Positions 1-59,242 of a DNA stretch of 59,242 nucleotides are shown in pieces. Source of the DNA: Deltaproteobacteria bacterium (GTDB lineage Bacteria; Bdellovibrionota_B; Oligoflexia; Oligoflexales; CAIYRB01); assembly GCA_016874735.1 (NCBI GenBank), contig VGTI01000022.1, positions 1 through 59,242 of the forward strand, written 5' to 3'. Positions within the stretch are counted from its first letter, which is position 1, and each line of letters opens with the position of its first letter. Position numbers and translations under genes: made by a program. The notes below the pieces were generated by a model, which was given only the letters and a program-made list of their open reading frames with translations, did not search any database and was not told the DNA's origin.

Positions 1-80
1 CCGGATTGAACAGCCTTCACGGCTCGAATGCGAATAGCTTCGAGCGCTTCATGACTAAGTTGTCGACCGTCGAGCGCCAT
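1..80 (-). CDS. IS630-type transposase, N-terminal part, cut by the window edge
   Basis: Reading the minus strand from position 80 gives 26 residues beginning MALDGRQLSHEALEAIRIRA and running off the left edge. A DGR-LSHE-LE-IRIRAV opening followed by a helix is typical of IS630-family transposases, whose N-terminus is a helix-turn-helix that binds the element ends. An in-frame ATG at 92 is an alternative start; there is a stop at 96-98. The rest of the element, including the DDE catalytic domain, would lie left of the window. The element end should fall between about 81 and 150, but I cannot identify a terminal inverted repeat with only one end visible. Confidence 0.6.
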   Translation of the reverse strand, partial: MALDGRQLSHEALEAIRIRAVKAVQS

Positions 81-158
81 GACAGGGATCATACATCATG
101 ACCGCATACTTTTGCACCTGTTAATAAGGCCGGGCAAGTTGCGACGGCTCATATCACG

Positions 159-452
159 ATGACGCAAGTTGGGGACGAAAGTGGGAGCCTAGTGATCGTA
201 CTAGACGACGTAAGAAAACCGAAACCCATGCCGATGCCGATAGGCGCCTGTACGGAGGCAGCATACCATAATCTTCCACCAGTCTGCGTTATCGTCGGGA
301 AGTCTCTTATTTACCGACTCGAGCGTCGGGTTCAAGATCCCAACACCTGTCAGTTGGTACTGCCCGTCGGTGTGCAAGAGGTAGACGCCAAGTTCTGCCA
401 GTCTCCACAACCCAAAGCAATTGGCGGCTACACAGTGCCAGTGTCCTTCTAG
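159..452 (+). CDS. Hypothetical protein, possibly the 3' remnant of a gene cut by an IS
   Basis: A 97-residue reading frame opens at ATG 159, but the frame is already open from position 102 and has no convincing ribosome-binding site. It is followed 30 bases later by a very strong rho-independent terminator on the same strand, which supports real transcription in this direction. The product has four cysteines and alternating beta-type stretches, as in a small exported or periplasmic domain, but it has no signal peptide. Because an IS630-type transposase points away from it just upstream, it may be the C-terminal piece of a gene whose front was displaced by the insertion. No family was recognised. 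Confidence 0.4.
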   Translation: MTQVGDESGSLVIVLDDVRKPKPMPMPIGACTEAAYHNLPPVCVIVGKSLIYRLERRVQDPNTCQLVLPVGVQEVDAKFCQSPQPKAIGGYTVPVSF

Positions 453-481
453 AGTATCCTTTTAAAGTATGTATCGTTTAA

Positions 482-528
482 GGTCAGTTTGAGCAGATAA
501 TTATTTGCTCAAACTGACCGTCTTTTTT
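482..528 (+). terminator. Strong rho-independent terminator
   Basis: A perfect 14-base-pair stem (482-495 with 506-519) with a 10-base loop is followed by GTC and six T residues at 523-528. The T tract makes it a plus-strand terminator for the small gene ending at 452. On the minus strand, where the exported-protein gene ends at 554, the stem is followed by TTAAACG, so it would work less well in that direction. Confidence 0.9.
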
Positions 529-553
529 GGCAAGCTTTACCGGCACTGAGTGA

Positions 554-1261
554 TTACTCAGCTTCGACCGGCAAGAAGCGGTAGCCACCCTTATTGGATG
601 GATAGCGAAACTTTTGGCTCATCGGGTGCGACGGATAAGGGCAAGGAGTCGCGTTATGCTGAGCCAGTGCGAGCACACCCACTTGCTTATTGTAACCACC
701 GATCGGTGAGACTTCGACCGGAATCACATTGACCAGCGTTGTGTCGCAAGTCTCTAGGTAGGTCACCGTGACCTCGACTTCGTCCTCACTCACAGGCTCT
801 TGCTGAATACCGAGGATCCGCGCTGGGTATAGTTCCGCTGCGTCGCTCTTGGTCGGAGCGATAGCCACCAGGGGCCGCGTTACCGTGTCTGGCTCTACGT
901 TCAGGCTTAGTTCTTTAGCCTCTTCAGGGCAGTTGCACTGGTCGCAGCGGGTGCCGCTCATGATGGCGCCTACTGCTACAGGCGCTGGTGCCTCGGGATC
1001 GATACGTGGCAGGTATTTAAATACCAAATTCTCAAAATACTCGGTGCACTGTTTGGCGTACGTAATCTTGACAGGGCCGCCAGCAGGAGCGATCTCACTA
1101 GGTTCGAAATTGATCACGCGACCTAAAAATAAGCGCATGGGTTGTGACGTGACATTGAGTTCTGGGAGACTCTTGGCGTGACTCGCGCTCGTCAGCGCTA
1201 GAGTAGCCATCAGTGAAAGTCCAGAGATTTTGAGTGTTGAAAACATGCGACATTGAGTCAT
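554..1261 (-). CDS. Exported hypothetical protein
   Basis: This is a 235-residue protein with a signal peptide: a short basic N-terminus, a hydrophobic stretch around residues 13-27, and a likely cleavage after SASHA. The ATG at 1261 is preceded by GGAG at a 7-base spacing, which favours it over the internal ATG at 1246. The mature part is beta-rich and carries several cysteines, including a CDQCNC cluster near residue 105. These may form disulfides or bind a metal. It is probably periplasmic or outer-surface. I recognise no family. It stands alone, divergent from nothing, and its 3' end faces the terminator at 482-528. Confidence 0.7.
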   Translation of the reverse strand: MTQCRMFSTLKISGLSLMATLALTSASHAKSLPELNVTSQPMRLFLGRVINFEPSEIAPAGGPVKITYAKQCTEYFENLVFKYLPRIDPEAPAPVAVGAIMSGTRCDQCNCPEEAKELSLNVEPDTVTRPLVAIAPTKSDAAELYPARILGIQQEPVSEDEVEVTVTYLETCDTTLVNVIPVEVSPIGGYNKQVGVLALAQHNATPCPYPSHPMSQKFRYPSNKGGYRFLPVEAE

Positions 1262-1392
1262 GAGTCGTCTCCAGCATGGGCAGTCACAAAGACTGGGGGG
1301 TGAACATTACGTTCACGTTTGTGCAGGATTCATGCCGACTTGTCAGTAGCGATCATTGTAAAACTTTTTTAAATCCAAAGGTCTGGGCTGAC

Positions 1393-2499
1393 TCAAAGGG
1401 ATGCAAATGCCGCCGCTAAGTCGTCAACGATTTGCTGTGTAGGTTCGAGTCCCACAGAGAGGCGCACGAGATCGCGGGGCGTTTCCGTATCGGCACGCTC
1501 CATTGAGGCTCGATGTTCGATCAGGGTCTCGACACCACCTAGGCTGGTCGCACGATGGATTTTGTGCACATTAGCGACAAGTCTCTGTGCCGAAGCCTCA
1601 CCTCCGCTTACTTGAAACGAGACGACACCACCACCGCCGCGCATTTGTGTCCGGGCTAATGCACACTGGGGATGGCTTGGCAACCAGGGGTAGTGGACCT
1701 CGGTGACGCGTGCATGCTGCGCGAGAAATTCCGCTATCTTGAGAGCACTGTCGTTTTGCGTTTGGATCCTAAGCTGCAAAGTTGCCAGGCTGCGACTGGT
1801 CAACCAGCAGTCAAAGGGTGCAGGGACGCCCCCGCCACACACTTGGATCGTGCGCAGACGCTCCGCTAAGGGACCATGCTCACGCGTAATGAGGACGCCT
1901 CCCAATACGTCAGAATGGCCGTTGATGTACTTGGTCGTGGCATGCAGCACTACATCGCAACCAAACAGGAGGGGGTTTTGATTGAGCGGTGACGCCATCG
2001 TGTTGTCACAGACCACCCAGGCGCCATGTGCATGTGCTAAGGCAGCGAGCCCGGTTAAATCAGACAGCCTAAGGCGGGGGTTAGATGGTGTTTCGATCCA
2101 CAGTAGTTTGGTGTGAGGCGTCATGGCGCTGCGCACGACTTCTAAATCAGTCATGTCGACTAAGCTGTAGGAGAGGCCCCAACGGGGAAAGATCTCGTGC
2201 ATCAAACTCAGCGTGCCGTGATAACACTCCTGCGGTAGTACCACATGATCACCGCTCTGCAGGGCAAGCAGGGCCGCCATCGATGCCGCCATGCCAGAGG
2301 CAAATGACAGCGCCACGGCACCGTGCTCTAATTTGCGCAGAGCCTCTTCGAGCTGCGAACGATTAGGATTATTATGCCGCGTGTAAAAATAGCCGGAGGC
2401 AAAACTACCGTCGCCCTCACGGACAAAGGTCGTACTGAGCTCAATCGGCGCGACGACGGCTCCACTCGGCTTTCTAGGTGAACCGTCAAGCTTTGTCAT
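1393..2499 (-). CDS. Trans-sulfuration-type PLP enzyme (Cys/Met metabolism family)
   Basis: The 368-residue protein belongs to the fold-type I PLP family that includes cystathionine gamma-synthase, cystathionine beta/gamma-lyase and O-acylhomoserine sulfhydrylase. Visible signatures are the SxYxYxR-like YFYTRHNNPNRSQLE near residues 38-52, SFASGMAA (65-72) that binds the phosphate, CDNTMASP with Asp165 at the pyridine nitrogen, and HATTKYINGHSD with the Schiff-base Lys190. Length is slightly below the usual 380-400 residues. The exact reaction cannot be read from sequence; lyase and synthase are both possible. It lies 35 bases after fabD on the same strand, and its ATG has GAGG upstream. No riboswitch is visible. 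Confidence 0.9.
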   Translation of the reverse strand: MTKLDGSPRKPSGAVVAPIELSTTFVREGDGSFASGYFYTRHNNPNRSQLEEALRKLEHGAVALSFASGMAASMAALLALQSGDHVVLPQECYHGTLSLMHEIFPRWGLSYSLVDMTDLEVVRSAMTPHTKLLWIETPSNPRLRLSDLTGLAALAHAHGAWVVCDNTMASPLNQNPLLFGCDVVLHATTKYINGHSDVLGGVLITREHGPLAERLRTIQVCGGGVPAPFDCWLTSRSLATLQLRIQTQNDSALKIAEFLAQHARVTEVHYPWLPSHPQCALARTQMRGGGGVVSFQVSGGEASAQRLVANVHKIHRATSLGGVETLIEHRASMERADTETPRDLVRLSVGLEPTQQIVDDLAAAFASL

Positions 2500-2534
2500 A
2501 CGGGCCTCACGCTACAGAGCTACGGAGCAAAAAA

Positions 2535-3467
2535 TCAACTGAGAGCTGTAATGGTCTCACGCACATCGTCAGTGTGGCGCAACTGCACATCACGAGGTAG
2601 CGATTTGCGCGCTAGGCCAAACAGCACTTTGCCGGGGCCAATCTCGACATAGTCACGACAACCCGCTGCGTATGCGCGATCAAGGCTCTGCGTCCACTTA
2701 ACGGGACTATTAATCTGCGCCACCAGCAGGTCAGCCACGTACTGATCGCTGATCTCGGCTGTGAGATTCGGGATGACGCGCGTAGGGGTGGTGTGAAACT
2801 TGGATGCCGTCAGGAGGGGCTCCATGGCCACGCGTGCCGGCTGCATCAGAGAGGAGTGGAAAGGCGCACTCACGGGCAGCATGACGAAACGCAGGCCGCT
2901 AGCTTCAAGTCCCGCGCACAAGCGATCTACCGCCGTTTTATGCCCAGCGACAACCAGCTGCTGCGGTGAGTTGAAGTTGACAACCTCAACGACCGAGTCC
3001 TTCTGCGATGCAGCGACACACCTTGCTTGAAGGTCATCGGCCGCCACATTGACCACAGCCGCCATAGCTCCGACACCCGCTGGGACCGCTGCCTGCATGG
3101 CCTCACCGCGCTGGCGCACCAAGAACACAGCACGGGCGAAATCAAGTTTGCCGGCAGCGACAACCGCAGAGTACTCGCCGAGACTGTGACCCGCAAAAAG
3201 ACTGGGCTCAATCCCCGTCTCGCCTTGCAGCACGCGCCAAGTGGCGATACTCACGGTCAAAATACAAGGCTGAGTGTTAGCCGTCAGCTTTAGCTCGTCC
3301 TCTGGCCCATCCAGGCACAGACGACGAATGCTCAGCTTGGCAGCATCCTCAGCCTCTTCGAACACGGACCTTACAGCAGGAAACTCGGAAAGTAACTGCC
3401 GGCCCATTCCCACAAATTGGGAACCCTGGCCGGGGAACATTGCCAGCATCTGACCGCTGTAAGCCAT
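2535..3467 (-). CDS. fabD: Malonyl-CoA:ACP transacylase FabD
   Basis: FabD moves the malonyl group from CoA to acyl carrier protein, supplying the extender unit for fatty acid synthesis in the cytoplasm. The 310-residue protein has the N-terminal GQGSQ motif (13-17) that forms the oxyanion hole, the nucleophile elbow GHSLGEYSAV with Ser95, and a C-terminal FHSSLM segment carrying the catalytic His. The length is normal for the family. It follows rpmF by about 30 bases, consistent with the widespread rpmF-fatty acid gene linkage, but plsX and fabH are absent from between them. AAGGAT precedes the ATG by about 10 bases. Confidence 0.97.
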   Translation of the reverse strand: MAYSGQMLAMFPGQGSQFVGMGRQLLSEFPAVRSVFEEAEDAAKLSIRRLCLDGPEDELKLTANTQPCILTVSIATWRVLQGETGIEPSLFAGHSLGEYSAVVAAGKLDFARAVFLVRQRGEAMQAAVPAGVGAMAAVVNVAADDLQARCVAASQKDSVVEVVNFNSPQQLVVAGHKTAVDRLCAGLEASGLRFVMLPVSAPFHSSLMQPARVAMEPLLTASKFHTTPTRVIPNLTAEISDQYVADLLVAQINSPVKWTQSLDRAYAAGCRDYVEIGPGKVLFGLARKSLPRDVQLRHTDDVRETITALS

Positions 3468-3497
3468 CCGTGCTTATCCTTAATTAGCCGTCGATGG

Positions 3498-3716
3498 TTA
3501 TCCTTCGACGTTGAAGTCCTCGCCGCCGAGGTCGCCCTTGACCTTCGGTTGCACAACTACTTTACCCTTGTAGTTGCCGCAGTTTTTGCAAACAGTGTGC
3601 GCGAGTTTTGCTTCGCCGCAAGCTGTGCAGTAGGCAAAGCTCGTCGCCTTAAGTGCATGATGTGCACGGCGCATGTCGCGTTTGGAAGCTGAGATTCTAA
3701 ACTTTGGGACTGCCAT
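3498..3716 (-). CDS. rpmF: 50S ribosomal protein L32
   Basis: The 72-residue basic protein starts [20 protein letters not shown], the classic L32 opening, and carries the zinc-ribbon pair CTAC and CKNC at about residues 30-33 and 43-46. L32 binds 23S rRNA near the peptidyl transferase centre. All four cysteines are present, so this is the zinc-binding paralogue type. The C-terminal tail ([12 protein letters not shown]) is slightly longer and more acidic than in many species. It sits between the GYF-domain gene and fabD in a minus-strand run. In many proteobacteria rpmF follows yceD directly, but here yceD is divergent and 1.8 kb away. Confidence 0.97.
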
Positions 3717-3805
3717 GACCCGACTCCAAAAATAATCATAGGCACAAAAAATCGAAGCTCCCTCTTAGCTTGAGTGTCACCGAAAGGCAAGACCCTAGAT
3801 GGGAT

Positions 3806-5323
3806 TTATTTGACCCCGTTGAGGATGATTTTCGTGCCGCCTTCAGATTTGCGCACAGATCCGCTGAGATAGACCGACCCACTGCTGCGCTCTAGGGCCG
3901 GCCCCCACACCTTCTTAAAGAATGTACCCCGGACTGTGCCCGAAGGACCGCTGAACATGAGTGTGCAGGCTGGGGCGCACTGGCTGAGTGCTGTGCGATC
4001 GAATGACATCGGTCCGAAGTTCTGCACCTGTGCGCCGTCAGCCAGGCTGTCGATACTTCTAGTCCCGCCGCTGGCTTGGCGCGGGGCCGCTGACTGGACG
4101 GTGTTGATCGGAGCGCGGGCACTCAGGCCTACAGCCATAACTGGCTGAGTCCGTGAGCGTTCTGGCCGAGTTACCGTGACCCGCGTCATGCTGGACTGGC
4201 TGCCACGGCGGCTGGGCTGTGGTCGCGTTTGTCGGCGCGCGGTTTGGGTGCGCAGGGGAGGACTTTTCACGGGTGCCACCGTACCGCCAATGCGACCTGT
4301 GCGACTCGCTGGCCGCTCAAAAGACCTGGTCACCACTGGTTCTTCGGCAGCATCTTCCACTTCGACAGCGGTACCCAGCATGGGAGGCGCCGGAATCGGT
4401 AACCTAGTTTCGCTCGGAGGCGGCGGGACATCGTCAAACGCAGGCTCGTCCTTGGAGGTTGCAGGACCAATTTTCCCTGGTTTTTTCGGATTCTTCTTGA
4501 GGTTCGTGGTACTCGCATTAACGACCGCAAGCGTCGGTGATCGCGTCAGCTTCGTGTCCCAAATGAGAACCGCCGCGGCGCCGAGCAGCAAGAATCCGAC
4601 AAAAAGGGCGGCGATCGCCAATGGTGACACCCCCTGGACCTCGAAGGTACGGCGGGAAATTTGAGATGTGTAGCGCGGGGCGCGGGGGTGGCCGCCGAGT
4701 TCCATCGGCTTGTGCTGGCCTTCGGTATACACCGCCAGAAATTTACCTACGGAGACTTGCGCTGTTGAGCCCTCCCTCATCACGCGCACGTCTTTGGGCA
4801 ACACACCGCGGTAGAACAGCGAACGAATCTCATCGATACTTAGGGGGCCCATCGACTTCTGATCGCGGTCGCTAAGGTAGTACTGTTTCGGGTTGCGCGG
4901 GCGGCGGGCCTCGCCCCGTTTCTTACCCAGATCGCCCGCATTTTTGGCGCGCACCGTGGACTGCGCGCTGGTGGCCAGATGCAGCTGACCCTCGCCAATG
5001 GCGTGTCGATCGTTGCTAGGATGGGAACGCCCTAGCCCTGTGCCAGACAGGTCGGCATCTTTTTCATGGAATTCGTTATTACCCGGCACTTGACGTTTGA
5101 TCGCCGTCGTCGACATTTCGTCATAAACAGCCGCCGTAACCGAGAAAATTTCGTCCACCTCAAAAATTTCGCGACGCAGTGACGAACCATCCCGCGCGAC
5201 AGTGTCAAAAGGGTCAAGTGAGCCATCGCGCAGACCGGCGCGAATTTCTTCGGCCGTCATCACGCCTAGCTCTTTGTTGCCCTTATAAATGTGCCACTTA
5301 TCGCTCACGCCACCCTCGGTCAT
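3806..5323 (-). CDS. Membrane protein with two cytoplasmic GYF_2 (DUF4339) domains
   Basis: This 505-residue protein has two N-terminal GYF_2 modules. The first is around residues 9-62 (KWHIYKGNKELGVMTAEEI) and the second around 148-203 (QYYLSDRDQKSMGPLSIDEI), each with the G-P/V-hydrophobic-x-x-x-E-I core. A single transmembrane helix follows at about 233-255. Next comes a long Pro/Arg/Thr-rich disordered stretch, then a compact C-terminal domain of about 70 residues with one cysteine pair (CAPACTLMF). GYF domains usually bind proline-rich peptides, so a role in an envelope complex is possible; the partner is unknown. A GTG at 5308 preceded by GAGGG is an alternative start. It heads the run rpmF-fabD-PLP enzyme. 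Confidence 0.75.
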   Translation of the reverse strand: MTEGGVSDKWHIYKGNKELGVMTAEEIRAGLRDGSLDPFDTVARDGSSLRREIFEVDEIFSVTAAVYDEMSTTAIKRQVPGNNEFHEKDADLSGTGLGRSHPSNDRHAIGEGQLHLATSAQSTVRAKNAGDLGKKRGEARRPRNPKQYYLSDRDQKSMGPLSIDEIRSLFYRGVLPKDVRVMREGSTAQVSVGKFLAVYTEGQHKPMELGGHPRAPRYTSQISRRTFEVQGVSPLAIAALFVGFLLLGAAAVLIWDTKLTRSPTLAVVNASTTNLKKNPKKPGKIGPATSKDEPAFDDVPPPPSETRLPIPAPPMLGTAVEVEDAAEEPVVTRSFERPASRTGRIGGTVAPVKSPPLRTQTARRQTRPQPSRRGSQSSMTRVTVTRPERSRTQPVMAVGLSARAPINTVQSAAPRQASGGTRSIDSLADGAQVQNFGPMSFDRTALSQCAPACTLMFSGPSGTVRGTFFKKVWGPALERSSGSVYLSGSVRKSEGGTKIILNGVK

Positions 5324-5535
5324 CTTGACGGCTCTGCGCCTCCGTCCCTGGTATCGGAAAGTTGCTTGAGAAGTTCAGTAGTTGACCACTAGAGTGCACC
5401 GCGCCAGCGGTTAGCTGATGGGACAAAAATGGTGGAATTGCTCTTGCTAAATCAGGCCCAAAGGGCTAGACGAGGGGCCGGTTGGGTGAGTCTCCAACTA
5501 GTAAGTGGAACAAGCGCTAATCTAGGTAGTTGAAC

Positions 5536-6081
5536 ATGCGTCTTGCGGTCGCCGCGATAAATGGCCAGATAGAAGTCACAATTAAGGGTAATGAGCCCTG
5601 GTTGGAGGCACTCTATCGCGATTTTCCTTTACCAGGTGGTACGGGCGAGGCAGCTTTGTTGTCGGGCGTGTTAAAGCTGCGGGTGGAAGAAGCGGGTAGT
5701 GTCCACGTGACGGGCCACCTCAGCTACGCCCCCATTGTCAGCTGTAGTCGCTGTGACAAGGCGATCGCATGGCCTCTAGCCTGTGATGTCGATGTGCGTT
5801 ATCTACCCGAGCAGATCAACGATCTAGAGCGGGAAAAGAACCTAAGTCGTAATGACCTAGATGCGTACTTTTTGGATGGGGACGAGGTCGATCTCGAACA
5901 ACTCATTACCGATACCGTCGAGCTAGCGCTGCCAAGTCGCTTCGTGCTGGCTGACGCCAAAGGGGAAAGATGTCGGGTATGCGCAGTGTCGGTGGCTGAC
6001 GGGCGCGTGTACGGGGCGGCGGATGATACTTCGCAAAGTTCGCCGTTTGCCGCTCTTAAAGGGTTGAAGTTGAAGCAGTAG
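5536..6081 (+). CDS. yceD: YceD/DUF177 family protein
   Basis: This is a 181-residue member of the YceD (DUF177) family, linked in bacteria and plastids to 23S rRNA accumulation and usually encoded next to rpmF. The core CSRCDKAIAWPL motif (about residues 73-84) gives one CxxC, and a second CRVC lies near residue 153. They could form a zinc site. Acidic patches such as LDGDEVDLEQLITDTVEL are typical of the family. ATG 5536 is preferred because AGGT lies 8 bases upstream; a TTG at 5530 is less well placed. It is divergent from the GYF gene and heads the rpsB-tsf-pyrH-frr run rather than preceding rpmF. Confidence 0.85.
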   Translation: MRLAVAAINGQIEVTIKGNEPWLEALYRDFPLPGGTGEAALLSGVLKLRVEEAGSVHVTGHLSYAPIVSCSRCDKAIAWPLACDVDVRYLPEQINDLEREKNLSRNDLDAYFLDGDEVDLEQLITDTVELALPSRFVLADAKGERCRVCAVSVADGRVYGAADDTSQSSPFAALKGLKLKQ

Positions 6082-6098
6082 GCGAGTAGGTTAGGGTG

Positions 6099-6176
6099 CC
6101 GCTGGCATCAGGTGCCAAGCGGAATTAATAGGCGGGTCGTCTGGAATGAAGGTGTGCTCAGGCACTTTGGACGACC
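6099..6176 (+). promoter_or_regulatory. Two-hairpin leader before rpsB
   Basis: Two hairpins occupy the leader between yceD and rpsB. The first pairs CCGC-TGGCA with TGCCA-a-GCGG (6099-6122). The second pairs GGTCGTC (6135-6141) with GACGACC (6170-6176) and has an inner AAGGTG/CACTTT stem closing an 8-base loop. Neither is followed by a T run, so they are not simple terminators. In many bacteria S2 represses its own mRNA by binding the rpsB leader, and this is a plausible equivalent. The rpsB ribosome-binding site AGGAG lies just downstream, at about 6195. Confidence 0.6.
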
Positions 6177-6207
6177 GAGGAACAACCTTCGTTAGGAGTA
6201 AATCAGG

Positions 6208-7026
6208 ATGAGCGTTACGATCAACATGAAGGACATGCTAGAAGCTGGGGCCCACTACGGTCACCAGGCGCGCCGTTGGAATCCGAAGATGAAGCCATAC
6301 ATCTTTGGCGAGCGTAACGGTGTACACATTATCGATCTGCAAAAGACCGTGCGTCTCTTCAAAGGTGCATGTGACTTTCTCGAGCGGACCACCCAACGTG
6401 GCGGTCACGTTCTATTTGTGGGCACCAAGCGCATGGCGCGGGATCTCGTTGCTGAAGAGGCGGCGCGTGCAGGTCAGTTCTACATCAATCACCGTTGGTT
6501 GGGCGGTACGCTCACCAACCTCGTGACGCTGCGTCAGTCAATCCACCGCCTCAAGCGCATTGAGAAGATGGAGCAAGACGGCACCTTTGAAAAGCTCCTC
6601 AAAAAAGAGGTGCTGGGTCTACGTCGCGAGCATGAGAAGCTGATCCGCAACTTAGGCGGCATCAAGGACATGCCAGGTCTGCCACGCGCTCTCTTTGTCG
6701 TCGATGCTCACAAAGAATCGATCGCACTGAAAGAAGCTAAGCGTCTTGGTATTCCGGTGGTGGCAATTGCCGACACCAATGCTGATCCTCATGGTATCGA
6801 CTACCTCATCCCAGGTAACGACGATAGCCTCAAGTCTATCCAACTGTTCGTGCGCACGGCCGCTGAAGCTTGCATTGCTGGTAAGCAAAAAGCTCGTGAC
6901 TTCAGTGATTCCGATGACAAGAAGTACGACTCGGTAGAAGCCGGCAAATTCCACGATAGCGAAGGCCATACCGTTGCGGTTGAGAAGGCGCGCCGTCCGG
7001 ACGACGAAGATGAAGACCTCAACTAA
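6208..7026 (+). CDS. rpsB: 30S ribosomal protein S2
   Basis: S2 is a late-assembling small-subunit protein at the head-body junction, needed with S1 for initiation. The 272-residue sequence carries the family hallmarks: [20 protein letters not shown] near the start, [27 protein letters not shown], and [20 protein letters not shown] followed by [19 protein letters not shown]. An acidic, low-complexity C-terminal tail (about residues 232-272) is longer than in E. coli. The start follows TTAGGAG at 9 bases. It heads the conserved rpsB-tsf-pyrH-frr order. Confidence 0.98.
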
Positions 7027-7069
7027 GTTTCGCTTGGTTGTTTTCATTGTCGAGTTATGAATGCTAGAG

Positions 7070-7103
7070 AACCATCGCTGCCTTAGTGGCCGCGGTGGTT
7101 TTA
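7070..7103 (+). promoter_or_regulatory. rpsB-tsf intergenic hairpin, possible attenuator
   Basis: AACCATCGC (7070-7078) pairs with GCGGTGGTT (7092-7100), using one G-T wobble, with an inner GCC/GGC pairing. The stem is followed by only four T residues. This looks like a weak terminator or attenuator that would lower tsf transcript relative to rpsB, as is known for the E. coli rpsB-tsf operon. Confidence 0.55.
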
Positions 7104-7156
7104 TGCCAGTAGATAAAAAATAAACTATATGTTGTTTGATAGAGGAAGGTGTGGAC

Positions 7157-8053
7157 ATGACGATCACCGCAGGAATGGTTAAAGATCTGCGTGAAAAGAC
7201 GGGCGTTGGTATGATGGAGTGCAAAAAGGCTCTGACTGAGACCAACGGTGATATGGACAAGGCCATTGTCTGGTTGCGCGAGCACGGCATGGCACGGGCG
7301 CAGAAAAAAGAGGGCCGCGTTGCTGCAGAGGGTGTAGTCGAAGTTTTCGTCAACCCCGAGCAAAACGCCGGCGTCTTGGTTGAGCTCAACTGTGAGACTG
7401 ACTTTGTCAGCAAGAACGAAGAATTCCGCGCTTTGGCTCACGACATCGCCAAGTTGGCATTCCAGCATAAGGCTAAAGATCATGAAGAGCTTCTCGGTCT
7501 AAAGCTGGGCGCTCAAACAGTTAAGGACAAGCTGACCGAGCTGATCGCTAAAATTGGCGAAAACATGCAAGTGCGCCGCGTGAAAGTCGTCCACACGGCG
7601 ACTGGCGTTGTCACCGGATACTCCCACATGGGTGGCCGCATTGGTACACTCGTCGTGCTCGAAGGCGCTAAAGGCGACGACGTGGTTGAGCTGGGTAAAG
7701 ATCTTGCTATGCACGTGGCGGCTGCTTCCCCTCGCTACTTGGTAGAGACCGAAGTTAATGCAAGCGAGCTAGACCAAGAGCGTGAAATTGCCCGCAAGCG
7801 CCTCGAAGAGGAAGGCAAACCCGCTGAATTGATCGAGAAGATTTTGGTCGGTCAGATGAAGAAGTTCTACAAAGAAGTTTGCTTGATTGAGCAGGCATAC
7901 GTCAAAGATCCCAACGTGACTGTACAGAAGCATGTCGACAGCCTTAAAAAGGGTCTGAAAATTGCTGGCTTTGCTCGGTTCCAGCTGGGTGAAGGCATCG
8001 AGAAGAAAAAAGAAGACTTCGCAGCAGAAGTGGCCGCGCAACTCAAGAAGTAA
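7157..8053 (+). CDS. tsf: Elongation factor Ts
   Basis: EF-Ts exchanges GDP on elongation factor Tu. The true start is ATG 7157, giving MTITAGMVKDLREKTGVG, preceded by GGAAGG at about 9 bases. An upstream in-frame TTG (7136) has no such site. The family signature MMECKKALTETNGDMDKAI covers the N-terminal UBA-like domain (residues 1-55), including the conserved TGVGMM loop. ELNCETDFVSKNEEF marks the core dimerisation-type domain that contacts EF-Tu. The length of 298 residues is close to the norm (E. coli 283). It lies between rpsB and pyrH. Confidence 0.98.
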   Translation: MTITAGMVKDLREKTGVGMMECKKALTETNGDMDKAIVWLREHGMARAQKKEGRVAAEGVVEVFVNPEQNAGVLVELNCETDFVSKNEEFRALAHDIAKLAFQHKAKDHEELLGLKLGAQTVKDKLTELIAKIGENMQVRRVKVVHTATGVVTGYSHMGGRIGTLVVLEGAKGDDVVELGKDLAMHVAAASPRYLVETEVNASELDQEREIARKRLEEEGKPAELIEKILVGQMKKFYKEVCLIEQAYVKDPNVTVQKHVDSLKKGLKIAGFARFQLGEGIEKKKEDFAAEVAAQLKK

Positions 8054-8075
8054 CACATAGAAAGACCTAAGACCC

Positions 8076-8792
8076 ATGAGCCAATGCAAGTACCGCCATA
8101 TCATGCTGAAACTTTCAGGCGAGATGCTGGGGGGGCAGCAAGGCTACGGGATCGAAGGCGATGCGCTTCTGATGATTGCCAATGAGATTGCCGACGCCCA
8201 TGCCCTTGGGTGTAAGGTCTCGGTGGTCATCGGAGGCGGTAATATCTTCCGCGGTTCAGCGGCAGCCCGATGGGGTATCGAGCGGGCATCCGCCGATTAT
8301 ATGGGAATGCTGGCGACGATCATCAATGGACTGGCCCTGCAGGCGACGCTTGAGAACAAGTTTAACCTGAACACCCGGGTGATGACGTCGATCAGCATGC
8401 CTTCATTGGCAGAGCCATACATCCGGCGTAAAGCCATCAAGCATCTCGATGAGGGGCGGGTGGTGATCTTTGCTGGAGGTACAGGCAACCCCCTATTTAC
8501 TACCGATACGGCTGCTAGCCTGAGGGCGCGGGAGGTTGGTGCCGATATCATCCTGAAGGCGACCAAAGTTGACGGGATTTACGATTCCGATCCGATGAAA
8601 AATCCGGGCGCCAAGAAATATGCCCATTTGTCGTATTTGGATGTCATCGCGCGCAAGCTGGACGTCATGGACGCTACTGCTATCACCATGTGTATGGAAG
8701 CAAACCTGCCGATCATGGTATTTAAGTTGGCAGAGCCTGGCTCCGTGCGTCGGGCCTTGGTCAACGATGGCGTTGGTACGACAGTTAATTGA
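8076..8792 (+). CDS. pyrH: UMP kinase
   Basis: PyrH phosphorylates UMP to UDP with ATP and is the bacterial hexameric amino-acid-kinase-fold enzyme. Motifs seen are LKLSGEMLGG (phosphate loop, residues 10-19), VIGGGNIFRG for substrate binding, ADYMGMLATIINGLAL, and FAGGTGNPLFTTDTAASLRA near residues 131-150. KATKVDGIYDSDP follows. Length of 238 residues is standard. The start is 23 bases after tsf; its ribosome-binding site is weak, which suggests translational coupling to tsf. It is followed 22 bases later by frr. Confidence 0.98.
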   Translation: MSQCKYRHIMLKLSGEMLGGQQGYGIEGDALLMIANEIADAHALGCKVSVVIGGGNIFRGSAAARWGIERASADYMGMLATIINGLALQATLENKFNLNTRVMTSISMPSLAEPYIRRKAIKHLDEGRVVIFAGGTGNPLFTTDTAASLRAREVGADIILKATKVDGIYDSDPMKNPGAKKYAHLSYLDVIARKLDVMDATAITMCMEANLPIMVFKLAEPGSVRRALVNDGVGTTVN

Positions 8793-8814
8793 TTAAGTAG
8801 CAGAGAGGTAAACT

Positions 8815-9372
8815 ATGGCTGGTAATGTAGTTGATTCCTGTAAGCAAAATATGGAAAAGCGGATCAAGGGCTTTGATGCTGACTTACTGAAAGTCCGGAC
8901 CGGACGAGCATCGATCTCCCTGTTAGACGGAATAAAGGTCGATTACTACGGTACACCAACGCCGCTCAATCAGGTTGCGACTCTTACGACACCGGATGCC
9001 CGGACTATCACCGTTGCGCCGTATGAGAAGAAGCTGATTCAAGACATTGAAAAGTCCATCATGAAGGCCGATCTTGGTATTCAGCCTACTAATGACGGCA
9101 ATGTCGTTCGTATTCCGATTCCGGCGCTGACGGAAGAGCGTCGTAAGGACATCGTCAAAAACTTAAAAAAACTGGCAGAAGAGGCGAAGGTTGCCATCCG
9201 CAACATCCGTCGTGATGCCAATGATGAAGTGAAAAAGCAGCTGAAGGACAAAGTGATCAGCGAAGACGACGGTAAGCGTCTTGAGGCTGATGTTCAGAAG
9301 CATACTGACGGTTTCATCAAGCAGATTGATGAGCGTCTTGCTAAAAAAGAGCAAGAGGTCATGAAGGTCTAA
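8815..9372 (+). CDS. frr: Ribosome recycling factor
   Basis: RRF splits post-termination ribosomes together with EF-G. The 185-residue protein has the expected order: an N-terminal helix with MEKRIKGFDADLLKVRTGRA, the VDYYGTPTPLNQVATLT segment of domain II, and the C-terminal helices with RRDANDEVKKQLKD and SEDDGKRLEADVQKHTD. Length matches the family exactly. GAGAGG sits about 6 bases before the ATG. It closes the conserved translation-factor run. Confidence 0.98.
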   Translation: MAGNVVDSCKQNMEKRIKGFDADLLKVRTGRASISLLDGIKVDYYGTPTPLNQVATLTTPDARTITVAPYEKKLIQDIEKSIMKADLGIQPTNDGNVVRIPIPALTEERRKDIVKNLKKLAEEAKVAIRNIRRDANDEVKKQLKDKVISEDDGKRLEADVQKHTDGFIKQIDERLAKKEQEVMKV

Positions 9373-9393
9373 TTCACCCGGAGTGGACCGAGC

Positions 9394-10797
9394 ATGATAG
9401 ATGGATCAGCATTAGGTATCGCAGCAGCCATCAAGGCGCGCAAGATAAGTCCGGTCGAGGTAGCTAGACACTATCTCGATCAGGTCGATAGGCTTAATCC
9501 TGAAATCAATGCTTTTGTCTGGCGCCGCGATGAGGAATTTCTCCAGGAGGCCAAAGCTGCCGAAGACGCTGTGATGCGTGGCGAAAATGATCTCCCTCTC
9601 TTTCATGGCGTACCAATCCCGCTAAAGGACCTGGCAGAGGCTGCCGGTCATACGGTGACACATGGCTCCCGTGCTGCGCGTACCAAGATTGGTCGAATCG
9701 ATACGGCCGCAGTGGGGCTGCTGCGTAAAGCCGGATTTCTATTCATGGGGCGCACTAACTCCCCAGAATTTGGCACCTTGCCGGTTACCGAAAACGTATT
9801 GCACGGCGCGACGCGCAATCCCTTTGACCTGACGCGGACTCCCGGCGGGTCTAGTGGTGGAGCAGCTGCTGCCGTTGCGGCCGGGATGGCGCCCATAGCC
9901 CATGCCAGTGATGGCGGTGGATCGATTCGTATACCCGCGTCATGCTGTGGTCTGGTGGGTCTCAAGCCCAGCCGGGGCAGGATTGCTAAGGGTCCGCTTG
10001 TAAGTGAAGTGATGCATGGCTTTACGACTGACGGCTGCCTGACCCGCGGCGTGGCTGACACAGCTGCCGTATTGGATGTGCTCTCTACGTTCGACCCAGC
10101 TGCATGGATGACATTGCCGACTCCGTCCGTCTCTTATATTTCTTGTCTCACGCAAAAACCGCCGCGCCTGCGTATAGGGTTTACCATTCATGGTCCCTAC
10201 TCCGGAGTGAGCATAGATCAAAGCTCGATCGATGCGGTCACGCGTACGGCTACGATACTCAGCGAGCTGGGTCACAACGTGCGTCCAGTGCAGGTTGATT
10301 GGCCGCAAGTCGATAAGCCTTTGGCTCGCGATTTTATCGCCGTGTGGTGCACTGGAGCGGCTTATCAGCAAGTCCAAGACTGGTCTGAAGTAGAGCCACT
10401 AAACCAAGCGCTGAAAGAGATGTGTCAAAAGCAGAGCACTTTTGATTACACACAGGCCGTGCTGCGGTTGCAGGTCTTTGCGCGCAAGATTCTCGCTAGC
10501 TGGGGCGAAACCTTTGATCTACTTCTATCCCCCACGCTTGCCATTGAGCCGCCGCCAATCGGTTGGCTTTATGCCACAGGGCTCAAAGATCCCGAGGATT
10601 TGCTTTGGCGCTGCACCGAAATGGTGCCTTACACCGGTTGGTGCAATGTCACTGGACAGCCAGCCATCTCACTCCCGACCTATACATCTCCGTCAGGGCT
10701 GCCCGTAGGTGTCCAAATTGTGGCACCCCCTGCGCGGGAGGATTTACTCCTGCAAATCGGGGCGGAGCTCGAAGAGGTATGCGGCTGGGGCGCCTGA
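9394..10797 (+). CDS. Amidase-signature family hydrolase
   Basis: The 467-residue protein belongs to the amidase-signature family (GatA, fatty-acid amide hydrolase, 6-aminohexanoate hydrolase and others). The Ser-cisSer-Lys triad is intact: Lys78 in PIPLKDL, the cis-Ser in GGSSGG (151-156), and nucleophile Ser177 in GGGSIRIPAS. It is probably not GatA, because GatB and GatC are not beside it and asnS is present elsewhere in the window. The substrate is unknown. It follows frr by 21 bases and may be read through with it. No signal peptide is seen, so it is cytoplasmic. Confidence 0.88.
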   Translation: MIDGSALGIAAAIKARKISPVEVARHYLDQVDRLNPEINAFVWRRDEEFLQEAKAAEDAVMRGENDLPLFHGVPIPLKDLAEAAGHTVTHGSRAARTKIGRIDTAAVGLLRKAGFLFMGRTNSPEFGTLPVTENVLHGATRNPFDLTRTPGGSSGGAAAAVAAGMAPIAHASDGGGSIRIPASCCGLVGLKPSRGRIAKGPLVSEVMHGFTTDGCLTRGVADTAAVLDVLSTFDPAAWMTLPTPSVSYISCLTQKPPRLRIGFTIHGPYSGVSIDQSSIDAVTRTATILSELGHNVRPVQVDWPQVDKPLARDFIAVWCTGAAYQQVQDWSEVEPLNQALKEMCQKQSTFDYTQAVLRLQVFARKILASWGETFDLLLSPTLAIEPPPIGWLYATGLKDPEDLLWRCTEMVPYTGWCNVTGQPAISLPTYTSPSGLPVGVQIVAPPAREDLLLQIGAELEEVCGWGA

Positions 10798-10915
10798 GTT
10801 TTCTTGGTACTTTCATAAACTTATCAGTTTTTTGCAAAAATACTCTCAACTTCTCGCGTAAACCTGCCGAAACCCCCTCCACAAGAGTTCATGCTCTCCC
10901 CAACGGAGCTGCGCG

Positions 10916-12319
10916 ATGAAGCACATTTTCATGCCGATGAGGTCACTGCCGCCGGAAGACCGTGCCGAATTTGTCGGTGAATCAACGAAGCGTTCCGTCG
11001 CCTCGGTTCCGACAATGATGACAATCGGAGTGATAGCGTATTCGTCCTTTGTTTTTTTTGATTGGATCTGTCTACCCGATCAACTGCTTAGATTTTCTGT
11101 CGTGCGATTTACGCTGGTTTTCGCAACGGTCATTTATGTCTGGGCCTTAAAGCAAGGTAAGGTCCCGTTCACCGCGCTGAGTAAATATCTCTTAACTGTG
11201 CCTCCCGTCATCGTGACTACCTATATGGTGGTGTCAGTGCCGCGGGAGTTTTTTGTTCTGGAAACGTGCACTGAGGTCATGCTGATTCTTTGTACCGCAG
11301 CTTTGTTTCCTTGGTTGCCAAACGAATATTTTATCTATGCGTTAACATCGTTTTTTGGATCAGCAATTTTCTGGCATTTATTTTCGGATTTTCAGGAGAG
11401 TGAGATCACGCTTGAGTACTTTGTCGTCGGAACCACATTCATCGTGTCGACGGTGACAGTTTTTGTACAAACCGAGCAGGCGGTAAAGCTGTTCATCGCG
11501 AACAAGAACCTCATGCGTCACGAGCGCGCCAAATTAGAGAGCCGGATCGGAGCGATCGAGTCGCGTCTGGCGGAGTCAGATCGGAATGCTTATCTTGCCC
11601 ATCATTTGGGCCTGTTTCTCCACGAGATCAAGAACATCTTGCTCTCCCTCGATCTCATGTCTGATCACAAATCCGTCAGCCCTGAGGGGATGAACGAGCT
11701 CCTGGCTAACATAAAAAAATCAAACGATCTTGCACGTAAGAGGATCGAAGCATTTCTTGCAAAGATTAAGGTCGGATCGACTCACAAGCAGACCCTTTCA
11801 CTTGCGAGTGAGGTGTCATCGATTTTACCGATTCTCACTCACGACGCCAAAAAAAATGGGGTTACGGTTGATTACCGAGCCAACTCTAATCTAGATACAC
11901 TCACCATCTTTGCTGTCCCGGGGGCCGTGGCGGTCGTGTTGTTTGACATCACGCGCAATGCCATGAATGCCATTAACGAGGCTAGGCGACTGTACCCAGG
12001 ACCTTCGTTCTCCGGGGCGATCGTCATGAATGTCTCTGTAACCGGTGAAGCAGTGCAGTTTATTATTGAAGATAACGGCATTGGATTGTCTGACGAAGTG
12101 AGCTCTGCCTTCGACGCGGGGGAGGTGATCGAGTCATTTGAGGGGAAACGCAGTGGTATCGGGACGCTCGGGATGAGGCATGAGGCTAAGGAGAATCAAT
12201 TTCATATCGCTTTAACCCCGCGCTTGGGAGGAGGTACTACCGCTACGTTTCTTGTACCCTTGCACCGGGAGGGAATGAATTTGCCTCACTCAAACGAAGT
12301 AGCCAGAAAGTTGGCGTAG
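10916..12319 (+). CDS. Membrane-bound sensor histidine kinase
   Basis: This 467-residue kinase has five or six membrane helices between residues 30 and 185 and then a coiled-coil linker (190-225). The phosphoacceptor box LGLFLHEIKNILLSLDL carries His236, and the HATPase domain runs to about 455. N-box DITRNAMNAINEA, G1 EDNGIGL and G2 SGIGTLGM are all present. No extracellular sensor domain is visible, so it may sense the membrane or a membrane partner. CGGAG precedes the ATG by 7 bases. The hybrid kinase starts 3 bases after its stop, so the two are almost certainly co-translated. No DNA-binding response regulator is nearby on this strand. Confidence 0.9.
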   Translation: MKHIFMPMRSLPPEDRAEFVGESTKRSVASVPTMMTIGVIAYSSFVFFDWICLPDQLLRFSVVRFTLVFATVIYVWALKQGKVPFTALSKYLLTVPPVIVTTYMVVSVPREFFVLETCTEVMLILCTAALFPWLPNEYFIYALTSFFGSAIFWHLFSDFQESEITLEYFVVGTTFIVSTVTVFVQTEQAVKLFIANKNLMRHERAKLESRIGAIESRLAESDRNAYLAHHLGLFLHEIKNILLSLDLMSDHKSVSPEGMNELLANIKKSNDLARKRIEAFLAKIKVGSTHKQTLSLASEVSSILPILTHDAKKNGVTVDYRANSNLDTLTIFAVPGAVAVVLFDITRNAMNAINEARRLYPGPSFSGAIVMNVSVTGEAVQFIIEDNGIGLSDEVSSAFDAGEVIESFEGKRSGIGTLGMRHEAKENQFHIALTPRLGGGTTATFLVPLHREGMNLPHSNEVARKLA

Positions 12320-12321
12320 CT

Positions 12322-15296
12322 ATGCATTTGCAATCACATGCCGGAGAAAAATTCCATATACTTCATTGGATACTGCGGATTAGTGTAGTGGTGATCGCTA
12401 CGATAGCATCACCTCTCAGAGCCGAAGTTGTATTAAACGATCTAAGTTTAGACAATTTGGATATTACCAGTGAAATCGTTTATCTTCAGACCGAAAAAAG
12501 TGCATATATTAAAGACGCGGAAATAGCTGACGCGGCGGCGCACGTGTTGGAGCGCGGAGATGAATTCCGTGAACTCCCGGAAAAACTAGATATTGGATCA
12601 GAGGACGGAGCCTTATGGTTTACATTTGTAGTCAAAAATGAGTCGTCCTTCGATCAACGGATATCCATTGAAATGCCGCGCCAGTATTTCTGGATCGCGA
12701 TGCTTTTTGTACGTGATGAGCAGGGCATACAAAAGATTGCGACCACAGGGATTGAAGCGATAAAAACCAACGAAATGCTGCATACTGCGGAGAGCACTTT
12801 TACATTAATGATTCCGCGAGATAAATCTGCTCGCCTACTCTTCTACGCAGAATCAGACGGCCCGATAGATTTAACGACCAGATTATATTCCGCGGATCCG
12901 TTCCTTAGACACTCGTTTCGCAGCAGTAATTTGAATGGTGTCTTTTTTGGGATCCTAATTTGTCTGATTATCTATAATTTATACAATATGATCACATCCC
13001 GTGATCCGACCTATCTCTATTTTATTGGTGCTTTGTCTGCTGTGATGATGCTCTTCTCAACGATAAACGGCGTTGGGATCGACCTTTTTTGGCCTGGAGC
13101 TGGACATTGGAATCGCGATTTGCTGCATCTATTTGCTGGTTTATTTGTACTTTTCAGCTTGAAGACGTTTTTGGCCGCCGTTGACGAGGTGTTGCCAAGC
13201 TTTGATCGGTTGATTGCCCGCTGGGGTGCCTGGATCGGTGTTGGTCTTTTTGTGGTACCACTGTTCTTGCCTTATGTGATTCCAAATACCAAGGGTATAG
13301 CCATCAATATTACCCTGGTAGCAAATGTTATAGTTATGTCCATCATTGCAATCTTAGCGGTCAGGTCTTGGCTGCGCGGTTTTAGGCCGGCTCTGTTTAT
13401 GGTGATAGCATTTACACCGTATGGCATTTCCACCCTGCTGCGCACCATGGCGCAATTTGGAGTTGGTTTCGAATTCTTTCTTCGTAATCAGCCACATCAA
13501 CTAGCTGCAGCTCTAGCAATGATTTTAACCTCGATGTCGCTTGCCGATCGTTTAGCCTACGTCAGAGAAAGACAAAATCGCGAAGCTGACGCCATGCGCG
13601 TCAGAAATGCGACACTGACAGAGCAGCAGAAAATTTTGTCGCGAGAGCAGGAGGCGACGATTCGCGTGGCACAGATGCTAGCCCACGACGTACGCAAGCC
13701 GTTCTCCATTATGCGTATCGGTCTCGACTTGATCGCTGGTTCGCGTGATCACCAGGAGGTGCAGAAGCATTTGGCCAATTTAATGCCAGAGGTCGAAGCA
13801 GCTTCTGGGTCAGTAGACCTACTGATTCGCGACGTAATGGAAATAGGCGCGGACACCACCGACGCTGGTAGGTCGCCGACTGGGCTTGAGTCACTTATCA
13901 AAGATACAGTAGAGCAAGCATTCATGATGCTTCCGCGTGTCAAGGTCACAGTAGATTATCAGTTGCATCATGCGACAATGGCCTATGTCAACCGAGATAA
14001 AATCTTGCGCGTAATGGCGAATATCTATGTCAACGCATTGCAAGCAATCGGCTACGGTGGCCACACTTGGTTTATGAGTCGTGACGTTATCCTTGACAAG
14101 AAGTCTTTTGTAGAACTGTGTATCGGCAATTCCGGTTCTTTCATACCAGAGAGTAATTTAAAGCGCATTTTTGATCCGTTTTTTACGTCGGGTAAGAAAA
14201 ACGGGACGGGCCTAGGGTTGGCGGTGGCACGTAAGATTGTGGAAGAGTGCGGGGGGCAAATTCGATGTGCCTCGGTGCAGTCGGACGAGTTCCCGCTCGG
14301 TAAGGTGGAGTTTTTCATCACACTGCCGATCGCTGCCGGACACCCGGATCGCCTCGGTCTCAATCTGCCAGGAAGCAACAGTAACCTCATCGCACCAGGG
14401 GCCTGGTCAAACGCGGAGAGCGAGTTGCGTCATGCGGCCGATGACAACCAGGGATACTTGGAAGCCCAGCTCGTTCAAGTATCACGCAAGTTAGGGCGCA
14501 AGATCAGAATGCTACTGGTAGATGATGACGAGCACTATAGGGACAGTCTTAGAAAGTTGCTGTTACAATCGCAGATGCTGCAGGCTCATATCATAATCAG
14601 CGATGCCTCTAGAGCCGAGCAAGTATTGTCACTCATGGAACATCAGGTTTTCGATCTGATCATATGTGACGTTAATCTCGGTGCTTCCTCACTAAGTGGC
14701 TTTGAATTGGTCAAGAGTATCCGCGCCAAACTGCCAACCGCAATGGTTTGCATGCATTCGAATCGGATCGCGCAGTCGGATTATAAGTTCGCTATGCGCA
14801 TGGGTGCCGATCTCTATATGCCCAAGCCTATGTCGCTCGGACAAGCGCTGCGCCTAACGTTGCAGACTTCGGATGGATTACTTGCGCAACGCAACAGTCA
14901 AGACCATGCAGATAACCTGAGTGGCATTCCCGTTAAGACCCAAGAACCTCCCACCTTGATCGTGATTGACGACAATCCCTTTGTGCTCGAGGCTTGGTCG
15001 TCTAAGTTGGCGTCGCAGGCGGTGTTACACCTACTGCCCAATTTCGAATCGCTCATGGAGCGTTTGAAGTTGCAGCCAGGTTTTCTTGCTGCGGTAACTT
15101 GCGTGATCATCGATTTTTACATAGAAGGGTCTACGCTGAATGGCTTAGACATTGCCCGCATGATCAAGAAAATGAGACCAGAATTGATAGTGATTCTTAG
15201 CTCAGACGCCATGGTAAGGGATGCTGACATTGAGGGTGCGGTTGACCGTGTGATTGGCAAGGAGCCACAGACTTTGGATAAGTTGGGGCTGGTGGC

Positions 15297-15300
<4 letters not shown>
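12322..15300 (+). CDS. 7TMR-DISM hybrid histidine kinase with two receiver domains
   Basis: The 992-residue protein has a signal or first helix (about 15-35), a periplasmic 7TMR-DISMED2-like sensor domain (about 45-190) and seven membrane helices (about 205-400). The HisKA domain follows with MLAHDVRKPFSIMRIG and His455, then a HATPase with NIYVNALQAIG and GTGLGLAVARKI. Two C-terminal receiver domains follow, with phosphoacceptor Asp783 (LIICDVNLG) and Asp931 (VIIDFYIEG). The family is thought to sense carbohydrates or other ligands in the periplasm. No output domain or phosphotransfer domain is seen, so the signal must leave through another protein. The gene ends with a 4-base overlap against the convergent sigma-54 activator gene. 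Confidence 0.92.
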
Positions 15301-16517
<1,217 letters not shown>

Positions 16518-16802
16518 GGATAGGGCGTCCTCCGGTCGGGTGCTGTCGGTCAGATGGGATGGATGCAAATACGAGACAAAGAGGGGAAAGCGCAAGCGCC
16601 TGGGCCAGCGGGGAGTAGCTCTAACGAGGTACTGTGTCCTCTTATCTTACCAAAGGGAGGAATTGCCGCGCAAATCTTGCCTGGATTTATATTGGCCCAG
16701 GGACGAGGATAAAGTGCTAAAATCCGTGAAAATCACTTTGCCGGCGGGAGCCTGGGTGGGCTTTAATGGGGCATCGATATCACGAAGGGATGGCAGCTAA
16801 AG

Positions 16803-17897
16803 GTGCGCGTTGCATTTGTACATGACTGGTTAGTGACCTACCGTGGTGGCGAGAAGGTGCTTGCGGCACTACTCAAACTTTATCCAGAAGCACCAATATT
16901 TACTCTCTTTTATGATAAAGAAGCCATGCCTGCTGGCATCACCGAGAGAATAGTCGTTGCACCACCTGTACTCAACCTCGTGCGCCCGCTCAGAAAGCTG
17001 CTCCTGCCTTTACTGCCACGCGCGGTGGAATCTCTAAAACTTGACGATTTTGACCTGGTAATCAGTACGTCTTCTTGTGTTGCAAAAGGGGCAATCAAGG
17101 GGCCATCAGCGCGTCATCTTTGTTATATACACTCGCCCATGCGCTATATTTGGGACCAGCAAGACGAGTATATCGCCGGCGTGGCGCATATTCCGGGCGC
17201 GGCCGCAGCCATCAGAGCCCTGACCCCAAGCTTGCGGCAATGGGACGTCAGTAGTGCCAGTCGCGTTGATCGCTTTGTTGCCAATTCTTCCTTTGTCAGC
17301 GAGCGCGTCCGCAGGCTCTACGCTAGAGAGGCAGCCGTAGTCCATCCACCCATTGCGACGGACCGTTTTAGGCCGTTCCCGGGCAGGGGAGGGTACTTTC
17401 TGGCAGCTGGTGCATTGGTCTCGTATAAAAGGTTCGATTTGGCGATTGCTGCCTGTCAGCAAGCGGGGAAGCGCCTTGTTATTGCTGGCTCAGGCCCCAT
17501 GGAGCGGACGCTGAGAGCCCAGGCGGGCCCAACGGTCGACTTTGTCATTAGCCCGTCGGACGAGGTGCTTGGGCGACTCATGGGCGAGGCTGAGGCGCTC
17601 CTTTTTCCCGGGATAGAGGACTTCGGCATGATCGCCGTTGAAGCCATGGCGGCGGGGACTCCAGTGATCGCCTACGGTGCCGGGGGTGCCAGAGATTTTA
17701 TTGTACCTGGTCGCACTGGCGTCTTCTTTACCGAGGCCACTGCCACGGCCTTGGCGCAGAGAATCAACGAATTTAGTCGGGATCAGTTTACAGCAGCCGC
17801 ATTGGTGGAGTATGCAGCGGGCTATGGTCAGGAACATTTCCTAAAACGTATGCGCGCCGAGATTGAGGCCCTGATGGTCGGGGGTAGTGATCAGTGA
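16803..17897 (+). CDS. GT4-family glycosyltransferase
   Basis: This is a 364-residue GT-B enzyme. The N-terminal half has MRVAFVHDWLVTYRGGEKVL, like WbaZ-type mannosyltransferases. The C-terminal Glycos_transf_1 domain has VIAGSGPMERTL and the nucleotide-sugar site FPGIEDFGMIAVEAMAAGTPVIAYGAGG in sequence order E-D-F-G-x4-E-A. It probably adds a sugar, perhaps mannose, to a lipid-linked exopolysaccharide or O-antigen unit. The start codon is GTG, with only a weak upstream AAGG. Its stop overlaps the start of the next gene by 4 bases, so both are one operon. It is divergent from the sigma-54 activator. Confidence 0.88.
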   Translation: MRVAFVHDWLVTYRGGEKVLAALLKLYPEAPIFTLFYDKEAMPAGITERIVVAPPVLNLVRPLRKLLLPLLPRAVESLKLDDFDLVISTSSCVAKGAIKGPSARHLCYIHSPMRYIWDQQDEYIAGVAHIPGAAAAIRALTPSLRQWDVSSASRVDRFVANSSFVSERVRRLYAREAAVVHPPIATDRFRPFPGRGGYFLAAGALVSYKRFDLAIAACQQAGKRLVIAGSGPMERTLRAQAGPTVDFVISPSDEVLGRLMGEAEALLFPGIEDFGMIAVEAMAAGTPVIAYGAGGARDFIVPGRTGVFFTEATATALAQRINEFSRDQFTAAALVEYAAGYGQEHFLKRMRAEIEALMVGGSDQ

Positions 17898-19312
17898 ATC
17901 GTCGAGATCAAGACTTTCTGTTGATGTTGCGCGTCGTCTCGGACATAGGCATGGTGCTCGTCGCCTGGGCGCTGGCCTATATATTCCGATTTTCTGGCGT
18001 ATTTCCGATTACCAAGGGTGTGCCCGAGGTCGGCCTGTACATGAAGCTGCTGCCTTTTGTGGCGGTCATTTGGTTTGTGGCATTTACCCTTGCCGGATTC
18101 TACCGACGGACTCGTCGTCAGCGATCAGCCTTCCTGGAGGCACTCGATGTCTTGCAGAGCTGCTTTCTGGCAACGATGTCGTTCATAGCATTTACTTATG
18201 TCTACGAGGAATACCGGTATTCTAGAGTAGTGATGGGTATTTTTGCTGTGGTGCATCCGTGGCTCATCATTGCCGGTCGTAGCGCTATCCGTAAATCGCT
18301 ACGTCTCTACAAACGGCGTGCAGCGCCGCGGCGGACCTTGCTGATCGGTAGTGGACCAGTGCTTGACCAAGCCTTAGAGATGATGCGCACAGGTGACTTA
18401 ATACGCAGCGAAATCACGGGTGTGGTATTGGTGGGGCCACAAGACGCTATCGATTTGAGCGAGAAGTCGTGTCGCCAGAATGATCTCCGCATTTTGCCTG
18501 AGCCCACCAGCTGGACTGATTTCTTCTCGGCCGAGCCGACGGCCACTGTGGTATTTGCCTTGCCGCATAGTGCTTACGGATTTTTGGAACAAGTTTTAGA
18601 GCAGATTGCCGATCAGGTCCCAGATATCAGACTACTACCTGATTTGGCTCGGTTTAGTCGATTCTCCACCGGTGTTGATGTGGTCAACGGCGTACCCGTT
18701 GTAACTATTAACGAGAGCCCATTGGCCGGGGCTGGCAGTCTGATCAAACGCGCTGTAGATTTGATCGGATCTTTGACTGCCCTGGTTGTGTTTAGTCCGG
18801 TTCTGACGTTCGTGGGTTTACTCGTGGCGCTGACCTCGCGGGGGCCTGTGCTTTACCGCCAAGAACGCATGGGCGTCGATGGTAAGACGTTCGCCATGCT
18901 TAAGTTTAGGTCCATGCGTGTCGATGCCGAGCAGGCCTCGGGGGCGGTGTGGGCCAAGCCTGGCGATGACCGTACGACACCGGTTGGTAAATGGCTGCGG
19001 CGCACCAGTTTGGACGAGTTGCCGCAATTTTTGAATGTCCTACGTGGGGAAATGAGTCTAGTTGGTCCGCGGCCAGAACGGCCTGTTTTCGTTGAGCAGT
19101 TTCGTCGTAAAGTGCCCGGCTATTACCTTCGCCATAAAACCAAAGCTGGTATCACTGGGTGGGCTCAGGTCAACGGGTGGCGTGGTAACACCAGCATCGA
19201 AAAGCGCATTGAATGTGATCTGTACTATATCCAGCACTGGTCGCTTGGACTCGATCTAAAGATCATTTTCCTCACAGTTTTCAAGGGTTTCGTGAACCGA
19301 AATGCGTACTAA
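17894..19312 (+). CDS. Undecaprenyl-phosphate sugar-1-phosphate transferase (WcaJ/WbaP type)
   Basis: The 472-residue integral membrane enzyme starts polysaccharide synthesis by loading a hexose-1-phosphate onto undecaprenyl phosphate. The N-terminal part has four membrane helices (about 10-115), then a CoA-binding-like Rossmann domain (about 140-245) around TLLIGSGPV. A re-entrant helix follows (about 285-310), then the C-terminal Bac_transf catalytic domain with YRQERMGVDGKTFAMLKFRSM, RRTSLDELPQFLNVLRGEMS, VGPRPERPVFVEQF and GITGWAQVNGWRG. GTG start at 17894 overlaps the upstream stop. The best family match is exopolysaccharide biosynthesis polyprenyl glycosylphosphotransferase. The polymerase and flippase genes are not in this window. 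Confidence 0.93.
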   Translation: MNRRDQDFLLMLRVVSDIGMVLVAWALAYIFRFSGVFPITKGVPEVGLYMKLLPFVAVIWFVAFTLAGFYRRTRRQRSAFLEALDVLQSCFLATMSFIAFTYVYEEYRYSRVVMGIFAVVHPWLIIAGRSAIRKSLRLYKRRAAPRRTLLIGSGPVLDQALEMMRTGDLIRSEITGVVLVGPQDAIDLSEKSCRQNDLRILPEPTSWTDFFSAEPTATVVFALPHSAYGFLEQVLEQIADQVPDIRLLPDLARFSRFSTGVDVVNGVPVVTINESPLAGAGSLIKRAVDLIGSLTALVVFSPVLTFVGLLVALTSRGPVLYRQERMGVDGKTFAMLKFRSMRVDAEQASGAVWAKPGDDRTTPVGKWLRRTSLDELPQFLNVLRGEMSLVGPRPERPVFVEQFRRKVPGYYLRHKTKAGITGWAQVNGWRGNTSIEKRIECDLYYIQHWSLGLDLKIIFLTVFKGFVNRNAY

Positions 19313-19411
19313 GAGGCGGCCGACCCTGCTTTGGGTGTGGCGTCTCGCGCGTTGAAATTTGAGTCGTGCGGTGCTAATTGGGGAATCCATTTTTTGTGAG
19401 GAGGATCCTTA

Positions 19412-19882
19412 ATGGCGACTAATCTAGGCACCGAACAACTGCGCAGCGTCGGTGGTATTGGCGTATCTAAAGCTAGCTCTTTTATGAAAGAGTTTCGTGA
19501 TTTCGCCCTAAAAGGTAATGTGGTTGATCTGGCAGTCGGTGTCATCATCGGTGCCGCTTTTGCCAAGATCGTCGACTCACTCGTCAAAAACATCTTTATG
19601 CCTCTCGTTAGTCTGCTCTTCCCAACTGAGCAAAGTTATCTTGCCTGGAAATGGGCAGTTGGTAACAAAGAGATTCCCTACGGCCTCTTCATCGGCGACA
19701 TCGTTAATTTTGTCATCGTGGCTTTGGCATTATTTTTGTTTGTAGTGAAATTTCTCGGCTGGGTTGCGCGTAAGCGCACTGCCGAAGAGGCTGCGGCAAA
19801 AGTTGTTGCTGGTCCCACCAAGGATCAAGAACTACTGAGTGAGATCCGTGATCTCCTAGCTAAAAAATCGTCGCTCTCATAA
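19412..19882 (+). CDS. mscL: Large-conductance mechanosensitive channel MscL
   Basis: MscL is a homopentameric pore in the inner membrane that opens at high turgor to release solutes. The family core starts at residue 25: MKEFRDFALKGNVVDLAVGV, then IIGAAFAKIVDSLVKNIFMP (TM1). TM2 is DIVNFVIVALALFLFVVKFL, followed by a cytoplasmic helix ending DQELLSEIRDLLAKK. A 24-residue N-terminal extension precedes the usual start; GGAGGA 7-8 bases before ATG 19412 shows it is translated. Overall length is 156 residues (E. coli 136). Confidence 0.97.
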   Translation: MATNLGTEQLRSVGGIGVSKASSFMKEFRDFALKGNVVDLAVGVIIGAAFAKIVDSLVKNIFMPLVSLLFPTEQSYLAWKWAVGNKEIPYGLFIGDIVNFVIVALALFLFVVKFLGWVARKRTAEEAAAKVVAGPTKDQELLSEIRDLLAKKSSLS

Positions 19883-19908
19883 TCAGCGCCCAACGGGAGG
19901 AGTCATTC

Positions 19909-20973
19909 ATGCATAAGTTGCAACGGAACATTGTGAGTATCTCTAAAGGTACGGCCAAGGGAGCGATTGCTGGTCTGGGAATAGTTGCTTGGATTACCTC
20001 CAGCGCCTTTGGCCAGACCACCACGCAAGTGAAAAAACTTGACCTAAGTGCGGATAAACTGACTGAAAAAGACGGCTGGACCGATCTTGAGTCGGTAACA
20101 GGTGGATCGAATGTCATCGATCAGCAAAACGTTAATGGTCAACAAAATGGTACGTCAACAATCTATAACTTAGACCTGTCTGGTGACCTGAACTTTCGCC
20201 GCGGTCAACAGTCATCGAGTAATAGCTTAACGGTCAACGAGGCTTTCTCGCGCACTCCTGCATTGCCACGGTTGATCAAATCCACGGATCAAGTGCGTTT
20301 CGTCAGTATGTACCGTTACCAATTCGCGGCTGACAGTTTGGCAGGCCTCTTTGGTCGATTTAAGGCCACAACAGCGGCATTTGAATCGTACGATGAACGT
20401 GCTGCAGCAACGACCTATGTGCGGAGCAAGCGTGACGGGTCTTCGAGCACGGAAGCCGACAAATTCAGAGCCAAATTGGCGGCGGGTTTTGCGCCCCAGG
20501 AATACAAGGAAGCCTTTGGTTTATTCCTGAGTCCTTTTGATCAAGAGACGCTCCGGGCTGAGGTGCGTGGTGGGCCTGCTGCGTTGCAGACATTTGCCAA
20601 AGACGCTTACTTCGTCAACACATCGAAGAGTAAAGACGGTGTGATCGTACTTGAGGAGGTGAACGATGTTCACGCCTTTGGTGCTGAAATGGCGCTCGAG
20701 GTCAAAGGCGTCCTCCTTGATAAAAAGCTGGACTACCTGGTTTCGGCCGAGGCACTCTATCCGCTGGTTCACTCGTTACGCGCAGAGGGTGCGCCGGAAG
20801 CCTCCAAACTAGTCAACTACGAGACGCTGGCATCGCTGCGTTATAAGTTGAACGATTGGTTGGGATTTACCGTGCAAGCAAAGTCTAAACGGAACCCAAT
20901 GATTCGTCCTGAGGCAGAGGTAGTGAAGAGTGCTTTGCTGACGGCTACACTGAAAAAGTCATTTTTGGATTGA
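19909..20973 (+). CDS. Exported protein, possible outer-membrane beta-barrel
   Basis: The 354-residue protein starts after GGGAGGAG at a 7-base spacing. A long basic signal peptide with a hydrophobic stretch (about 15-37) ends at SAFGQ. The mature part has two tyrosine-bearing beta-rich segments: a first half around NLDLSGDLNFRRGQQSSSN and a C-terminal region with alternating hydrophobic residues ending KKSFLD. This resembles DUF481/YdiY-type outer-membrane proteins, in which the last strands are barrel-like; that assignment is weak. It lies 27 bases after mscL and 5 bases before the aldo/keto reductase, so the three may be one transcript. Confidence 0.7.
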   Translation: MHKLQRNIVSISKGTAKGAIAGLGIVAWITSSAFGQTTTQVKKLDLSADKLTEKDGWTDLESVTGGSNVIDQQNVNGQQNGTSTIYNLDLSGDLNFRRGQQSSSNSLTVNEAFSRTPALPRLIKSTDQVRFVSMYRYQFAADSLAGLFGRFKATTAAFESYDERAAATTYVRSKRDGSSSTEADKFRAKLAAGFAPQEYKEAFGLFLSPFDQETLRAEVRGGPAALQTFAKDAYFVNTSKSKDGVIVLEEVNDVHAFGAEMALEVKGVLLDKKLDYLVSAEALYPLVHSLRAEGAPEASKLVNYETLASLRYKLNDWLGFTVQAKSKRNPMIRPEAEVVKSALLTATLKKSFLD

Positions 20974-20977
20974 AAAT

Positions 20978-22009
20978 ATGGAATACAGACGTTTAGGAGC
21001 ATCAGGTTTAAAGGTACCGGTGCTTAGCTTCGGCACAGCCACTTTTGGTGGTAAAGGTGAGCTTTTCAAGGCCTTCGGCACCACGGATCTTGCTGAAGCT
21101 AAACGTCTGGTCTCAATCTGTCTCGAACACGGTGTCTGCATGTTCGATACAGCAGATATGTACTCACGAGGCATGGCAGAAGAAATTCTTGGCCAAGCGC
21201 TCAAAGGGCGACGGAGTGAGGTTCTCATCTCCACCAAGGGCACTTTCCCCATGGGCGAGGGACCCAACGAATGTGGGTCTTCGCGCTATCATCTGACTAA
21301 GACCATCAACGATAGCCTGAAGCGTCTTGGCACCGATTACATAGATCTGTACCAGCTTCATGGCTTTGATGCGACAACGCCAGTCGAAGAGACTCTGGCG
21401 ACGTTAGATGGTTTTGTGCGCGCCGGTAAGATTCGGTATATCGGCTGTTCCAACTTTTCTGGCTGGCACCTGATGAAGTCTCTGGCTACCTCGGATCGTC
21501 TCCATCTCACGCGTTACGTTGCGCATCAAGCGTACTACTCATTGGTTGGGCGTGACTACGAGTGGGAGTTGATGCCACTTGCGGCCGATCAGGGCGTCGG
21601 TGCAGTTGTATGGAGCCCGCTAGGTTGGGGACGCCTCACCGGAAAGATGCGCCGCGGCCAGGCACTACCGGCCGTCAGTCGACTACAAACAAAAGCTTGT
21701 GATGACGCAGGACCATATGTGGACGAGTATTATCTCTTCAAGGTGATCGCTGCAATTGAAGAAGTAGCGGCTGAAGTTGGCAAGACCGTACCGCAGGTGG
21801 CACTGAACTGGGTACTGCACCGTCCCACGGTAGCCAATGTGATTATTGGCGCCCGCAACGAAGAGCAACTGAGACAAAATGTTGACGTCCTCAGTTGGCG
21901 TCTAAGTGCGGATCAGGTAGCGCGACTTGATACTGCGAGCCTTCGCCCCAAGCCTTATCCCTACTGGCATCAGGCGCAGTTCCCACAACTCATGCCGCCC
22001 ATGCCCTAG
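20978..22009 (+). CDS. Aldo/keto reductase
   Basis: The 343-residue protein is an NADPH-dependent (beta/alpha)8 oxidoreductase. The catalytic tetrad can be placed: Asp and Tyr in FDTADMYSRG (about residues 50-59), Lys in LISTKGTF, and His in LYQLHGFD. The C-terminal NADP site shows IIGARNEEQLRQNV. It begins EYRRLGASGLKVPVLSFGTA, typical of the YghZ/PdxI-like subgroup. The substrate is unknown; broad aldehyde detoxification is common. It ends convergent to the AsmA/GspN-like gene, with 38 bases between and no clear terminator. Confidence 0.92.
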   Translation: MEYRRLGASGLKVPVLSFGTATFGGKGELFKAFGTTDLAEAKRLVSICLEHGVCMFDTADMYSRGMAEEILGQALKGRRSEVLISTKGTFPMGEGPNECGSSRYHLTKTINDSLKRLGTDYIDLYQLHGFDATTPVEETLATLDGFVRAGKIRYIGCSNFSGWHLMKSLATSDRLHLTRYVAHQAYYSLVGRDYEWELMPLAADQGVGAVVWSPLGWGRLTGKMRRGQALPAVSRLQTKACDDAGPYVDEYYLFKVIAAIEEVAAEVGKTVPQVALNWVLHRPTVANVIIGARNEEQLRQNVDVLSWRLSADQVARLDTASLRPKPYPYWHQAQFPQLMPPMP

Positions 22010-22047
22010 TTTGTGACTAGGTAAATGCAACTAAGGCGCACACGAAT

Positions 22048-23007
22048 TTAGGGAGTCGTTTGATCTCCTGGTATCGGCGTGCAACTAGAACCACTGATGG
22101 GACCTTTGACTAAAAAGGGAGTGGTACCCGGGTTGCTCTTACACTTGAAGAGCTTAACGAGGGATCCGCTCAGACCTTTGTCCTCGTGGACCTGAACCTC
22201 GAGATTCCAAATCATATCCTCATCGCTGCCGCGTGGTAGCTGCATCGATCCCGTGACGGAGCCGTTGCCACTGGTACCATCAAGCGTAATCGGGCTACGG
22301 ATTAAGATTTCATGGCCCGTGAGGTCTAGATTCAGCGGCGTCTTATTTATGAGTAGAGGCCGGTTGTTGTCCTCGGCCAAGATCCACACAGCGTCCTTCA
22401 GTTGGCCGAGAAAGCGACCGGTCCTAGTACCAGGCGTCGCGCCTAAAGGCTTACTGTATTGTACCGTCCCCGAGAGTAGGCCACGGCTAAGATAGAATCC
22501 GGGCGCGGCATCGTCTGCTAGCAGTAAATTAGTGATGACTACGGCGTCTAAGTCCGTAGCGCTCCCATCGATGCGCAGCGCACCGTTTAGATCGCGGTCG
22601 CCGGCCGATGACTTGAGTAGCCACTTTGGTGCCGATGCATGAAGATTGATGCGGCCGTAGTCGCCAAACATGGTCTCAATCTCCAAATGAGCAGAGTCAG
22701 CCGTCACGGTAGACGGCAGATCTAGTGTGATCAGCAGGCGCTTCAGCGGCAGCGCAGCCGAGATCTTGCGCGTATTCCTGACCGTCAAATCAGAGACTAG
22801 GAGGCTGGCTATGCCTTCCATAGAAACCGAACCGACCTCGCTCATGAGCGTCGGCAGTAGGCTCCGCAGTGCTCTTTCTGTCTGGTTGTTGAAAAAATTA
22901 CGGAACGACTCGGTGCTGACCACGAGGCCCAAGGCAAGTCTTACGAGTAGAAGAGTGGCAGTCGCGAGGCCGCATAAGATGCCGAAAATTTTGAAAAGCT
23001 GCTTCAT
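22048..23007 (-). CDS. Membrane-anchored periplasmic protein, AsmA/GspN-like
   Basis: The 319-residue protein has one N-terminal membrane helix (about 5-30), then a mostly beta periplasmic domain rich in short repeated strands with Leu/Val/Ile alternation. The C-terminal part resembles GspN, the small accessory protein of type II secretion, and the AsmA/DUF748 group. It contains a conserved-looking GLSGSLVKLFKCKS stretch and a Pro-rich tail. I could not confirm either. No other secretion gene is adjacent. It is divergent from hmgA across a 169-base gap. Confidence 0.55.
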   Translation of the reverse strand: MKQLFKIFGILCGLATATLLLVRLALGLVVSTESFRNFFNNQTERALRSLLPTLMSEVGSVSMEGIASLLVSDLTVRNTRKISAALPLKRLLITLDLPSTVTADSAHLEIETMFGDYGRINLHASAPKWLLKSSAGDRDLNGALRIDGSATDLDAVVITNLLLADDAAPGFYLSRGLLSGTVQYSKPLGATPGTRTGRFLGQLKDAVWILAEDNNRPLLINKTPLNLDLTGHEILIRSPITLDGTSGNGSVTGSMQLPRGSDEDMIWNLEVQVHEDKGLSGSLVKLFKCKSNPGTTPFLVKGPISGSSCTPIPGDQTTP

Positions 23008-23114
23008 AGGGTTCTAACACCCGGTAGTGTTGCGTAGCGCTTCGGAAGGCTGTCCGAGAAACTTGAGGGGTATTTTTAAGGTGCTGATTTCCATAATAAA
23101 TAAACTGCTCCCGC

Positions 23115-23141
23115 GTCGCTTGTGGCTTTGATATAAGCGAC
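23115..23141. promoter_or_regulatory. Inverted repeat upstream of hmgA, possible operator
   Basis: GTCGCTT (23115-23121) and AAGCGAC (23135-23141) form a perfect 7-base inverted repeat with a 13-base spacer in the divergent gap, 35 bases before the hmgA ATG. The spacer includes GATAT next to an AT-rich region that could be a -10 element. It could be bound by a repressor of hmgA. No regulator gene is adjacent. Confidence 0.4.
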
Positions 23142-23176
23142 CCATCTACAAGTGGTACCAAGTTGGGGCAGACGTT

Positions 23177-24493
23177 ATGACTGAGTGGCGCTATCAAAGT
23201 GGTTTCGGTAATTATTTTGAAACTGAGGCTGATGCGGGGGCTTTACCGATCGGGCGCAACAATCCGCAATGCGCGCCCCACGGCCTCTATGCCGAGCAGA
23301 TCAGTGGAGCCGCTTTCACGGCGCCCAACGCCGAGAACCTGCGGACTTGGATGTATCGCGTCTTGCCTAGCGTGAGACACAGCCCATTTGTGGCAGCGGC
23401 ACTACCAAACTGGCTGAGCGCACCCCTGACGGAAGTACCTCCACCACCGTCGCAGTTACGCTGGGATCCGATGCCAGTGCCCAAACAGCATACGGACTTT
23501 ATCGACGGCGTGGTGACGGTGTGCGGCAACGGTGACGCTGCTGGACGACACGGCACTGCGGTGCACCTTTATGCTGCCAATAAATCGATGACCGATCGCG
23601 CCTTTTATAACGCTGATGGCGAGCTTTTGATTTTACCGGAGGAGGGGCGTCTCTTAATCATCACGGAGCTCGGATGCCTTGCTGTAGAGCCTCTCGAGAT
23701 AGCCGTGGTGCCGCGCGGGATCAAGTTCCAAGTGAGCCTACTAGACGCGACGGCACGTGGCTACATCTGCGAGAATTACGGAGACCCCTTTCAGTTGCCT
23801 TACCGCGGACCTATCGGGGCTAACGGACTAGCCAACACGCGCGACTTCCTCACACCAGTGGCCTGGTACCAGCAGGGGCCAGAGGCCAAGAAGCCCGTAG
23901 AGCTGGTAACTAAGTTTGCCGGTGGATTCTGGCGCTCGCAGTTGCCTGCAACTCCCTTTGATGTTGTAGCCTGGCACGGTAACTACGCACCGTATAAATA
24001 CGACCTGCGCCGTTTCAACACGATGAATACGGTCAGCTTCGATCATCCCGATCCCTCTATATTTACGGTGCTGACGTCACCATCGACTAAGGCGGGCACG
24101 GCCAATTGCGACTTCGTCATCTTTCCACCGCGCTGGCTGGTGGCAGAAGATACGTTTAGACCGCCTTACTTTCACCGCAATGTGATGAGTGAGTATATGG
24201 GGCTGATCTACGGCGTCTACGATGCCAAACCGGCTGGTGGTTTTACGCCGGGCGGGGGCAGCCTTCACAACTGCATGTCACCTCACGGTCCAGAGACGGC
24301 CGCATTTGCAGCAGCGAGCAAGGCTGAGCTAAAGCCGGTGTATCAGGGTGATACAATGGCCTTCATGTTTGAGTCCTCGCTGATTTATAAGCCAACCGCA
24401 TGGGCTCTAAAGACACCGTTGCTGCAAAAAGATTATCTCGACTGCTGGCAGGGACTGACATCGCATCACCAGCGTGAGCGTTCAGGGGGCTGA
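23177..24493 (+). CDS. hmgA: Homogentisate 1,2-dioxygenase
   Basis: This Fe(II) enzyme opens the ring of homogentisate to maleylacetoacetate in tyrosine and phenylalanine breakdown. The 438-residue sequence opens [13 protein letters not shown] and has [20 protein letters not shown], both diagnostic. The iron ligands are in [15 protein letters not shown] (His and Glu) and [12 protein letters not shown] (His). Length matches human HGD (445). It stands alone; fumarylacetoacetase and maleylacetoacetate isomerase are not in the window. The stop overlaps the convergent TPR gene by 12 bases. Confidence 0.97.
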
Positions 24494-26503
24494 GGGATCC
24501 GGTCCCTGGCGACGGCTGGCCTCGATCCTACGGGCAACGTCCGCCGTCCCTGGTTGCTCTGGGGCAATCTGCCGCGCAAGTTTTAGCGCGGCCGCCGCCT
24601 CTGATAGTTCGCCTGCCTCCACGAGGCAACTGGCAAGCGCCAGCTGCACCGAGGCACTGTCAGGACTGGCAGCAGCAGCGCGCCTTAGCCAATGCAGGGC
24701 GTCGTTAAGGCGCATTTGTGTCATATAAACAAATCCAAGATTGGCCATGGCTAGTCCGTGACGCGGATCTAGAAGGAGCGCCGTGCTAAGCGCCTTGATC
24801 GCATCGTCATGACGCTTGGCTTCTCTCAGGAGCTGCCCAAGATCACTGTAGAGATCGGCTTTCGGGGCAAGGGCAATGGCCCGCTCATAAGAAGCGATGG
24901 CGCCATCAACCTGATGCAGCCTGTGCTCGGTAAAACCAAGATTCTTGTGATAGCTAGCGTCTTCCGGAGCCAGTTCCGTGGCGCGCTTGAGATGCACAAG
25001 AGCTGCTGCGTAGTCCCCGCTGCGTGTTAGGGCAACCCCAAGATTAGACCGAGCAGCGGCGAAGTCTGGCCAGATAACAACGGCGCGCTCGAGGATATTC
25101 ACAGCCTCTGCCAATCGTCCCTGTGCAATATAAACTGCACCGAGATTATTTATCGCATCGCGAAAGTCAGGTTTTGCCGCGAGTGCCGCAAGGTAGTGAC
25201 GCTCGGCTTCGGGTAGTTTGCTCTGCCCCATCAGCACCTTGCCCAAATTGTTGTGCGCGAGCCAAGAATCGGGATTGTGCACCAAAGTCTGCTGCCAGAT
25301 CGCCTCTTCATCAACGAAGTGACGCGCCTCACTGCGGGTCATCAGCGCTAGAGTCAACGTCACTATTCCTAGGACTGGCCATGTGATTAACTTTAGGCGC
25401 AAAATTCGCGCTGCCGTATTCACTACCGCGGTGATGGGCGCAATCAGCGCCATGTATTGCCAGTGATCAGCCACAAAGGCAAAGCGCATAAAGTAAATAC
25501 CGTAGATCCCGAGAGCAGGTGCTAGGGCTACACCGTAGTACAAAACACCAGCAAATGGACCGTAGCCAAGGCGTCGTCTCAGTGCCCACGCTCCAAAGGG
25601 TAGCAACGCAGCAAGCATCGTCGGTAAGTAGTATGGTAGGCTGGCAGAGTTAAGGATAATCTTGGGGTAAATGAAGGCAATTTGAGTCGGCCAGAGCGCT
25701 TGTTTTAGGTAGAACCAAAAGTTCCAACCCGCGCGCGCGATGCGTTCAGAAAGTGGTCCTAGATTTAGGTGCTCCCCCGCGGGTAGTAGATGATCGGGTG
25801 CATACCAAGTCACGGCAATCACACCACTCACCAAAGCCAAGATAAAAAACGGCGTGCTGAGCTTGATGCTCCGCCGCAAATCACGTGTGATCACCCAGGT
25901 CGCTGCAGCTTGCACCAAAGGGGCAAAAACCACCGCCGACTTAGTTAGCAGTGCTGCGCCGAAAAGAAGCATCGATCCGAAATACATGCTCATGCGGGCT
26001 CTCTGCGATACCTGCTCAGCACATGTAAGAAATTTGAGGAAGGTGAGCCAGGAGGCCAAACACAGGCAGGAACTCGCCAGTGTTTTGAACTGTACAATCC
26101 AGGCCACAGCCTCTGTATTCACCGGGTGCACTGCAAATATCACAGCGCAGATCCACGCGAGGGGTAGGCGTAGCGTGCGCAGCAAAGCAGCCCATAGGAG
26201 AGCGTTACAGGTATGTAAGACCACGTTTGTCAGGTGATAGGGGTATGTATCCAGACCCCACCAGCGATAGGCCTTAAAAAACCAAGAATAGTGCAGTGGC
26301 CAAAAATCTGGAGCTTGATGGCTAAACCATATTCGTGACAGGGAGCTAAAAGGCGACGCTATAAGTGGATACTGAAAAAGCGCTTCGTTATCATCCCAGA
26401 TGGGGAGTCCGTGTAATGCGGGCGCGTAGATCCATAGGCAAATTGCCCCCATGAGGGACGCAAAGACCGCGGCCTTTAGGAGCTGAAGTCTTGCGCTAGG
26501 CAT
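24482..26503 (-). CDS. TMTC-like multi-pass membrane protein with TPR repeats
   Basis: The 673-residue protein has about ten membrane helices (residues 10-400), then six or seven tetratricopeptide repeats (about 415-660). The N-terminal region has [15 protein letters not shown] and a later [13 protein letters not shown], as in TMTC and GT-C glycosyltransferase-like proteins (PMT/DUF1736 group). The Asp-Asp pair in WDDNE sits where GT-C enzymes keep a catalytic acidic residue. The TPR region has regular LG-x2-Y and A-x3-P periodicity. It may be a lipid-linked-sugar-dependent glycosyltransferase; the acceptor is unknown. It is upstream of, and divergent in nothing with, the SDR gene on the same strand (23-base gap). 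Confidence 0.82.
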
Positions 26504-26526
26504 CGAGTCACGTCCTCGAAAAGTGA

Positions 26527-27720
26527 TTAAGCCTGCTGCGTGGCCACTTCAGGGAGTGTGTAATAGGTATACTCCGGCTGCGGTAGCTTTTTGCCCCAGC
26601 GACTGTCGATACAGAACTGGAGGATCTTGTCTTTGTAGCTGTGCCACACGGGCGGCTTCACTCCCGACTTAGCCAGTAACTTCAACGTCTGGTCCGGATT
26701 GAAGCGCGTCTTGATGCCGCGCAGGTAGCCATGATAGGGCTCGACCATGTCGACCACGGCCCAGAAATCATTCGGTAGCAGTCGCGCTAGCGGCGGCACC
26801 TTGCGGATAAAATCAAAGATCCACATCGGCATGATGGGCTTGCGTTTGACTTGGGCGAGGTCCATAGCGTCAACCAGGAGCTGACGGACCCTAATCTCTC
26901 TGCCGCGTCCTGCTGTGAGCAGGAACGTCCGCCCGGCGGCTTCGGGATCAGGCAGTAGCGCAACTATGGCATCAGCAACGTAATCGACGGGGACCACATC
27001 GAGGTACGAGTTTGGATTACAGACAAAGAACTGCGCCATCTCACGAGCCAGTATCATCAGTGGCCAGTACAAAACTTTGAAGTGCGGCGTGTACCCGTTA
27101 TAGGACTGACCCACAACGATCGACGGCCGGTGTATCGTCACGGGGTAATCGCGCGTCCAAGAGTGAATCAGCTTCTCAGCCTCAAACTTGCTCTGCTCGT
27201 AAGGAGACAGGAATCCCTGCCCCATATCGAGGTCGGTCTCATTGACGACACGGCCCGCTGTTCCAGCAACGTAGGCGGTAGACACATAGTCGACGCGCTG
27301 CAACATACCGTCGCGCCGCAGCTCATCAGCCACGGTAAGGACGTAACGGGTACCATCTAAATTGATGGCGCGTGCCTCTGTGAGTGAGGCAGCAAAATCC
27401 GTGCTGGCGCCGCAATGGAGAATCTGATGGCACGAGGACTTAAGTAGAGCTAAATCGTCAGCGCCGATTCCCATGCCCGGCGCCGTCAAATCTCCGGCAA
27501 CCGCGACGATGCGGTCCGAGAACGACGCGGCCTGGTCCGCTCCGAACATGGTCTTAAGTTGCTGCTCTACCCGCTCAGATGCCGGACGTCCGCGGTGTGG
27601 CCGTGCTAGGACATAGATACGGCCGACCCAGGGTTGGGCTAGAAGGCGGGCGATCACGGCTTTGCCGACGAAGCCCGTGCCCCCGGTAATTAGGATGTTT
27701 TTTTGTTCGCTGTTATGCAA
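26527..27720 (-). CDS. Extended SDR, thioester-reductase/NAD-epimerase type
   Basis: The 397-residue protein has a Rossmann start ILITGGTGFVGKAV (9-22), LHCGASTDFAASL, DYVSTAYVAGTAG and the active-site pair YEQSKFEAEKL (Tyr-x3-Lys). These match the NAD_binding_4 / male-sterility type reductase domain rather than classical sugar epimerases. The extra C-terminal 100 residues have no recognised fold. It might reduce a thioester or modify a sugar or lipid. The start codon is TTG 27720, with GAGGTG 7 bases upstream. Its 3' neighbour is the TPR membrane protein and it is divergent from the NaxD-like operon. Confidence 0.8.
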   Translation of the reverse strand: MHNSEQKNILITGGTGFVGKAVIARLLAQPWVGRIYVLARPHRGRPASERVEQQLKTMFGADQAASFSDRIVAVAGDLTAPGMGIGADDLALLKSSCHQILHCGASTDFAASLTEARAINLDGTRYVLTVADELRRDGMLQRVDYVSTAYVAGTAGRVVNETDLDMGQGFLSPYEQSKFEAEKLIHSWTRDYPVTIHRPSIVVGQSYNGYTPHFKVLYWPLMILAREMAQFFVCNPNSYLDVVPVDYVADAIVALLPDPEAAGRTFLLTAGRGREIRVRQLLVDAMDLAQVKRKPIMPMWIFDFIRKVPPLARLLPNDFWAVVDMVEPYHGYLRGIKTRFNPDQTLKLLAKSGVKPPVWHSYKDKILQFCIDSRWGKKLPQPEYTYYTLPEVATQQA

Positions 27721-27849
27721 AATTGGTCACCTCGTGCGCCGTCGTACTTAACCCATCCCAAAGATGTTCGTCCCGACTTTTTTTTCCGGGAGCCTATCGT
27801 CGCGCTTTTAGTACTGTGAGCGCTAGGACTTAGATTGAATTAAGAAATT

Positions 27850-27874
27850 GCCTCTATTAAAACCGAAAAGAGGC
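27850..27874 (+). promoter_or_regulatory. Small hairpin before the NaxD-like operon
   Basis: GCCTCT (27850-27855) pairs with AGAGGC (27869-27874) around a 13-base A-rich loop. It lies 50 bases upstream of the deacetylase start and is not followed by a T run. It may be part of the operon leader or only a chance hairpin. Confidence 0.3.
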
Positions 27875-27923
27875 TTGGGTGCCAAGCGTTAGCGCCCACA
27901 GGCGCCACTCATACGAGGCAGTC

Positions 27924-28808
27924 ATGTCGCCCGGAAGTGCTAATCAACAAAGATGTCTGGTGGTTACGGCTGATGACTTTGGTCTGACCGAGGCCATCAC
28001 GGACGGGATCGTCGAGGCCCATCGGAGCGGCGTCGTCCGATCCACCGCTCTCCTCATGAATGGACTGGCTACGGATTATGCCCTGAACCTTAGGCGCCAA
28101 TGCCCGAATTTGGAGATCGGGGCTCATCTCGGCATCGTCGAGGGTTTTAGCCTGCGGGCCAGGAAGAGTAGTCTAACGGATGACCTAAGTTACCTCGGTG
28201 AGGGTGACTGCCTCCATCGAGGCTGGCCTGAATTTATTAAGCTATATTCGCTTGGCCGCATCGATCTGGGTGAGCTGGAGGAGGAACTCGATCTGCAGCT
28301 GGGGCGCATGGCCGAGGCTTTAGGGTCCATTGCATTTGCTAACGGTACGCAGCACCTCCACCTCCTCCCCGGGGTACTGGAAGTCGTCCTCAGGCTCATG
28401 TCCAAGTATGAGATCCCCTGGTTGCGTCTCCCTGATCGTAGCAGAAGGGTCCCAGGTAGCGACCGCCGATGGCCGCAAAACTTGGCCATGCGGGCCCTGG
28501 GAGTCCGGGCACGGCGTCAGGCCCGTCATCTCAACATCGGTGGGCCAAAATATTTCGCTGGATTCGATGTTTGCGGTCGCCTTGATGCCGCTGCGGTCTG
28601 TAAGATTCTGGATGATATGCCCGTCGGCACGATGGAGCTAATGACCCATCCGGGTTTAGATGATCCCTTTTTGCGGCGTCATCTACCCTGGGGGTACCAG
28701 GACTTCGATTGGGCCGGAGAACTCGCCGCTCTGGTCGACCCCGAAGTGAAGGCCACCATCGCGCGCCGTGGTATCCAACTTATACACTTTAAGGATCTCA
28801 GCCTCTGA
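27924..28808 (+). CDS. YdjC/ChbG-type carbohydrate deacetylase, NaxD/HpnK-like
   Basis: This 294-residue protein belongs to the YdjC family of metal-dependent N-deacetylases. Family metal-ligand and active-site residues are visible: TADDFGLTEAITDGIVEAH (Asp-Asp), IGAHLGIVEG (His) and QHLHLLPGV (His-x-His). Start ATG 27924 is chosen because GAGG lies 5 bases upstream; an upstream start has no site. Known relatives are ChbG (chitooligosaccharides), HpnK (hopanoid N-acetylglucosamine) and NaxD (undecaprenyl-phosphate GalNAc in Francisella). The next two genes encode a polyprenyl-phosphate GT2 and an ArnT-like GT39, so the NaxD role fits best here. It is cytoplasmic by lack of a signal peptide. 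Confidence 0.88.
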   Translation: MSPGSANQQRCLVVTADDFGLTEAITDGIVEAHRSGVVRSTALLMNGLATDYALNLRRQCPNLEIGAHLGIVEGFSLRARKSSLTDDLSYLGEGDCLHRGWPEFIKLYSLGRIDLGELEEELDLQLGRMAEALGSIAFANGTQHLHLLPGVLEVVLRLMSKYEIPWLRLPDRSRRVPGSDRRWPQNLAMRALGVRARRQARHLNIGGPKYFAGFDVCGRLDAAAVCKILDDMPVGTMELMTHPGLDDPFLRRHLPWGYQDFDWAGELAALVDPEVKATIARRGIQLIHFKDLSL

Positions 28809-29806
28809 ATACGCAGCGCCCTGAACAATATTCCCTATCGGTAGTTATCCCGGCCTACAACGAGGCCGATTGCATTGCTAAGGTGGCGGCAGAGTTAATC
28901 AGGATACTGGGGGCGCTCACGCCCCAGTTTGAGATCCTGTTCGTCGACGACGGGAGTAAGGACGCCACCTTTGCGCGGATCACGGAGATGGCCGAGGTCG
29001 ACTCTCGCGTGAACGGCATCGCTCTCTCGCGCAATGTCGGACATATGGCGGCCCTGGCATGCGGTCTTGATGCCGCACGCGGTGATGTCGTGATCTGTAT
29101 GGATGCCGACATGCAGCATCCGCCCGAGCTCATCCCGCGCATGATCGAAGCCTGGCGCAGTGGCTACGACGTCGTCAACATGATGCGGCGCAACACGGCC
29201 GAGACCAAGGCCAAGGGTGACTTGCTGTCGCGTCTTTTTTACTGGACCTATAACCGGACCTCAGATGTGCAGATCATTCCGCACAGTCCGGATTTTCGTC
29301 TCCTCGATCGCCGCTGTGTCGATGCCCTGAAGTCGATGCCCGAGCGGCTTAAGTTTTACCGCGGTATGGTTCCCTATATTGGGTTCCGTCAGACTTTGAT
29401 GGAATTTGATTGCCCGCCACGGTTCGCTGGTAAGCGGAGTTACACGCTGCGGAAGTCACTGAAGCTGGCATCCGACGGTATTGTTTCCTTCTCTGACGTC
29501 GGACTCAAACTGCCACTGCTCGTTGGTGGGATCATTTCCGTGCTGGCGATTGCTTACATCATCGTCTCAATCGTGTTGGTGGCACTCGGTATCACGCCGC
29601 TAGCTCCAGGGTGGGTGTCACTGCTCAGCTTTAACGTCCTTAGCCTTGGGCTGAACCTGACGTTTATCGGTGTGTTCGGTCTCTATCTCGGCAAGATCTT
29701 TAACGAGGTTAAAAGGCGTCCGCTGTATTTTGTGCAGACGTCGGTGGGGCAGCCATTGCCGCGCCGTGCGGGCTCTCAGCCCAATGACGACTGGGGTCAG
29801 AGTTGA
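28805..29806 (+). CDS. Polyprenyl-phosphate glycosyltransferase (GT2, ArnC/FlmF-like), CTG start
   Basis: The 333-residue GT2 enzyme has an N-terminal SLSVVIPAYNEADCIA, then LFVDDGSKDAT, CMDADMQHPPEL and the ArnC/DPMS-type middle region. Two C-terminal membrane helices (about 240-310) anchor it in the inner membrane. Such enzymes move a sugar from UDP or GDP to a polyprenyl phosphate. The nearest GTG (28883) would remove the VVIPAYNE motif, so translation must start upstream. Between the stop at 28790 and that motif the only plausible start is CTG 28805, in a CTGA overlap with the deacetylase stop. AAGGA lies 9 bases upstream of it. The gene ends in a TTGA overlap with the next gene. Confidence 0.88.
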   Translation: MNTQRPEQYSLSVVIPAYNEADCIAKVAAELIRILGALTPQFEILFVDDGSKDATFARITEMAEVDSRVNGIALSRNVGHMAALACGLDAARGDVVICMDADMQHPPELIPRMIEAWRSGYDVVNMMRRNTAETKAKGDLLSRLFYWTYNRTSDVQIIPHSPDFRLLDRRCVDALKSMPERLKFYRGMVPYIGFRQTLMEFDCPPRFAGKRSYTLRKSLKLASDGIVSFSDVGLKLPLLVGGIISVLAIAYIIVSIVLVALGITPLAPGWVSLLSFNVLSLGLNLTFIGVFGLYLGKIFNEVKRRPLYFVQTSVGQPLPRRAGSQPNDDWGQS

Positions 29807-31233
29807 GCGCCGGATCGCAGGCAGCGTGGCAAAATCGATTACCCTGGTTAGTGGTGATCGGTAGCGCGATTGCATGCTTTTTCCAGCTCGGTGATCATGG
29901 GCTTAAGATGTGGGACGAGACGCGTCACGCCGAGGCGGCATGGCAGATGCTGCAGCGTGGTGACTACATCGATTACTATTTTGACGATGTGCGCGACGAC
30001 TGGCTGGCTAAACCGCCTTTGGGTGTTTGGCTCATTGCTCTTGCTTATCGATTACTCGGCTTTAACGAGTGGGCTCTGCGCACCCCGTCGGCCTTAGCTG
30101 GCGTAGGCATCATTACGCTCACCTATGCACTAGTGCGGCTCTATCGCAGTGCGACGCTGGCAGCGTTAGTCGCGCTGGTCCTGATGCTCTGTCGCGGGAT
30201 CGTTGGTCATCATATGGCGCGTAGCGGCGATCTCGACGCTGTCTACGTGCTCACGGCCATGGCGATGATTTACCTATTTCAGCTGGCCGAAGTACGCGGC
30301 AAGCGCTGGCTATTGCCACTCGCCGGACTGTGCGGTGGCCTCTGTTTCATGACTAAGGGTTTTATGATGGGCATATTTCTGCCCGGTCTAGGACTCTATG
30401 TCCTGTTGAGTGGGCAGCTCGTGCGTCTACTCAAGGACTGGCTCTTTTGGCTCGGGACTCTCATCATGGGAGCGGCCATAGGTGGTTGGTATTTGGCGGT
30501 GAAAAGACTGGGCACCCCCTTTGCGAACAGTCAATACGGCGTCGATGCATGGGACGTTATGGTCAACTACGACATCTTCCGCCGCTACACGGAAAAGCTC
30601 GAGGGCAACAACACCACATCATGGTTCGTCATGGAGGCGCTGGATATCAGATTTGGGCCCTGGCTTTATCTTCTGATACTCCTACTACTCTATCTAGGCT
30701 GGCAGCACCGTTCGACCACGCGTCAAATACTTAGTGGCATATGGAATTATCTGCGCGCTGATCATCTGATGCTGCTCAGCCTGTGTATGGTGATACCTAC
30801 GTGCGCCCTCTTCGCATCGTCTGCGACCAAGTTTAACTGGTACGTCGCCATCACAATTCCCTTTCTGGCTATATTGACCGTCGTGCTTGCAGACATGGCA
30901 GCCAAAATCGATAAGCGCGTGTGGCGGTTATTTGCTCTCGTCACGGTGATTGGTGTGGGTGGTCAGCTGCAGTACCTCTTTCAGCCGGAGCACGGCCTCT
31001 CCCACGAAGTGTTGCAGCACAGCGATGAAGTGATGCAAGCACGCCATATTTACGCCGCGCGTCAACCACTCTTCAATACACGTCTCGCTCTCAAGTGGCG
31101 CGGCCGCCAGATCGAACTCGCCACAGATGACGTACTGCTAAGGCCTCGCACGTCAGTCAGCCCTAAGATCGACCGCATGGACGAGCTGAGTGGTGGTTAT
31201 AGCTTACTGCTTAAGCCTGCGGCGGTGGATTGA
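29803..31233 (+). CDS. ArnT/FlmK-like GT39 glycosyltransferase
   Basis: The 476-residue protein has about 11 membrane helices. Its first periplasmic loop contains KMWDETRHAEAAWQMLQRGD, followed by WLAKPPLGVWLIALAYRLLG. This is the GT-C/PMT (ArnT) pattern, with the acidic pair in MWDE where ArnT has its catalytic residue. Family enzymes move a sugar from undecaprenyl phosphate to lipid A or other acceptors on the periplasmic side. Translation starts at TTG 29803, overlapping the GT2 stop, so it is coupled. With the deacetylase and GT2 genes it forms a FlmF2-NaxD-FlmK-like set, which would put a deacetylated amino sugar on lipid A. Confidence 0.87.
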   Translation: MSAGSQAAWQNRLPWLVVIGSAIACFFQLGDHGLKMWDETRHAEAAWQMLQRGDYIDYYFDDVRDDWLAKPPLGVWLIALAYRLLGFNEWALRTPSALAGVGIITLTYALVRLYRSATLAALVALVLMLCRGIVGHHMARSGDLDAVYVLTAMAMIYLFQLAEVRGKRWLLPLAGLCGGLCFMTKGFMMGIFLPGLGLYVLLSGQLVRLLKDWLFWLGTLIMGAAIGGWYLAVKRLGTPFANSQYGVDAWDVMVNYDIFRRYTEKLEGNNTTSWFVMEALDIRFGPWLYLLILLLLYLGWQHRSTTRQILSGIWNYLRADHLMLLSLCMVIPTCALFASSATKFNWYVAITIPFLAILTVVLADMAAKIDKRVWRLFALVTVIGVGGQLQYLFQPEHGLSHEVLQHSDEVMQARHIYAARQPLFNTRLALKWRGRQIELATDDVLLRPRTSVSPKIDRMDELSGGYSLLLKPAAVD

Positions 31234-31283
31234 AGCCTTGAGTCGCTAGACCGGCGTAGCGAGATTCTGGTCCACCATTCCAT

Positions 31284-31505
31284 TTAAAAGTTCCCATTTG
31301 TTACAAACACTTGCGCGTAAGACCAAATTGCGACAACAAGAGTCAACCATCCCATTAAGCTAAACGGAAACCCTGCGATCGGAGGAGACAGCAATAGCGA
31401 TGGAAGTAGAAGAATGTAGGTTGTTTTTTTTTAATGCCGTAGGCTCCACTGAGTGCTCGATAGCCAAAGTCCGATCACGTACAGAAGAAATACCTTAGGA
31501 GCCAT
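31284..31505 (-). pseudogene. Decayed small two-helix membrane protein gene
   Basis: From ATG 31505 the minus strand reads MAPKVFLLYVIGLWLSSTQW and then hits TAA at 31431-31433. The same frame stays open for 48 more codons and encodes a second hydrophobic segment with SLMGWLTLVVAIWSYAQVFV, ending at TAA 31284. The stop sits at a run of nine A (minus strand), where a slip or substitution is easy. Together the two halves look like one protein of about 73 residues with two helices, broken by one stop. No ribosome-binding site is clear. The open frame also extends upstream to 31676. The region is AT-richer than its neighbours. Confidence 0.4.
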
Positions 31506-31747
31506 TGTTGAGACTGTTCTTATATTATAGCGATTGTAAGCATCGGAGCGTGTGGAAAAAACAAACCACTCGTTTGTAAGGAAGATACACATGAATCTTG
31601 CTACCCATGTGTGGGTTTTTCTGAAATCTCTAAGTTCCAGATGTTTACTAAATATTGGCCAAAAATGTTTAGTCACTGGAGATATCCAAGCTTTGTGACG
31701 GCCAAAAAAGTATATATCATTCCGGCAAGACGCCTCAAATTACATCA

Positions 31748-31867
31748 ATATACCGTTTTTAGTCACAACTTAAACATCGAGGTCCGTCGAAGCTGCCGGA
31801 TGGCGCGTACTCCGAGCGGGTCGGATCTTGTCATCCTCTATGAAAACGGTATATACTGGTATATACC
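31748..31867. promoter_or_regulatory. Repeated palindromic operator-like sites before the TA-like pair
   Basis: ATATACCGTTTT (31748-31759) and its exact complement AAAACGGTATAT (31843-31854) form a 12-base inverted repeat 83 bases apart. The second copy is the left arm of a perfect palindrome, GGTATATAC-TG-GTATATACC (31848-31867). Such spaced palindromes just before a toxin-antitoxin gene pair are typical binding sites for the ribbon-helix-helix antitoxin, which then represses its own operon. The right end of the palindrome is 20 bases before the likely start codon of the nucleotidyltransferase gene. Confidence 0.6.
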
Positions 31868-31887
31868 TTGACTTCGCGGGAGTGATT

Positions 31888-32358
31888 TTGAGCACATTAA
31901 CGCGCATCATCAAAGCTTTTGACGCAGCTGGCGTCTCCTACGCACTAGTTGGTGGATACGCTGTGGCGCTTCATGGTGCTGTCCGAGGCACTGTGGATAT
32001 CGACTGTATTATCCGGCACACGGAGGACTCATTTGTTGCTTGTGAGGCGGCTCTGCGCTCCATAGGTATGGAGCCGAGGCTGCCGGTTACAGCGCGCGAG
32101 GTATTTCGGTTTCGTGAGGAGTATATTAATCGCCGGAATTTGATCGCATGGAGTTTTTACAATCCTGTTAATCCGGTAGAAGTGGTTGATATCATCATCA
32201 CTCATAACCTTGCGCACCTAAAGGCTGTGATCATGCGCGCAGGTTTGGACAAAGTGAAGGTGCTATCGATTCCACATTTAATTGAGATGAAGCGCGCCGC
32301 TGGCCGTCCCCAGGATATTGAAGACGTTAAAATGCTGGAGGCGCTTCGTGGTCGTTAA
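31888..32358 (+). CDS. Nucleotidyltransferase-fold protein, candidate toxin
   Basis: This is a 156-residue protein of the minimal nucleotidyltransferase superfamily. The motif GGYAVALHGAVRGTVDIDCI gives the GG...DxD metal-binding pattern, and a third acidic residue is in VEVVDIIITH. Related proteins include AbiEii and MenT toxins (tRNA nucleotidyltransferases) and DUF6036/NTP_transf_5 proteins. TTG 31888 is chosen because GGGAG lies 5 bases upstream and the operator palindrome would otherwise lie inside the gene; GTG 31882 and TTG 31828 are alternatives. It overlaps the ribbon-helix-helix gene by 11 bases. The toxin role is inferred from context. Confidence 0.75.
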   Translation: MSTLTRIIKAFDAAGVSYALVGGYAVALHGAVRGTVDIDCIIRHTEDSFVACEAALRSIGMEPRLPVTAREVFRFREEYINRRNLIAWSFYNPVNPVEVVDIIITHNLAHLKAVIMRAGLDKVKVLSIPHLIEMKRAAGRPQDIEDVKMLEALRGR

Positions 32359-32626
32359 GAAAAAGAAGAAGACGCAATCTCGCCCAGTCCAACGCGCCAA
32401 AACGCGCGACGAGCTCGTTGGACCGATGGATGATGTCACGCCCATTATTGAGTTCCTCGAGTCTTTTCGTGATCTGACCGATCCGCGCGCCAAGCAAGCA
32501 CTTAAGTTGATTAGCATCAAGATACCAGAACAGCTACTTACCGCATTCCGTTATAAGGCAGAGCGGCACGGCGTGCCGTATCAGACCATGATCAAGAAGC
32601 TCATGATGGAGTGGTTGCGCAAGTAG
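32348..32626 (+). CDS. Ribbon-helix-helix (CopG/BrnA-like) protein, candidate antitoxin
   Basis: This is a 92-residue protein with a lysine-rich N-terminus (VVKKKKKTQSR) and a C-terminal ribbon-helix-helix: the strand LISIKIPEQLL, then helices around RYKAERHGVPYQTMIKKLM and EWLRK. This is the CopG/BrnA antitoxin pattern, except that it is C-terminal in the protein. GTG 32348 is preceded by GGAGG at 6 bases and gives a better start than the upstream frame opening at 32318. It overlaps the nucleotidyltransferase gene by 11 bases, so the two are translationally coupled. It probably binds the palindromes upstream of the pair. The order, toxin first then antitoxin, is the less common one. Confidence 0.72.
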   Translation: MVVKKKKKTQSRPVQRAKTRDELVGPMDDVTPIIEFLESFRDLTDPRAKQALKLISIKIPEQLLTAFRYKAERHGVPYQTMIKKLMMEWLRK

Positions 32627-32683
32627 GCGCGTCATTCACAACTTCTAGGTTGAGTTAACACGCAGCCGAAAGAGCGATCAGCG

Positions 32684-34255
32684 TCAGTTGGGAACCCACT
32701 CGTAATAACGATACCCGACGTCCATCCTGTCCTTTGATTCTTCGTGACCGACACGGATCAGGGCGAACTCACCTTGAGGCTGCCTCACACTGCGCGGCTT
32801 CGTTGCCAGATGAAGCGCTCCCTGGTCTTTGTCCACAGCCACATGTGGTTGAATCACTCCATCACGCAAGGTGCCGGCGCTGGCACCTTGGCGTTTGACC
32901 TCGGTCTGGGCAGCAAAGGTGACCTCGCTGGCAGCGTGTATGGTCTCGTAAGTTGCGACGGATAGTTCAAACCGTGCACCTTTGCGATCGTGCTCGCGCG
33001 CCAGCCAATCAGTAACTGGTGTACCTGAATACACATCTTTGTACTGATCGGTGAATTCTGCCAACAACACTTTAGCCGTGGCGCCGCTGCCGTAGGATAG
33101 GAGCAGAGTTTTGTGGCCGGTTAAATCCTTGCCGCGAAGGTTTGCGTCTTCAATGAGACTAGCGAGGGCAAGAAAAAGTGAGCCGGTATAGATGTTGCCA
33201 ATCTCGCGCGTGAACTTAAGCGACGGAGCGACCTTATCCTGATAGGCCTGACGAAACTCCGGCAGTTTGGCAATAGCTTTGTCCACAGCAGTTTTTTGCT
33301 CGGATGTGGCATCTGCAGTGAGACTGCAGGTCAGCTCAACCGACCCTTTAAATTGGTCATGGTGACGCCACAGTTTGGCTCCTACCCGAGCCATGGCGTA
33401 CTCGGCCATTTTGGGGAAGGGAACATGGAAGACAAAATGATCGACGAGGTCATAGAGATCCTGAGACCTGGAGTCGCTGCGCGTTAAGAGCTGCTCCTTC
33501 AATGTCTTTTTATTCAAGAAGTAATCGAGACCCTTCTCGATGCAGTCTAGGTAAACGCCGATGGAATATTTACCGTCGACGACTGCAGTCTTTGAATAGT
33601 TGGGGCGGAAAAAGTCCCGCTCGTCTCGCGTCACCGTGGCGATCAGCGTCGGATCGATCTTGAGGAGCCGCGGATCGCGGCTAATCAGCATGGCGACGGC
33701 ACCGGCGCCTTGCGTGTATTCGCCTGGAGACTCGAGAGAATAGCGCGCAACGTCTGAGGCGACTACGACAGCATAGGGACGATCGAATATCTCAGCCTTA
33801 ACCGCAGCCAGTGCAGATTCAAGAGCATACGTAGCGCCAGCACAGGCAAACTGATACTGCGGGCAACCAACGTGAGCGAGATCGACCTCGTAATGGCGCT
33901 CGATCATGCCGAGGACGTAGGCGGCCACCGATTTCGATTGGTCCACCGTGGACTCTGTACCGACGGCTAGATAGGCGATATCGGTGGGATCGATGCCGGA
34001 GGTTTCGATGAGCTTCTTCACCGCCATCGCGGCCATGGTGGCGATATCCTCGTGCGCATCGGGAATAGCCATGCGTTCCACACCAATGCCAGCGCGGATT
34101 TTACCTATTAGATTGTCTACGTTGTCAGCGCCGCTTGATGCCAAGCGTTGGTGCGCCCATTCACCGGTGAGATCGACATAGGGCTTTGGTACATAAACTG
34201 CGAGGGCATCGATACCAACTACAGTGGAAGTAAGTCCGGGGGGGATCGTCGTCAT
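32684..34255 (-). CDS. Hydroxymethylglutaryl-CoA synthase family protein
   Basis: The 523-residue protein joins acetyl-CoA and acetoacetyl-CoA to HMG-CoA in the mevalonate route. Family residues are clear: LAVGTESTVDQSKS with the catalytic Glu, YQFACAGATYALESAL with the nucleophile Cys (about residue 138), and FHVPFPKMAEYA with the catalytic His. Most bacterial MvaS are about 390-400 residues; this one is clearly longer and nearer the eukaryotic size. ATG 34255 is preferred, with GGGAG 5 bases upstream; TTG 34267 lacks a site. No other mevalonate gene is nearby, so a role in polyketide beta-branching or another pathway is also possible. Confidence 0.88.
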   Translation of the reverse strand: MTTIPPGLTSTVVGIDALAVYVPKPYVDLTGEWAHQRLASSGADNVDNLIGKIRAGIGVERMAIPDAHEDIATMAAMAVKKLIETSGIDPTDIAYLAVGTESTVDQSKSVAAYVLGMIERHYEVDLAHVGCPQYQFACAGATYALESALAAVKAEIFDRPYAVVVASDVARYSLESPGEYTQGAGAVAMLISRDPRLLKIDPTLIATVTRDERDFFRPNYSKTAVVDGKYSIGVYLDCIEKGLDYFLNKKTLKEQLLTRSDSRSQDLYDLVDHFVFHVPFPKMAEYAMARVGAKLWRHHDQFKGSVELTCSLTADATSEQKTAVDKAIAKLPEFRQAYQDKVAPSLKFTREIGNIYTGSLFLALASLIEDANLRGKDLTGHKTLLLSYGSGATAKVLLAEFTDQYKDVYSGTPVTDWLAREHDRKGARFELSVATYETIHAASEVTFAAQTEVKRQGASAGTLRDGVIQPHVAVDKDQGALHLATKPRSVRQPQGEFALIRVGHEESKDRMDVGYRYYEWVPN

Positions 34256-34366
34256 ACAAGCTCCCAATCTGGTGATTGCAGTCTAACTATCTGAAATAAT
34301 TGTGATCGGTGGCATTATGGAAATTTATTGGCCAAATGGCCAGTAATAATCTTGCAATAAAAACGT

Positions 34367-34594
34367 ATGCTTTTGACAGATCCCTGGGTCGAAAAAAAGA
34401 CGGTCGATGGCAAGGTCGTCATCATAGTCGATCAAAAACCTAGGACTGGGATACTGACGAGCTTAATCAGATTAGCCGATCAAGTCATCGATACTGGTGC
34501 TGATTTAGTCACCGCTCTCTTTGGTCAGCCAGTGGTCGTGATCAGCTCATCAGCAAAAAGTCTAGTGGATCAGGTGTTTGTGTTAGTGATCTAA
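34367..34594 (+). CDS. Small hypothetical protein
   Basis: A 75-residue frame starts at ATG 34367, with no clear ribosome-binding site. It has a charged N-terminus (WVEKKTVDGKVVIIVDQK) and two amphipathic stretches, LIRLADQVIDTGADLVTAL and SSSAKSLVDQVFVLVI. No family was recognised. It is divergent from the HMG-CoA synthase gene and its last 12 bases overlap the 3' end of the convergent protease gene. It could be a small membrane-associated protein or a chance frame. Confidence 0.4.
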   Translation: MLLTDPWVEKKTVDGKVVIIVDQKPRTGILTSLIRLADQVIDTGADLVTALFGQPVVVISSSAKSLVDQVFVLVI

Positions 34595-35368
34595 AGCGAT
34601 CTGCGCCTCTTTAACAAAGTCCAAATGTTCCGCTACCGCGGTGTAGAAGTTAACACCGCGGCACGGAATTGGCCCTCCTGACAAGACGCCGGCGACCACG
34701 TAACGTCCATCCTCCTCATGGTAGAGGGGCCCACCGGAATCACCGCTACATGCGCCGCGGCGCCACGGATCGTTAATTTGCAGGCGACCTTGTGCATCGC
34801 TACCGGTATAAGTGGCCATGGTATAGCGCAAAGTGCCACTGTCGCGTCCTAGTTCGGTGATGCCGTAGCCTGCGAGCAGCACCTGAGTTCCGGGCTCTAG
34901 ATTGGCGGTACTTGCAGCTAGTGCGATTGGTTCGTAGTTGCTCGGAGCTGCGGATTTAAGTTTGAGCACAGCGATGTCGTGCGGCGCGATTTCAGGGCCT
35001 TGTGCTTTGTAATCAGGATGGATCGCAACGGCAGCGGCTGGGTTGAGTTGCCGTCTCGCGATCGCAGTGTCACGATCCAAGCCGAAAAATGCCGTTACCC
35101 CGGCATAGCCATACACACAGTGAGCCGCAGTCACGAGTAGGTCAGGACCTATGAGCGCGGCACTACAAGTCGACTCGCGTCCAAAGGAATCCTGAATAAT
35201 CAGCCCTACTGTCGATTTGGCCTCTGGGCCCTCTTGTTGCCAGGTTACCTCTTGACCACTACGGATTTTGAGATGACTTTGCTCTGCCGATGAAACTTCG
35301 CAGCCAGATATTAATAGTAACGAGAGAGTTACGGGGGCGATCTTAATCCTTAATGCTTCATCAATCAT
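34583..35368 (-). CDS. Trypsin-like serine protease, exported lipoprotein
   Basis: The 261-residue S1-family protease has an N-terminal lipoprotein signal with LLLISGC (Cys about residue 23). The catalytic triad is complete: His in VTAAHCVYG, Asp in HDIAVLKLKS and Ser in GACSGDSGGPLYH. The S1 specificity pocket region after GDSGGP contains VVAGVLSGGPIPCRGVNFY. The Asp that gives trypsin specificity is not clearly placed. The lipid-anchored enzyme would face the periplasm or cell surface. It lies downstream of a strong minus-strand terminator, so it has its own promoter. Confidence 0.92.
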   Translation of the reverse strand: MIDEALRIKIAPVTLSLLLISGCEVSSAEQSHLKIRSGQEVTWQQEGPEAKSTVGLIIQDSFGRESTCSAALIGPDLLVTAAHCVYGYAGVTAFFGLDRDTAIARRQLNPAAAVAIHPDYKAQGPEIAPHDIAVLKLKSAAPSNYEPIALAASTANLEPGTQVLLAGYGITELGRDSGTLRYTMATYTGSDAQGRLQINDPWRRGACSGDSGGPLYHEEDGRYVVAGVLSGGPIPCRGVNFYTAVAEHLDFVKEAQIALDH

Positions 35369-35427
35369 CTGCGGTAGCTCCCTAATGAATCACATCTATC
35401 GATCAATAGTCCTGAAATGAACGCGAT

Positions 35428-35465
35428 AAAAAAATCCCCCCACTGGCTGTGTCGCCGGTGGGGGG
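35428..35465 (-). terminator. Strong rho-independent terminator
   Basis: On the minus strand a 12-base-pair stem (35436-35447 paired with 35454-35465, one G-T wobble) closes a 6-base loop and is followed by A and seven T residues (35428-35434 read as A7 on the plus strand). It would end transcription coming from the SpoIIE phosphatase gene or from an intergenic small RNA, and insulates the protease gene. Confidence 0.9.
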
Positions 35466-35675
35466 CTTGAGGTACTGAGTCAGTATGCTTAAGCGCAATC
35501 CCTAAAAGGCGACACCAGGCCGGTGCTGCAACAGCAACAACACATGCAACCGGAATGTAGAGCCTTAGGGGTCAACGTATCACCTTGAGGGAGGAGTCAA
35601 GTGGCAACCGAGGCTGCCTAACACCGGGTCTAGTTCAAAGTATTTCGCGAGTCAAGCGGCTCTGCTGTTACAGTG
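35430..35675 (-). ncRNA. Candidate structured small RNA
   Basis: The 312-base gap between the protease gene and the SpoIIE phosphatase gene contains several hairpins and ends, on the minus strand, in the strong terminator at 35428-35465. They are CTTGA/TCAAG around an 8-base loop (35584-35601), a CCCTAA/TTAGGG-based outer stem (35500-35570), and a GGCA/TGCC stem (35602-35617). On the minus strand the first loop reads CTCCTCCC, complementary to a Shine-Dalgarno sequence, as in many C-rich-loop small RNAs. The same loop on the plus strand would be a ribosome-binding site followed by GTG, but that frame ends after six codons. It does not match SRP RNA, 6S or tmRNA by eye. It might also be the 3' UTR of the SpoIIE gene. 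Confidence 0.4.
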
Positions 35676-35680
35676 TAAAG

Positions 35681-37771
35681 CTAAGAGGCGCCACTGATGC
35701 CGTGATCCCGCCCTGGTAGCCACCGGATGTGAAGGTAGCTACTGTCGTCTTTTTGGGGGGTGTTTTGCCAAAGGTTTTCGCAGCTTTCCCGAATCATCCG
35801 GTCGCATTCACGCGGTGATTCTGCTGCTGCTAGGAGTCGCTGTAGCATGCGGATCTTGAGTCTCTCACCGTCTGGACCCTCATTGTCGAGTAAGCCGTCG
35901 GTATAGAGGAATATCCCGTCCCCGGGATTAAGATCCAGTTTGGTGACCTGTGGCAGGACCTCTGATGCTAGTCCGAGCGGTGACGAAGGGCGCGCTACTG
36001 CTTTAACGCTCTGGTTGCTCACCATGAGGAGCGGCGTGTGTCCCGCATTGCAGTAGTAGGCCTCGCCATGGCGCAAGTCGATCATGATCACTGCCATGGT
36101 CATGAGGCGTTCACTTTTCTGACCTGCCTTCCGCACAGCGTCGTTCATGGTCCGGACTAGATGTACCAAGATGGCCTCGGGGGAATCACTCGTTTCCTGG
36201 GCCTTGATTGCTGCAAGTGCGCCCCTGAAAGTTCCTACTGCAGTCAGAGTGACTAGCGCTGATAGCATATCGTGACCTGTGACATCCGCGATTACGGCAT
36301 AGGCACGCTGGGTCTGCTCGTCGTACTCTATGCCGAGCCAATCACCACCAGCAACCTCGGCTGATTTTACCGCTGATGCGACTTGTAGTTCAGGCATTGA
36401 AAGAGCCACGTCGCCGAGCGCGCTGGTGAACGCTTGTGCCTCGGCAAGGCTAGTTTTCATCATGGACTTTTCTGTTTGAATGCGCGTGATTTCTAGACGG
36501 TCACGCTCCTGTTTGACTAGTTCGTTGTGTAAACGGCGGATATTGCGCTCGCTCGTCTCTGCGGCATAAAACGCATCGCTGTAACCCTTGGCTAAGAGTA
36601 TTGATTGCACAGCTGCGAAGCCAACGGCACCGAGATTAGAGAGACGTGGTATGTCCCAACCTAAATAAAGAGCAGCCACTTCGGCGAGGGATAAACTAGC
36701 CAGCATTAGAAAACCACCGAGAAAAGCCCTTGCACCTGGACGACTACGGGCTATGGCTTTCATGATGCTCCGCAAATAGACGAAGGTCAGTATGACCTGC
36801 GCTATTTGGATGAAGATTTTCGCCGGGGCGAAAATCCTAGGTTCTGTCAGCAGCGTGAGTAACGTGAAAGGTATGACCAGTGCTAAGGTGATCCAAGGGT
36901 AACGGCGCTCCGTTTCGTTCGGGAAAAGAGCGTTCATAAATGCTGTCAGCACCGGGAGTGACCAGTAGAACGTGATCAGTTCAGCACGCCAGCTCCAAGT
37001 GTCGCCGATCTGGAATAATTCTGCGGCCAAATTAGCTTCGCCAACTAAGGTCGACCTTATCAGCACAAATAAAGAAAACAGAGAGAACCATAGATTGCTC
37101 ACGCGACGCCGCTCGATGGCAAAAATACTTAAGTGGTAAAAGAACATAAAAAGCATGATGCTCGCGACGACGCCGTCCAAAACGAAACCACCGGTTCTGA
37201 TAGCAGCAATCGCTTCAGGGCTGCCAATTTTAACGGTTCCGGTGATCCCTGTGATCGGGGCTGAGCGATTGGTGACTTTAACTTTCAGGTTAACCGTTCC
37301 GTTTTCGGTATAATACGGGACATAAATATGTCGTCCAGCCGCCACAGTTTGGTGCACTGCCTCATCATAATAACCCGCCTCGCGTACTAGTAAGTTGTCA
37401 ATGTAGATGAGGGCGTGACCATTGATCTCGGAGAACTTGATTGCGAAACCATGATGATTAGGTGGGAGTTTTAAGGTCGCCTGATAGATGGCCGAGCCAT
37501 CTACGGACTCTGGTTGCAAGTAGCGGCCAATTTCGAAGCTGTTTTGCGAGTCAAAATCAGCACGGCTAAAATCGATGACTGGGTTTGTGGTGGCGATGAT
37601 TGGGGCTGGATGATCAGTGACTTGATCAGTTGCCTGGGAACGCGATCGTTGGCAAACAGGATTTGCAGCCCACATGGCTACCGCAACAAGTCCCAGTGTG
37701 AGGCCCAGTGCGCCGCGGGTAAGGTGCTTGCGCTGGGCCCAGTTTGGCAATGTTGATCCGAAAGGAAGCAT
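35681..37771 (-). CDS. 7TMR-DISM SpoIIE-type protein phosphatase
   Basis: The 696-residue protein has a signal helix (about 20-37), a periplasmic DISMED2-like jelly-roll domain (about 60-185), seven membrane helices (about 195-400) and a coiled-coil linker (about 405-450). It ends in a PP2C/SpoIIE phosphatase domain (about 460-690) with VAGGDWLGIEYDE, IADVTGHDMLSALVTL, YYCNAGHTPLLMV and DGIFLYTDGLLDN. The metal-binding Asp residues of these motifs are present. Such proteins usually dephosphorylate an anti-sigma-factor antagonist in partner-switching. No partner genes are adjacent. It shares its sensor architecture with the hybrid kinase at 12322, 20 kb away. Confidence 0.9.
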   Translation of the reverse strand: MLPFGSTLPNWAQRKHLTRGALGLTLGLVAVAMWAANPVCQRSRSQATDQVTDHPAPIIATTNPVIDFSRADFDSQNSFEIGRYLQPESVDGSAIYQATLKLPPNHHGFAIKFSEINGHALIYIDNLLVREAGYYDEAVHQTVAAGRHIYVPYYTENGTVNLKVKVTNRSAPITGITGTVKIGSPEAIAAIRTGGFVLDGVVASIMLFMFFYHLSIFAIERRRVSNLWFSLFSLFVLIRSTLVGEANLAAELFQIGDTWSWRAELITFYWSLPVLTAFMNALFPNETERRYPWITLALVIPFTLLTLLTEPRIFAPAKIFIQIAQVILTFVYLRSIMKAIARSRPGARAFLGGFLMLASLSLAEVAALYLGWDIPRLSNLGAVGFAAVQSILLAKGYSDAFYAAETSERNIRRLHNELVKQERDRLEITRIQTEKSMMKTSLAEAQAFTSALGDVALSMPELQVASAVKSAEVAGGDWLGIEYDEQTQRAYAVIADVTGHDMLSALVTLTAVGTFRGALAAIKAQETSDSPEAILVHLVRTMNDAVRKAGQKSERLMTMAVIMIDLRHGEAYYCNAGHTPLLMVSNQSVKAVARPSSPLGLASEVLPQVTKLDLNPGDGIFLYTDGLLDNEGPDGERLKIRMLQRLLAAAESPRECDRMIRESCENLWQNTPQKDDSSYLHIRWLPGRDHGISGAS

Positions 37772-37912
37772 GGCGATACCGTGAGTCCATTTGGTCTAGT
37801 TCAACCTTGGTTCTGCACGATTCATGCCGCCCGAGGGAGGCTAATACTTCAAAGTAATCGGAACCTTATAATCTATCTTTGCCGATGAGCTGATCAAGGT
37901 CAGACGTATCGG

Positions 37913-38560
37913 CTAGTTTTTTGGCAGTTCTTCCGTGCCCTTCTCGTCAACCTTGGCGACTCCGACACAAGTCACCGTTTCGCGTTCGCGGCTACTGTCG
38001 TCCATGGTCATGCCGCCGATGATTTTAATCTTATATACCTCGCTGCCGACTACGGCGCCAAACCAGTTGGGTTTTTCATCGCGCACGGCAACATCCGTCA
38101 CAATGAGAGTGCTTGAGGTCAGAGATTTTTTCTCGGTTTCCTCGGAGCGAGCAAGCCGGGTGTAGCCTTCTAGTTCCTTGTAAGGGGTGCGCTCGAGGTC
38201 GACTTTCAGTTCGAGGCGATCTTTATTTTCTTCGGCAGGTCCACCGATTCTGTAGGATCTGAGTTCAAAGTCGCGGGTCCCGCCCAAGAATTTAACTAAG
38301 GCAAGTTTGCCGTCCTTATTCGCTTTGAAGGTGTAGAGATGACACTTTTGATAATCGGCTTTGGTCTGGTACGCAACGCGACCCTCGTAGTGGGTCACTG
38401 TGTATGCACTCGATTTAGGGTCCGTCGGCTGTGGTGCTGAGGCTAGCGCACTTTGATCCCGCGCATTGGTAGACTTGCAGGACCATGAGGGCATCGCTGA
38501 CAACGCGGTCGTAAGAGCTAGTGCGGCGTGGTTACTAAATTTGCCTGTGTGATCAGCCAT
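37913..38560 (-). CDS. Exported hypothetical protein
   Basis: The 215-residue protein has a weak N-terminal signal (ALALTTALSAMPSWSC, residues 12-28) with a Cys that might be a lipidation site, though the lipobox is poor. The mature part has YTVTHYEGRVAYQTKADYQK and two later cysteines. Beta-strand patterns with many charged residues suggest a periplasmic or surface domain. No family was recognised. It follows the LVIVD lipoprotein gene on the same strand, with a 170-base AT-rich gap between, and precedes the SpoIIE phosphatase gene. Confidence 0.62.
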   Translation of the reverse strand: MADHTGKFSNHAALALTTALSAMPSWSCKSTNARDQSALASAPQPTDPKSSAYTVTHYEGRVAYQTKADYQKCHLYTFKANKDGKLALVKFLGGTRDFELRSYRIGGPAEENKDRLELKVDLERTPYKELEGYTRLARSEETEKKSLTSSTLIVTDVAVRDEKPNWFGAVVGSEVYKIKIIGGMTMDDSSRERETVTCVGVAKVDEKGTEELPKN

Positions 38561-38730
38561 ACTGTGCCTCGCATCGGAAAAGCGTTGGGATATTAGTGTT
38601 GGGACAATACCTCTCAGAAGTGCTATCGGTGCACGCGCACTAAAAGTGAGACCATAACGGGGTTGAGACTTGTACCGTTATGGTAAACATAGCGAATTAT
38701 CACCCCAATATATTATTTTTATCCAGATTT

Positions 38731-39594
38731 TTAAGGCGTCGATTTTGTCGTACCAGAGCTACGAGGGTCTGTAGCGGCGATCACACTGAGCTTGCGCGGT
38801 GGCAATTGACTTACGTCATACTGTGCGATTCCCGTAAAGCCAGTAGTAATTAGGTGCTCCCCATTCAATATGACGTCAGTACAGATTTCTTCGGACACAC
38901 TTGGTAGATCTTGGATGTGCGTTTGGTCTTTAACATCGAGGATCCGGAGCCCAGCGGGCCCGTCGCATATGAATGCGCGTCCATCATGCACTGCCAGGCC
39001 AAATGGCGCGTTCATGGTAAATCTAGTTAATTTGATAGGCTTGATCGGATCCTTGAAATCAATGATCTCTAAAACATTCTCTGCATTAAAACAGCCGCCA
39101 CCACTACGTAGTGTGACGTAGGCTGTGGTGCCTTCTGTCACGACGGGATCACAAGCGCGCACGTGCTGAACCAGTGATAGAAAACGCGGTTTGAGTGGCT
39201 CAGAAAGGTCGTACATTTCCATGCCAGTAAGGGTGCCGACAAAGAGTTGGTTACCGTTCGAAAATAGGGTTTCAGGCCTCGCTTGCACCGGCACATCCGC
39301 AGACATAACGGGAATCGTAGGCGTCGCAATATCAAAGGTACGGATGATCGGATCGCCTGACACTGCATATTGCCAGCTCGATGGTTCGGGAGGCGTAGCC
39401 GGGCCGCTTTTGGGTCTAGTGCTCAATGTGTACAGCACATTTCCCGCAATAGCAAAGCGTGCCGTAGAACCAGTCTGACCAATTCCACTATTACCTGTAC
39501 TGCCACCGCTGCCACCAGTACCGCAGCTGATAGCTAGTAATGTGGGAGCTGCTATCAACAAGCAGAATATAGTTTTTTCAATTTTTTGACGCAT
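38731..39594 (-). CDS. LVIVD-repeat lipoprotein
   Basis: The 287-residue protein has a lipoprotein signal ending LLAISC with Cys at about 24, then a Gly-rich linker (GTGGSGGSTGNSGIGQTGS). The rest looks like LVIVD beta-propeller repeats, with blades such as LRILDVKDQTHIQDLP, LEIIDFKDPIKPIKLTRF and FDIATPTIPVMSA. These repeats are typical of surface-exposed proteins of unknown function. It is 34 bases downstream of the VanZ-LVIVD fusion gene, and both are on the same strand, so they probably act together at the cell surface. Confidence 0.8.
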   Translation of the reverse strand: MRQKIEKTIFCLLIAAPTLLAISCGTGGSGGSTGNSGIGQTGSTARFAIAGNVLYTLSTRPKSGPATPPEPSSWQYAVSGDPIIRTFDIATPTIPVMSADVPVQARPETLFSNGNQLFVGTLTGMEMYDLSEPLKPRFLSLVQHVRACDPVVTEGTTAYVTLRSGGGCFNAENVLEIIDFKDPIKPIKLTRFTMNAPFGLAVHDGRAFICDGPAGLRILDVKDQTHIQDLPSVSEEICTDVILNGEHLITTGFTGIAQYDVSQLPPRKLSVIAATDPRSSGTTKSTP

Positions 39595-39628
39595 ATGCTT
39601 GGTTGCTCCGTGAGACCGTTTTTATTGC

Positions 39629-40570
39629 TCAAGAATCTTTTGCACCGATCACGACACCACTTTTAGGATCGATTTCTTTAAACGATCCGTAGGGTGGCCT
39701 TCCTGCTCCCTTGTTGAGAAATATCTGATAGGCGTTGTAGGGAAAGACATCGGCTTCAAGATGTCTTAAGTAGAAATTGCCATCAATAAACTCAATAGTT
39801 AGTAAATCAGTGAAACTGTCGGCGTAGATCACCTGATCTTTAGCCGCGATATCGATGTTTCCAGGGATGTTCAGGAAGGCGATGGCTTTAGGCTGCGTCG
39901 GATCTTCATTGTCAAATACATGAATGCCTTTATTGATGTCGTTAATGAGCAAATACTTGTCATGGCGTAGTATCTTCCCTGCCTCGGCTATGGGCTTTGG
40001 AGGCTCAACGCGAAAGGCAATGCGGAGGTCCTCGTAGCTCATGTAAATCGGTTGAATATAAACAGGGTTAAAGGGACCACGCGACGGACTCGTCGCCATC
40101 AATGCGGCAGCACCGGCCAAGGTTACCGGGATTTTGACACAAAGAGTTTTCAGCGGCGGCAACTTGGTCTGGACTTGCCCGTGAGCGATGGTCCAACTCA
40201 AAATTCCACCGAGCAAGGCAAAGACGAAATCGGACGGGTCACACACGCCAAGCACCGGCCATAGGCCTTGCATAGCCTCCCAGGCCAGCGACACGGCGGT
40301 CCAGAAGATTACGGACCGCTCGGGCTTCTGACTCATAGCTGACCCCATGAGAGCGAATGCTACCGTGTGTAGAAAGCTCGGAGCGCTCGTAGCAATCACG
40401 GTGGGCAACGGTAGAGGTGGGAGCCGCGGTGCCCATGAGATCCAGAACTGAGCGGGACGCATGCTGGCGTAAAAGGCGCAGCCGAGTCCCAAACTCACGA
40501 GACCTAGACCCGCGGCAAACCACTTTTGAGTTAGCGGCCAAGCTTTCGTGTTTTGGCTTTGAGATGTCAC
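39629..40570 (-). CDS. VanZ-like membrane domain fused to an LVIVD-type domain
   Basis: The 313-residue protein has four or five membrane helices in residues 10-165. These contain FLHTVAFALMG, AWEAMQGLWP and CDPSDFVFALLGGILSW, a VanZ-like order of His, Glu and Asp residues. The C-terminal region (170-313) is exported by topology and has LLINDINKGIHVFDNEDPTQ and KAIAFLNIPGNIDIAAKDQV, similar to LVIVD/beta-propeller blades. The function of VanZ-like proteins is unclear (teicoplanin resistance in enterococci). Fusion to an LVIVD-like domain is unusual. It heads the run with the LVIVD lipoprotein gene. Confidence 0.7.
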   Translation of the reverse strand: MTSQSQNTKAWPLTQKWFAAGLGLVSLGLGCAFYASMRPAQFWISWAPRLPPLPLPTVIATSAPSFLHTVAFALMGSAMSQKPERSVIFWTAVSLAWEAMQGLWPVLGVCDPSDFVFALLGGILSWTIAHGQVQTKLPPLKTLCVKIPVTLAGAAALMATSPSRGPFNPVYIQPIYMSYEDLRIAFRVEPPKPIAEAGKILRHDKYLLINDINKGIHVFDNEDPTQPKAIAFLNIPGNIDIAAKDQVIYADSFTDLLTIEFIDGNFYLRHLEADVFPYNAYQIFLNKGAGRPPYGSFKEIDPKSGVVIGAKDS

Positions 40571-40755
40571 TTGCGACCTCGATCGTGTATTTATGCTGGT
40601 GTAGTGCGGCCTAGCGCCAGGCTTACGGCGCCTGCATGATGTTAGTTTATCGGAATTTCAGCTGTGTTTGTTGAGTTATATTCTAATCTTGCGTTTACTT
40701 TGTAAATGAATTGACTATGCGTACGGCGCTAAGTGATGGAGACTTCGGAGTGAAA

Positions 40756-41553
40756 ATGGCTCGGCATATTTACGCGGCATTGCTTTTAATCTGTTCCCAG
40801 ATGGGGATAGCTGAACCGGGTTGGATTTACCAGACGGCACCTATCGCGGCGGTCATGGCAGGTCTCTACGACGGTAACGCCAGCTGTAGCGATGTCCTGA
40901 GGCGTGGGTCCAATGTCGGCGTTGGTACATTCGATCACCTAGACGGTGAGATGATCGTCGTCGACGGCCAAGTATACGCAGCACGTCAGTCCGGCAAGGT
41001 GGAGCGGTTAAGCGCGTGCTCCACACCATTTGCGACAGTTGCCAGTTTCAGTGCAGATGCCAAAGCAGAGCAACTGAAGAACCTAGACCTAGCCCAGATT
41101 GAGGCAGCAGTCGATGCGCGCATGCCAAGTCTAAATACACCTGTGTTTATAAAGATCAGTGGTGACTTCGCAGCTGTAACACTGCGCGTGGCACCTAGGC
41201 AAGAGCGCCCCTACCCCAAGCTCACGGAAGCCGTGAAGAAGCAGCCTATCTTTGAGCGAGCCCGGGTGACCGGGACTATGGTTGGTTTCCGCATGCCGTC
41301 TTATGTGTCGGGCATTAACGTGCCCGGCTACCACTTCCACTTTATCAGTGATGATCACACCTTTGCTGGTCACGTCTTCAAACTCAATTTGGTCAGCGGC
41401 GCTGTGACTCTCGAGGCTGCCCGTGGATTACAGCTAGGAATCCCTAGTGATCAAGCTTTCACCCACACAAATTTGGCACCAGTGTCGGATGCTGATGTTA
41501 CTAAGGTGGAGCGTGCCCATGCAGGCGATACTCCACCTCAGTCAAAAAACTAG
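40756..41553 (+). CDS. Alpha-acetolactate decarboxylase, exported form
   Basis: The enzyme converts alpha-acetolactate to acetoin. The 265-residue protein carries VGVGTFDHLDGEMIVVDGQVY, STPFATVASF and GYHFHFISDDHTFAGHVF; the last provides the zinc-binding histidines (HxH...H). The length of the catalytic part is standard. An N-terminal signal (MARHIYAALLLICSQMGIA, cleaved near EP) suggests export, as in a few Gram-positive enzymes. ATG 40756 is chosen because GGAG lies 5 bases upstream. The usual partner acetolactate synthase is not beside it. It is convergent with the GH48 gene, 5 bases apart. Confidence 0.9.
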   Translation: MARHIYAALLLICSQMGIAEPGWIYQTAPIAAVMAGLYDGNASCSDVLRRGSNVGVGTFDHLDGEMIVVDGQVYAARQSGKVERLSACSTPFATVASFSADAKAEQLKNLDLAQIEAAVDARMPSLNTPVFIKISGDFAAVTLRVAPRQERPYPKLTEAVKKQPIFERARVTGTMVGFRMPSYVSGINVPGYHFHFISDDHTFAGHVFKLNLVSGAVTLEAARGLQLGIPSDQAFTHTNLAPVSDADVTKVERAHAGDTPPQSKN

Positions 41554-41558
41554 CGCTC

Positions 41559-43670
41559 TCAATTGGCGAAGGCCACGGCCGCTTCGACCTCGGCCCAAAA
41601 CCGGTGATAGCGGAAAATCGGTGCCGGGCCGCCGTTCAAGTAGTTTTGCACTTTGCTAAATTCATTGTCCTGACGGTACTGCGGCCGAAGACTCAGGAAC
41701 GTGGCATTACTTATGGCCTCAGCGCCGTGCGCTAATTTACCCTGATAGCCGGGCGGGATATAGACACCGGCATTGAAGTTTTTGTAATCGGCGCGCGTCT
41801 CGTTGTTGGTGACGCCTTTGTCGTCGCGGTAGTGATTCCAGGTACGGTCGATGAGTTCTTGTGCCAACGTCGCAGCCTGTATGGACTCCACTTGGCGGTG
41901 CAGACGCGAGCCTTTGGCGTAACTTGCTAAAGCCTTGGCTAAGCTCGTGCCTATACCAACGTCCTCAGCATACTCAGTCACCCGCACATGCAGCGCGCGA
42001 TTGCGCTGATGATCAGGGACCTGCGGATCCCACGAGTCGGGTTGTCCGCTCCACTCAAGAGTCGATGGAATCAGATACCCGCCATCATCTTGAAGTTTGA
42101 CGTGAGCGGTTACCCAGTTGACCCAGCGTGTCAGCAATGGCTCGACCGATCGGTCACCGCTCACTTGATAATAAGTTGCCACTCGTTCCATCGACCAAGC
42201 CTGCCAACCAAACCAACTATTGGAATTGGGATTATGGTAGACCGGATGGGGCTCGAAGCTCAGGCCGTAAAACTGGCTCTGACCAGCAGGAGGCGTCTCG
42301 TAGCGGCCAAGCCAGCTATTGGTGGCGCCACCAGCGATGGCGCCTTCGGCCGCTTGCAACCATTGATAGAATTCAAGTTGACGCGTCAGACTCTGATGCC
42401 AATCGGCAGCACCATGGGCCGAAAGCGGCAGGAAATCTTGATCTTGACTCAAGATGTAGGCAGCAAAAGGATTTTGATAACCAAAGTGCGCATGACTGCC
42501 ACCAATACGCCATGACCATGAGCCCTGATCCTGAGGATGCGAGCCACCCCACGAGTAGTACCAAGCCATTAAATAATGGGCGGCGTCGTAGCCCTGACCA
42601 GGGGTGCAATCCGGACGCATACAGCCCGTCGCCTTGAAGTACTTATCAAACATAGAATAGCGCAGGTAATCGCCCATCTTACTCGCCTTAGCAGCGAGTG
42701 AGCGTACCGCCTGCTCATCACCGCTGGCACGCGCTGCTTGCATAGCGATATAGGTCGCTTGCACCATGCGTGCATCAGCATCAGGTGCGTTGGTGTAGCG
42801 CCACTGCCGTTTATAGCCACTAGGATCAGCAGCGAATAAGCTTAAAAAGCCCTGATCTGGTGCACCAAAGTGAAATTCATCAAACGAGGGATGGGGCACC
42901 GTAAGAAATACGGACTCCATAGCACCGCGCTGAAAGGTGTTAATCGGCACCGGGTTGGTACCGTGACCATAGCCGTACCAGTTGTCTGTATCGATCAACC
43001 AATGCATGCCATAAATTTCTGGCCCGTGGGCCGCAGCAAGCTCTTTGGCGATCGGATCAGTACCAACTTGCACACCCTGATTCAGTTGTACTGGGTACTC
43101 GTTAGGTAGGTCGCGTTCAGGTGCATACTGCGCAGGAGAGGACGGGTTGTAGGAGCCTACACCGTGCTGCATTTTTGGAACTGCGTAGGCCTCCATGCGG
43201 TCATAAACGTAACCGAGCAGACTAAAGTCGCCAGTGTAGCGACTGTAGACAGCTTCGAGCCATGCCCAGTAGCTTATCGTTTCGCTCGTCGTTAAATGCC
43301 CGTAGTCGGGCGCTTCAACGATGAGCGTCTCGGCCGAATGATAAGGTAGGTCAGTCGCACTGAAGTAGCCATTTCGTGGATCGTGTAGCTGTAGCCAAAG
43401 AGTAAGGAACCGGTCCCTAGCGGTGTCGTCACTGGGTACCTTAAACGTGCGGCCCTGCGCCGTCGTGATGGTAAAACCAGACGACGTCATCACCACATGC
43501 GGCAGCCCGTGATGTGGAGCCGGCCAATGCTGCTCCTTATGCTCGAGGCTGATGCCCCCAGTCCGCGCTGTCGCGGCCGAAGCAAGCGACGGCGAGGCGG
43601 TGAGGAGAGAGACAGATAAGGCAAGCTTTACGGCAAGGCGAAGCCCTGCACTGCAGCGCAAGAAAACCAT
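41559..43670 (-). CDS. Exported glycoside hydrolase family 48 (processive cellulase)
   Basis: The 703-residue protein has a signal peptide (about 1-33, ending SLASAATA) and a full-length GH48 catalytic module. Diagnostic segments are LHDPRNGYFSATDLPYHSAE and ETLIVEAPDYGHLTTSE, which hold the counterparts of Cel48F Glu44 and Glu55 (here about Glu119 and Glu130, the latter the proton donor). WAWLEAVYSRYTGDF and DTDNWYGYGHGTNPV also match the family. GH48 enzymes attack crystalline cellulose from the reducing end, though some relatives act on chitin. No carbohydrate-binding, dockerin or linker module is present. ATG 43670 is preferred over GTG 43679: AGGAGG lies 8 bases upstream and sits in a hairpin. 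Confidence 0.93.
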   Translation of the reverse strand: MVFLRCSAGLRLAVKLALSVSLLTASPSLASAATARTGGISLEHKEQHWPAPHHGLPHVVMTSSGFTITTAQGRTFKVPSDDTARDRFLTLWLQLHDPRNGYFSATDLPYHSAETLIVEAPDYGHLTTSETISYWAWLEAVYSRYTGDFSLLGYVYDRMEAYAVPKMQHGVGSYNPSSPAQYAPERDLPNEYPVQLNQGVQVGTDPIAKELAAAHGPEIYGMHWLIDTDNWYGYGHGTNPVPINTFQRGAMESVFLTVPHPSFDEFHFGAPDQGFLSLFAADPSGYKRQWRYTNAPDADARMVQATYIAMQAARASGDEQAVRSLAAKASKMGDYLRYSMFDKYFKATGCMRPDCTPGQGYDAAHYLMAWYYSWGGSHPQDQGSWSWRIGGSHAHFGYQNPFAAYILSQDQDFLPLSAHGAADWHQSLTRQLEFYQWLQAAEGAIAGGATNSWLGRYETPPAGQSQFYGLSFEPHPVYHNPNSNSWFGWQAWSMERVATYYQVSGDRSVEPLLTRWVNWVTAHVKLQDDGGYLIPSTLEWSGQPDSWDPQVPDHQRNRALHVRVTEYAEDVGIGTSLAKALASYAKGSRLHRQVESIQAATLAQELIDRTWNHYRDDKGVTNNETRADYKNFNAGVYIPPGYQGKLAHGAEAISNATFLSLRPQYRQDNEFSKVQNYLNGGPAPIFRYHRFWAEVEAAVAFAN

Positions 43671-43672
43671 AA

Positions 43673-43691
43673 GAGGCACCTCCTGTGCCTC
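43673..43691 (-). promoter_or_regulatory. Hairpin that holds the GH48 ribosome-binding site in its loop
   Basis: On the minus strand GAGGCAC (43685-43691) and GTGCCTC (43673-43679) form a perfect 7-base-pair stem around the loop AGGAG (43680-43684). The loop is the core of the Shine-Dalgarno sequence of the GH48 gene, whose ATG begins 3 bases after the stem. Such a hairpin could limit translation start unless a protein, RNA or temperature change opens it. The stem could also stabilise the message. Confidence 0.7.
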
Positions 43692-43711
43692 TATTTATAA
43701 ACCTTTTTTCG

Positions 43712-45100
43712 TTAAAACGCGACCAGTTGCGGCGCTCGTGGACATGCGATCACATCGCGAATGTTACCCATGCCAGTCAGGTACTGAACGAGACGCTCAA
43801 AGCCCAGACCAAAGCCCGCATGAGGCGCTGAGCCAAACCGTCTGAGATCCAGATACCACTGCAGATCAGCTGTTGGGATATTCATGGCGGCCATGCGTTT
43901 CTCGAGGAGTGGCAGACGCTCCTCGCGCTGGCTGCCACCGATGATTTCGCCGATGCGTGGCGCCAGTACATCCATGGCCGCCACTGTCTTGCCGTCGTCG
44001 TTGAGGCGCATATAAAACGCTTTAATTTGCTCGGGATAATCCGTGACGATCACCGGGCCCTTGAACACAGTGTCAGTCAGATAGCGCTCGTGCTCGCTTT
44101 GCATGTCTTTGCCCCAATCGATGGGGAATTCAAAGGTGACCTTGGCCCTTTTGAGTTCGGCGATCGCATCGGTATAGGTGATACGAGTAAAGGGTGATGC
44201 GGCGAGCTTAGCAATCTCGGCCACGGTGATGGTCTTATACTGCTTTTCCAAAAATTCAAGTTCGGGTTGGCAGTGTTTGACGGCAGCGGCACACATGGCG
44301 CGCAGAAAATCCTCGGCCAGTTTGGCATCATCATCGAGATCAGCAAAGGCCATCTCTGGTTCGATCATCCAAAATTCAGCAAGGTGCCGCGTGGTGTTCG
44401 AGTTTTCGGCGCGGAAGGTCGGTCCAAAGGTATAGATGGAGCCAAGCGCCATCGCCATAAACTCACCTTCTAGTTGTCCGGAGACGGTGAGGTGGGCCTT
44501 TTTGCCGAAAAAGTCCTTAGTGTAGTCAATCTGGCCTTTGTCGTCGCGCGGCAATTTATTGGGATCCAGAGTCGTCACGGAAAATAGTTCGCCCGCCCCT
44601 TCGCAATCGTTGGCAGTAATGATCGGAGTGTGAGCCCAGACGAAGCCGCGACTCTGAAAGAACTCATGCACGGCATAAGACAGGACGTTGCGCACGCGGA
44701 ACACGGCACCAAAGGTATTCGAGCGCGGACGCAGGTGGCCTATCTCGCGCAAGAATTCGAGCGTATGCCCCTTCTTTTGCAGTGGGTAGGTCTCTGGGTC
44801 GGCGCCGCCGAAGATGGTAATCTCCTGCGCCAAAAGTTCGACCGATTGGCCTTTGCCGGGAGATTCGCGCAAGACGCCGCGGACGCTGATGGCTGCGCCC
44901 GTATTACACTGGGGCAGCTGGGTGGATGGTTGGGTGCCGACGTCGACAATAACCTGCAGGTTGTCTTGCGTAGAGCCGTCGCCAAGCACGAGGAAGGCAA
45001 AGTTTTTTGACTCACGTTTGCTGCGGACCCAGCCGCAGACGGTGATGACGGTGTCAGGCTTGCCAGAGGCAAGAACGAGGGCAATGCGTTCGCGTTGCAT
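43712..45100 (-). CDS. asnS: Asparaginyl-tRNA synthetase
   Basis: The class IIb enzyme charges tRNA-Asn with Asn. The 462-residue protein has an N-terminal OB-fold anticodon-binding domain (about 15-110, [20 protein letters not shown]). The catalytic core carries motif 2 ([19 protein letters not shown]) and motif 3 ([14 protein letters not shown]). The core holds the Asn/Asp-type [11 protein letters not shown] region. Length matches the family. It is a housekeeping gene set between accessory genes. It ends 33 bases before the GH48 hairpin and shares the minus strand with it, so some read-through is possible; no terminator lies between. Confidence 0.97.
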
Positions 45101-45133
45101 AAGATGCTATCTCCAGTGAAGTTGTTCGTAGCG

Positions 45134-46357
45134 TCATGACAACGTGAGCGTTGCGGGAGGCAATTCGCGGGCCTCGAGATCCCGCAGTTCTCGCCAGACC
45201 GAGAACGGGAGAAACTGCCGTGAATCGCCAGCCGCCGCTGGCTGCGCGTTGTAGACTTCGTAATAAACGGCCAAGGTGTTGCGCGCAACACGATACCAGT
45301 TAAATTTGCGTACTTGTTCCTTGCCCTTGGTGATCATATCCCGCCGCAGCTCGGGCTTGGTCAGTACGTTGGCCATCGTTTCGGCAAGCTGCTCGACATT
45401 ATAAGGACTTACCATCATCGCTGCATCGCCCACGACCTCTGGAAGGGACGAGGTGAGCGTGGTGACCACGGGGACCCCGCTTGCCATTGCTTCCAGCGGC
45501 GGCAAGCCAAAGCCTTCGTAAAGACTAGGGTAAACGAAAATGCTGGCATGCCGGTACGAGGCCCTGAGCATCTCATCGTTGACGAATCCCTTGAATAGGA
45601 TGTCGTCCTTGAATTTTTTGACCTTGAGCCGGACTTCGGCAAAAAGCGGACTCTCCCCCCCGATGAGCACCAACTTCGGCTTTAAGTCGGGGTACCGACT
45701 ACGCATGAGCTCGTAGGCCTCGAGCAGCGTGCCGATGTTCTTACGTGGCTCGAGCGAGCCCACATACAAGATGTAGTCGTTTAAATTCCAATCGGTTGGT
45801 TGATTATCCTCGCGATCCCTAGAAGTGAAAAGATCGTCCACCGCCCAGTACACTTGGCTGACTCGCTCCGCGGGTAAATTACAAAACTGCAGCAGGTCGT
45901 TGCGTGAGTTGTTGCTGTTGGTGATGACCTTGGCGGCGCGTCTAGCGAGACGGGGGATCACAAAATTATAGAGGGTCCGGAATGAGAAGCTGAACCACTG
46001 TGGATTGACGACAAAACAAAGATCATGAATATGGACGATGGATTTGCCGCGATAAAGCAGCGGCGCTAGATTGGCCGGTGAATGCAAAATGTCAATTTGA
46101 TGCCGCATAGCTAGGCGTGGCAGCACAAACTGCTCCCACAAATGATTGCGAAAGTTTTCGCCCTCGCGAATGTTCGCGGCGATGACTTTGACGTTAGGAA
46201 AATTCCAGTCAGGATTAGTCGCTTGGTCGGCAGAAGTGAAGAGGTAGTACTCGTTCACATGATCAACGCGGACCAGGGCCTTAATTAAATTGTACGCAGC
46301 TCTCTGAACACCGGTACGTTTAGCGGCAAGGAATCTGCCGTTGATGCCTATTCTCAT
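45134..46357 (-). CDS. GT4-family glycosyltransferase
   Basis: The 407-residue GT-B enzyme starts [20 protein letters not shown], a common opening of GT4 enzymes. The C-terminal domain has [20 protein letters not shown] and the donor-binding stretch [20 protein letters not shown] (E-G-F-G-x4-E). It probably transfers a hexose, possibly mannose, to a glycan or lipid. It overlaps the next gene's stop by four bases (ATGA), so the two are coupled. Its closest relatives are mannosyltransferases of capsule and O-antigen clusters; the acceptor is unknown. Confidence 0.88.
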
Positions 46358-47487
46358 GTCGGTTCCACTCGTTTCGTAGCGCCGGCATTACTTGCGATCC
46401 GACATTTCTTGTAAATCTCAACCGTCTGATCCGTCATGGCCTGCCACGAGAATCGTTTGGCATGCTGGACACCTATATGTGATAGCCGCTTGCGCAGCGC
46501 CTCGTCACGGACACCAAGCTCAAGGGCGCGTGCGATGTCCTGATAGTCAAATGGGTCGGTAAAAATGGCGCTGTCGCCCACAACCTCTGGCAAGCTAGAC
46601 GAATGCGCAACGACTACAGGAGCGCCGCAAGAAAGCGCCTCTAGCGGTGGTAGTCCGAACCCTTCGTACGTCGAAGGATAAACAAACAGGTGCGTCATAG
46701 AATAGACACTCGGGAGGTGCTCCTCGGCGATAAACTTAGAGAAGTAGATCAGGTGCTTTTTGCCGTAATTTTCAGCAATTCTGATGAGGCTTGTATCAAC
46801 GGGACAAGCCAAAACGAGAGGTACTGTAAGCTGGGCATGACAATAGGCGCGCACAAGTTGGTGGACATTTTTGTGCGGCTTATTGTTTGACAGGCAGAAG
46901 ATAAAGCGCTCAGGCAATTCGTAAAGATCGCGGACGTAGTCCAAATATTCCTGATCTACGACCGGTCGATAATTGTCGGACACACCGTTGTAGGTCACGA
47001 AGATCTTGTCCGGTGATATGGCAAGATTGCGTACAATCTCATCCTTGGAGAAATTGCTCACCGTGAGAATGTAATCCGAGCGACGGATACAGCTGCGGAC
47101 AAATAGCTGATAGTAGAATTGATGAAACGGCGTATAGAACTGCGGCAGCACCATGTGGTTCAGGTCATGGATGGTCATCACGAGACGGCAGGGGCAGACC
47201 AACGGTGCCATAAATGACGGTGCATGGAAGAGGTCGGCCTTGATGTCGTGAAGGAGGCGCGGCAACTCCCACTGCTGGCTGAGACTCATCCAGCTGCCTT
47301 GGACCGTCTTGAGGCTCATGTGTTTAGGCCAGGAGATACTCTCTAGAGGGCTATGGGGATTGACGATGATGAAGTAGTCATCGCCGGTCCCGCTCTTCAT
47401 CAGGCACATTAGCAACTCGTATACATAGCGAGCGATGCCATGCATACTGCCTGGGTTGATCATCCTGGCATCGATTGCAATCCGCAC
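46354..47487 (-). CDS. GT4-family glycosyltransferase
   Basis: The 377-residue GT-B enzyme resembles its downstream neighbour (45134-46357) and may be its paralogue: MRIAIDARMINPGSMHGIAR at the start, ILTVSNFSKDEIVRNLAI in the middle, and the donor motif [20 protein letters not shown] near residue 280. The start codon is GTG 47487, with AGGGGG 4 bases upstream. The two genes form a two-step glycan-building unit on the minus strand. No polymerase, export or acceptor gene is near. Confidence 0.87.
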   Translation of the reverse strand: MRIAIDARMINPGSMHGIARYVYELLMCLMKSGTGDDYFIIVNPHSPLESISWPKHMSLKTVQGSWMSLSQQWELPRLLHDIKADLFHAPSFMAPLVCPCRLVMTIHDLNHMVLPQFYTPFHQFYYQLFVRSCIRRSDYILTVSNFSKDEIVRNLAISPDKIFVTYNGVSDNYRPVVDQEYLDYVRDLYELPERFIFCLSNNKPHKNVHQLVRAYCHAQLTVPLVLACPVDTSLIRIAENYGKKHLIYFSKFIAEEHLPSVYSMTHLFVYPSTYEGFGLPPLEALSCGAPVVVAHSSSLPEVVGDSAIFTDPFDYQDIARALELGVRDEALRKRLSHIGVQHAKRFSWQAMTDQTVEIYKKCRIASNAGATKRVEPT

Positions 47488-47564
47488 ATATCCCCCTGGT
47501 GCCGATAAGCCACCAAGGTAGCATAACTAAAGACTGTCAGACACAGTTTCGTGATGCTGGCAGA

Positions 47565-48314
47565 TTAGAGGACGAAGCCTATCTCAATGCCGATTTCCGG
47601 AGCGGTGCGAAAGCGATTGAGCAGGCGCGTCTTCTCAGCGCCACTCATGGCCACTTGGGCCACCGAGCTCTCAGCATAATCCTCGGGCTTGCTGTCGCTG
47701 ATCGAGGCCTGAAAGTGTCTCAGGCCGAAATAACCGCCGACCAGCATGGGCACGTCGGTGCCGACGTAGCGATAGCCGGCACGCCCGTGACCCGTCGGGC
47801 CTCTTAATGAAGCAGAATGATTAACATAAGATGCATCGGCTAGCGCGATGCCCGGAGCTGACGTGCGGCGGTGCCACTGGACGCTCTCTTCGTGATAACC
47901 CAACCCAAAGCCGTAGTACCACCCTGCCATCGACGCCGGTTTGCTATAGCGGAAGTAGAGGAGGCTCATCTGCCCACCCTTGGTCATCATCGATTCACCC
48001 GACTCTGTCACTTGGCTCCGCAGCAAGTCTTCGGCAAGAACTTCAGAACTACCTTCGACCGCCAAAGAACCTTTGCCGTAGAGATTCCATTCGACGCGGC
48101 CGATGGGTCCCCTCTCGGTCGAGGCTAAGGGTAGTCCCAGCATCAAGCTGCGATAGGGTCCGTCCCCACCACTCCGGCCGGATGACATGGCAAACGGCCC
48201 GCCACCCGCACTCTGACCGTAGGCGCGTGGGCTCACCGCAGTGGATAAGCCTACCAGCGCTACGAGTGCGCCAAGGGTGCGACGGGCCAAGGAGCTGCGT
48301 AATAGGTCACTCAT
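47565..48314 (-). CDS. Exported protein, possibly outer-membrane
   Basis: The protein from ATG 48314 has 249 residues. GGAG lies 9 bases upstream, and the start gives a normal signal peptide (about 1-34, SLARRTLGALVALVGLSTAV, cleaved near AYGQ); an in-frame ATG 48356 lacks a site. The mature part is Gly- and Ser-rich with alternating aromatic and small residues. It ends EIGIEIGFVL, with a terminal hydrophobic residue as in outer-membrane barrels. Segments with LLYFRYSKPASMAGWYYGF fit beta-strands. I recognise no family. It is downstream of nothing on its strand and divergent from the glycerophosphodiesterase gene. Confidence 0.68.
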   Translation of the reverse strand: MSDLLRSSLARRTLGALVALVGLSTAVSPRAYGQSAGGGPFAMSSGRSGGDGPYRSLMLGLPLASTERGPIGRVEWNLYGKGSLAVEGSSEVLAEDLLRSQVTESGESMMTKGGQMSLLYFRYSKPASMAGWYYGFGLGYHEESVQWHRRTSAPGIALADASYVNHSASLRGPTGHGRAGYRYVGTDVPMLVGGYFGLRHFQASISDSKPEDYAESSVAQVAMSGAEKTRLLNRFRTAPEIGIEIGFVL

Positions 48315-48498
48315 GATGAGGTCTCCGGGGAAGGGGAAGGCTTCTGAGAAAAACATTGAGGTCGGTAATAATAGTGTAACCTACTACGCGACATCCTCTA
48401 ACCGGCAGTATTTGCCTGGACCCGCGACGTGGGATCGCGATATCGTCATTCAACTAGTCAATACTGACGGTTACTCGTAATGGTGATGGGGGCAATCG

Positions 48499-49257
48499 AT
48501 GCTGGTGATTGCACATCGTGGCGCCAACAAAGAGGGTCTAGAGAACAGCTGGGACGCCTTCGGCAAAGCCGTAGCTGCTGGCGCCGTGCGCATCGAGCTC
48601 GACGTCCAGCTCACGCGTGACGGCCATGCGGTGATTAATCATGACGATGCACTCACCAAGACCACGGGACTGCGGCAACGGATTTCGCGACTCGACAGGG
48701 CCGAGCTTAGTCGGATTCGGCTCCTGAATGGTGAGCCCGTACCTTTTCTAGACGAGGCCCTCGAGCGTCTGTTGCCCGCGATTGAACTCAATATTGAGAT
48801 CAAGGGTGAGTCAGAAAAGTTGGCCGATGTGGTGGCTAAGCTGGTGGCGCAGCACCCTCGGCGCGAGCGCATCATCGTCTCGTGTTTTCAAGCCAAGCCT
48901 TTGGTATGGATGAAGTACCACGCCCCCGCGGTGCAACGGGCCTGCCTTTGGAGCTCTGATTCGTTTAATTGGCCGTTTTTTGCCACCCTAGCGCCTAGCG
49001 TCTTTCTGGCACAGGCAAGCACGAACATCCTGCATCCGCATACAAGTCTCGTGGACGCCAATTTGATGGACCAGGCCGCAGCGCGCAACTGGCGCGTTTA
49101 CGCATGGGCGGAGATGGTGGGCGAGGACCATGGACGGGACGCCCTCTGGACGACGCTTCGTACCTTTGGCTTACACGGACTGTGCACGAATTATCCGCGC
49201 GAACTTAAATTATGGCTCGAGGAGGCAGATCGCTATGACCGGCTTGTCCATGACTAA
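48499..49257 (+). CDS. Glycerophosphodiester phosphodiesterase
   Basis: The 252-residue protein splits glycerophosphodiesters to glycerol-3-phosphate and an alcohol. Family residues: AHRGANKEGLENSWDAF (His-Arg, Glu-Asn), IELDVQLTRDGHAVINHDDA (Glu-x-Asp metal ligands, His) and IELNIEIKGES. It has no signal peptide, so it is cytoplasmic, like UgpQ. GGGGG precedes the ATG by 5 bases. The lysophospholipase-like gene starts inside its 3' end, with a 23-base overlap. A phospholipid-recycling pair is likely. Confidence 0.93.
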   Translation: MLVIAHRGANKEGLENSWDAFGKAVAAGAVRIELDVQLTRDGHAVINHDDALTKTTGLRQRISRLDRAELSRIRLLNGEPVPFLDEALERLLPAIELNIEIKGESEKLADVVAKLVAQHPRRERIIVSCFQAKPLVWMKYHAPAVQRACLWSSDSFNWPFFATLAPSVFLAQASTNILHPHTSLVDANLMDQAAARNWRVYAWAEMVGEDHGRDALWTTLRTFGLHGLCTNYPRELKLWLEEADRYDRLVHD

Positions 49258-50176
49258 ATTTGACGAGATCAAGGCAACTGAGCGCCAGTTTGATATCGGC
49301 AAATTACGCATGCCGGATGGTAAAGTTGAGTTGCGCTACGGTCGCGTCCTCAAAGATAAAGACCCCTCGCACTTTGTCGTGTTTTTGAATGGTCGCGCCG
49401 AGTGGATTGAAAAATACGCTTATGTTCAGGCCGACTTAGCTCTGCCGAAGCATGTAGGGTTTTTGACCTGTGATCATCGTGGGCAAGGCGGATCAGGCGG
49501 TACACGCGCCTACATCGATAGCTACGACACTTATGTCAGTGACTTATTGCACCTGATTAAAAAAATGACAGACGGCAAGCCCTACGTGCTGGTGGCCCAC
49601 TCGATGGGCGCTCTCATCTCACTTTACGGCACGATAACGGGGCAACTAGCGCCGCGTTCCTTGGTGTTGTCATCGCCTTTTCTTGGTCTACCTAATAGAC
49701 CTGTACCGATACCGCTCGCGCGTCCCCTGTCGCGGACGCTTGCGCATTTGGGGCTCGGTAGTATCAGCTCCGGAGCCGGCGATTTTGGTCGTGCCACTTT
49801 CGCCGACAATAAGCTTACGCATCGCGCTGATTTGTATCAGCGGATCGTCGCAGCTCCTTACAAGATCCCAGGTGCCACATTTGGCTGGGTAGCTGCGTCG
49901 TTCCGCGCTATCGACACTTGTTTCCATGCCGACAACCTCAAGAAGTTGAGTACACCCACATTGGTGCTTGCTCCAACCCTGGAGCAAGTGGTTGATCCTG
50001 ACTGTGCGCGCCGCTGGGCCCTAGCTGCCCATGAAAATGCACCCGGCGCCGTGAAGCTCGACGTGTTTCACAACGCCCGTCATGAGCTCTTTTCCGAATT
50101 ACCCCAAATTTACGCAGGGGCCATCACGGCCACTAGAGATTGGATCATGCCTCATTTACAGGATTTACAGGCCTAG
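49235..50176 (+). CDS. Alpha/beta hydrolase, lysophospholipase (PldB-like)
   Basis: This is a 313-residue alpha/beta hydrolase. The nucleophile elbow VAHSMGALISLYG holds Ser; Asp is in LEQVVDPD and His in HNARHELFSE near the C-terminus. The order FLNGRAEWIEKYAYVQADLA, then DHRGQGGSGGTRAYIDSYD, is typical of lysophospholipase L2 and monoglyceride-lipase relatives. ATG 49235 is chosen because GAGGAGG lies 9 bases upstream; it overlaps the glycerophosphodiesterase gene. The lack of a signal peptide points to the cytoplasm. The pair would release fatty acid and then glycerol-3-phosphate from lysolipids. Confidence 0.9.
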   Translation: MTGLSMTKFDEIKATERQFDIGKLRMPDGKVELRYGRVLKDKDPSHFVVFLNGRAEWIEKYAYVQADLALPKHVGFLTCDHRGQGGSGGTRAYIDSYDTYVSDLLHLIKKMTDGKPYVLVAHSMGALISLYGTITGQLAPRSLVLSSPFLGLPNRPVPIPLARPLSRTLAHLGLGSISSGAGDFGRATFADNKLTHRADLYQRIVAAPYKIPGATFGWVAASFRAIDTCFHADNLKKLSTPTLVLAPTLEQVVDPDCARRWALAAHENAPGAVKLDVFHNARHELFSELPQIYAGAITATRDWIMPHLQDLQA

Positions 50177-50195
50177 AAGCCGTTGGCACTTAAGT

Positions 50196-51374
50196 TTACT
50201 GGATTCGCGTCAGCGAGGCGTCGACCAACCAATCCTGGTCCAGAGGGACCAGACTAGTGGTCGTGAATGGCAAAGGCCCAGTCGTTACCTCTCCGAAGTA
50301 CATGGCGTCGCCATCGCTGCCCAGTAATTTGGGGGCTTGAAATAGGTGCAGACGGTTGACGCAACCGGCGCTCAGGAATGATTTGTAAACGCCAAGTCCG
50401 CCCTCAATGAGGAGACTGGTGATCCCGCGCGTCCAGAGAGCCTGTAGGACGTCCCGCGGATTGAAGGCTCCGCTGGCATCGACGGCGAGGCGCTGCACTT
50501 GGACCGACAGACTTGCAAGTCGGTCTAAAAGCGTTGTCGCTGACGTTGCAAGCTGATCGCTCACCAACCATAAGACGCGGTCGGGTTCGTGACCAAGGAC
50601 GCGCCAAGCGCAGTCCGGCCGCGTTTGCAGGAGGTACCCTTCAGGATCGAGAACCACCCGGATCGGTGTCCGACCAGCAATGAGCGCATCCCGCGCATCC
50701 AGGGTCGGGTCATCGGCAAGCATGGTCCCAGCGCCAACTAAAATAGCGTCGTAATAAATGCGGAGAAAATGGCCGTAAGCCCTGGCCCTCGGCCCCGTGA
50801 TCCAGGCCCTTTGGTCGCCTTTTTTGGCCATGATGCCGTCGCTAGACATAGCCACTTTGAGGCCAACGAAAGGACTCTGCGTATGCATGGTCCATAGGAA
50901 GACCTCCGCCAGCCTTTGGCAGGCGGGCGTCCAGGTTGTATCCAACTCGCAGGTGATCCCTGCGTTGTTGATATAAGCAGCGCCGCGACCACTGACCTTG
51001 GGATTGGGATCGGGGCTGCCATAGATCACCCTTGCGACGCCACTGGCCGCTACTTGCGGCGCGCAGGCTGGCGTGCGGTTCTGGTGCGCGCAAGGTTCGA
51101 GCGTTACATACATCGTCCCACCGGCAATGGCTGGCGTCAGCCCGTTTGCAGCAGCTGCGCGTAGCGCCGCAATTTCAGCGTGGGCGTCACCGATCCTCTC
51201 GTGGGCTCCGGCACTCACGAAGCGGTGCTGGGCGTCAACAATGACCGCTCCTACCAGAGGATTGGGTGCCACACGACCGAGGCCTCGCAGTGCAATCAGG
51301 GTGGCCAGTGACTTAGCTGCGTCGGGCGTGATGTCACGCCCAGGTGTGGGGATGTCCAGCTGGGAAAAGGCCAT
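50196..51374 (-). CDS. ribD: Bifunctional riboflavin deaminase/reductase RibD
   Basis: RibD deaminates the diaminopyrimidine product of GTP cyclohydrolase II and then reduces its ribosyl chain. The N-terminal deaminase has GDAHAEIAALR and LEPCAHQNRTPACAPQV with the zinc Cys and His residues. The C-terminal reductase has GPRARAYGHFLRIYYDAILV, VGAGTMLADDPTL and SLLIEGGLGVYKSFLSAG. A single in-frame ATG (51374) is used here; a TTG at 51404 is possible, and neither has a clear ribosome-binding site. Other rib genes are not in this window. It is divergent from acnA. Confidence 0.95.
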   Translation of the reverse strand: MAFSQLDIPTPGRDITPDAAKSLATLIALRGLGRVAPNPLVGAVIVDAQHRFVSAGAHERIGDAHAEIAALRAAAANGLTPAIAGGTMYVTLEPCAHQNRTPACAPQVAASGVARVIYGSPDPNPKVSGRGAAYINNAGITCELDTTWTPACQRLAEVFLWTMHTQSPFVGLKVAMSSDGIMAKKGDQRAWITGPRARAYGHFLRIYYDAILVGAGTMLADDPTLDARDALIAGRTPIRVVLDPEGYLLQTRPDCAWRVLGHEPDRVLWLVSDQLATSATTLLDRLASLSVQVQRLAVDASGAFNPRDVLQALWTRGITSLLIEGGLGVYKSFLSAGCVNRLHLFQAPKLLGSDGDAMYFGEVTTGPLPFTTTSLVPLDQDWLVDASLTRIQ

Positions 51375-51515
51375 GTCCAATGGTGGAGTAACAATATTTA
51401 CCAAAGCTCGATATCGCCAGTAGTAGGGTCGAAGTTGGCACCAACGCCGTTGATCTTACCATTAACAGCGGAACTGGAAAGATCACTTTGTCGCTGCCCC
51501 AGACAGCAAAATTAG

Positions 51516-51550
51516 GTAGACTGGGCCAACGCCCAGGCATGCTGATCTAC
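51516..51550 (+). promoter_or_regulatory. Leader hairpin upstream of acnA
   Basis: CTGGGC (51521-51526) and GCCCAG (51531-51536) form a perfect 6-base-pair stem with a CAAC loop. An outer pairing of GTAGA (51516-51520) with TCTAC (51546-51550) can extend it. It lies 50 bases before the acnA ATG and has no T run. It may influence acnA messenger stability or translation; apo-aconitase can bind messengers, but this is not a canonical IRE. Confidence 0.35.
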
Positions 51551-51602
51551 CGGCGACTGGTTGGAACCTGAACTGACTTGCACCTGTATCTGAGAGGAAT
51601 CT

Positions 51603-54290
51603 ATGGCTACCTCGACCGACAGCTATCGCTCGCTCGACACCCTAACCGTGGCTGGCAAGACTTATCGTTTCGCTAGCCTAAAGAAGGCAGCCGCCGGCGG
51701 ACTGGGCGATATCAGTCGTCTCCCACTCTCGCTTAAGGTCTTGCTCGAGAACTTGCTCCGTCACGAAGACGGGCAAATCGTAACCAAGGCCGACATCGGA
51801 GCCATGAGCGAATGGCTTAGGACTAAGACCTCGACGCACGAGGTAGCGTTTTATCCAGCGCGTGTATTGATGCAAGATTTCACAGGTGTTCCGGCTGTTG
51901 TCGACTTGGCGGCGATGCGTGAGGCCATGGCGCAGGTCGGCGGCGATCCCAAGAAGATTAATCCGCTCAAACCGGTTGATCTGGTAATCGACCACTCGGT
52001 CACAGTGGATAAGGCGGGTACGGCCGATGCATTCGAGGTCAATGTTAATTTGGAATTCGAGCGCAATGGGGAGCGTTACGAGTTTTTGAAATGGGCGCAG
52101 ACGGCGTTCGATAACTTTACTGTGGTGCCCCCAGGCACTGGTATTTGTCACCAGGTCAACCTTGAGTACTTGGCGCGGGTGGCCTTCCGCTCTAAACAAG
52201 GAAGTGACGAATGGGTGTATCCCGACACTCTCGTAGGTACGGATAGTCACACCACCATGGTCAACGGTTTGGCCGTCTTGGGCTGGGGCGTAGGCGGTAT
52301 CGAGGCCGAGGCCGCTATGTTGGCACAGCCGCTCTCGATGGTGATCCCGGAGGTCATTGGCTTCCGTCTTAAAGGGGCACTGCCCGAGGGCGCCACCGCC
52401 ACCGACTTAGTACTCACTGTGACTGAAATGCTCCGCAAAAAGGGTGTGGTCGGAAAGTTTGTCGAATTCTTTGGCGAAGGTCTAGGCAAGCTGTCGCTCG
52501 CCGACCGCGCAACGATCGCCAACATGGCACCTGAGTACGGGGCTACTTGCGGCTTTTTCCCCATTGATGACGAGACGCTGCGTTATTTGCGTTTCACTGG
52601 TCGTGACGATACACAGGTTGCGCTCGTTGAAGCCTACGCTAAAGCGCAAGGCCTGTGGCGCGATCCCAACGCCGCAGAGCCAGTATTCACAGACGTGTTG
52701 GAACTCGATCTAGGATGCGTTGAGCCGAGCCTTGCAGGTCCGCGTCGTCCACAGGACCGCGTGCCTCTCAGCCAAGTAGCCGCGGGCTTCAAAAAGGAGC
52801 TGCACGGCAACTTTAAGGTGAGTGAAGCCAATGCCAGCCAAACCGCTCCAGTTGCCGGTGCTGACTTTGCCCTTGAGCATGGCTCCGTAGTGATTGCAGC
52901 GATTACCAGCTGTACCAATACATCCAACCCAGCAGTGATGTTGGCAGCTGGTTTGGTGGCCAAAAAAGCAGCAGAAAAAGGTCTGAAGATTAAGCCCTGG
53001 GTCAAGGCGTCGATGGCGCCAGGATCCCAAGTTGTGTCGGATTACTACCAAGCAGCGGGATTGACTCCGTACCTCGATCAAATGGGATTCAATCTAGTTG
53101 GGTACGGGTGCACGACCTGTATTGGTAACAGTGGGCCGCTTCATGACTCTATCGCTGCGGCTATTCACGCGAAAGACCTGGTGTGTGCTTCGGTGCTTTC
53201 GGGTAACCGCAACTTCGAGGGTCGGATCGGCCCCGACGTTAAAGCCAACTACCTTGCGTCTCCTCCGTTGGTCGTTGCCTACGCCATCGCCGGTAATATC
53301 AAGGTTGATTTGCAAAAGGATGCACTCGGCACTGGTAAAGACGGCAAGCCCGTCTACCTCAAAGATATTTGGCCGACCAATAAAGAAATCCAAGACACCA
53401 TCGCCAGCGCCCTGAGTCCGGAGATGTTCCGCAAGCGTTACGGCAATGTCGCCAAAGGCCCGGCGCAATGGCAGGCCGTTAAGGTCAGCGGTGGCTTCTC
53501 GTTCAAATGGGACGAGAAGAGTACCTACGTGCGCAATCCTCCGTACTTTGTCGGGATGTCCAAACAGCCGGCGGCATTGAGTGATGTCAAGGGCGCTCGT
53601 CCCTTGGCGATCCTCGGTGACAGCGTGACTACGGATCATATCTCGCCCGCTGGATCGATCAAAGAGGCTAGTCCGGCAGGTCAGTATCTGGTTGCTCACG
53701 GTGTCAAAAAGGCCGACTTCAACTCGTACGGTGCGCGTCGCGGTAATCACGAAGTGATGATGCGCGGTACCTTCGCTAATATTCGCCTCCGCAACGAGAT
53801 GCTGGCGGGCGTCGAAGGCGGCGTGACTAAGCACATGCCGGATGGCAAACAGCAGTCCATCTATGATGCGGCGATGCAATATCAGAAAGAGAAGACACCG
53901 CTCGTGATCGTTGCTGGTAAAGAATACGGCACGGGGTCGTCGCGTGACTGGGCTGCCAAAGGGACTTTCCTTCTTGGCGTCAAGGCGGTAATCGCTGAGA
54001 GCTTCGAGCGGATCCATAGGTCAAACCTGATCGGGATGGGCGTATTGCCTTTGCAGTTCCTGCCCGACCAAAGTCGCGTCACGTTGAAGCTTGTTGGCAC
54101 AGAGACCTTTGACATTCTTGGACTGACTCAGTTGTCGCCGCGCTGCGAAGTTGAGGTCGTGATTCACCGTGAAGACGGCAAGACCGATCGCCTCAAAGCA
54201 CGCTGCCGTATCGACACTGCTGATGAGCTTGAGTACTATCGTAACGGCGGCATTTTGCACTACACCGTAAGGAAACTCAGTGGCCACTGA
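51603..54290 (+). CDS. acnA: Aconitate hydratase A
   Basis: The 895-residue [4Fe-4S] enzyme turns citrate into isocitrate in the TCA cycle. It has the AcnA/IRP order: an N-terminal [53 protein letters not shown] and the cluster Cys residues in [17 protein letters not shown] and [13 protein letters not shown]. The C-terminal swivel domain has [15 protein letters not shown] and [17 protein letters not shown]. Length matches AcnA. A GAGAGG site precedes the ATG. It overlaps the GNAT gene by 11 bases. Confidence 0.98.
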
Positions 54291-54795
54291 TCTTGAGAAC
54301 GGTGGCGTGCCGTCGGCGGTGCGTCATCGTCCCGAAATTGCTAACGCGCTGATCATTCGTGATGCGGGGATCGGTGATCTTTCAACATTGGTACGGTTCA
54401 ATACGACGATGGCTTGGGACACGGAAAAGCGTCGGCTACCCGAAGCGACGATCACGGCCGGAGTGGCCCGGGCTTTGGCAGCCCCTGAGCTTTGCCGTTA
54501 CTATGTGGCCGAAGTTGACGGGCGCGTCGTCGGGCAGACCATGGTGACTTTTGAAGTCACTGATTGGGAAGATGGTCTGGTTCATTGGATCCAGAGTGTC
54601 TTTGTCGAACCCGAATTTCGTGGTTTAGGGATCTTTAAGCGTCTCTACCAGCATGTGATAGCTCAGGCTAATGCGCTAGGTGACGGGCGACGTGTACGTC
54701 TTTACGTCGAGAAGGATAATGCCGGAGCGATTGCAACCTACGAGAGACTGGGGATGTCGCAGGCACACTTTCATATCTATGAGACTAAACTCTAA
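54280..54795 (+). CDS. GNAT-family N-acetyltransferase
   Basis: The 171-residue protein has GNAT motif A in [19 protein letters not shown] (R-G-x-G pattern for acetyl-CoA) and motif B in [19 protein letters not shown]. The N-terminal part has [20 protein letters not shown]. The acceptor is unknown; amino acids, peptides, or antibiotics are possible. The start codon is GTG 54280, with AAGGA 6 bases upstream, inside the acnA 3' end, so translation is coupled to acnA. Confidence 0.9.
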
Positions 54796-54826
54796 GGTCT
54801 GTTCTGCGCTCTAAGTTTAGGAACGG

Positions 54827-56275
54827 ATGATTCACCTAATCAACGATCTTTTAGTCCGCGTTGATGTGCTGCTAGCTCTGCACTTAGCTGTAGCTATTGG
54901 CGCCTCAGTGCACATCGTTCTGACCAAAGAGGAGCCGCGGGCAGCAGTGGGGTGGGTGGGGGTTGTATGGCTCTCCCCGATTTTAGGGACTCTGCTTTAT
55001 TACATATTAGGTATCAATCGCATTAGGCGCTCTGCCGTCAGTCTTATGGGACGCGATAACATAAGCGGTCTCGATTACGCGGCTGTACGTCAGTTGGATC
55101 ATGTGGGCCTGCTCACTGAGCCATCGATCAGGCGGCTTGCACACGTGGGTAATTTGGTGGCTGGATTGCCACTGCTCGAGGGTAATCAGATCACACCTTT
55201 GATCAACGGTGATCAGGCCTATCCCGAGATGTTAAAGGCTATCGCCGGGGCGCAAAAGAGCATCATGTTGTCGACCTATATTTTCGACAATGATGATGTG
55301 GGAGCTAAGTTCGTGGCTGCCCTGAGTCAGGCGCTCACGCGCGGTGTCGAGGTTCGTGTACTTGTTGATGCCACCGGTTCACGCTACTCGTATCCGTCGA
55401 TTATGAAACCTTTGCGGCGCGCTGGCATAAGAGCGGCACGGTTTATGCCGAACTTTCAGCCAACGCGGATAGCGGCCATCAATTTGCGCAGCCATCGTAA
55501 GATTCTGGTTATTGATGGGCGTTTGGGATTTACCGGAGGCATGAATATCCGGCAGGGCAACTGCATCCAAGAACGTTACCCGCATCCAATTCAAGATTTG
55601 CACTTCAGAGTTGCTGGACCGGTAGTGGCGCACTTGCGCCAGGCATTTATCGAAGACTGGGTTTTCACCACCAAAGAACGCCTTACGGGCGAGATTTGGC
55701 GTCCTGCCATTACAGAGCAACCGGGACAAGTTTTGGCACGCGGCATCTTGGATGGGCCGGACCGTGATTTTGAGAAGATACTCTGGACTATACTCGGTGC
55801 CATTGCGTCGGCTAAACACAGGATTCGGATCGTTACCCCTTATTTTCTGCCAGATGCAACCACAGTGCGTTTTTTATGTGTGGCGGCCATGTCCGGCATT
55901 GAGGTGGAGATTATCCTGCCGGCCAAGAACAACATCAAGCCTGTGCACTGGGCAGCGATGGCAACCTTGCCCCCACTCCTCGAAAAGGGGTGCCGCGTCT
56001 ATTTGTCCGAAGCACCCTTCGATCACTCTAAAGTGATGTTGGTTGATGATGCGTGGAGCATGATTGGATCAGCAAACTGGGATGCACGTAGTTTGCGTTT
56101 GAATTTTGAGTTTAATGTTGAGTGCTTCAGCGGTGGTCTCGCGGCGGGCTTGCATGCCATTTTTGAGAGCAAGTTGGCGCGCTCTCAGCCGCTGACCTTG
56201 GATCAGCTGATACGGCGCCCCACCGCAGCCAAGATCCGCGACGGTGTCGTACGACTAGCTGCACCCTACCTCTAG
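54827..56275 (+). CDS. cls: Cardiolipin synthase
   Basis: The 482-residue enzyme joins two phosphatidylglycerol molecules into cardiolipin. Two N-terminal membrane helices (about 12-70) carry EEPRAAVGWVGVVWLSPILG. Two HKD motifs follow: HRKILVIDGRLGFTGGMNI (about 225) and FDHSKVMLVDDAWSMIGSAN (about 401). AGGA precedes the ATG by 5 bases. It is 31 bases after the GNAT gene and convergent with the HpnI-like gene with an 18-base gap. The pattern fits ClsA-type enzymes. Confidence 0.94.
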   Translation: MIHLINDLLVRVDVLLALHLAVAIGASVHIVLTKEEPRAAVGWVGVVWLSPILGTLLYYILGINRIRRSAVSLMGRDNISGLDYAAVRQLDHVGLLTEPSIRRLAHVGNLVAGLPLLEGNQITPLINGDQAYPEMLKAIAGAQKSIMLSTYIFDNDDVGAKFVAALSQALTRGVEVRVLVDATGSRYSYPSIMKPLRRAGIRAARFMPNFQPTRIAAINLRSHRKILVIDGRLGFTGGMNIRQGNCIQERYPHPIQDLHFRVAGPVVAHLRQAFIEDWVFTTKERLTGEIWRPAITEQPGQVLARGILDGPDRDFEKILWTILGAIASAKHRIRIVTPYFLPDATTVRFLCVAAMSGIEVEIILPAKNNIKPVHWAAMATLPPLLEKGCRVYLSEAPFDHSKVMLVDDAWSMIGSANWDARSLRLNFEFNVECFSGGLAAGLHAIFESKLARSQPLTLDQLIRRPTAAKIRDGVVRLAAPYL

Positions 56276-56293
56276 TGTGGCGGGCAAAAGAAG

Positions 56294-57469
56294 TTAGCTA
56301 ACTTTCCCTAAACTCTGATCCTGCTCTTGGGTTTCATATTTGGGGACGGCCTCGACACGACCACCAGTCAGCAGCTTCAATTTGTTGCCCCGCCAAACAA
56401 TATGGCGCCCGATCAGGGAATGGAGCCAATTGAACGGCGCTAGGAGCTCTTTAAGCAACCAGATGGCAGGATTGATCCAAGTGTTGATGATGGCTCTCTG
56501 GACGAACAAGTCACAGAGGAACCACAAGGCATTGGTTGCTAAAACAGCTTCAAGGGCTAACTGGGGTGCAAAGCCGGATATGCCTAGATAAGCAAGCACC
56601 GAGGCCGGCAGGGGGCGATGGAGCCAATCGATGAAAAAGATCCAAGGCGTGGCGTATTTCCGCAAGATGTGCCAACGCAGGTGACGGAGCCAGAATTCCT
56701 GAAAGCTCCGTTGACCTATGAATTGCCGCACAGGCGCATGGGAAAGCGAGACTTTTTTGCCTTTGCGCTTGCAAGCCATGCCAAAGGCAAAATCTTCACA
56801 CGCAAAGTGACCAAATACCTTGAAGCCACCAAGCTGCTCTGCCAAGCTGCGTGCGAACATCATGGTCGAGCCTAAGCAAAAAGTTTGATGAGCGAGTCGC
56901 GCTTGGACTTGCGACCGAATGTAAAATGAATTCATGTGGTATTCTTCGAGCTTGCCGCCAATACCTTTGCCACCGTAGCCACACCTTAAACCCGTAACCA
57001 CTCCCGTGTCGGGTCCATAAACATCGAGCAGGTTCTGCAGGTAATCATCAGAAGCTCTGATATAGCTGTCGCTGATAACGATGAAGTCGTGCCTTGCTGC
57101 ATCGAGAGAACGTGCCAGATTATTCACCTTGGGGTTGGGGGCGATCACATCGTCACCAATGATGAGGTGTGCGGGAGCGCGGGGGTAGGCCGCTAAGAGT
57201 CGACGCACGACAGCTATGGCTGGATCTTGATCATCGGCGACGGAGAAAATGACCTCGTATTGGGGGTAGTCTAGGTTTAGAAAAGTTTCGAGGTTTTCGT
57301 AGAGACCTGAGTCGACCCCTTTTAGGGGCTTTAGGATTGAGAAAGAGGGTGTGCCTTCGGCCTTGCGCTCACGTATGCGCGTCCAAATCACCGTCGCTAA
57401 ACTGCCACCAACAACTAGGATTACATTCACAGTCCAAATTGTGAATGCGACGCCGTGAAACAAATCCAT
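56294..57469 (-). CDS. GT21-like glycosyltransferase (ceramide glucosyltransferase/HpnI family)
   Basis: The protein from ATG 57469 has 391 residues; the site GAGG lies 6 bases upstream. It has a first membrane helix, the GT-A domain with SILKPLKGVDSGLYENLETF, VADDQDPAIAVV and SDSYIRASDDYL (D1/D2), GHFACEDFAFG (acidic acceptor site) and RHLRWHI (the R-x-x-R-W motif of processive-type GTs). Further membrane helices follow at the C-terminus. The family includes ceramide glucosyltransferase and HpnI, which adds N-acetylglucosamine to bacteriohopanetetrol. HpnI pairs with the HpnK deacetylase in hopanoid synthesis; the only YdjC deacetylase here is 28 kb away, in a different setting. No squalene-hopene cyclase is in view. 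Confidence 0.85.
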   Translation of the reverse strand: MDLFHGVAFTIWTVNVILVVGGSLATVIWTRIRERKAEGTPSFSILKPLKGVDSGLYENLETFLNLDYPQYEVIFSVADDQDPAIAVVRRLLAAYPRAPAHLIIGDDVIAPNPKVNNLARSLDAARHDFIVISDSYIRASDDYLQNLLDVYGPDTGVVTGLRCGYGGKGIGGKLEEYHMNSFYIRSQVQARLAHQTFCLGSTMMFARSLAEQLGGFKVFGHFACEDFAFGMACKRKGKKVSLSHAPVRQFIGQRSFQEFWLRHLRWHILRKYATPWIFFIDWLHRPLPASVLAYLGISGFAPQLALEAVLATNALWFLCDLFVQRAIINTWINPAIWLLKELLAPFNWLHSLIGRHIVWRGNKLKLLTGGRVEAVPKYETQEQDQSLGKVS

Positions 57470-57596
57470 AGTTAGCCTCGACTGCGTTGGGAATATGCCG
57501 ATAATGATAACAGGGACTATATTGTTGGTCATTAGGCTAAATGTTGGGGTAATTTAAGTTTACTCAATATTTGCAGTCAATTTATGGGGAGCAATT

Positions 57597-58124
57597 ATGA
57601 CCGTTCTGGAACAGGCAAAAAAAGTTTTGCCCGAAACCGTCCTAGATACGGTGCTTCTGCGTCTATTTGGGATCGTCAAGGTACCGCTCATTGGCTACGT
57701 GAGACCGCGGATTCTAGAAGTTAACAACCGGCGGATGCAGATGCTCATCCCGCTGAATCGACGTTCCCGCAATCATCTCAAATCCATGTATTTCGGCGCC
57801 CTTATGATCGGAGCCGATGTTGCTGGAGCTTACTACGCCGTCAAACTCATCGTGGAGAAGGGTTACAAGATCGACTTTGTTTTTAAGTCCGCCGGCGCCC
57901 AGTTTAAAAAACGCCCTGAAGGCGACGTCGTGTTCACCTGTGAGCAGGGAGCTGCTATCGAGGCCCTGGTTGCTAGGGCACAGGAAACAGGGGAGCGTGT
58001 CGATACTGAGCTCAAGATTATAGCAACCGTTCCATCGATTTCGGATGATGTGGTTGCTGAAATGGACCTTGTGCTGTCGCTCAAAAAACGTGTCAAAAAG
58101 TCCACAGGCACCAATAAGGCCTAG
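57597..58124 (+). CDS. DUF4442 hotdog-fold protein
   Basis: The 175-residue protein belongs to the DUF4442 group of hotdog-fold proteins, related to PaaI-type thioesterases. The family signature is IPLNRRSRNHLKSMYFGALM, followed by ADVAGAYYAVKLIVEKG. The catalytic Asp/Glu and His expected of an active thioesterase are not clearly placed. GGGGAG precedes the ATG by 5 bases. It lies 48 bases before the nitronate monooxygenase-like gene and is probably in one operon with it; that suggests a role in acyl-CoA or fatty-acid-linked metabolism, but this is inferred. Confidence 0.82.
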   Translation: MTVLEQAKKVLPETVLDTVLLRLFGIVKVPLIGYVRPRILEVNNRRMQMLIPLNRRSRNHLKSMYFGALMIGADVAGAYYAVKLIVEKGYKIDFVFKSAGAQFKKRPEGDVVFTCEQGAAIEALVARAQETGERVDTELKIIATVPSISDDVVAEMDLVLSLKKRVKKSTGTNKA

Positions 58125-58172
58125 TCATCTGATCAACTGGTCTTTCAAGTAAAAGTAAAGGAGATGCGCAAA

Positions 58173-59144
58173 ATGTCTACCAAGGAACGAGCACTGACAG
58201 AGCGTCTTGGTATTAGCTATCCGATCATTGGCGGAGCCATGTATCCGTGTAGTAACCCCGAATTAGTTGCCGCAGTATCTGCGGCTGGTGGGATTGGAAT
58301 CGTCCAGCCTGTATCCCTCACTTTTGTGCACAAGCATAAGTTTCGCGATGGTTTACGCTACATTCGCACACTCACAGATAAGCCTATTGGTCTTAACCTG
58401 CTGATTGAAAAATCGTCGCAGAAGTATCTTGAGAAAAACCGCGAGTGGCTACAGATCGCTCTCGAAGAGGGGGTGCGGTTCTTCATCACGGCACTAGGCA
58501 ATCCTAGCTGGGTAGTCAAAGCTGTGGAAGCCAGTGGTGGTGTGGTGTTCCACGACACAACCGACAGAATGTGGGCAAAAAAGGCTGTGGATGCCGGCGT
58601 GCATGGACTCATATGTGTGAATAATCAGGCCGGGGGACACGCCGGGTCGCTGGCGCCTGAAAAATTATACGATGATCTGGCTCCACTTGGCCTGCCATTA
58701 GTGTGTGCAGGCGGAATTGGCGACCGGAAGGCCTACGAGCGCGCCTTACAAATCGGCTACCAGGGCGTGCAGCTTGGGACGCGCTTCATTGCATCGGTTG
58801 AGTGCACGGCACATGCAGACTACAAAGAAGCAATCGTCAATGCTGAGGCAGAAGATATTATCCTAACGCGCAAATTGACCGGGGTCCCCGTCGCCGTGAT
58901 CAATACGAAGTTCATGCAAGATCGCGGCGCTGAGGTTGGGGGCATTGCCAAATTTTTACTCGATCATCCCCGCACAAAACATTGGGCCAGAATGTTTTAC
59001 AGTCTGCGCTCTCTTTTGGAGCTCAAGCAGAGCCTGCATAAAGGCAGCGACTATAAAGAGTATTGGCAAGCAGGCCGCAGCGTCGCTGGGGTTCATAAAG
59101 TCGAGACCGTTGAGACGATCATCCGCGGCTTGGTGACACCGTAA
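58173..59144 (+). CDS. Nitronate monooxygenase-like flavoprotein (2-nitropropane dioxygenase family)
   Basis: The 323-residue FMN-dependent TIM-barrel protein has RLGISYPIIGGAMYP at the start, VSAAGGIGIVQP, then INNQAGGHAG-type CVNNQAGGHAGSL and VCAGGIGDRKAYERAL with the FMN phosphate-binding GTRFIASVE. FabK (enoyl-ACP reductase) is a close relative, so the name alone does not fix the reaction. ATG 58173 is chosen because AAGGAG lies 9 bases upstream; the ATG at 58164 directly abuts that site. It follows the DUF4442 gene by 48 bases. After 59144 the last 98 bases of the window hold no gene or terminator that I can see. Confidence 0.9.
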   Translation: MSTKERALTERLGISYPIIGGAMYPCSNPELVAAVSAAGGIGIVQPVSLTFVHKHKFRDGLRYIRTLTDKPIGLNLLIEKSSQKYLEKNREWLQIALEEGVRFFITALGNPSWVVKAVEASGGVVFHDTTDRMWAKKAVDAGVHGLICVNNQAGGHAGSLAPEKLYDDLAPLGLPLVCAGGIGDRKAYERALQIGYQGVQLGTRFIASVECTAHADYKEAIVNAEAEDIILTRKLTGVPVAVINTKFMQDRGAEVGGIAKFLLDHPRTKHWARMFYSLRSLLELKQSLHKGSDYKEYWQAGRSVAGVHKVETVETIIRGLVTP

Positions 59145-59242
59145 GTCGATTCTTTTTGGTGGAAAAATTACAGTATTTTTTGATACAAACGATCGATATC
59201 CAAGGTTCAATTGCATACCCCTAGGACTTTTCATGAGGCGTT

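Follow-up and report, generated by a model that had tools for sequence, protein, structure and literature searches.

A three-gene operon for putative amino-sugar decoration of the cell envelope in an Oligoflexales bacterium

Genes for a YdjC-family deacetylase, a polyprenyl-phosphate glycosyltransferase and an ArnT-like transferase lie side by side in the genome of an uncultured Oligoflexales bacterium. Do they form a module that decorates the cell envelope with an amino sugar, and are they kin to the NaxD/FlmF2/FlmK systems that they call to mind? We analyzed the locus within a 59,242-nucleotide stretch of DNA, hereafter the window. Several congeners come from lake assemblies, and we describe the host as a freshwater bacterium. 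Overall, the three genes probably make up a self-contained module that decorates the envelope with an amino sugar.

Architecture and conservation of the operon

A Pfam profile search of the frames between positions 27924 and 31233 identified three co-directional genes, encoding YdjC, GT2 and PMT_2/GT39 proteins. The features are as follows.

27924..28808, + strand: YdjC-family N-deacetylase, first gene, 294 aa (Pfam YdjC, 168 bits)
28791..28795, + strand: probable Shine-Dalgarno sequence AAGGA for the GT2 gene, 9 nt before the CTG, read from the sequence and kept in two congeners
28805..29806, + strand: GT2 polyprenyl-phosphate glycosyltransferase with hydrophobic C-terminal segments (Pfam Glycos_transf_2, 107 bits)
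29803..31233, + strand: GT39/ArnT-like GT-C membrane transferase, 476 aa (Pfam PMT_2, 70 bits)

Reading the codons in the sequence bore out the coupled overlaps, CTGA and then TTGA, described in the first-pass annotation: the YdjC stop codon TGA (28806-28808) overlaps a GT2 frame running from CTG at 28805, and the GT2 stop codon TGA (29804-29806) overlaps a GT39 frame running from TTG at 29803. The domain assignments likewise agreed with that annotation in placing the three activities together, in the order deacetylase, GT2, GT39. The earliest ATG, GTG or TTG codon in the GT2 frame is the GTG at 28883. Since a start there would remove the conserved SVVIPAYNE motif, and since AAGGA is found 9 nt upstream of the CTG, the GT2 probably starts at the in-frame CTG at 28805. 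The same AAGGA-9 nt-CTG layout is kept in two congeners, where an ATG or TTG follows the CTG after 9 nt. No sigma-70-like promoter stands out for the operon. Taken together, YdjC, GT2 and GT39 form a tightly coupled operon.

Each of the three genes has one close copy in the host genome, which contains elsewhere three further GT39-class stretches above the PMT_2 cut-off and a fourth below it. All three genes occur together in four of the five sampled congeners, two of which (L017 and L018) have flanking genes unlike those of the window, while YdjC, a close GT2 and GT39 are all absent from the fifth (G004). Because the set is retained in these four genomes, two of them with different surroundings, and jointly absent from the fifth, it represents a conserved module and not a chance adjacency. 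lpxC is also present in the host, and lipid A should thus be available there. With a completeness of 96.8% for the metagenome-assembled host genome, the gene absences reported below are likely, not certain.

The surrounding DNA has features of its own. Positions 24482-26503 encode a 673-aa membrane protein with TPR repeats, which by eye resembles TMTC-type transferases; in an Omnitrophota genome (L040:950-2740), the gene for a similar TPR membrane protein directly adjoins a YdjC gene. At 31828-32626, the frame for a DUF6036-type nucleotidyltransferase precedes a small one that overlaps it across a poly-A run; the two could represent a pair resembling a toxin-antitoxin system or a gene in decay. 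An HMG-CoA synthase (32684-34267) points to a mevalonate pathway or to beta-branching in the host.

Kinship of the deacetylase and the GT2

The deacetylase harbors the conserved positions D17/D18 (ADD motif), H68, H144/H146 (HxH pair) and H242, and the HP motif is kept. A phylogeny of 69 YdjC proteins placed it in a six-member clade (support 99-100) outside the naxD-type and HpnK clades, composed of three sequences from the window's genus, two from another Oligoflexales genus and one from an Opitutia genome. The naxD-type clade (18 rows, including A. baumannii) had a support of 99, as had the window's own clade outside it and the HpnK clade, and ChbG formed a pair of its own. In approximately unbiased (AU) tests, deep ties of the window's clade to the naxD clade (p 0.42) and to ChbG (p 0.56) were not rejected, leaving NaxD, HpnK and ChbG all as candidates for the nearest outgroup. 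For the GT2, the nearest PDB sequences were sll0501 (GtrB; E 2e-71) and then ArnC (E 7e-39), and the same six loci grouped together in its tree (100/99), apart from the naxD-linked GT2s. Because the same six loci form a clade for either protein (YdjC 99-100, GT2 100/99), the deacetylase and the GT2 have moved together as a pair.

The best NCBIfam match of the deacetylase was HpnK (TIGR03473; 134 bits), and an HpnI-like GT21 is encoded at 56294-57532 of the same window, which could place the operon in hopanoid biosynthesis. We consider this extremely improbable: the score lies below the HpnK cut-off of 232.6, the protein is separate from the HpnK clade (99), HpnK loci are mostly found near HpnI whereas the window's deacetylase has no adjacent HpnI, and a squalene-hopene cyclase was not found in the host or in the related genomes. 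The absence of the cyclase from the host, together with the separate clade, led us to drop the hopanoid reading. Given a genome without this cyclase, the GT21 itself (250 bits; cut-off, 310) is probably a ceramide- or lipid-glycosylating enzyme. It is also very unlikely, if slightly less so, that the protein is a ChbG-type chitooligosaccharide deacetylase whose neighbors are unrelated to it. The YdjC fold and active-site motif are common to both, the identity to E. coli ChbG is 34% over 237 columns, and the p value of 0.56 leaves room for a deep ChbG tie; however, the deacetylase reached only 109 bits on the ChbG model (NF002559; cut-off, 227), which is why the ChbG reading was dropped, it is tightly linked to a polyprenyl-phosphate GT2 in several lineages, and no chb-type genes were recognized beside it. 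The first-pass annotation had named a deacetylase grouping with ChbG, or a GT39 grouping with protein O-mannosyltransferases (PMTs), as results that would contradict it; instead, the former has a YdjC clade of its own and the latter is closer to ArnT.

A. baumannii (CP040041) harbors a ChbG/HpnK-family deacetylase, a GT2, a GtrA and a GT39 in a row. The exact PmrA box published for naxD (PMC9431647) is found in CP040041 at L212:5882-5898, 96 nt upstream of the deacetylase, with 0 mismatches and none expected by chance, and we conclude from this box that the locus is the naxD operon. Published work connects A. baumannii NaxD with the galactosamine that lipid A carries (PMC6635527, PMC10927774). 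This operon shares with the window the three activities, their order and overlapping genes, but it carries GtrA between GT2 and GT39 and is PmrA controlled, while no PmrA box was found in the window. The identities between the two sets are 26% for YdjC, 37% for GT2 and 25% for GT39, and the window's deacetylase and GT2 belong to other clades than those of the Acinetobacter naxD set; judging from these sequences, the window proteins do not appear to be orthologues of the NaxD set.

In other systems, the likeness is one of logic or layout. The pathway logic of Francisella FlmF2/NaxD/FlmK is the same as that of the window, and we take Francisella naxD to be FTN_0544. Kinship to the Francisella set was judged via the Acinetobacter anchor and gammaproteobacterial loci in place of Francisella sequences; scanning the Cupriavidus family yielded three naxD-type loci. 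Enterobacterial Arn also relies on a GT2 to make a lipid-linked sugar, which is deformylated and then moved by ArnT, the nearest fold of the window's GT39, but the sugar is Ara4N and not a hexosamine, and the ArnD deformylase stands where the window has YdjC. ArnD is a deformylase of the NodB class. No arn genes were recognized in the window. Francisella flmF2 and flmK have neighboring locus numbers, FTN0545-0546 (PMC4688374), and Bordetella lgmA-D, which place GlcN on lipid A phosphates, make up one locus (PMC11895810); the latter, compared here from its description, is a compact lipid A amino-sugar locus like that of the window but with four genes. In mycobacteria, galactosamine reaches arabinogalactan through PpgS and Rv3779 via polyprenyl-P-GalNAc, deacetylation and GT-C transfer, in a pathway whose deacetylase and flippase are still to be identified (PMC9671496), and PpgS is of another GT2 class than the window's.

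Compact operons of this type are thus already known, since A. baumannii has the window's order plus GtrA. The claim of an unrecognized compact form could not be upheld in view of this naxD-GT2-GtrA-GT39 order, the adjacency of flmF2 and flmK and the single lgmA-D locus. Nor did "FlmF2-NaxD-FlmK-like" hold as a statement of kinship, as the deacetylase and the GT2 lie outside the NaxD-linked clades. The operon would work like the NaxD modules but appears to be a separate lineage.

The membrane transferase and its acceptor

Against PDB sequences, the GT39 matched ArnT (E 3e-8), and it scored 74 bits on the ArnT model (NF009784; cut-off, 567), on which the Acinetobacter GT39 scored 186. Its AlphaFold model (pLDDT 80, pTM 0.83) gave ArnT 5f15 as the best Foldseek match (E 1e-8), with oligosaccharyltransferases and Pmt4 at about 1e-4; the TM-scores of about 0.6 indicate a shared GT-C fold and are not proof of function. 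When aligned at the ArnT core positions named in PMC8306577, the protein retains the D and R of DExR, the K before P, the later D, the K of TKG, the R and the Y. ArnT Glu84 is replaced by alanine, at a position that also varies in naxD-type GT39s. The GT39 tree gives the protein a long, separate branch and does not resolve where this branch belongs. Protein mannosylation was dropped as a function, as the protein is without the PMT_4TMC domain (Pfam) and its fold is closer to ArnT than to Pmt4. On sequence and on the predicted model, the GT39 thus appears nearer to ArnT than to PMTs. With ArnT as the closest solved structure, the ArnT-like label given to the GT39 in the first-pass annotation is supported, as is the logic of making Und-P-HexNAc, deacetylating it and transferring the sugar.

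Lipid A is a plausible acceptor in the host and the likeliest single one, with a probability of about one half. That the chemistry is the same but the acceptor is another one, such as the core or O-antigen of LPS, a different glycan of the envelope or a protein at the surface, is possible, and we give it somewhat less weight. The partners of the YdjC-GT2 pair vary: the window and L032 have an ArnT-like GT39, L137 has a PMT-type protein that carries PMT_4TMC, and L020 has a GT-C-like protein that is unclassified. A second Oligoflexales genus has the same pair coupled with an unclassified membrane protein instead of the GT39, and the acceptor may hence differ there; in the gammaproteobacterial locus L137, a related GT2-YdjC pair adjoins the PMT-type protein. 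Genomes of Cellulomonas, Miniimonas, Actinotalea and Chloroflexi, where a search for LpxC gave nothing, also contain distant YdjC-GT2 pairs with shorter GT2s, but these are weaker evidence because the GT2s are of another class. We take Bdellovibrio to belong to the same phylum as the host. Its lipid A is neutral, with mannose replacing the phosphates (PMC7468853). Against another acceptor, ArnT is the closest match of the window's GT39 by both sequence and fold, and the protein retains most of the ArnT core and has no PMT_4TMC. Overall, the deacetylase-GT2 pair represents the stable core, and the membrane transferase has been swapped between lineages.

The survey of these loci gave some additional observations. 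The 1,238-aa product of L137:1258-4971 combines PMT and PMT_4TMC domains with a long N-terminal extension, and L138 has the same layout. In L033-L037 and L066, actinobacterial and Chloroflexi YdjC genes (Omnitrophota in L035) lie near a short GT2, some of them near a GT-C-like membrane protein. The control, Corynebacterium glutamicum, had no YdjC.

Proposed pathway and its significance

On the basis of the protein families, an inner-membrane-anchored GT2 would transfer an N-acetylhexosamine from its UDP form to undecaprenyl phosphate, and the cytoplasmic YdjC would then deacetylate the lipid-linked sugar to Und-P-GlcN or Und-P-GalN. Many of the naxD-type loci in this survey have, next to the GT2, either GtrA itself or a frame that resembles it, the resemblance being judged by eye for some frames. 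GtrA was not found in the host or in eight related genomes, nor LAB_N in the host genome, and both were dropped as flippase candidates as neither is encoded in the host genome. The lipid-linked sugar would thus be turned over by another flippase, for which no gene was found. On the periplasmic side, the ArnT-like GT39 would transfer this positively charged sugar to an acceptor in the envelope, with the phosphates of lipid A or some other LPS component as the most likely candidates. The polymyxin resistance proposed in the first-pass annotation is a putative phenotype of the operon.

Envelope decoration is favored by the protein families, the coupling of the genes, their conservation as a unit, the intact motifs, lpxC in the host and a studied Acinetobacter relative with the same gene order. 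Against it stand the low identity to the Acinetobacter set, the change of Glu84 to alanine, a GT39 score below the ArnT cut-off and the lack of GtrA and LAB_N. More tentatively, the YdjC-GT2 pair could be an exchangeable Und-P-hexosamine platform of diderm and monoderm phyla, combined with varied GT-C transferases (ArnT-like, PMT-like or unclassified) that put cationic amino sugars on varied acceptors beyond lipid A, of which the window would be one branch with its flippase yet to be found.

The operon would take cationic envelope decoration past the NaxD systems of proteobacteria by adding a second lineage of deacetylase-GT2 pairs, found in Oligoflexales and Verrucomicrobiota. Judging from the exchange of partners, the GT-C protein may be what picks the acceptor, and the actinobacterial YdjC-GT2 pairs offer a lead for lipid-linked amino-sugar deacetylases in monoderms, outside the Gram-negative bacteria.
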